Below, in pieces: positions 1 to 37,744 of a DNA stretch of 37,744 nucleotides (positions within the stretch are counted from its first letter, which is position 1; every line of letters begins with the position of its first letter). Source of the DNA: a virus; IMG/VR virus record IMGVR_UViG_3300047355_000338, positions 1 to 37,744 of that record. One strand, given 5' to 3'. Below the pieces are notes generated by a model that worked only from the letters and a program-made list of their open reading frames with translations, had not been told where the DNA came from and made no database searches. A program made the translations under genes and the position numbers.

Positions 1-1929
1 AGCTATACTACCTATGGCCGTCATTATTTCAGTTAAACCAACATCTTTATATTCTTGTAATGCTTTTCCTAATACAAATACCGCACCTGCCATTATTAAC
101 ATTGCAGCTGCTCCTTTAAGAACTGCACCCATATTTATTTTACCCATTGAACTTGTAGCATTGGCTGGACTTGGACTTACAGTTTTTGTAATAGAAGAAG
201 ATGTTGATTTTGACATTTTTTTGGCCAACATATCTTTGGCTTTTTTACCACCAAATCCTGCTGATATTTGTTTATCTGATAAAGATTTTTGAGCTTTTGT
301 TAATGCATTCGCCGTAAACAATTGTTTTACATAATCCTTTATTCCTTTTAATGCACCACCAACTGTTGTTCCCATTGCCTGAAAACCAAGGTTCATTTGT
401 CCTAAGGCAGTAATACCACCACCTAATGTTGAAATTAACCCACCTGATTTATTTACAGCAAAATTCAAAGCTTCTCCAACGAAACCAAATTCTACACCCA
501 TTATTTTACTAAGGTTGGCAGCTTTTTCTTGATTACTGGCCATCTTGGATAATTCTGCTACTGAAACGCCTAATAAATCAGCAGTTGCTTTCTTTTGGTA
601 ATAATCCATTTTATTAAATGCATTAACACCACCTAGTTGTCTTAATGTTTCTTTTGTAGCTCCCTCTATATCATTACTATACGCAAGTTCTCTTGCTTTG
701 TTTAAGTTTATATTTCTACCTAGTAAAGCTCCTAATTCTAATTCTTTAGTAATAGAGGATTCAAAATCTAATAAGTTTTCTGCAACTCCACTAAGTGTTT
801 TCATATTAACACCTAATTTTTGAGCATATCCAGCTGCTCTTAATATATTATCACCACCTTCTTCACCAAATAATGCAAATTCTTCAGCTGAAGCTGCTAA
901 ATCAGCCATAAGTTCTGATGGTATGATATTATTTTGTCTTGCAAACTCATTTGATGTTTTAATCATATCAGTTGCAACACTCGTAGAACCATTATTTAAT
1001 CTTGAGAATTGTCCAACTAAGGTAGCTGCTTCTGCACCACTTAGGCCTAATGTTTCTGACATTATACCTATGTTTGTTTTTAGAGCTAATGATGACCCTT
1101 CAGTACCTCCTAATTCAGATGATAATGTTTTTGCAGCTTCTGCAGAACCTTCAAAGAAAATCTCTAATAATGCCGTTTCTTGTGCAATACCACCAATTTG
1201 AAACATTGATGTTCCAAATTCTTTATTGAGTTTGCCTACTTTGCCAATAATAATACCCATTCCAGAGATAATACCACCTATTGCACCTACAATATTTCCA
1301 TATAGGGTTTTAGCTGTCATTAAAACTCCTTGAATGGATTTTTTCATTCCATCAATTACATCGTGTTGTTTTTGAATTAAGTCTTTTTGCTCACTTGACA
1401 TCTGAGAGTATTTGAATGCCAAATCATTTTGTTGTTTAAGTTGTTTTAGGTCTGCTTTTCCTAATTTTCCTTTAGCTTCAAGAATTCCAAATTCTTCGTT
1501 CCTTTTATTAATTAATGCTTCTCTTTGGTAATTATCTTCTGCACCTAATTGTGCTATATCTCTATTTATATCTGCAATTTTAAGAATCTGCTTTTGAGCA
1601 ATACTACCTGTTTTGGTTTTCTTTTCAATTAGTTTTAAATCTTGTAGCTGTAGGTTTGATAAATTATTATATATACTACCTAATGTTTTTAAAGATTTTT
1701 CTTCACTTCCAAGTGCATCTAATCTTGCTTGATTATTTGCTTTGATTTGTTTACCAGCCTCAACAATACGAGCATTTCTTTTTTCTTGTGCTTTTATACT
1801 TGCTTCACTTTGTTTTTGACCATCTTTTTCAGCTGCATTTATTCCCTTTTGAGCACGTTCAATTAAACCCTTAATTCTAAGAATTTCTTTTTGTATTCGT
1901 ACATTATCTTGTCCTGAAAATTCAGCCAT
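1..1929 (-). CDS. Tail tape measure-like protein (partial, C-terminus outside window)
   Basis: An unbroken frame begins at ATG 1929-1927 (AGGA about 9 nt upstream) and runs through all 643 codons to the left edge. Residues 1-200 are charged coiled coil (NVRIQKEILRIKGLIERAQK). A Gly-rich hydrophobic segment follows (NIVGAIGGIISGMGIIIGKV), then a helical central domain with LGLSGAEAATLVGQFSRLNN, SSITKELELGALLGRNINLN and ATADLLGVSVAELSKMASNQ. Near the edge another hydrophobic stretch appears (GAAAMLIMAGAVFVLGKAL). This mix of coiled coil, amphipathic helices and hydrophobic segments, placed after the tail tube and baseplate genes, fits a tail tape measure protein, which sets tail length and helps DNA entry. 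The total length cannot be seen. Confidence 0.8.
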   Translation of the reverse strand, partial: MAEFSGQDNVRIQKEILRIKGLIERAQKGINAAEKDGQKQSEASIKAQEKRNARIVEAGKQIKANNQARLDALGSEEKSLKTLGSIYNNLSNLQLQDLKLIEKKTKTGSIAQKQILKIADINRDIAQLGAEDNYQREALINKRNEEFGILEAKGKLGKADLKQLKQQNDLAFKYSQMSSEQKDLIQKQHDVIDGMKKSIQGVLMTAKTLYGNIVGAIGGIISGMGIIIGKVGKLNKEFGTSMFQIGGIAQETALLEIFFEGSAEAAKTLSSELGGTEGSSLALKTNIGIMSETLGLSGAEAATLVGQFSRLNNGSTSVATDMIKTSNEFARQNNIIPSELMADLAASAEEFALFGEEGGDNILRAAGYAQKLGVNMKTLSGVAENLLDFESSITKELELGALLGRNINLNKARELAYSNDIEGATKETLRQLGGVNAFNKMDYYQKKATADLLGVSVAELSKMASNQEKAANLSKIMGVEFGFVGEALNFAVNKSGGLISTLGGGITALGQMNLGFQAMGTTVGGALKGIKDYVKQLFTANALTKAQKSLSDKQISAGFGGKKAKDMLAKKMSKSTSSSITKTVSPSPANATSSMGKINMGAVLKGAAAMLIMAGAVFVLGKALQEYKDVGLTEIMTAIGSIA

Positions 1930-1942
1930 TGTATAATCCTAT

Positions 1943-2143
1943 CTACTTAGAGTATTTTTGAATAAGTTTATCTAGTTCTTGTCTTTCTTTTTCGATTTTT
2001 GCCATTCTATCTATCATAGGTTTTGGTAACCCTGCTTTTTTAGCTTTATCCAAATATCGTTTTGTGGTGTTAGTTTTTACACCATCAAAGAAATCACCAA
2101 TGAATTTACTTAATCCTTCGTGTATCATATTTTTTTTAGACAT
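1943..2143 (-). CDS. Small basic protein, unknown, before the tape measure gene
   Basis: The protein is 66 residues, basic and helical: MSKKNMIHEGLSKFIGDFFDG, RYLDKAKKAGLPKPMIDRMA and IEKERQELDKLIQKY. I do not recognise a named family; the 'KAGxP.P..MIDRMxKIEKE' layout recalls small unnamed proteins encoded beside baseplate genes in marine T4-like phages. It has a good ribosome binding site (AGGA), its own promoter-like box, and lies 13 nt before the tape measure start, suggesting a tail assembly accessory. Real coding is supported by tight packing and the start signal. Confidence 0.65.
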   Translation of the reverse strand: MSKKNMIHEGLSKFIGDFFDGVKTNTTKRYLDKAKKAGLPKPMIDRMAKIEKERQELDKLIQKYSK

Positions 2144-2168
2144 AGTGTTTTTCCTATATAATTGTTCT

Positions 2169-2181
2169 TATATAAATATAG
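2169..2181 (-). promoter_or_regulatory. Candidate late promoter before the tape measure genes
   Basis: The coding strand reads CTATATTTATATA, directly after the terminator and 25 nt before the 66-residue gene. Confidence 0.48.
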
Positions 2182-2184
2182 GGT

Positions 2185-2214
2185 AAAAAAAAAGTGAGGA
2201 ATTATTTCCTCACT
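2185..2214 (-). terminator. Intrinsic terminator after the gp51-like frame
   Basis: A 9-bp stem AGTGAGGAA / TTCCTCACT with a 4-nt loop is followed by nine Ts on the coding strand. The stem overlaps the last codons and stop of the gp51-like frame. Confidence 0.87.
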
Positions 2215-2468
2215 CTTACATTTGGTCCTTTAGAACCACCTTTTTTGTTAACTTTATCGTATTCTGCCTTTTCTTTTGTTTTGGCATCTAATAACTTTTT
2301 AAAGTAAAATCTTCTCCAATGGATTGGCATCGTATATACCTCACTCCAAGTGAATCCATTACCATAGTTAACCATTTCCCAAATTTGATTATGAAGTTGG
2401 ACACTATAATCATTCGGAAGGGTAAAAAAACCCAACCCCAAATGGGATATCAAGTGCCTCCGTTTCAC
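2202..2468 (-). CDS. gp51-like baseplate/tail assembly frame, probably reached by frameshift
   Basis: The open frame gives 88 residues if read from a GTG at 2468, but the recognisable part starts only after the overlap: LPNDYSVQLHNQIWEMVNYG, GFTWSEVYTMPIHWRRFYFK, then a charged tail (AKTKEKAEYDKVNKKGG). The 'IxxxxYxGxGFxxxxVYxMPxxxRxFY' pattern is that of small gp51-like/tail assembly proteins encoded beside the tape measure in T4-like phages. No in-frame ATG exists before Met32, the GTG has no ribosome binding site, and a TAA lies two codons before it. The frame is +1 (or -2) to the upstream gene, and both frames share the TTT-TTT of a T7 run at 2424-2430. So translation by frameshift from the gp26-like gene is more likely than independent initiation. 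The gene ends in a terminator hairpin. Confidence 0.7.
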   Translation of the reverse strand: MKRRHLISHLGLGFFTLPNDYSVQLHNQIWEMVNYGNGFTWSEVYTMPIHWRRFYFKKLLDAKTKEKAEYDKVNKKGGSKGPNVRVRK

Positions 2469-3171
2469 CAGTTATATCTGATGTAAATTCGTATTTCAAA
2501 TCTAAATCAGGGGATATTTCTTTTATATACTTTCTAAGAGCTCTGGAATCTCTTGCAAGTAAATTATTTTTTACCCATTTGTTAATAAATCCTCTATCAT
2601 CATTATCACCAACTTTTAGAATCATATATCTTAATCGAGTAGATACTTCTTGATTTACTTCTGATTTTGTTAATCGTTGAAGTGATGCTATTTCAGCATT
2701 TATATCTTTTTCATCTTTATGTGATAATAATTTGAAAACTATTTCTGTTTTTAAAGTAGGTAATGTAAAAGAATATGTATTATCTTTACTTACTAATTTA
2801 TCATCTATATCTTTAGTTTGTACTTTAGATAAATCAATATTTACTTTTTGTGTTTCTAATGTAAAAGGGTCGGTTACTTCTACTTGATAATCTGCACCAT
2901 ATCCTAAGATACGAGTTGCTAAAAGAATTGCGTTTTTATCACCAATTAATATATCACCTATATCAATTCCGTCATCTACAATAACAGATTCAAATAGCTT
3001 ATCGAGCACCACCCCCTTCCTTATCAAATTTTGTGATGAAAGTATATCCTCTTCTTTAGCGGTCATATACTTTATTTCAACACTACCCTTTGATAATGGG
3101 CTTGATTCTGGGTATGGTTTACCCTTAGATGGAAGGTCTATTACTTCCGTAGGAAAATCATATTTTGCCAT
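2410..3171 (-). CDS. 26: Baseplate hub protein, gp26-like
   Basis: The protein is 253 residues (T4 gp26 is 208). DLPSKGKPYPESSPLSKGSV and EIKYMTAKEEDILSSQNLIR are the conserved N-terminal signature of the T4-type baseplate protein family that includes gp26: a short beta start followed by 'MTxKEExIL'. Later it has DKNAILLATRILGYGADYQV and SRALRKYIKEISPDLDLKYE. gp26 takes part in baseplate hub assembly. The last 20 codons overlap another frame (stop at 2202) that encodes a gp51-like domain, and a T7 run lies four codons before the TGA stop, so part of the product may be extended by frameshifting to about 322 residues. Confidence 0.78.
   Translation of the reverse strand: MAKYDFPTEVIDLPSKGKPYPESSPLSKGSVEIKYMTAKEEDILSSQNLIRKGVVLDKLFESVIVDDGIDIGDILIGDKNAILLATRILGYGADYQVEVTDPFTLETQKVNIDLSKVQTKDIDDKLVSKDNTYSFTLPTLKTEIVFKLLSHKDEKDINAEIASLQRLTKSEVNQEVSTRLRYMILKVGDNDDRGFINKWVKNNLLARDSRALRKYIKEISPDLDLKYEFTSDITGETEALDIPFGVGFFYPSE
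2423..2433 (-). other. Candidate programmed frameshift site (GGGTTTTTTTA)
   Basis: The coding strand reads GGGTTTTTTTACCC. In the gp26-like frame codons are GGG-TTT-TTT-TAC; in the gp51-like frame GGT-TTT-TTT-ACC. A +1 or -2 slip on the T run re-pairs tRNA-Phe perfectly. The flanking GGGT/ACCC could also form a small hairpin around the Ts. Confidence 0.55.
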
Positions 3172-3193
3172 AACTTTTAATTTAATTTGTTCG

Positions 3194-3206
3194 TATATAA
3201 ATATAT
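3194..3206 (-). promoter_or_regulatory. Candidate late promoter for the baseplate genes
   Basis: The coding strand reads ATATATTTATATA, 22 nt before the gp26-like start and directly after the terminator, consistent with a new transcription unit starting here. Confidence 0.45.
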
Positions 3207-3234
3207 AACTTTTAAAAATTTAGAAATTAGGCAT

Positions 3235-3263
3235 AAAAAAAGTTCTCACTAAGAGAACTTTTT
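3235..3263 (-). terminator. Intrinsic terminator after the tail tube gene
   Basis: The coding strand forms AAAAAGTTCTC / GAGAACTTTTT around a TTAGT loop, followed by a T tract. The stem is A/T-extended on both sides, so it could also work for transcription from the other strand. A lone AT box (3267-3277, CATATTTATAA) lies between the tube stop codon and this hairpin. Confidence 0.85.
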
Positions 3264-3289
3264 CGTTTTATAAATATGTGGGAGTAGTA

Positions 3290-3781
3290 TTAGTATTCTA
3301 AAATAGCATAATCATAAGATAATGTTAAACTAATTTCGACTGGGTCAGTTGAGTTTGACCAATCTAAATCATTAAACACTGCGTTATTGATAAATGCACC
3401 TTTTAGAGTCCATTGTTCAATCTTATCACCAACAGGTCCTAATAGGTAACATTGGATATCTTTTTTATAGAAATCTGCATATCCATCTCTACCTGTAATA
3501 GATTCGTGAGATGTTCTCACCCATTCCATTACTGCTTGAGCTCCTGAGGGAACGATTGGGTCATATAGAGTAATCTCTACATCTTGCCATTCACCTTTTC
3601 CTTTAAGTTTTCTTTTAACGTTAATGTGGTCAAGGGTAACAGTTTCAAATTGAATTGAAGGTCTGTTTGCTGTTTTTATAAGATATGAAGGGATACCATC
3701 GATTTCCATGATGAATCTATTCTTCATCTTCGGTTCGAAGTTGGTATAAAACATATCGTTAAATTCTAATACTTCTGCCAT
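3290..3781 (-). CDS. 19: Tail tube protein, gp19-like
   Basis: The protein is 163 residues, exactly the length of T4 gp19. Conserved tube features are present: KMKNRFIMEIDGIPSYLIKT, ANRPSIQFETVTLDHINVKRKLKGKG, the EWQDVEITLYDPIVPSGAQA stretch, and WTLKGAFINNAVFNDLDWSN followed by the final VEISLTLSYDYAI strand. It forms the rigid inner tube through which DNA passes. It directly follows the sheath gene as in T4 and ends before a strong terminator. AGGAG precedes its ATG. The identification is confident. Confidence 0.95.
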   Translation of the reverse strand: MAEVLEFNDMFYTNFEPKMKNRFIMEIDGIPSYLIKTANRPSIQFETVTLDHINVKRKLKGKGEWQDVEITLYDPIVPSGAQAVMEWVRTSHESITGRDGYADFYKKDIQCYLLGPVGDKIEQWTLKGAFINNAVFNDLDWSNSTDPVEISLTLSYDYAILEY

Positions 3782-3807
3782 TTTGTTTTCTCCTAATTAT
3801 ATTCTAC

Positions 3808-3818
3808 TATAAATATAG
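3808..3818 (-). promoter_or_regulatory. Candidate late promoter for the tail tube gene
   Basis: The coding strand reads CTATATTTATA, 26 nt before the tail tube start codon, in the 58-nt gap after the sheath gene. It would allow extra transcription of the tube gene. Confidence 0.45.
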
Positions 3819-3839
3819 TTCTTTTTTATTTTTAATTAA

Positions 3840-6185
3840 TTATGCCGAGAATGATGCCCCTGTCGGTAAGATGTTGAAGTCTAACACGATGAATTCAGCA
3901 GTTTTTGTTGGTTGTAGGAAAATCTGTCCAGCCAATATGTTTCTGTCAATTACATCAGGTGTGTTATTACTCTCATCCATCACCACTCTAAATGCATACA
4001 ATCCTTGTCTTTGTTGTATTCCTTCTAAATAAGGATTCACAGTATTTAAGAACTTACCTCTTGTTTGAGATGTATTTTGTTCAAATACTAAGTATCTTGA
4101 AGTTGAAGCAATATATTTCTTAACTCTAATCATCAATCTTCTTACATTGATTCTATCAAGTGCAGATGCTTTATCTTGTAAAGTTTTCTGTCCAAATGCA
4201 ACAATACCTTCTCCAGGGAACTGAGCGATTGGATTAATCTTTCCTTCATATAAAGTATCTCTTTCAGAATGTGTTAATCTGTTTAATACAGATACCGCAC
4301 CTACGATACCACCTCTATTTAAACCAGCTGGTGCAAACCACTCAGCAGCAACCGCATCGTTTGAAGCGTAAATTCCTGGCATCAATACTGATGGTGGAAT
4401 TGTTGTTAGTTTATTTGTTCTTGAATCTATTGTTTTAACCCATGGGTAGTAAGTACCTACATAGTTAGAATCAACCGATTCACCTTGTGAAATTGCATCT
4501 GCGATAGTATCTCCACCATCTGTTACATCACCAATGAAGAATGCATCTTCTCTAGCTTCTACCATATCAGTTACTTTATCAAATACATAAGAGTGTAATC
4601 TTCTTACAACACCAGGTACAGATACCAAGTTGATATCAAAATCATCTGGATTAGATACTGCGTTGATTGCTTTTACATATGCAACTGAACCTTTAGCGGT
4701 TGAAGTAGATAAATCAAATCCTTGTGAGTTTCCAGCACCCCAATCAGAATCACCATATTTAGCTGATTTGATTGTTGGTGATACTCCATCGAATCCACCT
4801 TGGAAACCTACTATAAATTGTCTTTTATTAACATCAGTTGAATTAGAACCAGTAAGTTCATATCCAAATGCTTTAGTTCCACCTTGTATAGTTACAGTAC
4901 CATCAAATGCAAATACTGTGTTTCCACCTTGTGTTGCTGATGTTGGTATTGGTGATAAGTAATTGTTGTTATCTATTTTTATAACAGCTGTATCTAAATC
5001 TATACCACTATATTGTACTGATTTAGAAGATGTGTTTTCATCTGAACCAGTTGAGAAGATAGCTGATGGTACAATAGATTCACCATATCCATGAGAACCA
5101 ATATCTCCAACAAAAATTGGGTTATAATATTTTTCATGTCCGAATGGTCCAGCAATGATTGGGAATGAACCTTCATCAGAACATTCTACTCTAATAAACT
5201 TAGAATTGTTTTGGTAATCACCATTCATTGTTTGTTTACCATTTGCATCAATAGTAATATTCATATCACCAATTCTTTTCTTAATGTAGTTTGGTGATGC
5301 AGGGTCTAAATTAACATTATTAAATGTTTCTAATACACTTGGTCTCTTATTAGTATCAGAGAATCCTCTTACACCAATTGAGAAAGTAGAATAATCAGTT
5401 GCATTTGATGAACCAGCCGCTTTAACATTGAATATTATAATTTTGTATTCTTTATTATAATTAGAACCATCACCGATAGTGTGGAATCTAAATAAATCAT
5501 GTCTTTCACCAGAAATCAATTGAGATTTTATATATGGTGTTGATGCATTTAGAATATCTTGTGTAAATGCTTGGTCACCTAAAGTAATTAACTCAGTTGA
5601 ACCACTAGCAATATCTAAATTGTTTTCTGTTGCAGAATTTTCAAAGTAGTTGTATGCATATACTGTTTTTGAACCTCTTGGGTTACTTCCAAATACATCT
5701 CCTATATCATTTCCATTTGCTGGATTAGTTGATGCGGATATTGCACTTGAACCACTTATTGTGATATTAAATTCCGTACCAACACTTCCTGTATCAGCAA
5801 TTGTTAATGTTGAACCTGCATTTGATGTTCCATCTCCATTATGAGTTTGGAATATTGTTGATATTAAGTTAACCGATGAACCACTACTTATTACAGCTTG
5901 AGGTCCTAGTTCTGTATATCCACCCTGATTACCTACACGAACAATAGTTACTGTTCCTGCATCTCTCAGGTAGTTTTGTACGGTATATCCTGTATAGTAT
6001 TCTCCATTAGGTGTACCGAATATTTCTTCGAATTCTGATTGTGTATTAACAACGGTTGGTACAAAAGCAGGTCCTTTATGGAAAGGTCCAATTATTGCTG
6101 CTCCAATTTGTCCAACTCCTTGTGATATGAAAGAAAGGTCATTTTCTCTCGTAAATACACCAGGTGATACAATTTTTTCTGCCAT
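3840..6185 (-). CDS. 18: Tail sheath protein, gp18-like
   Basis: The protein is 781 residues. It starts MAEKIVSPGVFTRENDLSF, the typical sheath N-terminus ('SPGVxxxExD'), followed by GAAIIGPFHKGPAFVPTVVN. The C-terminal third holds the conserved sheath core: RLTHSERDTLYEGKINPIAQ, ALDRINVRRLMIRVKKYI, SRYLVFEQNTSQTRGKF, NILAGQIFLQPTKTAEFIVL and a final FNILPTGASF. Sheath subunits form the contractile tube around the gp19 tail tube. T4 gp18 is 659 residues; the extra length is in the variable surface domains in the middle (about residues 120-480). AAGGAG lies 8 nt before the ATG. The tail tube gene follows after 58 nt. Confidence 0.95.
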   Translation of the reverse strand: MAEKIVSPGVFTRENDLSFISQGVGQIGAAIIGPFHKGPAFVPTVVNTQSEFEEIFGTPNGEYYTGYTVQNYLRDAGTVTIVRVGNQGGYTELGPQAVISSGSSVNLISTIFQTHNGDGTSNAGSTLTIADTGSVGTEFNITISGSSAISASTNPANGNDIGDVFGSNPRGSKTVYAYNYFENSATENNLDIASGSTELITLGDQAFTQDILNASTPYIKSQLISGERHDLFRFHTIGDGSNYNKEYKIIIFNVKAAGSSNATDYSTFSIGVRGFSDTNKRPSVLETFNNVNLDPASPNYIKKRIGDMNITIDANGKQTMNGDYQNNSKFIRVECSDEGSFPIIAGPFGHEKYYNPIFVGDIGSHGYGESIVPSAIFSTGSDENTSSKSVQYSGIDLDTAVIKIDNNNYLSPIPTSATQGGNTVFAFDGTVTIQGGTKAFGYELTGSNSTDVNKRQFIVGFQGGFDGVSPTIKSAKYGDSDWGAGNSQGFDLSTSTAKGSVAYVKAINAVSNPDDFDINLVSVPGVVRRLHSYVFDKVTDMVEAREDAFFIGDVTDGGDTIADAISQGESVDSNYVGTYYPWVKTIDSRTNKLTTIPPSVLMPGIYASNDAVAAEWFAPAGLNRGGIVGAVSVLNRLTHSERDTLYEGKINPIAQFPGEGIVAFGQKTLQDKASALDRINVRRLMIRVKKYIASTSRYLVFEQNTSQTRGKFLNTVNPYLEGIQQRQGLYAFRVVMDESNNTPDVIDRNILAGQIFLQPTKTAEFIVLDFNILPTGASFSA

Positions 6186-6224
6186 TTTTATTACTCCTTG
6201 TTATGTTTTTGTATAATAATACTC

Positions 6225-6237
6225 TTATATAAGTATA
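6225..6237 (-). promoter_or_regulatory. Candidate late promoter for the tail sheath gene
   Basis: The coding strand reads TATACTTATATAA, one of three identical copies in the window, 39 nt before the sheath start codon. A TATTATTATAC stretch lies between it and the AAGGAG site. Confidence 0.5.
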
Positions 6238-6255
6238 AATAACTTTTTCTAAAGG

Positions 6256-6555
6256 TTAGTTTTTAACTTCTTTAGATTTAGTTTCTTCTTTTTCTATTGG
6301 TGTAAACTCATTAGTATTTGGGTCATAGTTTCCATCTCCATACTTTTCATTTAAACCAGCAAATATTTGCTTTTCTTTTTCTACTAGTTCTTGATGTTGA
6401 TTAAGTAAATCACTTTCTACTTTTTCAACTTCATCAATTCTTCTTTTCTTTTCAACCGAAAGTTGGCCTAATCTTGTAAAAATTGATGCAACTTCTTGTT
6501 TTAAGTTATCTATTTCAATAACTTCATCTTTTGTAAACTTTATTTTTTTTGCCAT
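6256..6555 (-). CDS. Small coiled-coil protein of the tail module
   Basis: The protein is 99 residues. Residues 8-70 form a long charged coiled coil (EVIEIDNLKQEVASIFTRLG, ELVEKEKQIFAGLNEKYG). It then has GDGNYDPNTNEFTP and a charged tail. Small proteins of this layout, a coiled coil followed by 'YGxGxxDxxxxxFTP', are in my memory common and unnamed in marine T4-like phages near structural genes. It lies between the fibre block and the tail sheath gene with its own promoter-like box. A tail assembly or structural accessory role is possible; no function is established from the sequence. Confidence 0.7.
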   Translation of the reverse strand: MAKKIKFTKDEVIEIDNLKQEVASIFTRLGQLSVEKKRRIDEVEKVESDLLNQHQELVEKEKQIFAGLNEKYGDGNYDPNTNEFTPIEKEETKSKEVKN

Positions 6556-6588
6556 TTTGATATATTTAATTTAATAATCTTTAGTGTA

Positions 6589-6601
6589 TATATAAATATA
6601 C
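6589..6601 (-). promoter_or_regulatory. Candidate late promoter before the coiled-coil gene
   Basis: The coding strand reads GTATATTTATATA, 33 nt before the start of the 99-residue gene, in a 72-nt gap after the Hint-domain gene. Confidence 0.42.
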
Positions 6602-6627
6602 ATTTTTTTTCAAAACAATATTAATTA

Positions 6628-7935
6628 TTATAATGTTACACTAATAGATGAATTACTTCCACCAATAGTTGTCCAACCTGACCTTAATCCAGATTGTATA
6701 TTTCTAACTCTTGCATAATATGTTCCAGCTGTAACTGCTCCACCTGCAAGTTGTATGTTTGATGCATTCCAATTTGTTTCATTTATAACAGGTGATGAAA
6801 AATCAGAATTATTATCTACTTGTACATCATATCCTGTAATACCACCAGAATCAGTATCAGGTGTTCCACCACTCCATGATAAGTTTGGATGTGAGTATGA
6901 TACACTTGTTGGTGCAGTTGGCCCATCAAAATCTGTATGTGAATTAGTTCCTTTGTTGTGAGTTATATATCCATTAGCTATATAGGTATCTGTATTTGAT
7001 ACATCTAATGATACAATCTCTACATCTTCTTCAATAATTTCAATTGATGAAATAGAAACTTGTTCTACTTCACTACCATTACCTTTTATTAAAATATCTC
7101 CTTCACTTAATAAGTGAGCTCTTTTAAATCTATAATCACTTCCATCTAATACTAAGAATGGATGTTCTGATGTACATTTTACATCTCCATTATTTATATC
7201 ATAATATTTACTTGCAAATGAGAAAACTACATTTTCAACTTCAACTTCTCTTTCAAATTGTCCAAGTTCACTTGTATTCCAATTCATATATTCAGCATCA
7301 CCGAAATTACTTAACTCATTTAATGAATATCCTTGTAATTTCATTCCTTCTTCAGCTTCACCTATTTCTATTGATGTTCCATCTGCCAATTTAATTGGTG
7401 TATCTGATGTTAAACATAATCCTGTTGTGTTACCATCGTAAGTATCTATTGAATAAACTGTTTTATCTTTATTTACACCATATCCATCACTACTACCTAT
7501 ATGGTCATTATAACCATCAGCAAAATTACCTCTAATAGTATGTGTTACTGCTCCATCTAAAATTCCATCTGAGTTATCCATTGCAGATACATCAAATGTT
7601 GCAGATAATCCACTATTAGTATTTATTGCTATTTTACTTCCAGCTGGTACTGACCAAGTTACATTTCCACTATAAGAACCATTTTTTGATGCAAAGTTTG
7701 AACCTGCACCTGTTGTTCCTATTGTATATGTTTCTGTTGTTGATTCTATAGCATATGTAAATCCACTCATTGAATCAATGGAATCTACGGCGAATGTAGA
7801 TAATCCTACATTATCACCTGATGATGGTGAGCCTCCTTTAATAGTACCTAGTGATACGTTTGCATCTTGTGTTACTCCATTAGCACCTGCTAAATCGTTT
7901 AATGAAAGGGTATCTCCTGAGCTTAGTGTTGGCAT
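6628..7935 (-). CDS. Virion/fibre protein with embedded intein-like Hint domain and C-terminal FN3-like domain
   Basis: The protein is 435 residues. Residues 1-173 are a beta-rich S/G/T/N domain (SGDTLSLNDLAGANGV, SVPAGSKIAINTNSG). Residues 174-327 are a Hint domain: C174 in CLTSDTPIKLADGT (block A), C254-T255-S256-E257-H258 in block B (TxxH), SLDVSNTDTYIANGY and H326-N327 at the end (blocks F/G). Residues 328-435 look like a fibronectin-III domain (PTAPTSVSYSHPNLSWSGGT, GTYYARVRNIQSG). The Hint part is about 154 residues with no homing endonuclease. The residue after the terminal Asn is Lys, not Cys/Ser/Thr, so canonical splicing is not expected; cleavage as in bacterial intein-like domains is. 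AGGAG precedes the ATG. It is the last gene of the fibre block. Confidence 0.82.
   Translation of the reverse strand: MPTLSSGDTLSLNDLAGANGVTQDANVSLGTIKGGSPSSGDNVGLSTFAVDSIDSMSGFTYAIESTTETYTIGTTGAGSNFASKNGSYSGNVTWSVPAGSKIAINTNSGLSATFDVSAMDNSDGILDGAVTHTIRGNFADGYNDHIGSSDGYGVNKDKTVYSIDTYDGNTTGLCLTSDTPIKLADGTSIEIGEAEEGMKLQGYSLNELSNFGDAEYMNWNTSELGQFEREVEVENVVFSFASKYYDINNGDVKCTSEHPFLVLDGSDYRFKRAHLLSEGDILIKGNGSEVEQVSISSIEIIEEDVEIVSLDVSNTDTYIANGYITHNKGTNSHTDFDGPTAPTSVSYSHPNLSWSGGTPDTDSGGITGYDVQVDNNSDFSSPVINETNWNASNIQLAGGAVTAGTYYARVRNIQSGLRSGWTTIGGSNSSISVTL
6955..7416 (-). other. Hint (intein-like) domain coding segment
   Basis: This spans codons 174 (Cys) to 327 (Asn) of the 435-residue protein. Catalytic positions Cys1, TxxH and His-Asn are all intact, while the +1 residue is Lys. 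Expected products, if active, are an N-terminal piece of 173 residues, the Hint domain, and a C-terminal FN3-like piece of 108 residues. Activity is inferred from motifs only. Confidence 0.78.
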
Positions 7936-7947
7936 AATTGTTTTCTC

Positions 7948-8943
7948 CTATATATTATAAATATCAAGTAATCTATTTACCCATAAATCTTTATCAGAAA
8001 AGTTTTTTTTCATATATTCTTTTATATGAGTAAACCATTTTATTTTTTCATCATATGAGGTAGTTACTAACTTAGTATAAATATGTTTAAATTCTTTTTT
8101 AGATGATGCACGATATGGATATTCTAAATCTTTACACCATGATGTATGTAATATTGGTAATTTACCATAATCAACCGCTTCAAATATAGAATATCCAAAA
8201 GGTTCACTAGTAAAGCAAGAATGAGAGATTCCCCAATCCATATTATAAAATGTATTTTTAAATTTAGAATTATAATGATATATTTTAGATTTAGAGGTAT
8301 CTAATTTAGTTCCTTGTTTCCAAACTATATTAAATTCTGTTGTGTTTGTAAATATATAAGATTTTAACCCATCTAAGTAATATGGATTCTTTCTTCCTTC
8401 ACATCTTGCAGCGAAACCAAGTGTATTCGAATCATTTAATGGTAAATTTTGTTTAAACTCGTAAAAATTTGGTATATTTGTATTTTTAAACAATATTTCA
8501 TATAATCCAACCCATATTGAATTTTCTGACCAATCATTTACCTGTTTTTCCCAACTTGAATCCAAATAAGGATGCCAACTTAACATAACATCACTTCCCA
8601 TTTGAGATTTTAATATATGGTCTACTGAATTATGTAAAACATTTGAATGTATTTTATCACTATTATCTATTATCGGTTTTGTTGGTGTATAATGACCATG
8701 TAATATATTGATTCTTCGTGCTCCTTTACATAATTCTTCAAACTTTTCTATATTATCTCCATGCCAATGAGCTTCTATTGGAAAATCATAATCTCCATAT
8801 TCTTTTGGTTTTGTTCTATGAATTAAAAGAATTGGTTTTACATCTAACTTAGGTGCAACTAATTCCATCCATAGATTTACCCAAGTATCAGTACCAGCGT
8901 TTACCCAAGGGCCACCACCAGTTGTATAATACACATCATACAT
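7948..8943 (-). CDS. GT-B type glycosyltransferase in the fibre cluster
   Basis: The protein is 331 residues. Two features point to a GT-B (GT4-like) glycosyltransferase: a linker strand plus basic loop at 176-193 (GFAARCEGRKNPYYLDGL, like 'GRxxxxKNP') and the E-x7-E signature at 247-260 (EPFGYSIFEAVDYG, E247 and E255), the sugar-nucleotide binding segment of the C-terminal Rossmann half. The N-terminal half has YYTTGGGPWVN, suited to a GT-B N-domain glycine loop, and HGHYTP. The sugar and acceptor are unknown. It sits between two virion fibre genes, 3 nt after one and 12 nt before the next, so it is made late with them. Glycosylation of the S/T-rich fibres is a reasonable inference; modification of DNA or host surface is an alternative. 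Confidence 0.72.
   Translation of the reverse strand: MYDVYYTTGGGPWVNAGTDTWVNLWMELVAPKLDVKPILLIHRTKPKEYGDYDFPIEAHWHGDNIEKFEELCKGARRINILHGHYTPTKPIIDNSDKIHSNVLHNSVDHILKSQMGSDVMLSWHPYLDSSWEKQVNDWSENSIWVGLYEILFKNTNIPNFYEFKQNLPLNDSNTLGFAARCEGRKNPYYLDGLKSYIFTNTTEFNIVWKQGTKLDTSKSKIYHYNSKFKNTFYNMDWGISHSCFTSEPFGYSIFEAVDYGKLPILHTSWCKDLEYPYRASSKKEFKHIYTKLVTTSYDEKIKWFTHIKEYMKKNFSDKDLWVNRLLDIYNI
7954..7965 (-). promoter_or_regulatory. Candidate promoter box before the Hint-domain gene
   Basis: The coding strand reads TGATATTTATAA, about 19 nt before the ATG and overlapping the last codons of the glycosyltransferase gene. It is a weaker match to the common AT box. Confidence 0.3.
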
Positions 8944-8946
8944 ATT

Positions 8947-10224
8947 TTATTTTTTTACGATTATAATTCCTGCAAAAGTTGTAGAAAAATCAACAGTTAC
9001 TTGATTTACTGAATTTGTTGTTATAGAATTAGGTAATTCTTGTTTTGAAGTTGCAGTATTCCATGCTTGAACAATTGGATATTGTTCACCTAAGTTATGG
9101 TCTACATCATAAGAAGATGCTCCACTAACTGTTTCTTTGTGAGTTGTTAAATTTGTTATTTGTGCTGAACCACTAATGATTCCACTTGGAACACTTGTAA
9201 AATTACCATAATCTAAGTAATAAGTTCCATCTTCTCCATCTAATAAGTTTGCATCTGATGCAACACCTTGTACAACATGACCACCCTTTGCAACTACTAT
9301 TCTACCACTTTCGGTCGATGCAAATGTTACAGTTACTTGATTAGTATTTGTTGTTACAATTGAATTTGGTATAAAATAACCATCATTTTCATCATATACA
9401 GTTACAATTACATTTTTAGTACCAAAGTTGTGAGTTACTACTTTAGAAGATACATTTGTAAACGTATCTGTTATTGTTGCAACTTGGTCTACTGATAATC
9501 CTGTTAAATCACTACCATCTCCTTGGAAAGAACCACTAAATGAACCACTTACGGTCATTCCATCTAAATTACTACCACTTATAACACTATCTGCATCTAA
9601 TTTAGTTTTTACTCTTGCATCTGTATAATAAAGGTTTGTATTTTCAGATAATTGTGAAGTATTGAATCCACTAAGTGATATTTGTGAAGAACCACTAACA
9701 GTTCCAGTTGGTAAGTTTGTTACTATATTAGAAACTGTAATTACTTCTGATTCAGAACCTAATTTTCCTGCTTTCCAATAATCATTTGAAGAATCCCATA
9801 ATAAAGAACCACTTGTTGTTGATGCTCCTGTTGCATCTTTTATTAAGATACCTCCTGTTGTTTGAGAACCACCATAGTTAAGTTCTAAGGTATTATCTCC
9901 TATATTAACAGTAGTTGAATCAATTGTAGTTGTAGTTCCCTCTACTGAGAGATTTCCTACTATCGTTATGTTGTTTGAAAATGTTTTGTTACCTGCTATG
10001 GTTTCATTACCTGTGAGGTTAACATATCTTGAATCTAGTGAAGTTGTGTAAAAGTGGTAAGTATCTTCTGTGGCTATTTCTTTAATGGAAGGAGTTCCAT
10101 TATCTTTTTCAAAGTAAATCTTTCCATCGTATGTGTTTATTGCCAATTCACCTAACTCAAGATTAGACGTTGTTGGTTTTCTACCCTCTACCGATGTTCT
10201 TTTTAGCTTAATTAATTGTGCCAT
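8947..10224 (-). CDS. Tail fibre protein with two HNLG-type beta domains
   Basis: The protein is 425 residues. MAQLIKLKRTSVEGRKPTTS and LELGELAINTYDGKIYFEKD form the fibre entry domain. The middle has the VEGTTTTIDSTTVNIGD module followed by GSLLWDSSNDYWKAGKLGSE, closely similar to a module of the 947-residue protein, then NLYYTDARVKTKLDAD. The C-terminal part has two copies of a beta domain: VVTHNFGTKNVIVTVYDEND to RIVVAKGG, and YDVDHNLGEQYPIVQAW to AGIIIVKK. Between them lies LLDGEDGTYYLDYGNF, a common phage-fibre motif. No chaperone domain follows. The glycosyltransferase gene begins only 3 nt after its stop, which ties the two genes together. Confidence 0.8.
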   Translation of the reverse strand: MAQLIKLKRTSVEGRKPTTSNLELGELAINTYDGKIYFEKDNGTPSIKEIATEDTYHFYTTSLDSRYVNLTGNETIAGNKTFSNNITIVGNLSVEGTTTTIDSTTVNIGDNTLELNYGGSQTTGGILIKDATGASTTSGSLLWDSSNDYWKAGKLGSESEVITVSNIVTNLPTGTVSGSSQISLSGFNTSQLSENTNLYYTDARVKTKLDADSVISGSNLDGMTVSGSFSGSFQGDGSDLTGLSVDQVATITDTFTNVSSKVVTHNFGTKNVIVTVYDENDGYFIPNSIVTTNTNQVTVTFASTESGRIVVAKGGHVVQGVASDANLLDGEDGTYYLDYGNFTSVPSGIISGSAQITNLTTHKETVSGASSYDVDHNLGEQYPIVQAWNTATSKQELPNSITTNSVNQVTVDFSTTFAGIIIVKK

Positions 10225-10242
10225 ATATATGACTTACCTTAT

Positions 10243-10255
10243 TTATATAATTATA
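10243..10255 (-). promoter_or_regulatory. Candidate promoter box, proximal, before the 425-residue gene
   Basis: The coding strand reads TATAATTATATAA, 18 nt before the ATG and one mismatch from the common 13-mer. The 121-nt gap holds this, the distal box and an AAGG ribosome binding site. Confidence 0.35.
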
Positions 10256-10279
10256 TACCCCCTAAGAAATACATCATCT

Positions 10280-10292
10280 TTATATAAAGATA
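10280..10292 (-). promoter_or_regulatory. Candidate promoter box, distal, before the 425-residue gene
   Basis: The coding strand reads TATCTTTATATAA, one base from the TATACTTATATAA element. It overlaps a 16-bp perfect palindrome, ATCTTTATATAAAGAT (10276-10291). It lies 55 nt before the start of the 425-residue gene. Confidence 0.38.
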
Positions 10293-10345
10293 TATATGTA
10301 TTTTTTAGATTATTAAAAATCGAACTATTAAGTAAATTCTCTTAT

Positions 10346-13300
10346 TTAAGAAAGTTTACTCTTTAATTCATCAATCTGTTTTTGTTGGTCTTTAACTGCT
10401 TCGATAAGTAATCCAGTAAGTTTAGCGTAATCTACACCCTTAAATCCATTATCTCTATCAGTTACCAACTGTGGTAGAACTTTCTCAACATCTTGTGCAA
10501 TTACACCAACATTTGGTAATGATTGTTGTAACTCATCTGCATTATCATTCCAATTCCAAGTAACACCTTTAAGTGATTGTACTTTTTCAATTGGATTAGA
10601 AATAAGTTCTATATTATCTTTTAATCTTTCATCCGAAGAAGCGTATGCTACAACATCTCCACCTACGTTTAATGCTCCACCTATACCTACACCACCATCT
10701 ACAATTAATGCTCCTTCAGTTTTACTTGTTGATGCAGTTGCATCATCTATTCTAAGTGTTCCGAATGTTACATCATCACCACTACCTAATCCTAAATTAC
10801 CAGCAGTTAGTGTTCTTGTTGAAACACTACCATTTGCATCAGTAACATGACCATCTGAGTTAGTTGTTATATTGAAATCTAAATCAGATATTACAGTTGC
10901 TCCTGTTAGAGCACCAGTATCAACAGAAATGTCATCTCCATCAAAAGTTGGGTGAGTATAATTAATTGTTCCTGCAGCATCTACACCTAAGTTAGTTCTT
11001 GCAGTTGATGCGTTTGCTAAATCAGATAAGTTACTTGATTTAGCTAATTTTGTTCCAACTGTTGTAGTTAAAGCAACTACATCACTATCTCCATTTGCAA
11101 TACTTGCTGAAATTTCACCTAATGTATCTAATGTTGCTGGTGCAGTACCAATTAAAGCAGTAAGTTCTCCTTGTACATAAGCAGTTGTTGCAATTTTAGT
11201 TGAATTATCATCAGCTGAAGGAGTTGGTGCAACTGTTGTTCCAGTAAATGTAGGTGATGTGAACATCGTACTTTTACTTTCGTTTGTTACATTTCCTAAT
11301 CCTAAATCTGATGCAGTTAATGTTCTTGTTGAAACACTACCATTAGCATCTGTTACTAAACCACTTGTGTTTGTTGTAATATTAATATCTAAATCTGATA
11401 TTACAGTTGCTCCTGTCAATGCAGTTGTATCAATATCTATATCATCACCCGCTAAATTAGTTGGTAATACATAATTGTTTGCCGATGCAGCAATACCATC
11501 TAATTTATTTTTTAAAGTAGTTGTAAAGTTGTTATCAGTTTGAGATGCAACTACAAAATCAATGTTACCATTAGTATCATCATATCCAACACTAATTCCT
11601 GTTTCTGTTCCATCTAACATTCCACCTACGAAATCTTCAACTTGTTCTTGTGTTAGTTGTGTGTTTGTGTTTGTTGTATATGAAGGTGTACCGAATGTAC
11701 CATCATGTTTTAAGAATTCTCCACTTGAACCAGCTGCTGGTACTAAATTCCCATTACCTGTTCCTATTAAAGTTCTTGTTTCAGCTGCAGTTCTATTAAC
11801 TTCAGCACCTGCTTCAATACCATCTAATTTAGAATGGTCATCAGTTGTAAAGTTTTCATCTGTTTGTGATGTAACTGAGAAATCTAATGAATTTCCAGTA
11901 TCATCATAAGTAACACTAATACCACTTTCGGTATTACTACTTACCATTCCACCTACTATATCTTGAACTTGTTCTGTTGATAATTGTGTGTTATTTGTTG
12001 TAATTGAACCACCTAATGAAATAGCTGAACCATCTATTGTTATACTTGAATTTGATAATTGTGAATTTCCTATACTTGTTATTTGTGAAGAACCAGATAC
12101 AACACCACCAATTAATTCAGCTGAAAGTGTATCACCACTTAAAATCATATTAACTTCTGTTGTATCAGAAACTGCTAAGTTTGTATGTGAAGAAATATCA
12201 ACAGTACCTGCTGTTATTTCCTGTCCACTTAATGATATATAAGTGTTACCAGCTACAGTTACATCTGTTGAATTATCTGTTCCAGCAGCATCTACTCCAA
12301 GTGCCGTTCTTGCAGCACCTGCTGAAGTTGCACCTGTACCACCACTTCCAACTGGTACTGTTCCACCAGTTATTTCTTGTCCACTTATTGATAAGTAATT
12401 TGTATTTCCTAATGTTACATCTGTTGAATTATCAGTTCCAGCAGCATCTACACCTAAGTTTGTTCTGGCAGTTCCTGCATTTGTTAAATCTGATAAGTTA
12501 CTTGCTTTTGCTAATTTTGTTCCAACAGTTGTTGTTAGTGATGCTAAACCTGATTGGTCTGATGCTAATGAAGCGGATAGTTCACCTAAAGTATCTAGTG
12601 TTGAACCAGCCGTACCTACTAAATCAGTAAGTTCTTGTTGTACATAAGCAGTTGTTGCAATTTTAGTTGAATCATCATTTGAACTTGGTGTTGGTGCCGC
12701 GGTTGTTCCAGTAAATGTAGGAGAAGTAAACATTGTTGATTTACTCTCATTTGTTACATTACCCAAACCTACATCACCTTTTGTAGTTCCTTGTGCTCTT
12801 AAACTTGCATATGTTCCACTTTGTGAGAAAGCAGCAACATCACTAATCTGTGATGAATCAATAGATACTTGTGCTGAACCTGATATTACTCCACCAATTA
12901 GTTCTGCGGATAAAGTATCACCACTTAAAATCATATTAACTTCATCAGTATCACTTACTGCTAAGTTTGTATGTGAAGATATATCTACTGTTCCTGCAGT
13001 TATTTCTTGTCCACTTAATGATAAGAAATTACTACCAGCTAATGTTACATCTGTTGAATTATCAGTTCCAGCTGCATCAACTCCTATTGTAGTTCTAACT
13101 GCTCCTGCAGATGTATCATCTAATATTGTTTGTGCGAATGTTGAAGCAACTTGGTCTGAACCAGATACTACTCCATCACCTACGGTAAATGTTACTGTTT
13201 CATCTGAACCTTGGTTAAGTGTTATTGCACCACCACCATCTAATCCTGCACCTGCACTAAATGTAATTGTATTATTATTAACACCACCTAATGCTTGTAC

Positions 13301-14851
13301 TTGAGATGAACCAGATACAACTCCACTTGGTAATATTGTTTGTACATCACCTGTGGTTACAGTACCTATTGTTACTATTGAGTTATCACCAGCATATGTT
13401 CCACCAGCAACAGTTGCCAATGTTGAATTAAATGCTTGTACATCTGAACCAATTGCAACTCCTAAGTTAGTTCTTGCAGTTGAAGCATTTGTTAAATCAC
13501 TTAAGTTTTGGTCTTTTTGTAGTTTTCCACCTACTGTTGTTGTTAATGCAACTACATCACTATCCCCATTTGCAATACTTGCAGAAATTTCTAATAATGT
13601 ATCAAATGCTGCAGGAGCACCACCTAATAAATCAGATACTTCTCTTTGTACATAAGCAGTTGTTGCTATTTTTGTTGAGTTATCGTTATCAGCTTGTGTT
13701 GGTGCAGTTGGATTACCAGTTAATGCTGGTGAAGCTAAATCAGCTTTGGTATCAATTTCTGTTTGTTGAGCAGTTGATACTGGTTTGTTAGCATCAGAAG
13801 TATTATCTACATTTCCTAATCCTAAATCACTTGGTGTTAAATCTCTTGTTGAAATACTACCATTTGCATCTGTTACTAATCCACTTGTATTTGTTGTTAT
13901 GTTAAGGTCTAAATCTGATATTACAGTTGCTCCACTTAATGCAGTTGTATCAATATCTATATCATCACCAGCTAAGTTAGTTGGTAATGAATAATTGTTT
14001 GCCGATGCAGCAATTCCATCTAATTTAGTTTTGTCTCCATCTGCAAAAGCTCCTTCTGATGGTTTAACTTGTAGTGTTGAGATTGTTACACCTTTAACAC
14101 CAGCTAAATCAGTTAATTCTGAATCCATCAATGCTCCTGCTGCAGTTACATTACTTGTATCTGTTACATCTGCACTTGCCTCAATACCATCTAATTTAGA
14201 ATGGTCGGCAGTTGTAAAGTTTTCATCTGTTTGTGATGGGAATGTAACAACAAAATCCATATTTCCATTAGCATCATCATAAGTTACTGCGATACCTGTC
14301 TTAGTACCACCAGTTGCAACAAGTGCTCCTGCTATATCTTGAACTGCTTCTGTTGATAATTGTGTGTTTGTAGTAGTTACTGAACCACCAAGTGAGATAA
14401 CTGAACCATCTATTGTTATACTTGAGTTTGCTAATTTACTATTTGCTATTGATGCTAATGTAGATGCTCCCCCAGCTGCAATACTAATATCTCCACTTAC
14501 ATTTGCAAATATAGAATCTTCTATATTTGTGAAACTTACTTTCTTTTCAGTTCCTGCATCACTAATAAGGAAATTATCTGATTGTGCAATTGAAGCTCCT
14601 CCTAATGCATCAAGAATATCAATATTAAAATCACTTGCGGCTACTCCTGTTAAGTTAGAACCATCTCCAACAAATGAACCTGTAAATGAACCAGAATAAT
14701 TAACAGCTGGTTGTATTCCTTGGTCAACTCCACTTGAGTTTAAGGTTATGGTTTCAAGAGTACCATTCTGTACTTGTAAGGTTATTAAGTTACCATTCTC
14801 ATCCGATGGGAATTGTAATGAACCTGAAATTTTGGGATTGTGTATTATCAT
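10346..14851 (-). CDS. Long tail fibre with C-terminal S74 self-cleaving chaperone (second copy)
   Basis: The protein is 1501 residues. MIIHNPKISGSLQFPSDENG starts it, followed by a TGSFVGDGSNLTG motif. The shaft contains tail-fibre repeats of the kind DLGLGNVDNTSDANKPVS, SPALTGNPTAPTQ and STKIATTAYVQ in several copies, and large internal duplications (DDIDIDTTAL-GATVISDLD-NITTN three times). From about residue 1403 it carries the S74 chaperone: SSDERLKDNIELI, VGVIAQDVEKVLPQLV, coiled coil at the end. S1406 and K1411 fit the Ser-Lys dyad of this autoprotease family. It is a paralogue of the 1494-residue fibre only in the chaperone and some shaft modules. AAGGAAA precedes the start; an AT box (14879-14890, TAATATTTATTA) lies 27 nt before it. 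Confidence 0.88.
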   Translation of the reverse strand: MIIHNPKISGSLQFPSDENGNLITLQVQNGTLETITLNSSGVDQGIQPAVNYSGSFTGSFVGDGSNLTGVAASDFNIDILDALGGASIAQSDNFLISDAGTEKKVSFTNIEDSIFANVSGDISIAAGGASTLASIANSKLANSSITIDGSVISLGGSVTTTNTQLSTEAVQDIAGALVATGGTKTGIAVTYDDANGNMDFVVTFPSQTDENFTTADHSKLDGIEASADVTDTSNVTAAGALMDSELTDLAGVKGVTISTLQVKPSEGAFADGDKTKLDGIAASANNYSLPTNLAGDDIDIDTTALSGATVISDLDLNITTNTSGLVTDANGSISTRDLTPSDLGLGNVDNTSDANKPVSTAQQTEIDTKADLASPALTGNPTAPTQADNDNSTKIATTAYVQREVSDLLGGAPAAFDTLLEISASIANGDSDVVALTTTVGGKLQKDQNLSDLTNASTARTNLGVAIGSDVQAFNSTLATVAGGTYAGDNSIVTIGTVTTGDVQTILPSGVVSGSSQVQALGGVNNNTITFSAGAGLDGGGAITLNQGSDETVTFTVGDGVVSGSDQVASTFAQTILDDTSAGAVRTTIGVDAAGTDNSTDVTLAGSNFLSLSGQEITAGTVDISSHTNLAVSDTDEVNMILSGDTLSAELIGGVISGSAQVSIDSSQISDVAAFSQSGTYASLRAQGTTKGDVGLGNVTNESKSTMFTSPTFTGTTAAPTPSSNDDSTKIATTAYVQQELTDLVGTAGSTLDTLGELSASLASDQSGLASLTTTVGTKLAKASNLSDLTNAGTARTNLGVDAAGTDNSTDVTLGNTNYLSISGQEITGGTVPVGSGGTGATSAGAARTALGVDAAGTDNSTDVTVAGNTYISLSGQEITAGTVDISSHTNLAVSDTTEVNMILSGDTLSAELIGGVVSGSSQITSIGNSQLSNSSITIDGSAISLGGSITTNNTQLSTEQVQDIVGGMVSSNTESGISVTYDDTGNSLDFSVTSQTDENFTTDDHSKLDGIEAGAEVNRTAAETRTLIGTGNGNLVPAAGSSGEFLKHDGTFGTPSYTTNTNTQLTQEQVEDFVGGMLDGTETGISVGYDDTNGNIDFVVASQTDNNFTTTLKNKLDGIAASANNYVLPTNLAGDDIDIDTTALTGATVISDLDINITTNTSGLVTDANGSVSTRTLTASDLGLGNVTNESKSTMFTSPTFTGTTVAPTPSADDNSTKIATTAYVQGELTALIGTAPATLDTLGEISASIANGDSDVVALTTTVGTKLAKSSNLSDLANASTARTNLGVDAAGTINYTHPTFDGDDISVDTGALTGATVISDLDFNITTNSDGHVTDANGSVSTRTLTAGNLGLGSGDDVTFGTLRIDDATASTSKTEGALIVDGGVGIGGALNVGGDVVAYASSDERLKDNIELISNPIEKVQSLKGVTWNWNDNADELQQSLPNVGVIAQDVEKVLPQLVTDRDNGFKGVDYAKLTGLLIEAVKDQQKQIDELKSKLS
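11380..14030 (-). repeat. Near-identical direct repeats within the 1501-residue fibre gene
   Basis: About 130 bp around 11380-11510 and around 13900-14030 are nearly identical, both encoding LPTNLAGDDIDIDTTAL and ATVISDLD modules, about 2.5 kb apart in direct orientation. A third, more divergent copy of the ATVISDLD module lies near 10860-10940. Such repeats could permit in-frame deletion or duplication of shaft modules. Confidence 0.6.
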
Positions 14852-14905
14852 TTTTTTGTTTCCTTATTGTATTCTTTTTAATAAATATTAACTATTTTTT
14901 TTTAA

Positions 14906-15559
14906 TTAAAATTCTTCTCCATCAACTGTTGATATAACTGTTGCAGCACCATTACCTGTAACATCACCTGTTAAAGTTATTTGTGCTGAACCACTAAATA
15001 CTCCTCTTGCATTTATTCCATCTGTTATTTTATCACTAAGTCCTGCGATGTTGTCTGAATCAACTGAACCACTTACAATTTGTCCACCTCGTGCAACAAC
15101 TACATAACCACTTTGATTACTGTCAAATGTTGCTCTTACATTATCATTATCAATTATTTGTAATGTTGATGGTATCATTTGAAAATCATTTGAATCATAA
15201 ACTTGTACGATTGCATTTGGTGTATCTAAATTATGTTGTACACTCCAAGTATCAGCATTTGTAAAAGATTGTTTTACTGTTGCATTTTGTGAAACTGATA
15301 TGTTTGTTAAAGCAGAACCATCACCTTGAAAAGCTGATGCTGATATAATCCCTACTACACTTAATGAACCACTTAAAGTTCCTTCATGGTCAAGTGTAAC
15401 AATTTCTTTAATATTATCACCCTCGCCAGCAGAACCACTTTTACGAAGAAATACTTTTCCATCATGAACGTTCATTGCCAATTCACCGATTGCTAAATCA
15501 GATGTTGATGGTTTATTACCACCAGCTAGGTTTCTTTTTAATCTAATAATTTGTGCCAT
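14906..15559 (-). CDS. Short fibre protein with HNL-type beta domain
   Basis: The protein is 217 residues. The N-terminus MAQIIRLKRNLAGGNKPSTS followed by DLAIGELAMNVHDGKVFLRK is a fibre entry domain common in T4-like marine phages (pattern 'ELAxNxxDGKxF'). About residues 100-165 form a beta domain, WSVQHNLDTPNAIVQVYDS through GYVVVARGGQIVSG, which also occurs twice in the 425-residue protein. It ends with a G-rich TGNGAATVISTVDGEEF. No chaperone domain is present. It lies 13 nt after the S74 fibre gene with AAGGA before its start, so it is expressed with it. It may be a second fibre subunit or tip/adaptor. Confidence 0.75.
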   Translation of the reverse strand: MAQIIRLKRNLAGGNKPSTSDLAIGELAMNVHDGKVFLRKSGSAGEGDNIKEIVTLDHEGTLSGSLSVVGIISASAFQGDGSALTNISVSQNATVKQSFTNADTWSVQHNLDTPNAIVQVYDSNDFQMIPSTLQIIDNDNVRATFDSNQSGYVVVARGGQIVSGSVDSDNIAGLSDKITDGINARGVFSGSAQITLTGDVTGNGAATVISTVDGEEF

Positions 15560-15572
15560 TTGTTTTTATTCC

Positions 15573-18500
15573 TTATTGATTTTTTTCTTTTAATTCTCTG
15601 ATTTCACTTGAAAGTTCTTTTATTCCCTCTATTAGTAATGATACCAATTTATCATATTTTACAGCCTTATACCCATTTTCTTTAGTAGTTACCAATTCAG
15701 GTAATACTTTTTCTATTTCTTGAGCAATTACACCATAATCTTTACCTTTATAAATATCTTGTTTTTCTTCATTCCAACTAAAACTATTACCAGAAATTGA
15801 ATTTATTTTTTCTATTGGATTTTTAATCGGTTGAATATTATTTTTTAATCTCTCATCTGAGGATGCGTAGGCAATAATATCATCAGTAGCTTGTATAGTA
15901 CCAGTTACATGAATTCCATTATTTATATCGAATCGTGTTCCTGAATGATTCCAAGTAATCGATGCATTTGCATCACTACCTCTATCAACTTCAATACCAC
16001 CACCATTTGCAGCTGATGAGTTTGCTGAACCACTTGCAACTGTAATTAGTTTATCTTCAATTGATAATTCAGAAGTTGAAATTTCTGTTGCAGAACCTAA
16101 TACTGTGAAATCACCACTTATAACAACATCACCCGAAGCGTTAATATCATTGAAAGTTACATCAGAATTTGTTTTTACATTTTGGTTACTTCCTCCTAAG
16201 TATCCCCATTGTGTAGCTGATATTGTAGATGCTCCGATATTTGCAAGTTGAGTTACTTCCCCACTTGTTAAAGATACACCTTTTACTTTATCTACTGTAG
16301 CGTTACTAGCATTACCACTAATATCACCACCCATTGGTACAGAACCACTAAATACTCCTTCTGCATCTAATTTAGTTTTTACTCTTGTATCTGTATAGTA
16401 AAGATTTGATGAACCCTCTGATAAATCATCAGTATCAAATCCTGTTAATGATATTTGAGAAGAACCAGAAACTATTCCAGCTGGAATATTTGATAAACCG
16501 GTATATGATACTTGAGATGAACCACTAATAACTGTTTCAGTATCTAATTTTTTCTTTATTCCTTCGTTAAAATGTAGAGAACCAGTATCTAAGAATATAC
16601 TTCTATTAGTATCAATAGTACCACCACCATCTAAACCTTTACCACTTCCAACTGATATAGATGAGTGGTCAATATGTTCGTTTGCTACAAAACCAGTCGT
16701 ATCATCGTGAGATATTTGAACAGATGATGAAATTACTCCCTCTGTATCTAATTTATCTTTTACTTTACTATCAGAATATTGATTTATAGAAGAATAATTT
16801 GTAGTTGAAGTTACATCTATTTGAGATGAACCACTAACCACACCACCTTTTAAGTTTGCTGATAAAGTATCACCACTTAAAATCATATCTATATTAGAAG
16901 TATCTGATACTCCTAAATTAGTATCAGTTGAAATATCAACACTTATTAAATATGAACCTGTTTCTGATGCAAGTTGGTCTATTCTTATATCTTGAACACC
17001 TTGTTGATTATCATTAGAAGATGTATAATCATTTAAAGATGATATATTAGTTTGGTCATCATATGAACCAGTATTTGATTCTATATTATTTAATCTTGAT
17101 TGAACTAAACTTATATTTGTATCATTTGATGATGTATATGAATTTAGTGAATCTAAAATACCAACAACTTGTTCTGATGAAGATACTAAACCATCTCCTA
17201 ACTCATTACCATATCTTGAATCTAAATCTGAATAAAGTTGTGAAGAACCTGATACTATACCACTACCATTTGTGATAGCAGCAAGAGAAATACTTCCACC
17301 AAGTGCAACATTTTGAGAAACAATAGTTATTTCATTATTTTGTATTTGTGTACCATTTATTTGTGATGAACCACTTACTACTCCATCAGGAAAATGTGAT
17401 AAAAATGAACCACTAAGTACTGCATCAGTATCTAATTTTGTTTTTACTTTACTATCAGAGTATTGGTTTATAGAACCATAGTTTGTAGTTGCAGTTACAT
17501 CTATTTGTGATGAACCACTTACTAACCCACTAGTTGATGCAGGAATTCTTGCATCTACTCCAGCAGTAAAGTGTATAGAACCAGTATCAATTGCAATAAC
17601 TACGTTACCTACATTACCATATGCACCACCCGATTCTGTTCCTTGTTGTGTGTGTACTATACCTGTTGCAGATGGAGATATTGTTGATGTAGAGTTTACA
17701 GCAGTTATATCACCAGCACCAGCTTCAATTAAAGCATCATTTACTGCTTTTGTTGTTGGTATTGAGTTAGGGTCATCTGCAATAGAAGCAGAAACATTAA
17801 AAAATGCAGAAGTTCCTAAAGTTCTTTTCTTTAATAATCCACTTACATCAAATAATGCATCATAATCAGTTCCACCCCCAGCTGCAACACTTGAAAGTGT
17901 TAGTGTACTAAATGTTGGTGAATCATTTGTGTTTAATCCTAAATCTACATTTGTAGAAACACTATTAATACTAGCCGTTATTGAACCTTGATGGTTTGAT
18001 GCAAATGAAGAACCACTTACAACACCTTCGGTATTTAATTTATTTTTTACATCTGAATCTGTATAATGAGATAAATCTGATATTTGAGATTCAGTAATTG
18101 TTATTTGTGATGAACCTGATACTACTCCACCAATTAGTTCAGCGGATAAAGTATCTCCACTTAGTATCATGTTAACTTCTGATGTATCGGATACTGCTAA
18201 ATTAGTATCATCTGATATATCAACAGTTGTTAAGTAAGAACCAGTTGATGTTTCTATATTATCTAATCTATCTTCTATTGAAGAAGTTGTAGATTCAATA
18301 TTTGATATATCTGAATCATTTGATGATGTGTATGAATTTAGTGAATCTAATATTCCAATCACTTGAGATGAACCACTAATTACTGTTTCAGTATCTAATT
18401 TTGATTTTACTCTTGAATCTGTATAATAAAGATTACTACCTTCTGTTAAATTAGCCGTTGTAGCAGTTCCTAAATAAGAACCACTATGTATATTATCATT

Positions 18501-20057
18501 ATCTAATTTTGATTTTACTCTTGTATCGGTATAGTAAAGATTACTAGCTTCAGTTACTTGGTCGGTATCAATACCTGTTAGTTCCCCACCTTCTCCTTTG
18601 AATCCTACTGATGAACTTACTTTAGCATCAAATACGAATTGAGATGTATTGTGGTCCCATTGTAATGATTTATTAGCACCATCAATTTCTAATCCTGCTC
18701 CATCTGCAGCTGCTGAATCAGCAGAACCACTTGCAACTGTAATTAATTTATCTTCTATTCTTAATTCTGTTGAAGATATTTCTGTTGAAGAACCTAAAAC
18801 TGTTAAATCACCAGTAATTGTCATATTACCAGTAAATGAACCTGTGTTAAATGTTACATCTGATGTTGTTGATAAATCTTGATTGATTGTATCTAAGTTT
18901 GCTTTATTTGAATGTGAGTGAGATACATCACTTAATAAATCTAATCTACTTTCAAACGATGAAGTTGTAGAATGAATATTTGAAATGTTTATATCAATAG
19001 AAGATGTAAATGTTTCTACATTATCTAATCTTACATCTTGTAAAGCTTGTTCAGTTGTTATAGAACCAGTTTCAGTTGAAAGTTGGTCTAATCTCGTATC
19101 TTGTGCAGCTTGTTCAGTTTCAATAGAACCTGTTTCGGTTGATAATTGGTTTAATCTTACATCTTGTGCAGATTGTTCGGTTGATATAGAACCAGTTTCA
19201 GTTGAAAGTTGGTCTAATCTTACATCTTGTGCAGCCTGTTCTGTTGATATAGAACCAGTTTCAGTTGAAAGTTGGTTTAACCTCACATCTTGTGCAGATT
19301 GTTCAGTAGCAATAGAACCAGTTTCAGTTGAAAGTTGGTTTAATCTATCTTCAAATGATGAAGTTGTAGAATGAATATTAGTAATATTAATATCATTTGA
19401 AGCAGTATATGAATTTAGTGAAGTGTTTAATACTTCATCATCTAAATATGTTTTATCTATTATAGTACCTTGCCAAGTACCTGTTGCAATTGTACCAACA
19501 GTAGTAATTGAACTAGCACCTGTAAATCCTGTCTTATCGGCTGATTCTAGTACTACTTGTGATGAACCACTAAATACACCATCTCCACCTACTTGTAAAA
19601 ATCCTAAATCATCTATTTGTTGTGATGAAGAAACAATACCACTACCATTTAAAGTAATATTATCAATTGATGCAGAAGTTGCATATATGTGTCTCCATTT
19701 TTTTGAGTTTGAACCTAAATCAAAGGTATCATCTGTATCAGGAATAATAGAAGAACTAAGGTCTGCGGATATTACTATATTATCAGTATCTTGGTTTCCT
19801 AAAAATAAATTACCACCTATTGTTAAATCACCTGTAGCAGTTATGTTAGTTGCTAAAATATTAGAACCAGTTATATTACCTGAAATATTTAATGAACCGC
19901 TATTTGATTCATCTAGTTTTGCTAGAATCTTATATTGAGTATTAGAACCACTACCATCACCAACTACAACAGTCTCTATGTCTTTATCATAGAATAATTC
20001 TGATTGTTGTATTGAGCCTGATGGAGTTCCTCTTCGTAGTTTTAAAGTTGCTGCCAT
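15573..20057 (-). CDS. Long tail fibre with C-terminal S74 self-cleaving chaperone
   Basis: The protein is 1494 residues. N-terminal MAATLKLRRGTPSGSIQQSELFYDK is a fibre entry domain. The shaft has [IV]SGSSQ[IV] turns, NLYYTDTRVKSKLD segments and five 21-residue heptad repeats (STETGSI-TEQ-AQDVRL). The C-terminus from about residue 1397 is the intramolecular chaperone (Peptidase S74 family): SSDERLKNNI, YGVIAQEIEKVLPELV and a final coiled coil. In this family the chaperone trimerises the fibre and then cuts itself off with a Ser-Lys dyad five residues apart. S1400 and K1405 fit, so cleavage before S1400 is predicted, removing 95 residues. The start has AGGAAG upstream. The 217-residue gene follows after 13 nt. 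Confidence 0.88.
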   Translation of the reverse strand: MAATLKLRRGTPSGSIQQSELFYDKDIETVVVGDGSGSNTQYKILAKLDESNSGSLNISGNITGSNILATNITATGDLTIGGNLFLGNQDTDNIVISADLSSSIIPDTDDTFDLGSNSKKWRHIYATSASIDNITLNGSGIVSSSQQIDDLGFLQVGGDGVFSGSSQVVLESADKTGFTGASSITTVGTIATGTWQGTIIDKTYLDDEVLNTSLNSYTASNDINITNIHSTTSSFEDRLNQLSTETGSIATEQSAQDVRLNQLSTETGSISTEQAAQDVRLDQLSTETGSISTEQSAQDVRLNQLSTETGSIETEQAAQDTRLDQLSTETGSITTEQALQDVRLDNVETFTSSIDINISNIHSTTSSFESRLDLLSDVSHSHSNKANLDTINQDLSTTSDVTFNTGSFTGNMTITGDLTVLGSSTEISSTELRIEDKLITVASGSADSAAADGAGLEIDGANKSLQWDHNTSQFVFDAKVSSSVGFKGEGGELTGIDTDQVTEASNLYYTDTRVKSKLDNDNIHSGSYLGTATTANLTEGSNLYYTDSRVKSKLDTETVISGSSQVIGILDSLNSYTSSNDSDISNIESTTSSIEDRLDNIETSTGSYLTTVDISDDTNLAVSDTSEVNMILSGDTLSAELIGGVVSGSSQITITESQISDLSHYTDSDVKNKLNTEGVVSGSSFASNHQGSITASINSVSTNVDLGLNTNDSPTFSTLTLSSVAAGGGTDYDALFDVSGLLKKRTLGTSAFFNVSASIADDPNSIPTTKAVNDALIEAGAGDITAVNSTSTISPSATGIVHTQQGTESGGAYGNVGNVVIAIDTGSIHFTAGVDARIPASTSGLVSGSSQIDVTATTNYGSINQYSDSKVKTKLDTDAVLSGSFLSHFPDGVVSGSSQINGTQIQNNEITIVSQNVALGGSISLAAITNGSGIVSGSSQLYSDLDSRYGNELGDGLVSSSEQVVGILDSLNSYTSSNDTNISLVQSRLNNIESNTGSYDDQTNISSLNDYTSSNDNQQGVQDIRIDQLASETGSYLISVDISTDTNLGVSDTSNIDMILSGDTLSANLKGGVVSGSSQIDVTSTTNYSSINQYSDSKVKDKLDTEGVISSSVQISHDDTTGFVANEHIDHSSISVGSGKGLDGGGTIDTNRSIFLDTGSLHFNEGIKKKLDTETVISGSSQVSYTGLSNIPAGIVSGSSQISLTGFDTDDLSEGSSNLYYTDTRVKTKLDAEGVFSGSVPMGGDISGNASNATVDKVKGVSLTSGEVTQLANIGASTISATQWGYLGGSNQNVKTNSDVTFNDINASGDVVISGDFTVLGSATEISTSELSIEDKLITVASGSANSSAANGGGIEVDRGSDANASITWNHSGTRFDINNGIHVTGTIQATDDIIAYASSDERLKNNIQPIKNPIEKINSISGNSFSWNEEKQDIYKGKDYGVIAQEIEKVLPELVTTKENGYKAVKYDKLVSLLIEGIKELSSEIRELKEKNQ
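19032..19346 (-). repeat. Five tandem 63-bp repeats in a fibre gene
   Basis: Five consecutive 63-bp units each encode 21 residues of the form (N/D)QLSTETGSI(x)TEQ(x)(x)QD(x)RL. Twenty-one residues is exactly three heptads, with L/I positions spaced for a coiled coil, so copy number would set shaft length without disturbing the heptad register. Units differ at a few positions, mostly silent or S/A/E/T and N/D swaps. Confidence 0.85.
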
Positions 20058-20081
20058 TAATTTTTCTTCCTAATATATTAC

Positions 20082-20093
20082 ATATAAATATAG
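20082..20093 (-). promoter_or_regulatory. Candidate late promoter, proximal box
   Basis: The coding strand reads CTATATTTATAT, 24 nt before the 1494-residue fibre start. Two boxes 46 bp apart suggest tandem promoters for the next fibre operon. Confidence 0.48.
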
Positions 20094-20127
20094 ATGCACA
20101 GATTTATTGTTAAAACAAATCCATTAC

Positions 20128-20140
20128 TTATATAAGTATA
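20128..20140 (-). promoter_or_regulatory. Candidate late promoter, distal box
   Basis: The coding strand reads TATACTTATATAA, identical to the boxes before the sheath and bS21 genes. It lies 70 nt before the 1494-residue fibre start and directly after the terminator. Confidence 0.5.
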
Positions 20141-20152
20141 TGAAAATGTAAG

Positions 20153-20187
20153 TTAAAAAAAAATCCCCAACCTTTCGGAAGGGGATT
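20153..20187 (-). terminator. Intrinsic terminator after the 947-residue fibre gene
   Basis: On the coding strand AATCCCC pairs with GGGGATT around an inner CC-GAAA-GG hairpin, followed by a run of nine or more Ts. It lies 23 nt after the stop codon and directly before two promoter-like boxes. Confidence 0.87.
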
Positions 20188-20209
20188 AATTTATTTAAGT
20201 ATATTCCTA

Positions 20210-23053
20210 TTAGAATGTACCTCCATCGAGTTCGTTACTCGCAACGAATGATGAACCATTCCATTGAATTACATCACCTGCCGTAGCAGCTGCTACTGAT
20301 TCAAGAGATTTGTTTGAATCAAAGTAAACAAATGAGTTAGCAGTTGCAGCATTGATTCTCAATTCTGCAGTTCCACTTACTGTTACATTTGTACCATCAT
20401 CAGTAATCAATGAATCAACTAATAATCCATTAGAATCAGCTTTAAGTACTGTGTTAGAAGTAGGAGTAGCATTTAATCTTGCTATTTCCTTTTCACTTCC
20501 AAGTGCACCAGCCATCCAATGGTCCTCAGATGCATCCCATAGTAAAGAACCACTTGTAGTTCCATCACCGGTAACATCACTAACTAAAAGTCCAGCATCA
20601 CCTGCACCATCAGCGTAGTTAAGTTCAATAATTCTATCACCAATGTTTACAGTTGTAGAATCGATTGTTGTAGTTGTTCCCTCAACTGATAAGTTACCAG
20701 TTACAGTTACATTACCACTAAGTGTTGGGTTTGTTGGGATTCCAATTGTTACAGTTTGACCAGAAACAGAAGTTTCGATTTCGTTAGCTGTACCAGCGAA
20801 AGTTAAATCTTGTGTTTTTAGTGCAACTGAACCATTACCACTTGAACCACTAATATCTAATGTACTAGCAACACCAGTAAGAGCCGAACCATCTCCAATG
20901 AATGAACCAGTGAAATCAGTTGTTCCACCTACATCACCAAAGTCATCACCACTTATTCTACCACTACCGAAATCAGTTGCCTGATTTGATAAAGAAGAAA
21001 CTACTTGTGCTGAACCAGATATTGTTCCACTTCCACCAGCGATTGTTTCGTAAGTAATAGTTCCACCTAAAGATGTATCAACACCTGCAATTGTAATTCC
21101 ATCATTTGTAAGTGATGAATTAGCAATATTAGATATTGTGTTACTACTTGCATCAATTGTTTTGTTTGTAAGAGTTACAGTTGAAGCTGCAAATGAACTT
21201 GTATAGTTTTCTAACCTACCAGCTCTTTGTTGTAATGCAGTATCTGCAGTTTCAAGTGCACCAGTTGCAGCAGCTAATTCAGCTTGGTCTACGAAATCTC
21301 CACTTACAGAAGATGTAAATGCAGATAGTTGGTCTAATCTTGAATCTTGTCCACTATTTGTAGTATTATTAGATGCAGTATATGCATTTAAAGAAGCATT
21401 TAATACTTCATCATCTAAATTTGCTTTATCAATTGCAGTACCATTCCATACACCAGTAGCAATTGTACCAAGTGTTGTAATTGAACTAGCTCCTGTAAAT
21501 CCTGTCTTATCAGCAGATTGTAATACTACCTGTGCCGAACCAGTTACTACACCAACTCCACCAAATAATACTTCATCAGTAATTGCACCACCAAGAGAAA
21601 CCGAAGTTCCACTAATAGTAATTGCTGAATTTGCTAATTTATCATTTGCAATTGAACCAGCTAATTTATCGTTAGATATTGAACCAGCCAATTGTGAATT
21701 TGTAATTCCTGATACTTGTGCAGAACCAGAGAATACACCATCACCATTTGCAACTAATACTTTAGATTCTGAACCACTTGCTCCAGCAATCCATTGGTTA
21801 GTTGTACCATTCCATAATAATGAACCACTTGCAGGGCCATTTGCATCATGTACTTCTAAACCACCAAGTGCTGCTCCACTACCATTAAGAGCTAAAATGT
21901 TATCTCCTAATACAACAGTAGTTGAATCAACTGATGTAGTTGTTCCTTGTACTTCTAAATTACCAACAACTGTTAAATCGTTTCCGATTGTTACATCATC
22001 AGGTAAACTTAATGTTACTTTTACATCATTACCAACTTTAGTTACTGCAGTTGCGATTTCATTTGCAGTTCCTAAAAATTGTAAATCATCATTGATTAAA
22101 TCTACGTTTTGAGTTCCACTATCACCATCAACAGTTAAGTTAGTTGCTAATCCAGTTAATCCTGAACCATCACCAACAAATGAACCTGTTATAGTTGAAG
22201 TTCCTGCAACATCACCAATCGATGCTCCACTTATTCTACCACTACCAAAATCAGTTGCTTGGTTAGAAAGTAAAGAAACAACTTGTGCTGAACCAGTTAC
22301 TACACCAACTCCACCAAATAATACTTCATCAGTAATTGCACCACCTAATGATACTGAAGTACCACTAATAGTAATTGCTGAATTAGCAAGAGATGAATTT
22401 GCAATGTTTGTAATAGTGTTATCAGGACCATTGATAGTTTTGTTAGTTAAAGTTACAGTTGAAGCTGCGAATGAACTTGTATAGTTTTCCAACCTACCAG
22501 CTCTTTGTGATAAAGCAGAATCAGAAGTTTCTAGTGCTCCTGTTGCTGCAGCTAATTCTGAATTATCTACGAAATCTCCACTAATAGAACCAGTGAATGT
22601 AGATAATTGGTCTAATCTCGTATCTTGTCCACTATTTGTAGTGTTGTTAGATGCAGTATATGCATTTAAAGATTCATTAGAAACACTTGAGTTTGCTAAT
22701 TGAGATGAGCCAGATACTAATCCTGTTCCACCTGTTTCAGGAGATGCTTTAACTTCGATGTTTCCACCTTTGTTAAGGATATAAAGTTTGTTATCATCAG
22801 TATCGTAAAATGGAATACCATCAACATGAGTGTTGTAGTCTGCTCCACTTAAATTCGGTACGGTTGTTCCTTGTAATATTTTGTTTACAGGAGTAGCCGT
22901 TGAACCATCAATACCAACAAATACTAAACTATCACCATTTGCGATTGTTCCTAAACCAGATGAACCTGTTACTACTAAAAGCTCTCCTGCTCTTGTAGTT
23001 GCAGATGATAATCCCTCAAGATTACCTCTTCTGTGCTTAATAATTTGTGCCAT
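20210..23053 (-). CDS. Tail fibre protein with internal module duplication
   Basis: The protein is 947 residues. The N-terminus MAQIIKHRRGNLEGLS is the short entry segment shared with the 217- and 425-residue fibre proteins. The body is repeated modules: ASNNTTNSGQDTRLDQLS plus a LENYTSSFAAS coiled segment occurs twice, AITISGTSVSLGGAITDEVL twice with a third divergent copy, and TGSFVGDGSGLTGL and TGSFIGDGSALTGV as well. VEGTTTTIDSTTVNIGD followed by a GSLLWD segment is nearly the same as in the 425-residue protein. It ends with ASNELDGGTF and has no S74 chaperone. A fibre or adhesin role is likely. It is followed by a strong terminator, so it probably ends the transcript that contains the giant fibre. 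Confidence 0.8.
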   Translation of the reverse strand: MAQIIKHRRGNLEGLSSATTRAGELLVVTGSSGLGTIANGDSLVFVGIDGSTATPVNKILQGTTVPNLSGADYNTHVDGIPFYDTDDNKLYILNKGGNIEVKASPETGGTGLVSGSSQLANSSVSNESLNAYTASNNTTNSGQDTRLDQLSTFTGSISGDFVDNSELAAATGALETSDSALSQRAGRLENYTSSFAASTVTLTNKTINGPDNTITNIANSSLANSAITISGTSVSLGGAITDEVLFGGVGVVTGSAQVVSLLSNQATDFGSGRISGASIGDVAGTSTITGSFVGDGSGLTGLATNLTVDGDSGTQNVDLINDDLQFLGTANEIATAVTKVGNDVKVTLSLPDDVTIGNDLTVVGNLEVQGTTTSVDSTTVVLGDNILALNGSGAALGGLEVHDANGPASGSLLWNGTTNQWIAGASGSESKVLVANGDGVFSGSAQVSGITNSQLAGSISNDKLAGSIANDKLANSAITISGTSVSLGGAITDEVLFGGVGVVTGSAQVVLQSADKTGFTGASSITTLGTIATGVWNGTAIDKANLDDEVLNASLNAYTASNNTTNSGQDSRLDQLSAFTSSVSGDFVDQAELAAATGALETADTALQQRAGRLENYTSSFAASTVTLTNKTIDASSNTISNIANSSLTNDGITIAGVDTSLGGTITYETIAGGSGTISGSAQVVSSLSNQATDFGSGRISGDDFGDVGGTTDFTGSFIGDGSALTGVASTLDISGSSGNGSVALKTQDLTFAGTANEIETSVSGQTVTIGIPTNPTLSGNVTVTGNLSVEGTTTTIDSTTVNIGDRIIELNYADGAGDAGLLVSDVTGDGTTSGSLLWDASEDHWMAGALGSEKEIARLNATPTSNTVLKADSNGLLVDSLITDDGTNVTVSGTAELRINAATANSFVYFDSNKSLESVAAATAGDVIQWNGSSFVASNELDGGTF

Positions 23054-23168
23054 TTTTAATTTTTTCCTTTTTTGTTAAAATGTTAATTTAAAATAATTTT
23101 TTGTTAAATAACCTTTATTGAATTTTACTTATGTAACCATTTGTTCAACGGGAATGTTCCCATAATTA

Positions 23169-23186
23169 AAACACTATATAGTGTTT
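23169..23186. repeat. 18-bp perfect palindrome between fibre genes
   Basis: The sequence AAACACTATATAGTGTTT is a perfect 18-bp palindrome in the 166-nt gap between the 197-residue and 947-residue genes. Next to it, 23150-23161 reads GGGAATGTTCCC, a second short inverted repeat. An operator for a dimeric regulator, or a weak terminator or processing hairpin, are both possible. The rest of the gap is AT-rich, with an AT box (23192-23204) and AAGGAAA before the next start. Confidence 0.5.
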
Positions 23187-23219
23187 GTTACTTTTATAAA
23201 TATGATGAGAATTTTTAAA

Positions 23220-23813
23220 CTAAAAAGTTTCTCCATCTATTTCTACTTTTTGAACTCCACTTATAAAATGAGTAGAGCCTGTACTTACGTTTATACCACT
23301 TGAATTTAAAACAATACCATCTCCTGGGTCTAATTCAAGTACAACATTTCCACTTGATGCACCTCCTGTAATACCTTCATCTGATGTGAAAACTGCAGTG
23401 ATATCACCGCCTCCACCGCCTCCACCTCCTCCTTCAAGAGAAGATAAATCTATTGACATTGATGTTTGAGTAGAACCTACTAAATCTTGTCCAAAAAGAG
23501 TAAGAACAGATGTTCCAGTATCAAATGATGCACTTGTAAATGAACCACTATTGAATGAGAATTCTGCAAAAGTTACTGTATCTTCGAATGTTGAAATGAA
23601 ATCTGCAGGAACAACATCTGCTTTATATAATGAACCACTATCTTGAACATATATTATTTGGTTATCTGAAAATAGGTTAGGAGAAATACCAACTAAGTCA
23701 GAGGAAGCATATACTTTAAATGCTCCTTTAACGAAATCAATATTCATTAAGGCAGTTGTTCCCGCGTTTTTCGTCGCGGTATTTAATCCTAATCTTTCCC
23801 CTATAAATGGCAT
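23220..23813 (-). CDS. Small fibre-associated protein with poly-glycine linker
   Basis: The protein is 197 residues. The N-terminal part (GERLGLNTATKNAGTTALMN, IIYVQDSGSLYKADVVPADF) looks like a virion or fibre attachment domain but is not assigned to a named family. A run of nine glycines near residue 135 separates it from a C-terminal fibre-like part with SDEGITGGASSGNVVLELD. The last residues are EIDGETF, close to the ends of the 217-residue (VDGEEF) and 947-residue (LDGGTF) proteins in the same cluster. It starts 16 nt after the giant fibre gene with AAAGGA before the ATG. Its role could be a connector between fibre segments; this is inference. Confidence 0.65.
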   Translation of the reverse strand: MPFIGERLGLNTATKNAGTTALMNIDFVKGAFKVYASSDLVGISPNLFSDNQIIYVQDSGSLYKADVVPADFISTFEDTVTFAEFSFNSGSFTSASFDTGTSVLTLFGQDLVGSTQTSMSIDLSSLEGGGGGGGGGDITAVFTSDEGITGGASSGNVVLELDPGDGIVLNSSGINVSTGSTHFISGVQKVEIDGETF

Positions 23814-23830
23814 ATTATATTCCTTTCATT

Positions 23831-26800
23831 TTAAAAATTACCTATCGAACCACTACTTGGTATTACTTTAACTCTCATATTTGTTGCAGTACTATTTATT
23901 GCAGCACCTAATACGTGCCACTTATCAAACCCACCTTGTGTTCCATCAACATCAAGTGTGTGAATTACTGATGGAGATGGACCTAAAGGTGCAGATGTTC
24001 CATCAGCATAGTGAACTAAACAATATTCTCCCACAGTACTTCCTCCAAATCCATCTGTCATTGAAGTTGGTACATTTATCATACTTGAACCACTTGGTAT
24101 TACAAATACTGTTTGTACCGCACTTCCCCAACTCATGTTTCCTGCAGATGCAGAAATAATTTCTGCAAAATCTGAACCACTTATCGTTGCCGCAAGTGTC
24201 ATAGTTTTACCACCAGCAAGTGAATATGAACTATCACCTACCGATGTTTTAATTTTGTAATACGGTGATGCAGTATTTGCTGTATAAGCAGTTACTTCAG
24301 GTGGAGTATCACTATTTAAGGTACTCGCACCCATCACCGAGTTATACGCACTCGAATAATTACCATCCGAAGCGTAGTTCGAATAATAAATATATACTTT
24401 ACCAGTATTTGCTGATTGGTCAACTGTTATTGTTTCATTTGATAGTGTTACTGATTCTGAGTAAGTATCTGTTACTACTATGTTGATTGAGTACGTTCCT
24501 GCCTCTAAAGAACCAGTTGGTTGTATCTCAAATGGTGATGTTGAACCACTTACATCAAATTTACCACCATCAGTACCCGCGAGGGTAACTGTAAATGGTG
24601 AATTACTTTCTACATCAGTTACTACCAATGTACCTGCATCTGAATCAGCAACTGCATTATCACTTTCGTAGTTTGATGATGATGTAAACGAAGCAACCGG
24701 TGATTGGTTACCAAATACATTCAAGGTAACTGAACCACTACCAACATTTCCATATTGGTCATCAAATGTTATTGTTGTACTTACTGTATCTCCACTTTGT
24801 GTTAATGAACCACTCAAATCTACTGCTAAAGTTAATCCACCAGTATCATTTATTGCAATTGCCGCATTTGATGATGTGAATGATTGTACTATTGGTGAAC
24901 CAAATGATGGTGAGTAAGATACATCAACATCTCCAGCGTTTCCATTTTCAAATCCAGTCGCATCTCTTAATACCGAACCACTTAATGCAGATTCTATTGC
25001 ATAAACTGCAGTATCACCACTCATTGTACCTGCATCTGCTTGTGTTATTACTAACGAACCACTTACAACTCGTGTATTAAATCCATGTTCATCTTTTAAT
25101 GTTACTTCCCAAGGGTAAGTTCCACTTGGTACTGAAGTATTATTTACATTTAATCTCATATTTGGAGTTGAAACCGATGGTGTGAAATAAGTTGAGTTGT
25201 AACTTGACCAAGTTAAACCAGCATTTGGCATTGAATCACTTTCAGTATCAGATATTGTTAATTCTAATACTTCAACTGAACCAGTTGCTTGGTTTGTATT
25301 TTCAAATTGAGTTGAAAGTGAACTTGTAGTTGGTGCATTGTTTGTAGTTACATTAACTGATATAGAACCACTACCTACATTACCATGTTGGTCTGCCCAA
25401 GTTATATTAGAGGTGATTGAATCTCCACTTGTTTCACTACTTCCACTTATATTTGTTCCTACTGATAAATTACCACTTGCATTTACAGAAACAAATGCAT
25501 TTGATGAAGTAAACTCTTGTACAACTTGTGAACCATAGTTAGGTGAATAAGAAACTCCTAAATCTCCTTGTGTTCCTGTTCTACCATTTGAGTTTGTTAC
25601 GATATTGTTACCATTTACAGCTGATTCTATAACATAGAACGTACCATTTGTTGAAAGAGTACCTAAATCAGCCTCTGCGATTGTTATTTCTCTTTCATAT
25701 TGTGATGTTTCACCAAATTGGTCAAAGATTGAAGCAGTATATGAATAAGTTCCACCATCAAAATCAGATGCCGCAGTTAACTGAACTGAAGAAGTGTTTG
25801 AATTTTGTGGTTCTATGTTAAATTTACCTGCATCTGTTCCACTTAAACTCATACTGAATGGAGTATCTGATTCTTCATCTGTAATTGTTAGTGAAACCAT
25901 TAATGCACTTGATGTTGCTTGGTTTGTATTGTAAACTCCACTATTATTAGTGAACGAAGCACTTGGATGTGAGTTTCCAAATACATTTACTGTTAAACTA
26001 CCACTACCAACATTACCATAGTTATCTTGGAATGTAATATCAGATGAAATTGTATCACCTGAACTTGTAAGTGAACCGCTTATATCAACTGCAAGGGTAA
26101 GATTACCACTTGAATCAATATCTATCGATGGATTTGATGAAGTAAATGATTGAACACTCGGAGTTCCATCTGAACCAGAGTATGAAACAGTTAATTGAGA
26201 GGTATTACCACCTTCAAAGCCAGTTGCATCTCTCAATGAATCATTATTTCTTGCTGATTCTATAATATGAGAGGTTGTATCTCCACCAAGTGTACCAGTA
26301 TCGGTTTGATTGATTGAAATCGTGTTACCTATGTAATCTGAAACTTCACTATAAGAATCAGATACTCTTAGGTTATAAGTTATGGTCCCTGCAGATAAAT
26401 TCTCATTTGCTCTAATGTATAAAGAAGATGAATTTGAGTTTGTATAATTGAGATTGAGTTTCCCCGCATCAGTACCAGATAAAGAAGCAGAATAAGGAGT
26501 ATCACCTTCAGTGTCAGTTATCGAAACAAGAACCAAGTTTGTATTTGTTGTTGCTAAATTTGTATTTAGATTAGAATTTTGTAATGTGAACGATGCACTT
26601 GGGTGATGGTTGTGTACTATATCTACATTTAAGTTATCAGTCGTTATTGTACCGAAAGTATTAGTAAATGTAATTACAGAATCCAATGAATCATCACTTT
26701 GTGTTACAGAACCACTTAAATCAACTCCTAATGATAAATTACCACTGCCATTTATTACAATTGCTGGATTTGATGATGTAAATGTTCCACTTTGATTTGA

Positions 26801-29800
26801 ATTATAATCTGCAGTACTAGAACCATAGTTTGTTGTTTTTATAGTTGTACCATTTTCTTCAGATTCTTTAATATACGGTCCTGCTGACCAGTTATCAGAA
26901 ATAATTGCTGGTGTATCATCAGTAATTGGTATTGTGATGATTGCAGGGTTAGATGATTCGTTATATGAATCTTTAACTTGAACTGTATATTGATATTCGT
27001 TTATTAAATCGGAATTTAAGAAAACTCCTACTTTTCTCGTTACTACTCCACTTGAACTCATTTGGAATGGGTTCTCATGTGGGTCTGTTAATTGAGAAGT
27101 ACCACCATACGAACCACTTGATACATTTACATTATCTAATTCTAACTTATATAAAGTAAAGTTAGCAAATGTTATAGTATCTCCTTCATTATCTGCTGCA
27201 GATATTGTTCCAACAGTTGTTCCATCTGATGAATTCTCATTTATAGATGATAGTGATTGATTTGAAATAGTTGGTACTAAGTTATCAGTTACATTTACAG
27301 TAATTGGTAAAACAACTATTGAATCAGAATCTTGTCCTAACTCATAGTGTTCATCTGATGCAGATATACTGAAATTATATGTTGTTTGTTCTTCATAATT
27401 TAAAGAACCAGTATTTTGTAAGATATCAACATACGTTGATGATTTTATTACTTCAAAATGATTACCATCTATTGAAGATGAGTGTATTGTTATTGAATCT
27501 CCATTTGCATCTGTAAAGAATACTCTTTTTAATAAAGTATTATCAGCTGAACTTTCATTTAAGTTTGAAGTTACCGATGTAATTACATTTCCACTAGTAG
27601 AAGTTTCTCTAAATACAGGTGTTGAGTTTGGTGTTACAAATATTGTAATATCTTTTTCAATTGATGAGTTAAATGTATCAGTTGTTTTTGCAATAAACGT
27701 ATGTCCATGTGAACCACCTACTAAATCAGTATTAAATGATGCAGATGTTGGTACTGCATTTAAGGTTACAATACCATTGGATGCAACTCTAACTAAATCA
27801 TCAGTATATGTTGAACCTGTGCCAAATGTTAATGCCTGTCCTTCAGGGTCTGTTGCTTCTAAAGTAAATATTGGTGAACCACTTGAACTATATTCAGATA
27901 TAGTTTGATTACCACTTGTTATAGCAGGGTCTGAGTTTGGATAAAATACTGCGTTTAAGAAATCTACTACTGAACCACTTGTACCTGGATTAAACGATGA
28001 TGAAAACATCGTTGGTAGTTTTTCTTGTGATACAATTCTATTTCCATCAAAATCAGTATCTCCACCACCACCAGAACCACTTAACGCATACCTTGTATCA
28101 TAAGAAGATGTTAATTGTGATGAACCACTTATTGTACCAGCTGGTATTTCAGTTAAATAAGATGATGTAAACGAACTTAAACCATCTACTTCTGTTTGAA
28201 TTGAAGAAGTGAATACGTTTAATGAACTTATATCAGTTTTAGAACCACTTAAAACACCTGTTCCGCCTAAAGTTCTAAGAACAGAACCAGAAACCAATCC
28301 ATCAGGAAGTTCTGTTAGGTAAGATGATGTTTGAGCAGATATAGCATTTACTTCTGTTTGTATTGATGAAGTAAATGTATTTAACGAGTCAATTACAGTA
28401 TGTGATGAGGATATAAATCCTAAATCAGTAATTTGTTGTGAACCACTAATAATATTAGTAGGTATATTTGTTAAATCAGTATAATCAGATACACCACTTG
28501 AACCACTTAAAGAATATCTTGTATCATAAGAAGAAGTTAATTGAGATGAACCACTAATTACACCACTTGGTAAAGTAGATGTAGTATCAAGTGAAATTAC
28601 CCAATACCCATCATAGTAAACATAAAGATTACCATCGTCTGATTTCCACCATAAATCTCCTTGTGATGGAGAACTTGGTGCAGAATCTGAAACAGTTACA
28701 CTTGAACTACCACCACTTGCAGAAGATGATATAATATAGTTACTACCATCTACATTTATTGTTATATTTTCACCTGCAACTAATGAACCACTAAATACAC
28801 CATCAGAATCTAATTTAGATTTTATACTTGTATCTATTGATGATGTGAATGTTTCAAGAGCAGTTAACCTTTGTCTACTTGAAGTATAATGGTTTGCAAA
28901 TGCAGTATCGTTTTCTGTATCAGTTGAGTTAACTAAATTAACAATTTCTACGAATTGGTCATAATCTGCATTAGCACCACTTAGTATATTATCTATTCTA
29001 CCCTTTTCAGTTAATATCTGAGTATCAAATGATGCAGAATCAGTATAATAAGAAGATGTAAATGTATTTAAGTGTGTTATATTTGTTAAATCATCATATG
29101 AACCTGTATTTGATTCAATTTCACTAACTCTTTGTTCTAAAGAAGAAGTTATTGAATCTATACCACTTAATCGTGTATCGGTTGATGATGTATAATCATT
29201 TAATGAACTTATATCTGTATGAGAACCACTAAGTAATCCTTTACCACCAGTTAGAACATCATAATCTACTTGAGATGAACCACTTACTAATCCACTTGGA
29301 ACATTTGTAAGTTGAGTATAATCTGTTGTACCACTACTACCACTTGGTATTGTTATTGTATTACCACTTGATATTGTAAGTTGGTCTCCACTTATAGAAA
29401 GTGTTTGAGAATCAGTTTCACTTGTTAAATACGATGATGTTGCTGCAGATAATGCATCTACTTCGGTTTGTATTGATGAAGTAAACGTATTTAAATGAGT
29501 TACATCTGTATGTGATGAAGAAATGAATCCTAAATCACTTATTTGTTGTGAACCACTAATTGTTCCTGCTGGTGTATTATCACCACTACTTGTTACAAAT
29601 CCTAATTCTGCTATTTGAGATGAACCACTTATGATTCCACTTGGGAATTGTTCTGATGAACTTATGATTCCTCTTCCAATAGTTTCATAAGAACCTGTTA
29701 CATTTGATAATTGAGTTATTCTTGTATCTAATGAAGAAGTTGTTTGTTCTAAGTTAGATATTTTAATATCGTTTGAAGCAGTATAAGAGTTTAATGATGT

Positions 29801-30514
29801 AGTTGAATCAGAAGATGATATAAATCCTAAATCTGTTATTTGTTCTGAACCACTAATTGTTCCAGCAGGTGTACTATCACCACTTTCTGATACGAAACCA
29901 AGTTCAGTTATTTGAGCAGAACTACTTATAATATCAGTTCCACCTAATATTTGAATTGAACCACTAATTAAACCACCTGGTATATTTGATAAGTTTACAT
30001 TCCAATTAGCACCACTACCACTTGCATTTATACCATCTATTCTTGTATCAAATGATGATGAATCATTAAAATATGATGAAGTAAATGAGTTTAGTGATAT
30101 GTTAGAACCACCACCACTACTACTACCAGTAGGTATTGTAATTGTATTACCACTTGAAATTGTAAGTTGGTCTCCACTTATAGAAAGTATTTGACTATCT
30201 GAACCTGTATTATCAGTTGCGTTTTCTAAAGTAGTTATTCTACTATCTAAAGATGTACTAAAAGAAGTAAACCCGTCTGTTTGTGTTATATCTATTTGAC
30301 CTGAACCACTAACTAAAGTTGGTAAAGCTACTATTGAACTAAATGGTATGTTAACAAGTGAACTTCCATCACCAGTAAATGAACCACTAAATGAACCAGT
30401 TACACCACTTGCAGCTGCTAAGTTAACCGAACCTGCGTTTACAGCGAAATCCCCCTCGATTACCGATGCGGTTACTACTCCTTGTATCTGTTTACTTTGA
30501 ATTAATGTTGCCAT
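23831..30514 (-). CDS. Giant fibre/adhesin with cadherin-like tandem repeats
   Basis: The protein is 2227 residues, the largest here. Residues about 1-850 are fibre-type modules: repeated [IV]SGSxQ[IL] turns, short coiled-coil pieces such as RITQLSNVTGSY, the TGSFSGSFTGDGSSLVNI motif near the N-terminus, and near residue 620 GDLWWKSDDGNLYVYYDGYW, a motif known from phage fibre and structural proteins. From about residue 860 the protein is a chain of Ig/cadherin-like beta domains with ENSSDGTTVGTISAADNEGD. Then come about 211-residue tandem repeats starting at residues 1302, 1514, 1725 and 1936 (each opening with N-x-x-P and ending in a GNVGSGS strand). The last 200 residues are different and may form the tip. 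There is no S74 chaperone and no signal peptide. A cell-surface binding appendage is the likely role. The start has only a weak ribosome binding site. Confidence 0.82.
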   Translation of the reverse strand: MATLIQSKQIQGVVTASVIEGDFAVNAGSVNLAAASGVTGSFSGSFTGDGSSLVNIPFSSIVALPTLVSGSGQIDITQTDGFTSFSTSLDSRITTLENATDNTGSDSQILSISGDQLTISSGNTITIPTGSSSGGGSNISLNSFTSSYFNDSSSFDTRIDGINASGSGANWNVNLSNIPGGLISGSIQILGGTDIISSSAQITELGFVSESGDSTPAGTISGSEQITDLGFISSSDSTTSLNSYTASNDIKISNLEQTTSSLDTRITQLSNVTGSYETIGRGIISSSEQFPSGIISGSSQIAELGFVTSSGDNTPAGTISGSQQISDLGFISSSHTDVTHLNTFTSSIQTEVDALSAATSSYLTSETDSQTLSISGDQLTISSGNTITIPSGSSGTTDYTQLTNVPSGLVSGSSQVDYDVLTGGKGLLSGSHTDISSLNDYTSSTDTRLSGIDSITSSLEQRVSEIESNTGSYDDLTNITHLNTFTSSYYTDSASFDTQILTEKGRIDNILSGANADYDQFVEIVNLVNSTDTENDTAFANHYTSSRQRLTALETFTSSIDTSIKSKLDSDGVFSGSLVAGENITINVDGSNYIISSSASGGSSSVTVSDSAPSSPSQGDLWWKSDDGNLYVYYDGYWVISLDTTSTLPSGVISGSSQLTSSYDTRYSLSGSSGVSDYTDLTNIPTNIISGSQQITDLGFISSSHTVIDSLNTFTSSIQTEVNAISAQTSSYLTELPDGLVSGSVLRTLGGTGVLSGSKTDISSLNVFTSSIQTEVDGLSSFTSSYLTEIPAGTISGSSQLTSSYDTRYALSGSGGGGDTDFDGNRIVSQEKLPTMFSSSFNPGTSGSVVDFLNAVFYPNSDPAITSGNQTISEYSSSGSPIFTLEATDPEGQALTFGTGSTYTDDLVRVASNGIVTLNAVPTSASFNTDLVGGSHGHTFIAKTTDTFNSSIEKDITIFVTPNSTPVFRETSTSGNVITSVTSNLNESSADNTLLKRVFFTDANGDSITIHSSSIDGNHFEVIKSSTYVDILQNTGSLNYEEQTTYNFSISASDEHYELGQDSDSIVVLPITVNVTDNLVPTISNQSLSSINENSSDGTTVGTISAADNEGDTITFANFTLYKLELDNVNVSSGSYGGTSQLTDPHENPFQMSSSGVVTRKVGVFLNSDLINEYQYTVQVKDSYNESSNPAIITIPITDDTPAIISDNWSAGPYIKESEENGTTIKTTNYGSSTADYNSNQSGTFTSSNPAIVINGSGNLSLGVDLSGSVTQSDDSLDSVITFTNTFGTITTDNLNVDIVHNHHPSASFTLQNSNLNTNLATTNTNLVLVSITDTEGDTPYSASLSGTDAGKLNLNYTNSNSSSLYIRANENLSAGTITYNLRVSDSYSEVSDYIGNTISINQTDTGTLGGDTTSHIIESARNNDSLRDATGFEGGNTSQLTVSYSGSDGTPSVQSFTSSNPSIDIDSSGNLTLAVDISGSLTSSGDTISSDITFQDNYGNVGSGSLTVNVFGNSHPSASFTNNSGVYNTNQATSSALMVSLTITDEESDTPFSMSLSGTDAGKFNIEPQNSNTSSVQLTAASDFDGGTYSYTASIFDQFGETSQYEREITIAEADLGTLSTNGTFYVIESAVNGNNIVTNSNGRTGTQGDLGVSYSPNYGSQVVQEFTSSNAFVSVNASGNLSVGTNISGSSETSGDSITSNITWADQHGNVGSGSISVNVTTNNAPTTSSLSTQFENTNQATGSVEVLELTISDTESDSMPNAGLTWSSYNSTYFTPSVSTPNMRLNVNNTSVPSGTYPWEVTLKDEHGFNTRVVSGSLVITQADAGTMSGDTAVYAIESALSGSVLRDATGFENGNAGDVDVSYSPSFGSPIVQSFTSSNAAIAINDTGGLTLAVDLSGSLTQSGDTVSTTITFDDQYGNVGSGSVTLNVFGNQSPVASFTSSSNYESDNAVADSDAGTLVVTDVESNSPFTVTLAGTDGGKFDVSGSTSPFEIQPTGSLEAGTYSINIVVTDTYSESVTLSNETITVDQSANTGKVYIYYSNYASDGNYSSAYNSVMGASTLNSDTPPEVTAYTANTASPYYKIKTSVGDSSYSLAGGKTMTLAATISGSDFAEIISASAGNMSWGSAVQTVFVIPSGSSMINVPTSMTDGFGGSTVGEYCLVHYADGTSAPLGPSPSVIHTLDVDGTQGGFDKWHVLGAAINSTATNMRVKVIPSSGSIGNF
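24410..26611 (-). repeat. Tandem ~211-residue beta-domain repeats in the giant fibre
   Basis: Four units begin at 26611 (NHHPSASF), 25975 (NSHPSASF), 25342 (NNAPTTSS) and 24709 (NQSPVASF), spaced 636, 633 and 633 bp. Each has a cadherin-like half, with SGTDAGKF in the better-preserved units, and a half carrying FTSSN, GNL and GNVGSGS. The fourth lacks its second half. A further half unit precedes the first. Similarity is clear in protein and looser in DNA, so the duplications are not recent. Confidence 0.75.
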
Positions 30515-30516
30515 TC

Positions 30517-30885
30517 TTATCTACTCACTATCTTTCCTTTTACTGAAAAATCTTCCTTCACTATATCAGCAGGGACAAGTGTTATATTTTCTGTAAAATT
30601 AATTACTATATCTGTACCATTATCTATAACCGAATATGTATCAGCCGTTTTCTTTATTCCTTGTAAATAAATATCAACATAATCATCAATTGAATCAACT
30701 GAAACATCTTGGAATATAAATTTTTTATTAGAAAGTGTTGCCGTAAATAAAACCCCATTTAAAGAAATAGAATCAGGTACATGACTAAATATTTCCATAT
30801 CTTGAAATGTTTCTAATACTAAATCCTTAAACCTCTGTCTATCATCAACAGGAGTTACTATATTTGGTTTAATTCTACTACTCAT
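30517..30885 (-). CDS. Small structural-module protein, unknown function
   Basis: The protein is 122 residues with no name I can give it. It has an N-terminal helical segment (DDRQRFKDLVLETFQDME), then strands including VDIYLQGIKKTADTYSVID and a DIVINFTENITLVPADIV stretch. This repeats the 'xVNGxxxxxxYxxxxxxxxIxFxF' motif seen in the gp15-like C-terminus and the 110-residue protein. Its start overlaps the previous gene by 8 nt, and it ends 2 nt before the giant fibre gene, so it bridges the neck genes and the fibre block. A structural adaptor is possible but unproven. Confidence 0.6.
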   Translation of the reverse strand: MSSRIKPNIVTPVDDRQRFKDLVLETFQDMEIFSHVPDSISLNGVLFTATLSNKKFIFQDVSVDSIDDYVDIYLQGIKKTADTYSVIDNGTDIVINFTENITLVPADIVKEDFSVKGKIVSR

Positions 30886-31210
30886 CTACTTGTATATCTC
30901 CCTCTATCTTAATATCATCATCTAATTCTAAATTATATCCAAAATTTTCTTTTTTAAATTTAATTAAAAAATCTTTTCCACTATGTTCAAATAAATAATC
31001 ATCTTCAACTATAAATTGACCATTAATAAATATATCAAAACGTGCATGTTCGGGTCTAAAATCTCTTAAAAGAATATCCAAATCTTTCATTCTACCATTA
31101 GCAAGTTTCCATATCCAATATAATGGATGATTCATGTTCTCAGGAGTTAATTGATACTCATCCGGCTCATGAACTTGTTTTAATATTTTTTTTAAATCTT
31201 TTATTGCCAT
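30878..31210 (-). CDS. Small structural-module protein, unknown function
   Basis: The protein is 110 residues and not recognised by name. The first half is helical (LKKILKQVH, YWIWKLANGRMKDLDILL). The second half holds RFDIFINGQFIVEDDYLF and DDDIKIEG, a beta motif of the type hydrophobic-x-hydrophobic-x-NG...Y, resembling the C-terminus of the gp15-like protein just upstream and the next protein downstream. It overlaps both neighbours, so it is translated with them and probably works in tail completion or as a fibre or connector attachment piece. That role is inferred from position only. Confidence 0.6.
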   Translation of the reverse strand: MAIKDLKKILKQVHEPDEYQLTPENMNHPLYWIWKLANGRMKDLDILLRDFRPEHARFDIFINGQFIVEDDYLFEHSGKDFLIKFKKENFGYNLELDDDIKIEGDIQVDE

Positions 31211-32370
31211 TATAATTCTATAAATTTACCTGTTATACCAAATTCATCTGTATTTTCTAAAATATATCCTAACTCAGTTTGAGTTGATTGTAAATCAGTA
31301 GGATATGTTCCACCTACTGAAAGTGAACCTGTTGCGAAGTTAAAATAAACTTCATCAGTACTATCTTGATATACATAATTATATTTTGCTTTTGGTATTA
31401 TTACACCATTTACATAAACTCTAAACCATTCATCTTCATTAAATGTACCAATTAATTCTGGTGGTAATTTTGGAAGTTCTACTCCACTAATTTTCATCGT
31501 ATCATCATCTACAAAAGAACCTTGTATAGAACCCCTAACTGCAATAAAATCAATTACATCAGAATATTCATTTACTAATTTCTTTTTTACACTTGAGTTT
31601 GTTACATTTCCACCATCTAATCCTGTTAAATCAGTTTCCAATCCCCAAACTACTTTTTTAGGTGTAATTGATTTTTTATGAGTTGATTCATTATCAAATT
31701 GTTCTGGTAAAAGATATGCATAAACTGCCATTGTAAAATTAGTTCTAACTATTCTCTGAGAACCTTCACTTACTTCGGTTGTATTATCAAATGAATCTAT
31801 TTTTACTCTAAATTTAAATCCACCCTTGTCTCCCCAATACTCATCTGTTGCATATTGGAATGCTTCAACAACTTTATTCATGTGTTCTGTAAAATCAGTC
31901 CAAATGATTACTTCATATGTAATGTTTACATAATCAGGTATTACAATATCATATAATTCAACTGGTTTTTGTGTTCCAGTCATTGCTGAAAACTTATCAT
32001 ATCTGTGTTTTTTTGAATATCTTGATACTGAGGGGTATGAAACGTGTCTATTCATCGTATTTGATAACGCATCATCTCTATTAATAGAGTTTCTTTTAAA
32101 CATTACCAATGGAATTTGTAATACTCCTTTTTTATCTCTTAAATACCCATCTTTTTGTACAGATTTCCATCTTTCAGGATTTCCATACACAACTGGTATC
32201 TTTTGTTTTTCTTGGAAGATTTCAACAGTAGGTAATACGGTATCTATCATGTGTTCGGCAATTGCCATATCCACATCATATAACTTTACACCTTTTCCTT
32301 GCTCAATACTTTGTTTTTTGTATTGAGTTCCTCGATTAACAGGTAAGTTTTTTAAAGGGTCGATTGCCAT
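31210..32370 (-). CDS. 15: Tail terminator / sheath stabiliser, gp15-like
   Basis: The protein is 386 residues. Segments agree with the gp15 layout: VVYGNPERWKSVQKDG with IPLVMFKR (T4: 'VPITYASKEHF'), a proline-centred SYPSVSRYS region, and VNITYEVIIWTDFTEHMNKVVEAFQYA followed by GFKFRVKIDSF, which matches 'MIYELSIFTRYEDDMFQIVEQ'. gp15 caps the sheath and tube at the head end and joins the tail to the neck. T4 gp15 is 272 residues; here about 110 C-terminal residues are added, including WFRVYVNGVIIPKAKYNYVY. That beta motif recurs in the next two small genes. The start overlaps the gp14-like stop, and the stop overlaps the following start by one base. Confidence 0.72.
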   Translation of the reverse strand: MAIDPLKNLPVNRGTQYKKQSIEQGKGVKLYDVDMAIAEHMIDTVLPTVEIFQEKQKIPVVYGNPERWKSVQKDGYLRDKKGVLQIPLVMFKRNSINRDDALSNTMNRHVSYPSVSRYSKKHRYDKFSAMTGTQKPVELYDIVIPDYVNITYEVIIWTDFTEHMNKVVEAFQYATDEYWGDKGGFKFRVKIDSFDNTTEVSEGSQRIVRTNFTMAVYAYLLPEQFDNESTHKKSITPKKVVWGLETDLTGLDGGNVTNSSVKKKLVNEYSDVIDFIAVRGSIQGSFVDDDTMKISGVELPKLPPELIGTFNEDEWFRVYVNGVIIPKAKYNYVYQDSTDEVYFNFATGSLSVGGTYPTDLQSTQTELGYILENTDEFGITGKFIEL

Positions 32371-32933
32371 TAGTGATATATCCTTTCATCTATTTGAATT
32401 TGACTTCTTCTTACCATAAATCCAACACCAATAAGTGTATTGTTAGAATTTTGGAATGTATTTGTTTCTTTATCGTAAATTTGAGGTTGTCCACCAATTC
32501 TTTGGTTTTCTCGTATGTTATCCATTTCATAATAGATACCATCAAATAAAATAACATCTCCAATCTCAGGATAACCAACTGATAAGTTTTGTATTGCTTC
32601 TGTTGGTATTAATGTACCATTTACATCTCTAATTTTAGGAACTGAGTGTGAAGTTTCTCTCAATCGTTCTCTATTGAATCTAAATTCAACTGCTTGTTGT
32701 TTATCTGCACCGAATCCTTCGTAAACTACATTCATTGGTTCTCTATCTACTATCGCCATAATAGTAGAAGGGGCTCTCCATACTTTACCAAGAGATTCAC
32801 CATATAGATTAGTTTTAGTTTCACCCACAGATACCTTGAACAAGGTTACTGCTTGTTCTACTACATAATCTACCACCTCCTCAGAGATAGTTTTTATGAA
32901 ATCCAAATCCTTTGCATTGAAAAACTTTGGCAT
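32370..32933 (-). CDS. 14: Neck protein, gp14-like
   Basis: The protein is 187 residues. MPKFFNAKDLDFIKTISEEVVDYVVEQ and then TKTNLYGESLGKVWRAP match the gp14 pattern (start 'FFNxKD..xI..I..E', then 'T.TNxYGES'). Later VGYPEIGDVILFDGIYYEMDNIRENQ corresponds to 'PEVGDILxYxxxYYExDxxRENQ' of T4 gp14. T4 gp14 is 256 residues. With gp13 it forms the neck that seals the DNA-filled head and accepts the tail. The stop codon overlaps the start of the gp15-like gene by one base, implying coupled translation. Confidence 0.82.
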   Translation of the reverse strand: MPKFFNAKDLDFIKTISEEVVDYVVEQAVTLFKVSVGETKTNLYGESLGKVWRAPSTIMAIVDREPMNVVYEGFGADKQQAVEFRFNRERLRETSHSVPKIRDVNGTLIPTEAIQNLSVGYPEIGDVILFDGIYYEMDNIRENQRIGGQPQIYDKETNTFQNSNNTLIGVGFMVRRSQIQIDERIYH

Positions 32934-32937
32934 AACG

Positions 32938-34089
32938 TTATCCTATATAAATTGCTAGTGGAACTTTGTTTATGATTGTTTGTTGTTGGTCAACCATAGA
33001 AGCTTCGTTCTCTATTCTTTGTTTTTTACTTACTTCATTAAGATTCTCTCTTAGTTGTTCAATAAGAGCATCTTTTTCTGTTTGTGCTTCAGCTCTAAGT
33101 GATGCACCATCTAAAGAAACTTCTGAACCAGGAATTGGTACTGAAGAATATTTCTCTCTAATTGCACCTAACATTTCTTTTGCCAACGCAAGTGTATATT
33201 TTCTAACCCATTGTTTACCAACATCATTTATTCTACTATATTTAGCAAAACTATATCCAATGTTTGAATAATCTGATACTACATTTGGAATTATGATAGT
33301 GGAGTTTTCTCTTCTATCTTTTACAACTTGATATTCAAACCAAAGTTTGTAATCTGATGCAGGTTTTGGTAAAATTGTTATTTTATTGTTTACTATATTG
33401 AATGAATGTGCAGATTTTCTCATTTGGTCATTGAATTCAATCTGTTGAATCCTTAACATATCCTCATAAATTGGCATCATTATAAATTGTGCCGCTGGTG
33501 AGAATGAACCAAATCCAAATTCATCAACTAAGTTAAGTGTTCCTTGTCCACTAACTGAATATGGGTCAAAGAATCTGTTAATTGCTGGAGTTGTTTCGTA
33601 ATATACTTTAGTTACATCAATTCTCTCACCACTTTCAGATACATCTCCATAAAGAGCCTGTAAATCATATTCTTGAGAGGCAGTAGTTACATCTATTGAA
33701 CCTTTTTTGATATCAGTTCTACCACCAACGTTTGCAAAGTTACCATATGATTCTGCTATTGTTACTATGTTATTTAGTTCTGAACCTTGTACTGATTGTC
33801 CAGTATAATCAGAACCAGTTGGTTGTCCTTCTAACGAACCGAGATTATTTCTTATATTAAACTGATTTACTTGTGCAGAATATTCCGATACTGATTCTTC
33901 AAAAACTGCGAAGAAGTTTTCTCCTTGTAGTTCTATATCAATAATAGGATATCCTAACCTTTTTGCACACCACGATGCTACCCTTGGTGCATCTAATTGA
34001 AATGATGTATCATCATCATAGATACCAAATGGTGTAGAGGAACCTGATGAAAAATCAGCTGAACCTGTCCAAATTCTTGCTTGAGACAT
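32938..34089 (-). CDS. 13: Neck protein, gp13-like
   Basis: The protein is 383 residues. It opens with a predicted variable stretch, then RLGYPIIDIELQGENFFAVFEESVSEY, which fits the 'YPxxxVEL' and 'FEExxxEY' pattern of gp13 and related head-completion proteins. Near residue 300 it has YSRINDVGKQWVRKYTLALAKEMLG, the most conserved segment of the family, and then a coiled-coil C-terminus (RAEAQTEKDALIEQLRENLNEV). gp13 and gp14 close the filled head at the portal and attach the tail. T4 gp13 is about 309 residues, so this is a longer version. It is the first gene after the capsid terminator, with AAGGAG before the start, and lies 4 nt before the gp14-like gene. Confidence 0.8.
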   Translation of the reverse strand: MSQARIWTGSADFSSGSSTPFGIYDDDTSFQLDAPRVASWCAKRLGYPIIDIELQGENFFAVFEESVSEYSAQVNQFNIRNNLGSLEGQPTGSDYTGQSVQGSELNNIVTIAESYGNFANVGGRTDIKKGSIDVTTASQEYDLQALYGDVSESGERIDVTKVYYETTPAINRFFDPYSVSGQGTLNLVDEFGFGSFSPAAQFIMMPIYEDMLRIQQIEFNDQMRKSAHSFNIVNNKITILPKPASDYKLWFEYQVVKDRRENSTIIIPNVVSDYSNIGYSFAKYSRINDVGKQWVRKYTLALAKEMLGAIREKYSSVPIPGSEVSLDGASLRAEAQTEKDALIEQLRENLNEVSKKQRIENEASMVDQQQTIINKVPLAIYIG

Positions 34090-34122
34090 ATTATTTTCTC
34101 CTTAACTTATACAATTATACTA

Positions 34123-34134
34123 TTATAAATATAA
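34123..34134 (-). promoter_or_regulatory. Candidate late promoter for the neck genes
   Basis: The coding strand reads TTATATTTATAA, 33 nt before the gp13-like start and directly downstream of the capsid terminator. It is the same AT box seen before other genes here. Confidence 0.45.
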
Positions 34135-34159
34135 AATATTTGAAAAGGAAGTGTATAAA

Positions 34160-34191
34160 CAAAAAAAGAGGGAACATTTCTGTTCCCTCTT
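34160..34191 (-). terminator. Intrinsic terminator after the major capsid gene
   Basis: On the coding strand an 11-bp stem AAGAGGGAACA / TGTTCCCTCTT encloses a GAAA tetraloop and is followed by a run of seven Ts. It ends the scaffold-capsid transcript about 50 nt after the capsid stop codon. Confidence 0.88.
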
Positions 34192-34242
34192 AATTCTATC
34201 ATCACTATTGTAATGACTTACTACTAAAATTTAATTAACCGA

Positions 34243-35850
34243 TTATAGGTTGTTTAAATCTTTAACATAGATTTTACCATAGAATTCTGGTCTTACCATT
34301 TTCTTAGCGTATCTAGTCATTACACCTCTTCTTGGTGTAAAGTTAGTTGGGTCATATACAAGAGGAGTCATAATTAACGGTACATATGGTGCATAAACAG
34401 CTCCAGTTTCAAGGAAATTACTTCCTTTAAATCCTAATAAGATTTCGTTAGAAGTCATATAAGGGTTTTTGTAAACTGTATATCTGTTTGATAAAGAACC
34501 AACAGTAGTTACACCTGCAGCGAAAGATGAAGCATCTTTATCAGCTGAAACTGCAAATCCTGGAATAGATTCTAAAATTGTACATACGTCAGGAGAAGCA
34601 ACAACGAAGTTAGCTCCACCTCTTAAAGTTAATTGGTGTATCTTGTTAGATACTTTATTCAACTTAGCTCCTAAAGTCTGGAACCAAGAGTTTTTAGTAT
34701 AAGCTGCAGAATTACTTCCAGCAACCCATCCACTTGTGTTTGCATCATACTCTTCACCTAAAGATACTGACCAGTATTCAGTTGTTAAAGCATTTGATTT
34801 TAACATATCAAGGATTTCTAGGTCAATCTCTAATGAGATGTACTCAGATAACATTGAAGTTAATTCAGCTTCAGCATCAATACTGTGGTATGCATTTAAA
34901 TCTTGAGCTAATTCAGGAGTCCATACAGCCTTTAGTTTTCTAGTCTTAGCAACAATTGCTTCAGACTTTAATTCTAAATCAACTTCAGGAATACCTATAT
35001 CACTTGCAGGTTCTTGTGGAGAAGCATCTTCGAAGTCTCCTCTGTTTGCAGCGATTGGTTGTTGTGAATGTTTAACTGCTAAATCACCACCTAAAGATGA
35101 GATTTTTGCGAATGTAGTAATTACTTCTGAACCTACATTACCAGAAACACTAGAGTGTGCTGGGTAGTAAGAATCTGCAGATGCGAAATCTGAAGATGAG
35201 ATGTAAAAACTTCTTACACCATCTAAATCAGGTCTTACTAATTCAGATGCGTTAAATTTAATACTAGCTAATGAACCATCAGCAACTGAAGCTGATAATG
35301 ATGCATCATAATTTACATCTGCCCAAGAAGCAGAAGCGATAGTTAAATCACTATTACCTACTGAATCAGATACGTCATTTGCAGTATATGCAAATCTACC
35401 TTCACCATAAAGACCATTTACAGCAGAATCAGTTGAACCTAGGTCATTTCCAGTACCACCAAAAAGTGATTTTCCAGAAAATCCAGGGTTACCTGGTTGT
35501 GCAGTACCATATTTGAAATCTAAATAAAAGATTAGACCAGATGGTAAGTTCATTGGTTGAACACTAACGAATTCTTTCGATGCAATTTCACCGAAGATAC
35601 GTCTTACTAATGGTAGAGCTACTCCACTCCACTCTTCATTTCCACCACCTGTACCGGTAGCAGTAGCTTCATCAAGCAATTGTTTTGCTTGGTTTTCTAA
35701 CAATACAGAAATCTGTGATTGTTCTCTCTCTCCTAAACCTTCTAAAAGTCCAGTTTGTTCCCATTTTCCTTTAAGCTCTCTTGTTTCAGCAAGCATAACT
35801 GATTGTGGGTTCTTTCCTTCCATAAGTTTAGATAAATCAAAATTTGCCAT
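34243..35850 (-). CDS. 23: Major capsid protein, gp23-like
   Basis: The protein is 535 residues, close to T4 gp23 (521). Recognisable features are the N-terminal DLSKLMEGKNPQSVMLAETRE segment with alternating helices, the VRRIFGEIASKEFVSVQPMN stretch that matches the conserved 'GxQPMNxPxGLIFYL' start of the HK97-fold domain, and the C-terminal MTRYAKKMVRPEFYGKIYV. T4 gp23 loses about 65 residues to the gp21 protease, which cuts after (L/I)-x-E; here L59-D60-E61 before ATATGTGGG is the best-placed equivalent (inference). The gene starts 26 nt after the scaffold gene with AAGGA before the ATG, and is followed by a strong terminator, so scaffold and capsid are probably one transcription unit. 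Confidence 0.95.
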   Translation of the reverse strand: MANFDLSKLMEGKNPQSVMLAETRELKGKWEQTGLLEGLGEREQSQISVLLENQAKQLLDEATATGTGGGNEEWSGVALPLVRRIFGEIASKEFVSVQPMNLPSGLIFYLDFKYGTAQPGNPGFSGKSLFGGTGNDLGSTDSAVNGLYGEGRFAYTANDVSDSVGNSDLTIASASWADVNYDASLSASVADGSLASIKFNASELVRPDLDGVRSFYISSSDFASADSYYPAHSSVSGNVGSEVITTFAKISSLGGDLAVKHSQQPIAANRGDFEDASPQEPASDIGIPEVDLELKSEAIVAKTRKLKAVWTPELAQDLNAYHSIDAEAELTSMLSEYISLEIDLEILDMLKSNALTTEYWSVSLGEEYDANTSGWVAGSNSAAYTKNSWFQTLGAKLNKVSNKIHQLTLRGGANFVVASPDVCTILESIPGFAVSADKDASSFAAGVTTVGSLSNRYTVYKNPYMTSNEILLGFKGSNFLETGAVYAPYVPLIMTPLVYDPTNFTPRRGVMTRYAKKMVRPEFYGKIYVKDLNNL

Positions 35851-35876
35851 TTTTATTTTTCCTTATTTTAGTTAAA

Positions 35877-37076
35877 TTAATTAATGTTTGCTAATTTCTT
35901 AAATCTATCAGCCATCGTGTTAGTTGATTCAGTAATTACTTCTTTTTTAGGAGCAGTACTTGCAACTGGTTTAGATGCGAATGATTCTGTGATTTTAGCT
36001 TGTTTTACTTTTTTTGCAGTACCACCAATTTTTAGTGATTCCGCTAATGTACTAAATACTAGTTTTACTTCTCTAACATTCTTAGTTCTATCTAATGTTT
36101 CAACAACTTTATGTTTTTGGTCGTTGTTTAAGTCATAAGACCTGAATAGTTTGTTAGTGTAAAGTAATTTTGCATTTAATAAATTTACTTCGTTAATTGT
36201 AGATTTAAGTTCCTTGATAGTATCCATTGCTTCTGTAAGCTCTGATTTTACTTCTTCAAGTTCGTTAGTTTCTTCTACAACTTCTTCAGAAACTTCTTCT
36301 TCAGATACTTCCTTATCACCATATCCCATTTCTCTTAGGATTTCGTCTAAGTCAATTTCTTCATCCATGTCATCTTCTTCTTCGGAGTGTTCTTCACCTT
36401 CTTCAGATACTTCTTCTTCAGAGTGATGTTCATCTTCGTGAGATTCGATTTCATCAGATGCGATGTCAGATACTTGTTCTTCTTCTTCATCATCAAGTTC
36501 TTCTTCAACTTCATCAGCTTCTTCCTCGTGAGAGTCTTCGTCTAATTCAGCTTCTAATTCTTTAATGATTGATTCTAAGTCAAGTTCATCTTCATCTTCT
36601 TCTTCAGATACTTCTTCTTCTTGCTCTTCAGCTTCCTCAGAATAATTTTCATCTTTCGATTCTTCTTCTTCTGATTCTTCTTCAGCAACAACTTCAGTTT
36701 CTTCTTTTACTTCTTTTTCTTCTTCAGCTTCTTCAGCAACAACTTCAGTTTCTTCAGATACTTCTTCTGATTCCTCAGATACAGTTTCAGTTGATTCTTC
36801 AACTTCTTCTTTATCTTCTTCTTCAGTTACAGTTTCTTCTGTTACTTCTTCTGCAGCTTCTTCTACTGTTTCAGTTTCTTCTACTACTTCGTTTTCTTCA
36901 ACCTTTTCTTCTTCCTCTTCACCTTCTTCAATTTCTTGTTGAAGTTTTTGAGATAGAATAGATTGTAAACGAGGTGTAAAAGCTTCTTCTAAAGCTATCT
37001 TTGCATTTGCAATTGCCGTTTCTCTAACTGCTTTTGCATCAGCGATAGCTTCTTTCAATAAATTTGAATTTGCCAT
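35877..37076 (-). CDS. 22: Prohead core/scaffold protein, gp22-like
   Basis: The protein is 399 residues. After a short N-terminal helix (KEAIADAKAVRETAIANAKI) about residues 50-270 are almost entirely Glu/Asp with Ser, Val and Thr. The C-terminal part (about 280-399) is a regular helical domain with LNAKLLYTNKLF and VVETLDRTKNVREVKLVF, and it ends MADRFKKLANIN, the pattern I associate with gp22 scaffold proteins of marine T4-like phages. It lies directly upstream of the major capsid gene, as in T4. gp22 forms the inner core on which gp23 assembles and is later destroyed by the prohead protease. T4 gp22 is about 270 residues; the excess here is the acidic tract. The start has AAAGG upstream. 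No separate prohead protease gene lies between this gene and the capsid gene. Confidence 0.85.
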   Translation of the reverse strand: MANSNLLKEAIADAKAVRETAIANAKIALEEAFTPRLQSILSQKLQQEIEEGEEEEEKVEENEVVEETETVEEAAEEVTEETVTEEEDKEEVEESTETVSEESEEVSEETEVVAEEAEEEKEVKEETEVVAEEESEEEESKDENYSEEAEEQEEEVSEEEDEDELDLESIIKELEAELDEDSHEEEADEVEEELDDEEEEQVSDIASDEIESHEDEHHSEEEVSEEGEEHSEEEDDMDEEIDLDEILREMGYGDKEVSEEEVSEEVVEETNELEEVKSELTEAMDTIKELKSTINEVNLLNAKLLYTNKLFRSYDLNNDQKHKVVETLDRTKNVREVKLVFSTLAESLKIGGTAKKVKQAKITESFASKPVASTAPKKEVITESTNTMADRFKKLANIN

Positions 37077-37151
37077 TTGTTTTTAAACCTTTCGTTTTGT
37101 TTTCGTGAAAATATTAAGGGATTTTCAATAAGAATTAATTATCGGTTTGGT

Positions 37152-37203
37152 CACCCATCATAAGAATTGTGGGTATTCATAAACCATAAAATGTGAACCC
37201 ACA
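37152..37203 (-). promoter_or_regulatory. Structured 5' leader of the scaffold gene
   Basis: The 165-nt gap between bS21 and the scaffold gene holds three complementary segments. On the coding strand TGTGGGT (37203-37197) can pair with ACCCACA (37174-37168) around a 22-nt loop, or the ACCCA part of the latter can pair with TGGGT (37157-37153). The two hairpins are mutually exclusive. There is no U-tract, so this is not a simple terminator. A role in translation or mRNA stability is possible; pairing was found by eye only. Confidence 0.35.
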
Positions 37204-37217
37204 TTGAGTGAGTTATT

Positions 37218-37231
37218 GTATATAAATATAG
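37218..37231 (-). promoter_or_regulatory. Candidate late promoter for the scaffold-capsid genes
   Basis: The coding strand reads CTATATTTATATAC just after the bS21 stop codon. It matches the AT box found before other late genes here, but lies about 140 nt before the scaffold start instead of the usual 20-40 nt, which would give a long 5' leader. Confidence 0.5.
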
Positions 37232-37241
37232 AATATATATT

Positions 37242-37553
37242 TTAAACGTTCTTTTTTGTAGAATTGTTTTTATCTGTTGGTTTTTGATTCTTTGGTTTTT
37301 TCTTCTTTTTAGTATAAAACCTTATTGAAGTATCACCATCATCTATTTTACCAAGTATAGTTTCTTTCTGTTGTTCTCTAATAGCTTGTTGTTTGGCTTT
37401 TCTACGAACTGTTGTGGGTTTTGTGTAGTATCTTCTTTCTCTAAGTTCTAAAAGATGACCTGAATCCATGGTTCTTCTTTTTAACTTTTTAAGTGCTCTG
37501 TTGATATCTCCTTTGATTACCTTAACAGAAACAATTGATTTCTTTTTACTCAT
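37242..37553 (-). CDS. rpsU: Phage-encoded ribosomal protein bS21 with basic C-terminal extension
   Basis: The protein is 103 residues. Residues about 8-62 follow the bS21 pattern: a VKV strand, then DINRALKKLKRRTMDSGHL, then ELRERRYYTKPTTVRRKAKQ, corresponding to the helix, the 'LRxRxxxxKPxxxRR' segment and the basic helix of bacterial S21. Bacterial bS21 is usually 60-75 residues; here about 40 more residues follow, ending in a Lys-rich tail (TKKKKKPKNQKP). bS21 sits on the small subunit next to the anti-Shine-Dalgarno end of 16S rRNA and affects mRNA selection. Phage-borne bS21 genes are known from marine and other phages, where exchange with the host protein is proposed to favour phage mRNAs. 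The gene has its own promoter-like element and lies just upstream of the scaffold gene, so late expression is likely. Identification is confident; the effect on the ribosome is inference. Confidence 0.88.
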   Translation of the reverse strand: MSKKKSIVSVKVIKGDINRALKKLKRRTMDSGHLLELRERRYYTKPTTVRRKAKQQAIREQQKETILGKIDDGDTSIRFYTKKKKKPKNQKPTDKNNSTKKNV

Positions 37554-37579
37554 TCTCCTAATTTTAGTGTAACGTTATT

Positions 37580-37592
37580 TTATATAAGTATA
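37580..37592 (-). promoter_or_regulatory. Candidate late promoter element before the bS21 gene
   Basis: The coding strand reads TATACTTATATAA, 26 nt before the bS21 start codon. The identical 13-mer occurs before the tail sheath gene (6225-6237) and the 1494-residue fibre gene (20128-20140), which supports a shared promoter box. Function is inferred from position and repetition. Confidence 0.5.
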
Positions 37593-37605
37593 TACGTTTG
37601 AAGTT

Positions 37606-37744
37606 TTAAGAACCTGAACCTGTTCCTGATTTTCTTCCTTTGGTATGTGTAGAAACATTGATAGGTTTCTTACCCTGTCCTGCAGATGATTTACCACCTC
37701 TATTAGATTTATTTTGTGCTGCTCTTTTTCTACGAGTTGCAGAT
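37606..37744 (-). CDS. C-terminal end of an unidentified basic protein (partial)
   Basis: An open frame enters from the right edge of the window and ends at a TAA stop at 37606-37608, giving the last 45 residues of a protein whose start lies outside. The visible part is low-complexity and strongly basic, with SATRRKRAAQNKS at the left and THTKGRKSGTGSGS at the end, rich in K, R, G, S and N. No domain is recognisable. In T4 the genes before scaffold and capsid are the portal (gp20), small core proteins and the prohead protease (gp21), so this could be the disordered tail of one of these, but nothing in the 45 residues decides that. The frame is inferred to be real because it ends just before a promoter-like element and the next gene. 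Confidence 0.55.
   Translation of the reverse strand, partial: SATRRKRAAQNKSNRGGKSSAGQGKKPINVSTHTKGRKSGTGSGS

Follow-up and report, generated by a model that had tools for sequence, protein, structure and literature searches.

A conserved candidate +1 frameshift site joining gp26-like and gp51-like reading frames in a large group of T4-like phages

Introduction

The closest described systems are gpG and gpGT of phage lambda and the equivalent tail assembly chaperones reportedly treated by Xu, Hendrix and Duda in 2004. As at the locus described here, the lambda gene adjoins the tape measure gene, gives a short form and a long form that frameshifting extends by a small C-terminal domain, and has its slip a few codons ahead of the first stop; the lambda slip is -1, whereas the slip proposed here is +1 at UUU UUU U in a gene of the T4 gp26 family (PF12322). 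This G-T frameshift scheme has been described as conserved "except T4", -2 frameshifting is known in phage Mu and a +1 frameshift is known in the tail chaperone gene of the haloarchaeal myovirus HSTV-2 (PMC5009743); HSTV-2 is likened to the present case by description, as a +1 in a myovirus tail chaperone gene, and differs in its host. T4 gp51 has been described as essential, of unknown function, and required yet absent from the particle (PMC3004832). Like the products proposed here, gp26 and gp51 of T4 are a short and a long form of one protein family, but in T4 two genes provide the two forms.

The title of Vladimirov, Gautam and Davidson (2022) reportedly argues that T4-like phages use a mechanism other than frameshifting, and the strongly conserved +1 site in the present clade stands in contrast to that title. 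According to papers citing that work, some T4-like phages have a short gene together with a long fusion gene (PMC10885494) and poly-T -1 signals are known in other T4-like phages (PMC12846349). Going by these citing statements, a tail assembly chaperone role for gp26 and gp51 of T4-like phages has evidently been published by Vladimirov et al. already, so that neither the chaperone idea nor the duplication is new, nor probably are the -1 cases. The original prediction made for the present DNA had suggested that a frameshift here would tie the T4 baseplate proteins to the general tail chaperone scheme; the connection holds, but as far as the citing papers convey the content of the 2022 study it was made there and is not novel. 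None of the papers searched described a conserved +1 form with flanking signals, and what appears to be new is the +1 version, with its wide conservation and composite signal.

Results and Discussion

Gene order and reading frames

The window is the whole stretch of DNA analysed, 37,744 nucleotides of the IMG/VR virus record IMGVR_UViG_3300047355_000338. The relevant features are:

3290..3781, minus strand: tail tube gene (gp19), upstream neighbour (PF06841, 8.9e-9; phrog_4542, 9.9e-30)
2410..3171, minus strand: gp26-like gene, short product of 253 aa, predicted N-terminal form of the tail assembly chaperone
2457..2461, minus strand: Shine-Dalgarno-like GGAGG, 29 nt 5' of the P-site TTT
2435..2448, minus strand: putative stem-loop AUCCC AUUU GGGGU just 5' of the slip site, based on folding energy against synonymous controls
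2424..2430, minus strand: T7 run of the candidate slip site GGG TTT TTT TAC, with conserved T7 and constrained TTT codons
2410..2412, minus strand: first-frame stop TGA, four codons after TTT TTT
2202..2423, minus strand: second (+1) frame, 73 codons and TAA, predicted to give the long product its gp51-like C-terminal domain
1943-2143: 66-aa ORF between the second frame and the tape measure gene
1..1929, minus strand: tape measure gene, downstream neighbour, cut by the window end

The gp26-like protein ends in GVGFFYPSE followed by the stop (last codons GGG TTT TTT TAC CCT TCC GAA TGA), and the second frame is open on the minus strand from 2471, after a TAA at 2474-2472, to the TAA at 2204-2202. 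Relative to the first frame it lies at +1, which is the same frame as -2, and a fusion would therefore comprise 322 aa after a +1 slip or 323 aa after a -2 slip. The original prediction had placed the gp26-like gene, the overlapping frame and the T7 run correctly, and its estimate of 322-323 residues agrees with these frames. The product of the tape measure gene shared 34% identity over 197 aa (E 4e-16) with the protein annotated as tape measure in Flavobacterium phage immuto, and the order of tail tube gene, gp26-like gene and tape measure gene was identical in immuto, Mel-JY01, SP-15 and LIS04. A strong hairpin resembling an intrinsic terminator (GTGAGGAA ATAA TTCCTCAC, then T9; 2185-2213, minus strand) lies across the end of the second frame, ahead of the 66-aa ORF and of the tape measure gene.

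Conservation of the slip site

Two sets of homologues were compared, 80 IMG/VR loci with gp26 identities from 100% to 46% and, after a second scan, 93 representatives of less than 92% identity. The second frame lay at +1 in 78 of the 78 IMG/VR loci in which it could be matched and likewise in the 93 representatives. All homologues had a T run, with the first stop 3-6 codons past the slip; the run was T7 in 91/93 representatives and TTCTTTT in the remaining two (L013 and L077). Synonymous constraint was strongest at the two TTT codons, which ranked first and second of the 247 codon columns of gp26. The codon before the run never ended in T (0/93, when 51 were expected from codon usage), and where the following codon was for tyrosine it was TAC in 41 representatives and TAT in 3. 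Given that the 93 representatives are phylogenetically non-independent, naive P values computed from such counts are not given as probabilities. A tandem-slip heptamer for -1 frameshifting (X XXY YYZ) does not describe this site, as the frame is +1 throughout and no T precedes the run. The original prediction had named loss of the T run with an unconserved overlap as evidence against it; in the gene pairs compared here both the run and the overlap were conserved, and judged from these alignments the arrangement is far beyond chance.

If the true run were T6, a homopolymer error in assembly or sequencing would have split a simple fused gene, since removal of one T fuses the two frames exactly. 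When viral contigs were scanned with a pattern permitting 5-8 T's, T7 was found in 109 of 109 distinct gp26 contexts, which indicated that T7 is not a sequencing error, and the isolates Mel-JY01 and RM378 carry the identical run; we regard such an error as extremely unlikely. One locus in a Winogradskyella MAG, outside the scan pattern, reads TTT TTT TTC.

Coding nature and start codons of the second frame

Past the slip, the second frame was open for at least 62 codons in the 93 representatives wherever it was not cut, and differences in it were distributed over codon positions 3, 1 and 2 as 4378, 2762 and 1478. In 46/93 homologues the second frame had no ATG, GTG or TTG up to and including the slip, and in 43/93 there was none up to codon +8; in several homologues the earliest of these codons was found only at codon 26-72. 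In the window the first second-frame ATG is codon +16 after the slip. The original prediction had described the second frame as having no ATG and no ribosome binding site before its conserved part; the statement on the ribosome binding site needs correcting, since GGAGG is present at 2461-2457.

Translation of the second frame as a separate protein, by coupled or internal initiation at a GTG or TTG with this GGAGG, could make use of the in-frame GTG 2468 and TTG 2453 of the window, and some relatives do have a separate gp51 gene with an ATG (LR756511, in which the ATG overlaps the stop, and the cyanophages and KVP40). However, the GGAGG is only 3 nt from the TTG, and about half of the homologues offer no start codon in the stretch from the upstream stop to the slip, which makes the GGAGG implausible as an initiation signal; separate initiation would also leave the constraint on TTT TTT unexplained. 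Separate initiation is thus very improbable, and homologues in which the second frame has its own ATG and ribosome binding site, which had been named as evidence against a frameshift, are not the general pattern. Given the fixed +1 relation, the constrained slip codons and the lack of a start in about half of the homologues, the comparison indicates that a short form and a frameshift-extended long form are probably made from one gene.

Direction of the slip

The original prediction had left open whether the frames are joined by a +1 slip, a -2 slip or slippage of RNA polymerase. Comparative support for a programmed frameshift joining the gp26-like and gp51-like frames beside the tape measure gene was strong, and natural variants of the site favoured +1 over the other two. 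UUU_Ynn is a +1-prone site in bacteria (PMC5009743), and a UUU_Y or CUU_U site with re-pairing at +1 was kept in TTC TTT T (L013 and L077), TTT CTT T (immuto), TTT CTA (LR756508), TTC TTT C (the Streptococcus-labelled phage GXN1) and TTT TTT C (SP-15). All of these variants shorten or interrupt the T run and several lose -2 re-pairing. Since sites without T7 retain a +1-prone sequence, this favours a +1 ribosomal slip. The sequence TTT TTT AGT of Listeria phage LIS04 counts against it, as perfect re-pairing is possible there for the first TTT only and the slip would be needed at that codon.

A -2 ribosomal frameshift on the T run, as in Mu, would reach the same frame with one extra Phe at the junction, and with T7 the Phe-tRNA on the second TTT could re-pair on the TTT two bases back. 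Perfect -2 re-pairing is lost in L013, L077, immuto and L084 (TTT CTA), all of which keep the arrangement and the +1 re-pairing, and a -2 slip is accordingly quite unlikely. Slippage of RNA polymerase, deleting one U in some of the mRNAs to give an in-frame fusion message, would be in line with a conserved and homopolymeric run. T7 is short for that process, however, the run was never seen lengthened at its 5' side, the arrangement was kept in variants with an interrupted run or just T4, and the TAC bias and the upstream elements would have no place in such a process, which makes it very unlikely.

Flanking RNA elements

In the 30 nt upstream of the run, the mean folding energy across homologues was -6.9, compared with -4.2 +/- 0.2 after synonymous resampling and -5.2 +/- 0.2 when the codon usage of the region itself was used. 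Resampling was used because RNAalifold found no consensus for the upstream stem-loop in an ungapped alignment, pairing registers being different between lineages. A GGAGG or AGGAG was present at a fixed place about 25-29 nt 5' of the P-site codon in 71/93 representatives, when synonymous resampling expects 5.9 and reached at most 12. Ordinary Shine-Dalgarno sequences precede many of the window's genes.

In 11 lineages without GGAGG, a strong hairpin was found 2-3 bases past the A-site codon, with compensatory both-side changes at 4/7 pairs. The two types of element did not co-occur: by a looser pattern, 73 homologues had the GGAGG-type element, 11 the strong downstream hairpin and 9 neither, these counts being clustered by descent. 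Most homologues combine one of these two elements with a hairpin upstream of the slip site. Judged by the resampling, the upstream hairpin and the GGAGG are under synonymous selection, and both kinds of flanking element presumably play a role in the slipping. Pairing of the upstream GGAGG with the downstream CCUUCC, noticed by eye, was dropped since several lineages have CCTTCC without GGAGG, and no convincing match was obtained in an Rfam search.

The candidate site resembles the UUU_Y sites and the CUU_U site of prfB in that a single P-site tRNA would re-pair +1 on UUU downstream of a Shine-Dalgarno-like element. In prfB a stop codon occupies the A site and the Shine-Dalgarno sequence is about 3 nt away, whereas the present site has neither: the A-site codon is a sense codon (TAC or TGG), and the GGAGG is about 25-29 nt away with a hairpin between.

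Protein families and models

The gp26-like protein matched PF12322 (T4_baseplate) with E 2.8e-7 and 30.9 bits against a curated cut-off of 24.5, and phrog_150 ("baseplate hub") with E 3.4e-10. The short form and the C-terminal domain were modelled separately. The AlphaFold2 model of the short form (pLDDT 90.5) matched SP-15 gp26 and baseplate hub proteins of T4 type, with TM 0.82-0.85 to the SP-15 baseplate hub subunit. PDB sequence and fold searches gave no clear solved relative; in Foldseek, the match of the short form to HK97 gp13 (2OB9) had the highest probability among the 50 matches listed and was weak (E 3.5, probability 0.14).

The model of the C-terminal domain consists of three helices (pLDDT 82), and a fold search with it gave no match. 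Compared directly with Pfam and PHROG, the second-frame product had no convincing match, and none to phrog_634. Profile comparison of the second-frame family with P-SSM2 gp51 by hhalign gave E 5.5e-5 for one comparison, with a probability of 66%, and the second frame occupies the same gene position as gp51. No match was obtained by hhalign between the families and single T4 gp26 or gp51 sequences, for which Pfam and PHROG profiles were needed. Synteny, the short/long design and the T4 relatives suggest a chaperone function.

Isolates, hosts, cyanophages and T4

Among isolates, the +1 layout occurs in immuto, Mel-JY01, GXN1, SP-15, LIS04 and RM378. In the isolate annotations examined the long protein was missed or split; those of Flavobacterium phage immuto, Bacillus phage SP-15 and Listeria phage LIS04 have no entry for the frameshifted domain. 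Assembled bacterial genomes contained nine related contigs, of which six carried Bacteroidota labels (Saprospiraceae, Flavobacteriales, Flavobacteriaceae, Winogradskyella, Sphingobacteriales), binning being a mere hint of the host, two were unlabelled and one was from Prochlorococcus and of the -1 type. The very large and mostly uncultured T4-like group with a clear +1 site apparently infects Bacteroidota.

In P-SSM2-like cyanophages, KVP40 and Atu_ph07, gp26 ends in T TTT TTC one codon before the stop. TTT TTC was found in 79 of 79 distinct genes of these phages, at a background TTC usage of 17%, the preceding T was present in all when 56 were expected, and reading in the -1 frame continues without a stop into gp51; the cyanophages appear, from these genes, to use a backward (-1) slip. 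The gp26-gp51 pairs of cyanophages and KVP40 (P-SSM2, S-SM2) are like the present locus in that a poly-T slippery site ends gp26 and a gp51-like frame follows directly, and differ in having T TTT TTC, a -1 frame and a gp51 ATG instead of T7, a +1 frame and usually no ATG. In P-SSM2-like cyanophages and KVP40, gp51 has its own ATG despite the -1 heptamer at the end of gp26.

Genes 26 and 51 of T4 are divergently oriented. T4 gp51 matched PF12322 over residues 1-201 (3.9e-52), phrog_150 over nearly its full length and phrog_634 at its C terminus (1.2e-23), and is hence a gp26 paralogue carrying the gp51 tail. On a family tree with long branches, the number of exchanges between +1 and -1 was not settled.

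Proposed mechanism and implications

Very probably the gene encodes a tail assembly chaperone and its translation involves a programmed +1 ribosomal frameshift. As far as alignments can tell, both frames are conserved and coding and keep a constant relation to each other, and selection acts on the slip codons as well as on the flanking elements. We infer that most ribosomes would give the short product and a minority the long one. The majority would make the 253-aa gp26-like protein, terminating four codons past the slip site; in the minority, the peptidyl-tRNA-Phe on the second UUU (P site 2427-2425) would re-pair +1 on UUU with U2424 skipped, the next codon would be ACC (2423-2421) and the product would be the 322-aa gp26-gp51 fusion. 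If lambda gpG/gpGT is taken as a guide, the part common to both forms would serve to coat the tape measure protein, and recruitment of tail-tube subunits would fall to the rarer C-terminal tail.

Frameshifting is the rule for tail chaperones, and T4 has been named as the exception to it (PMC5009743). Given a +1 site in a large part of the T4-like group, this exception seems peculiar to T4 itself. It is possible, and we propose this only tentatively, that the stem-loop brings the GGAGG near the slipping ribosome and that the downstream hairpin substitutes for it in some lineages, which would be a new type of +1 stimulator; the chaperone family would then have three solutions (+1 slip, -1 slip and the T4 duplication) for one two-protein ratio. 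The slip site offers a small, naturally occurring +1 system whose elements can be separated, suited to ordinary reporters.

Other features of the window

A 435-aa ORF (6628-7935, minus strand) contains a stretch that by eye resembles a Hint domain of the intein/hedgehog type (CLTSDTPIKLADG...TSEHPFLV...ITHNKG). Two fibre-like proteins of about 1500 aa each are encoded on the minus strand at 10346-14851 and 15573-20057, and the C-terminal sequences of both resemble by eye an endosialidase chaperone domain (SDERLKDNI).
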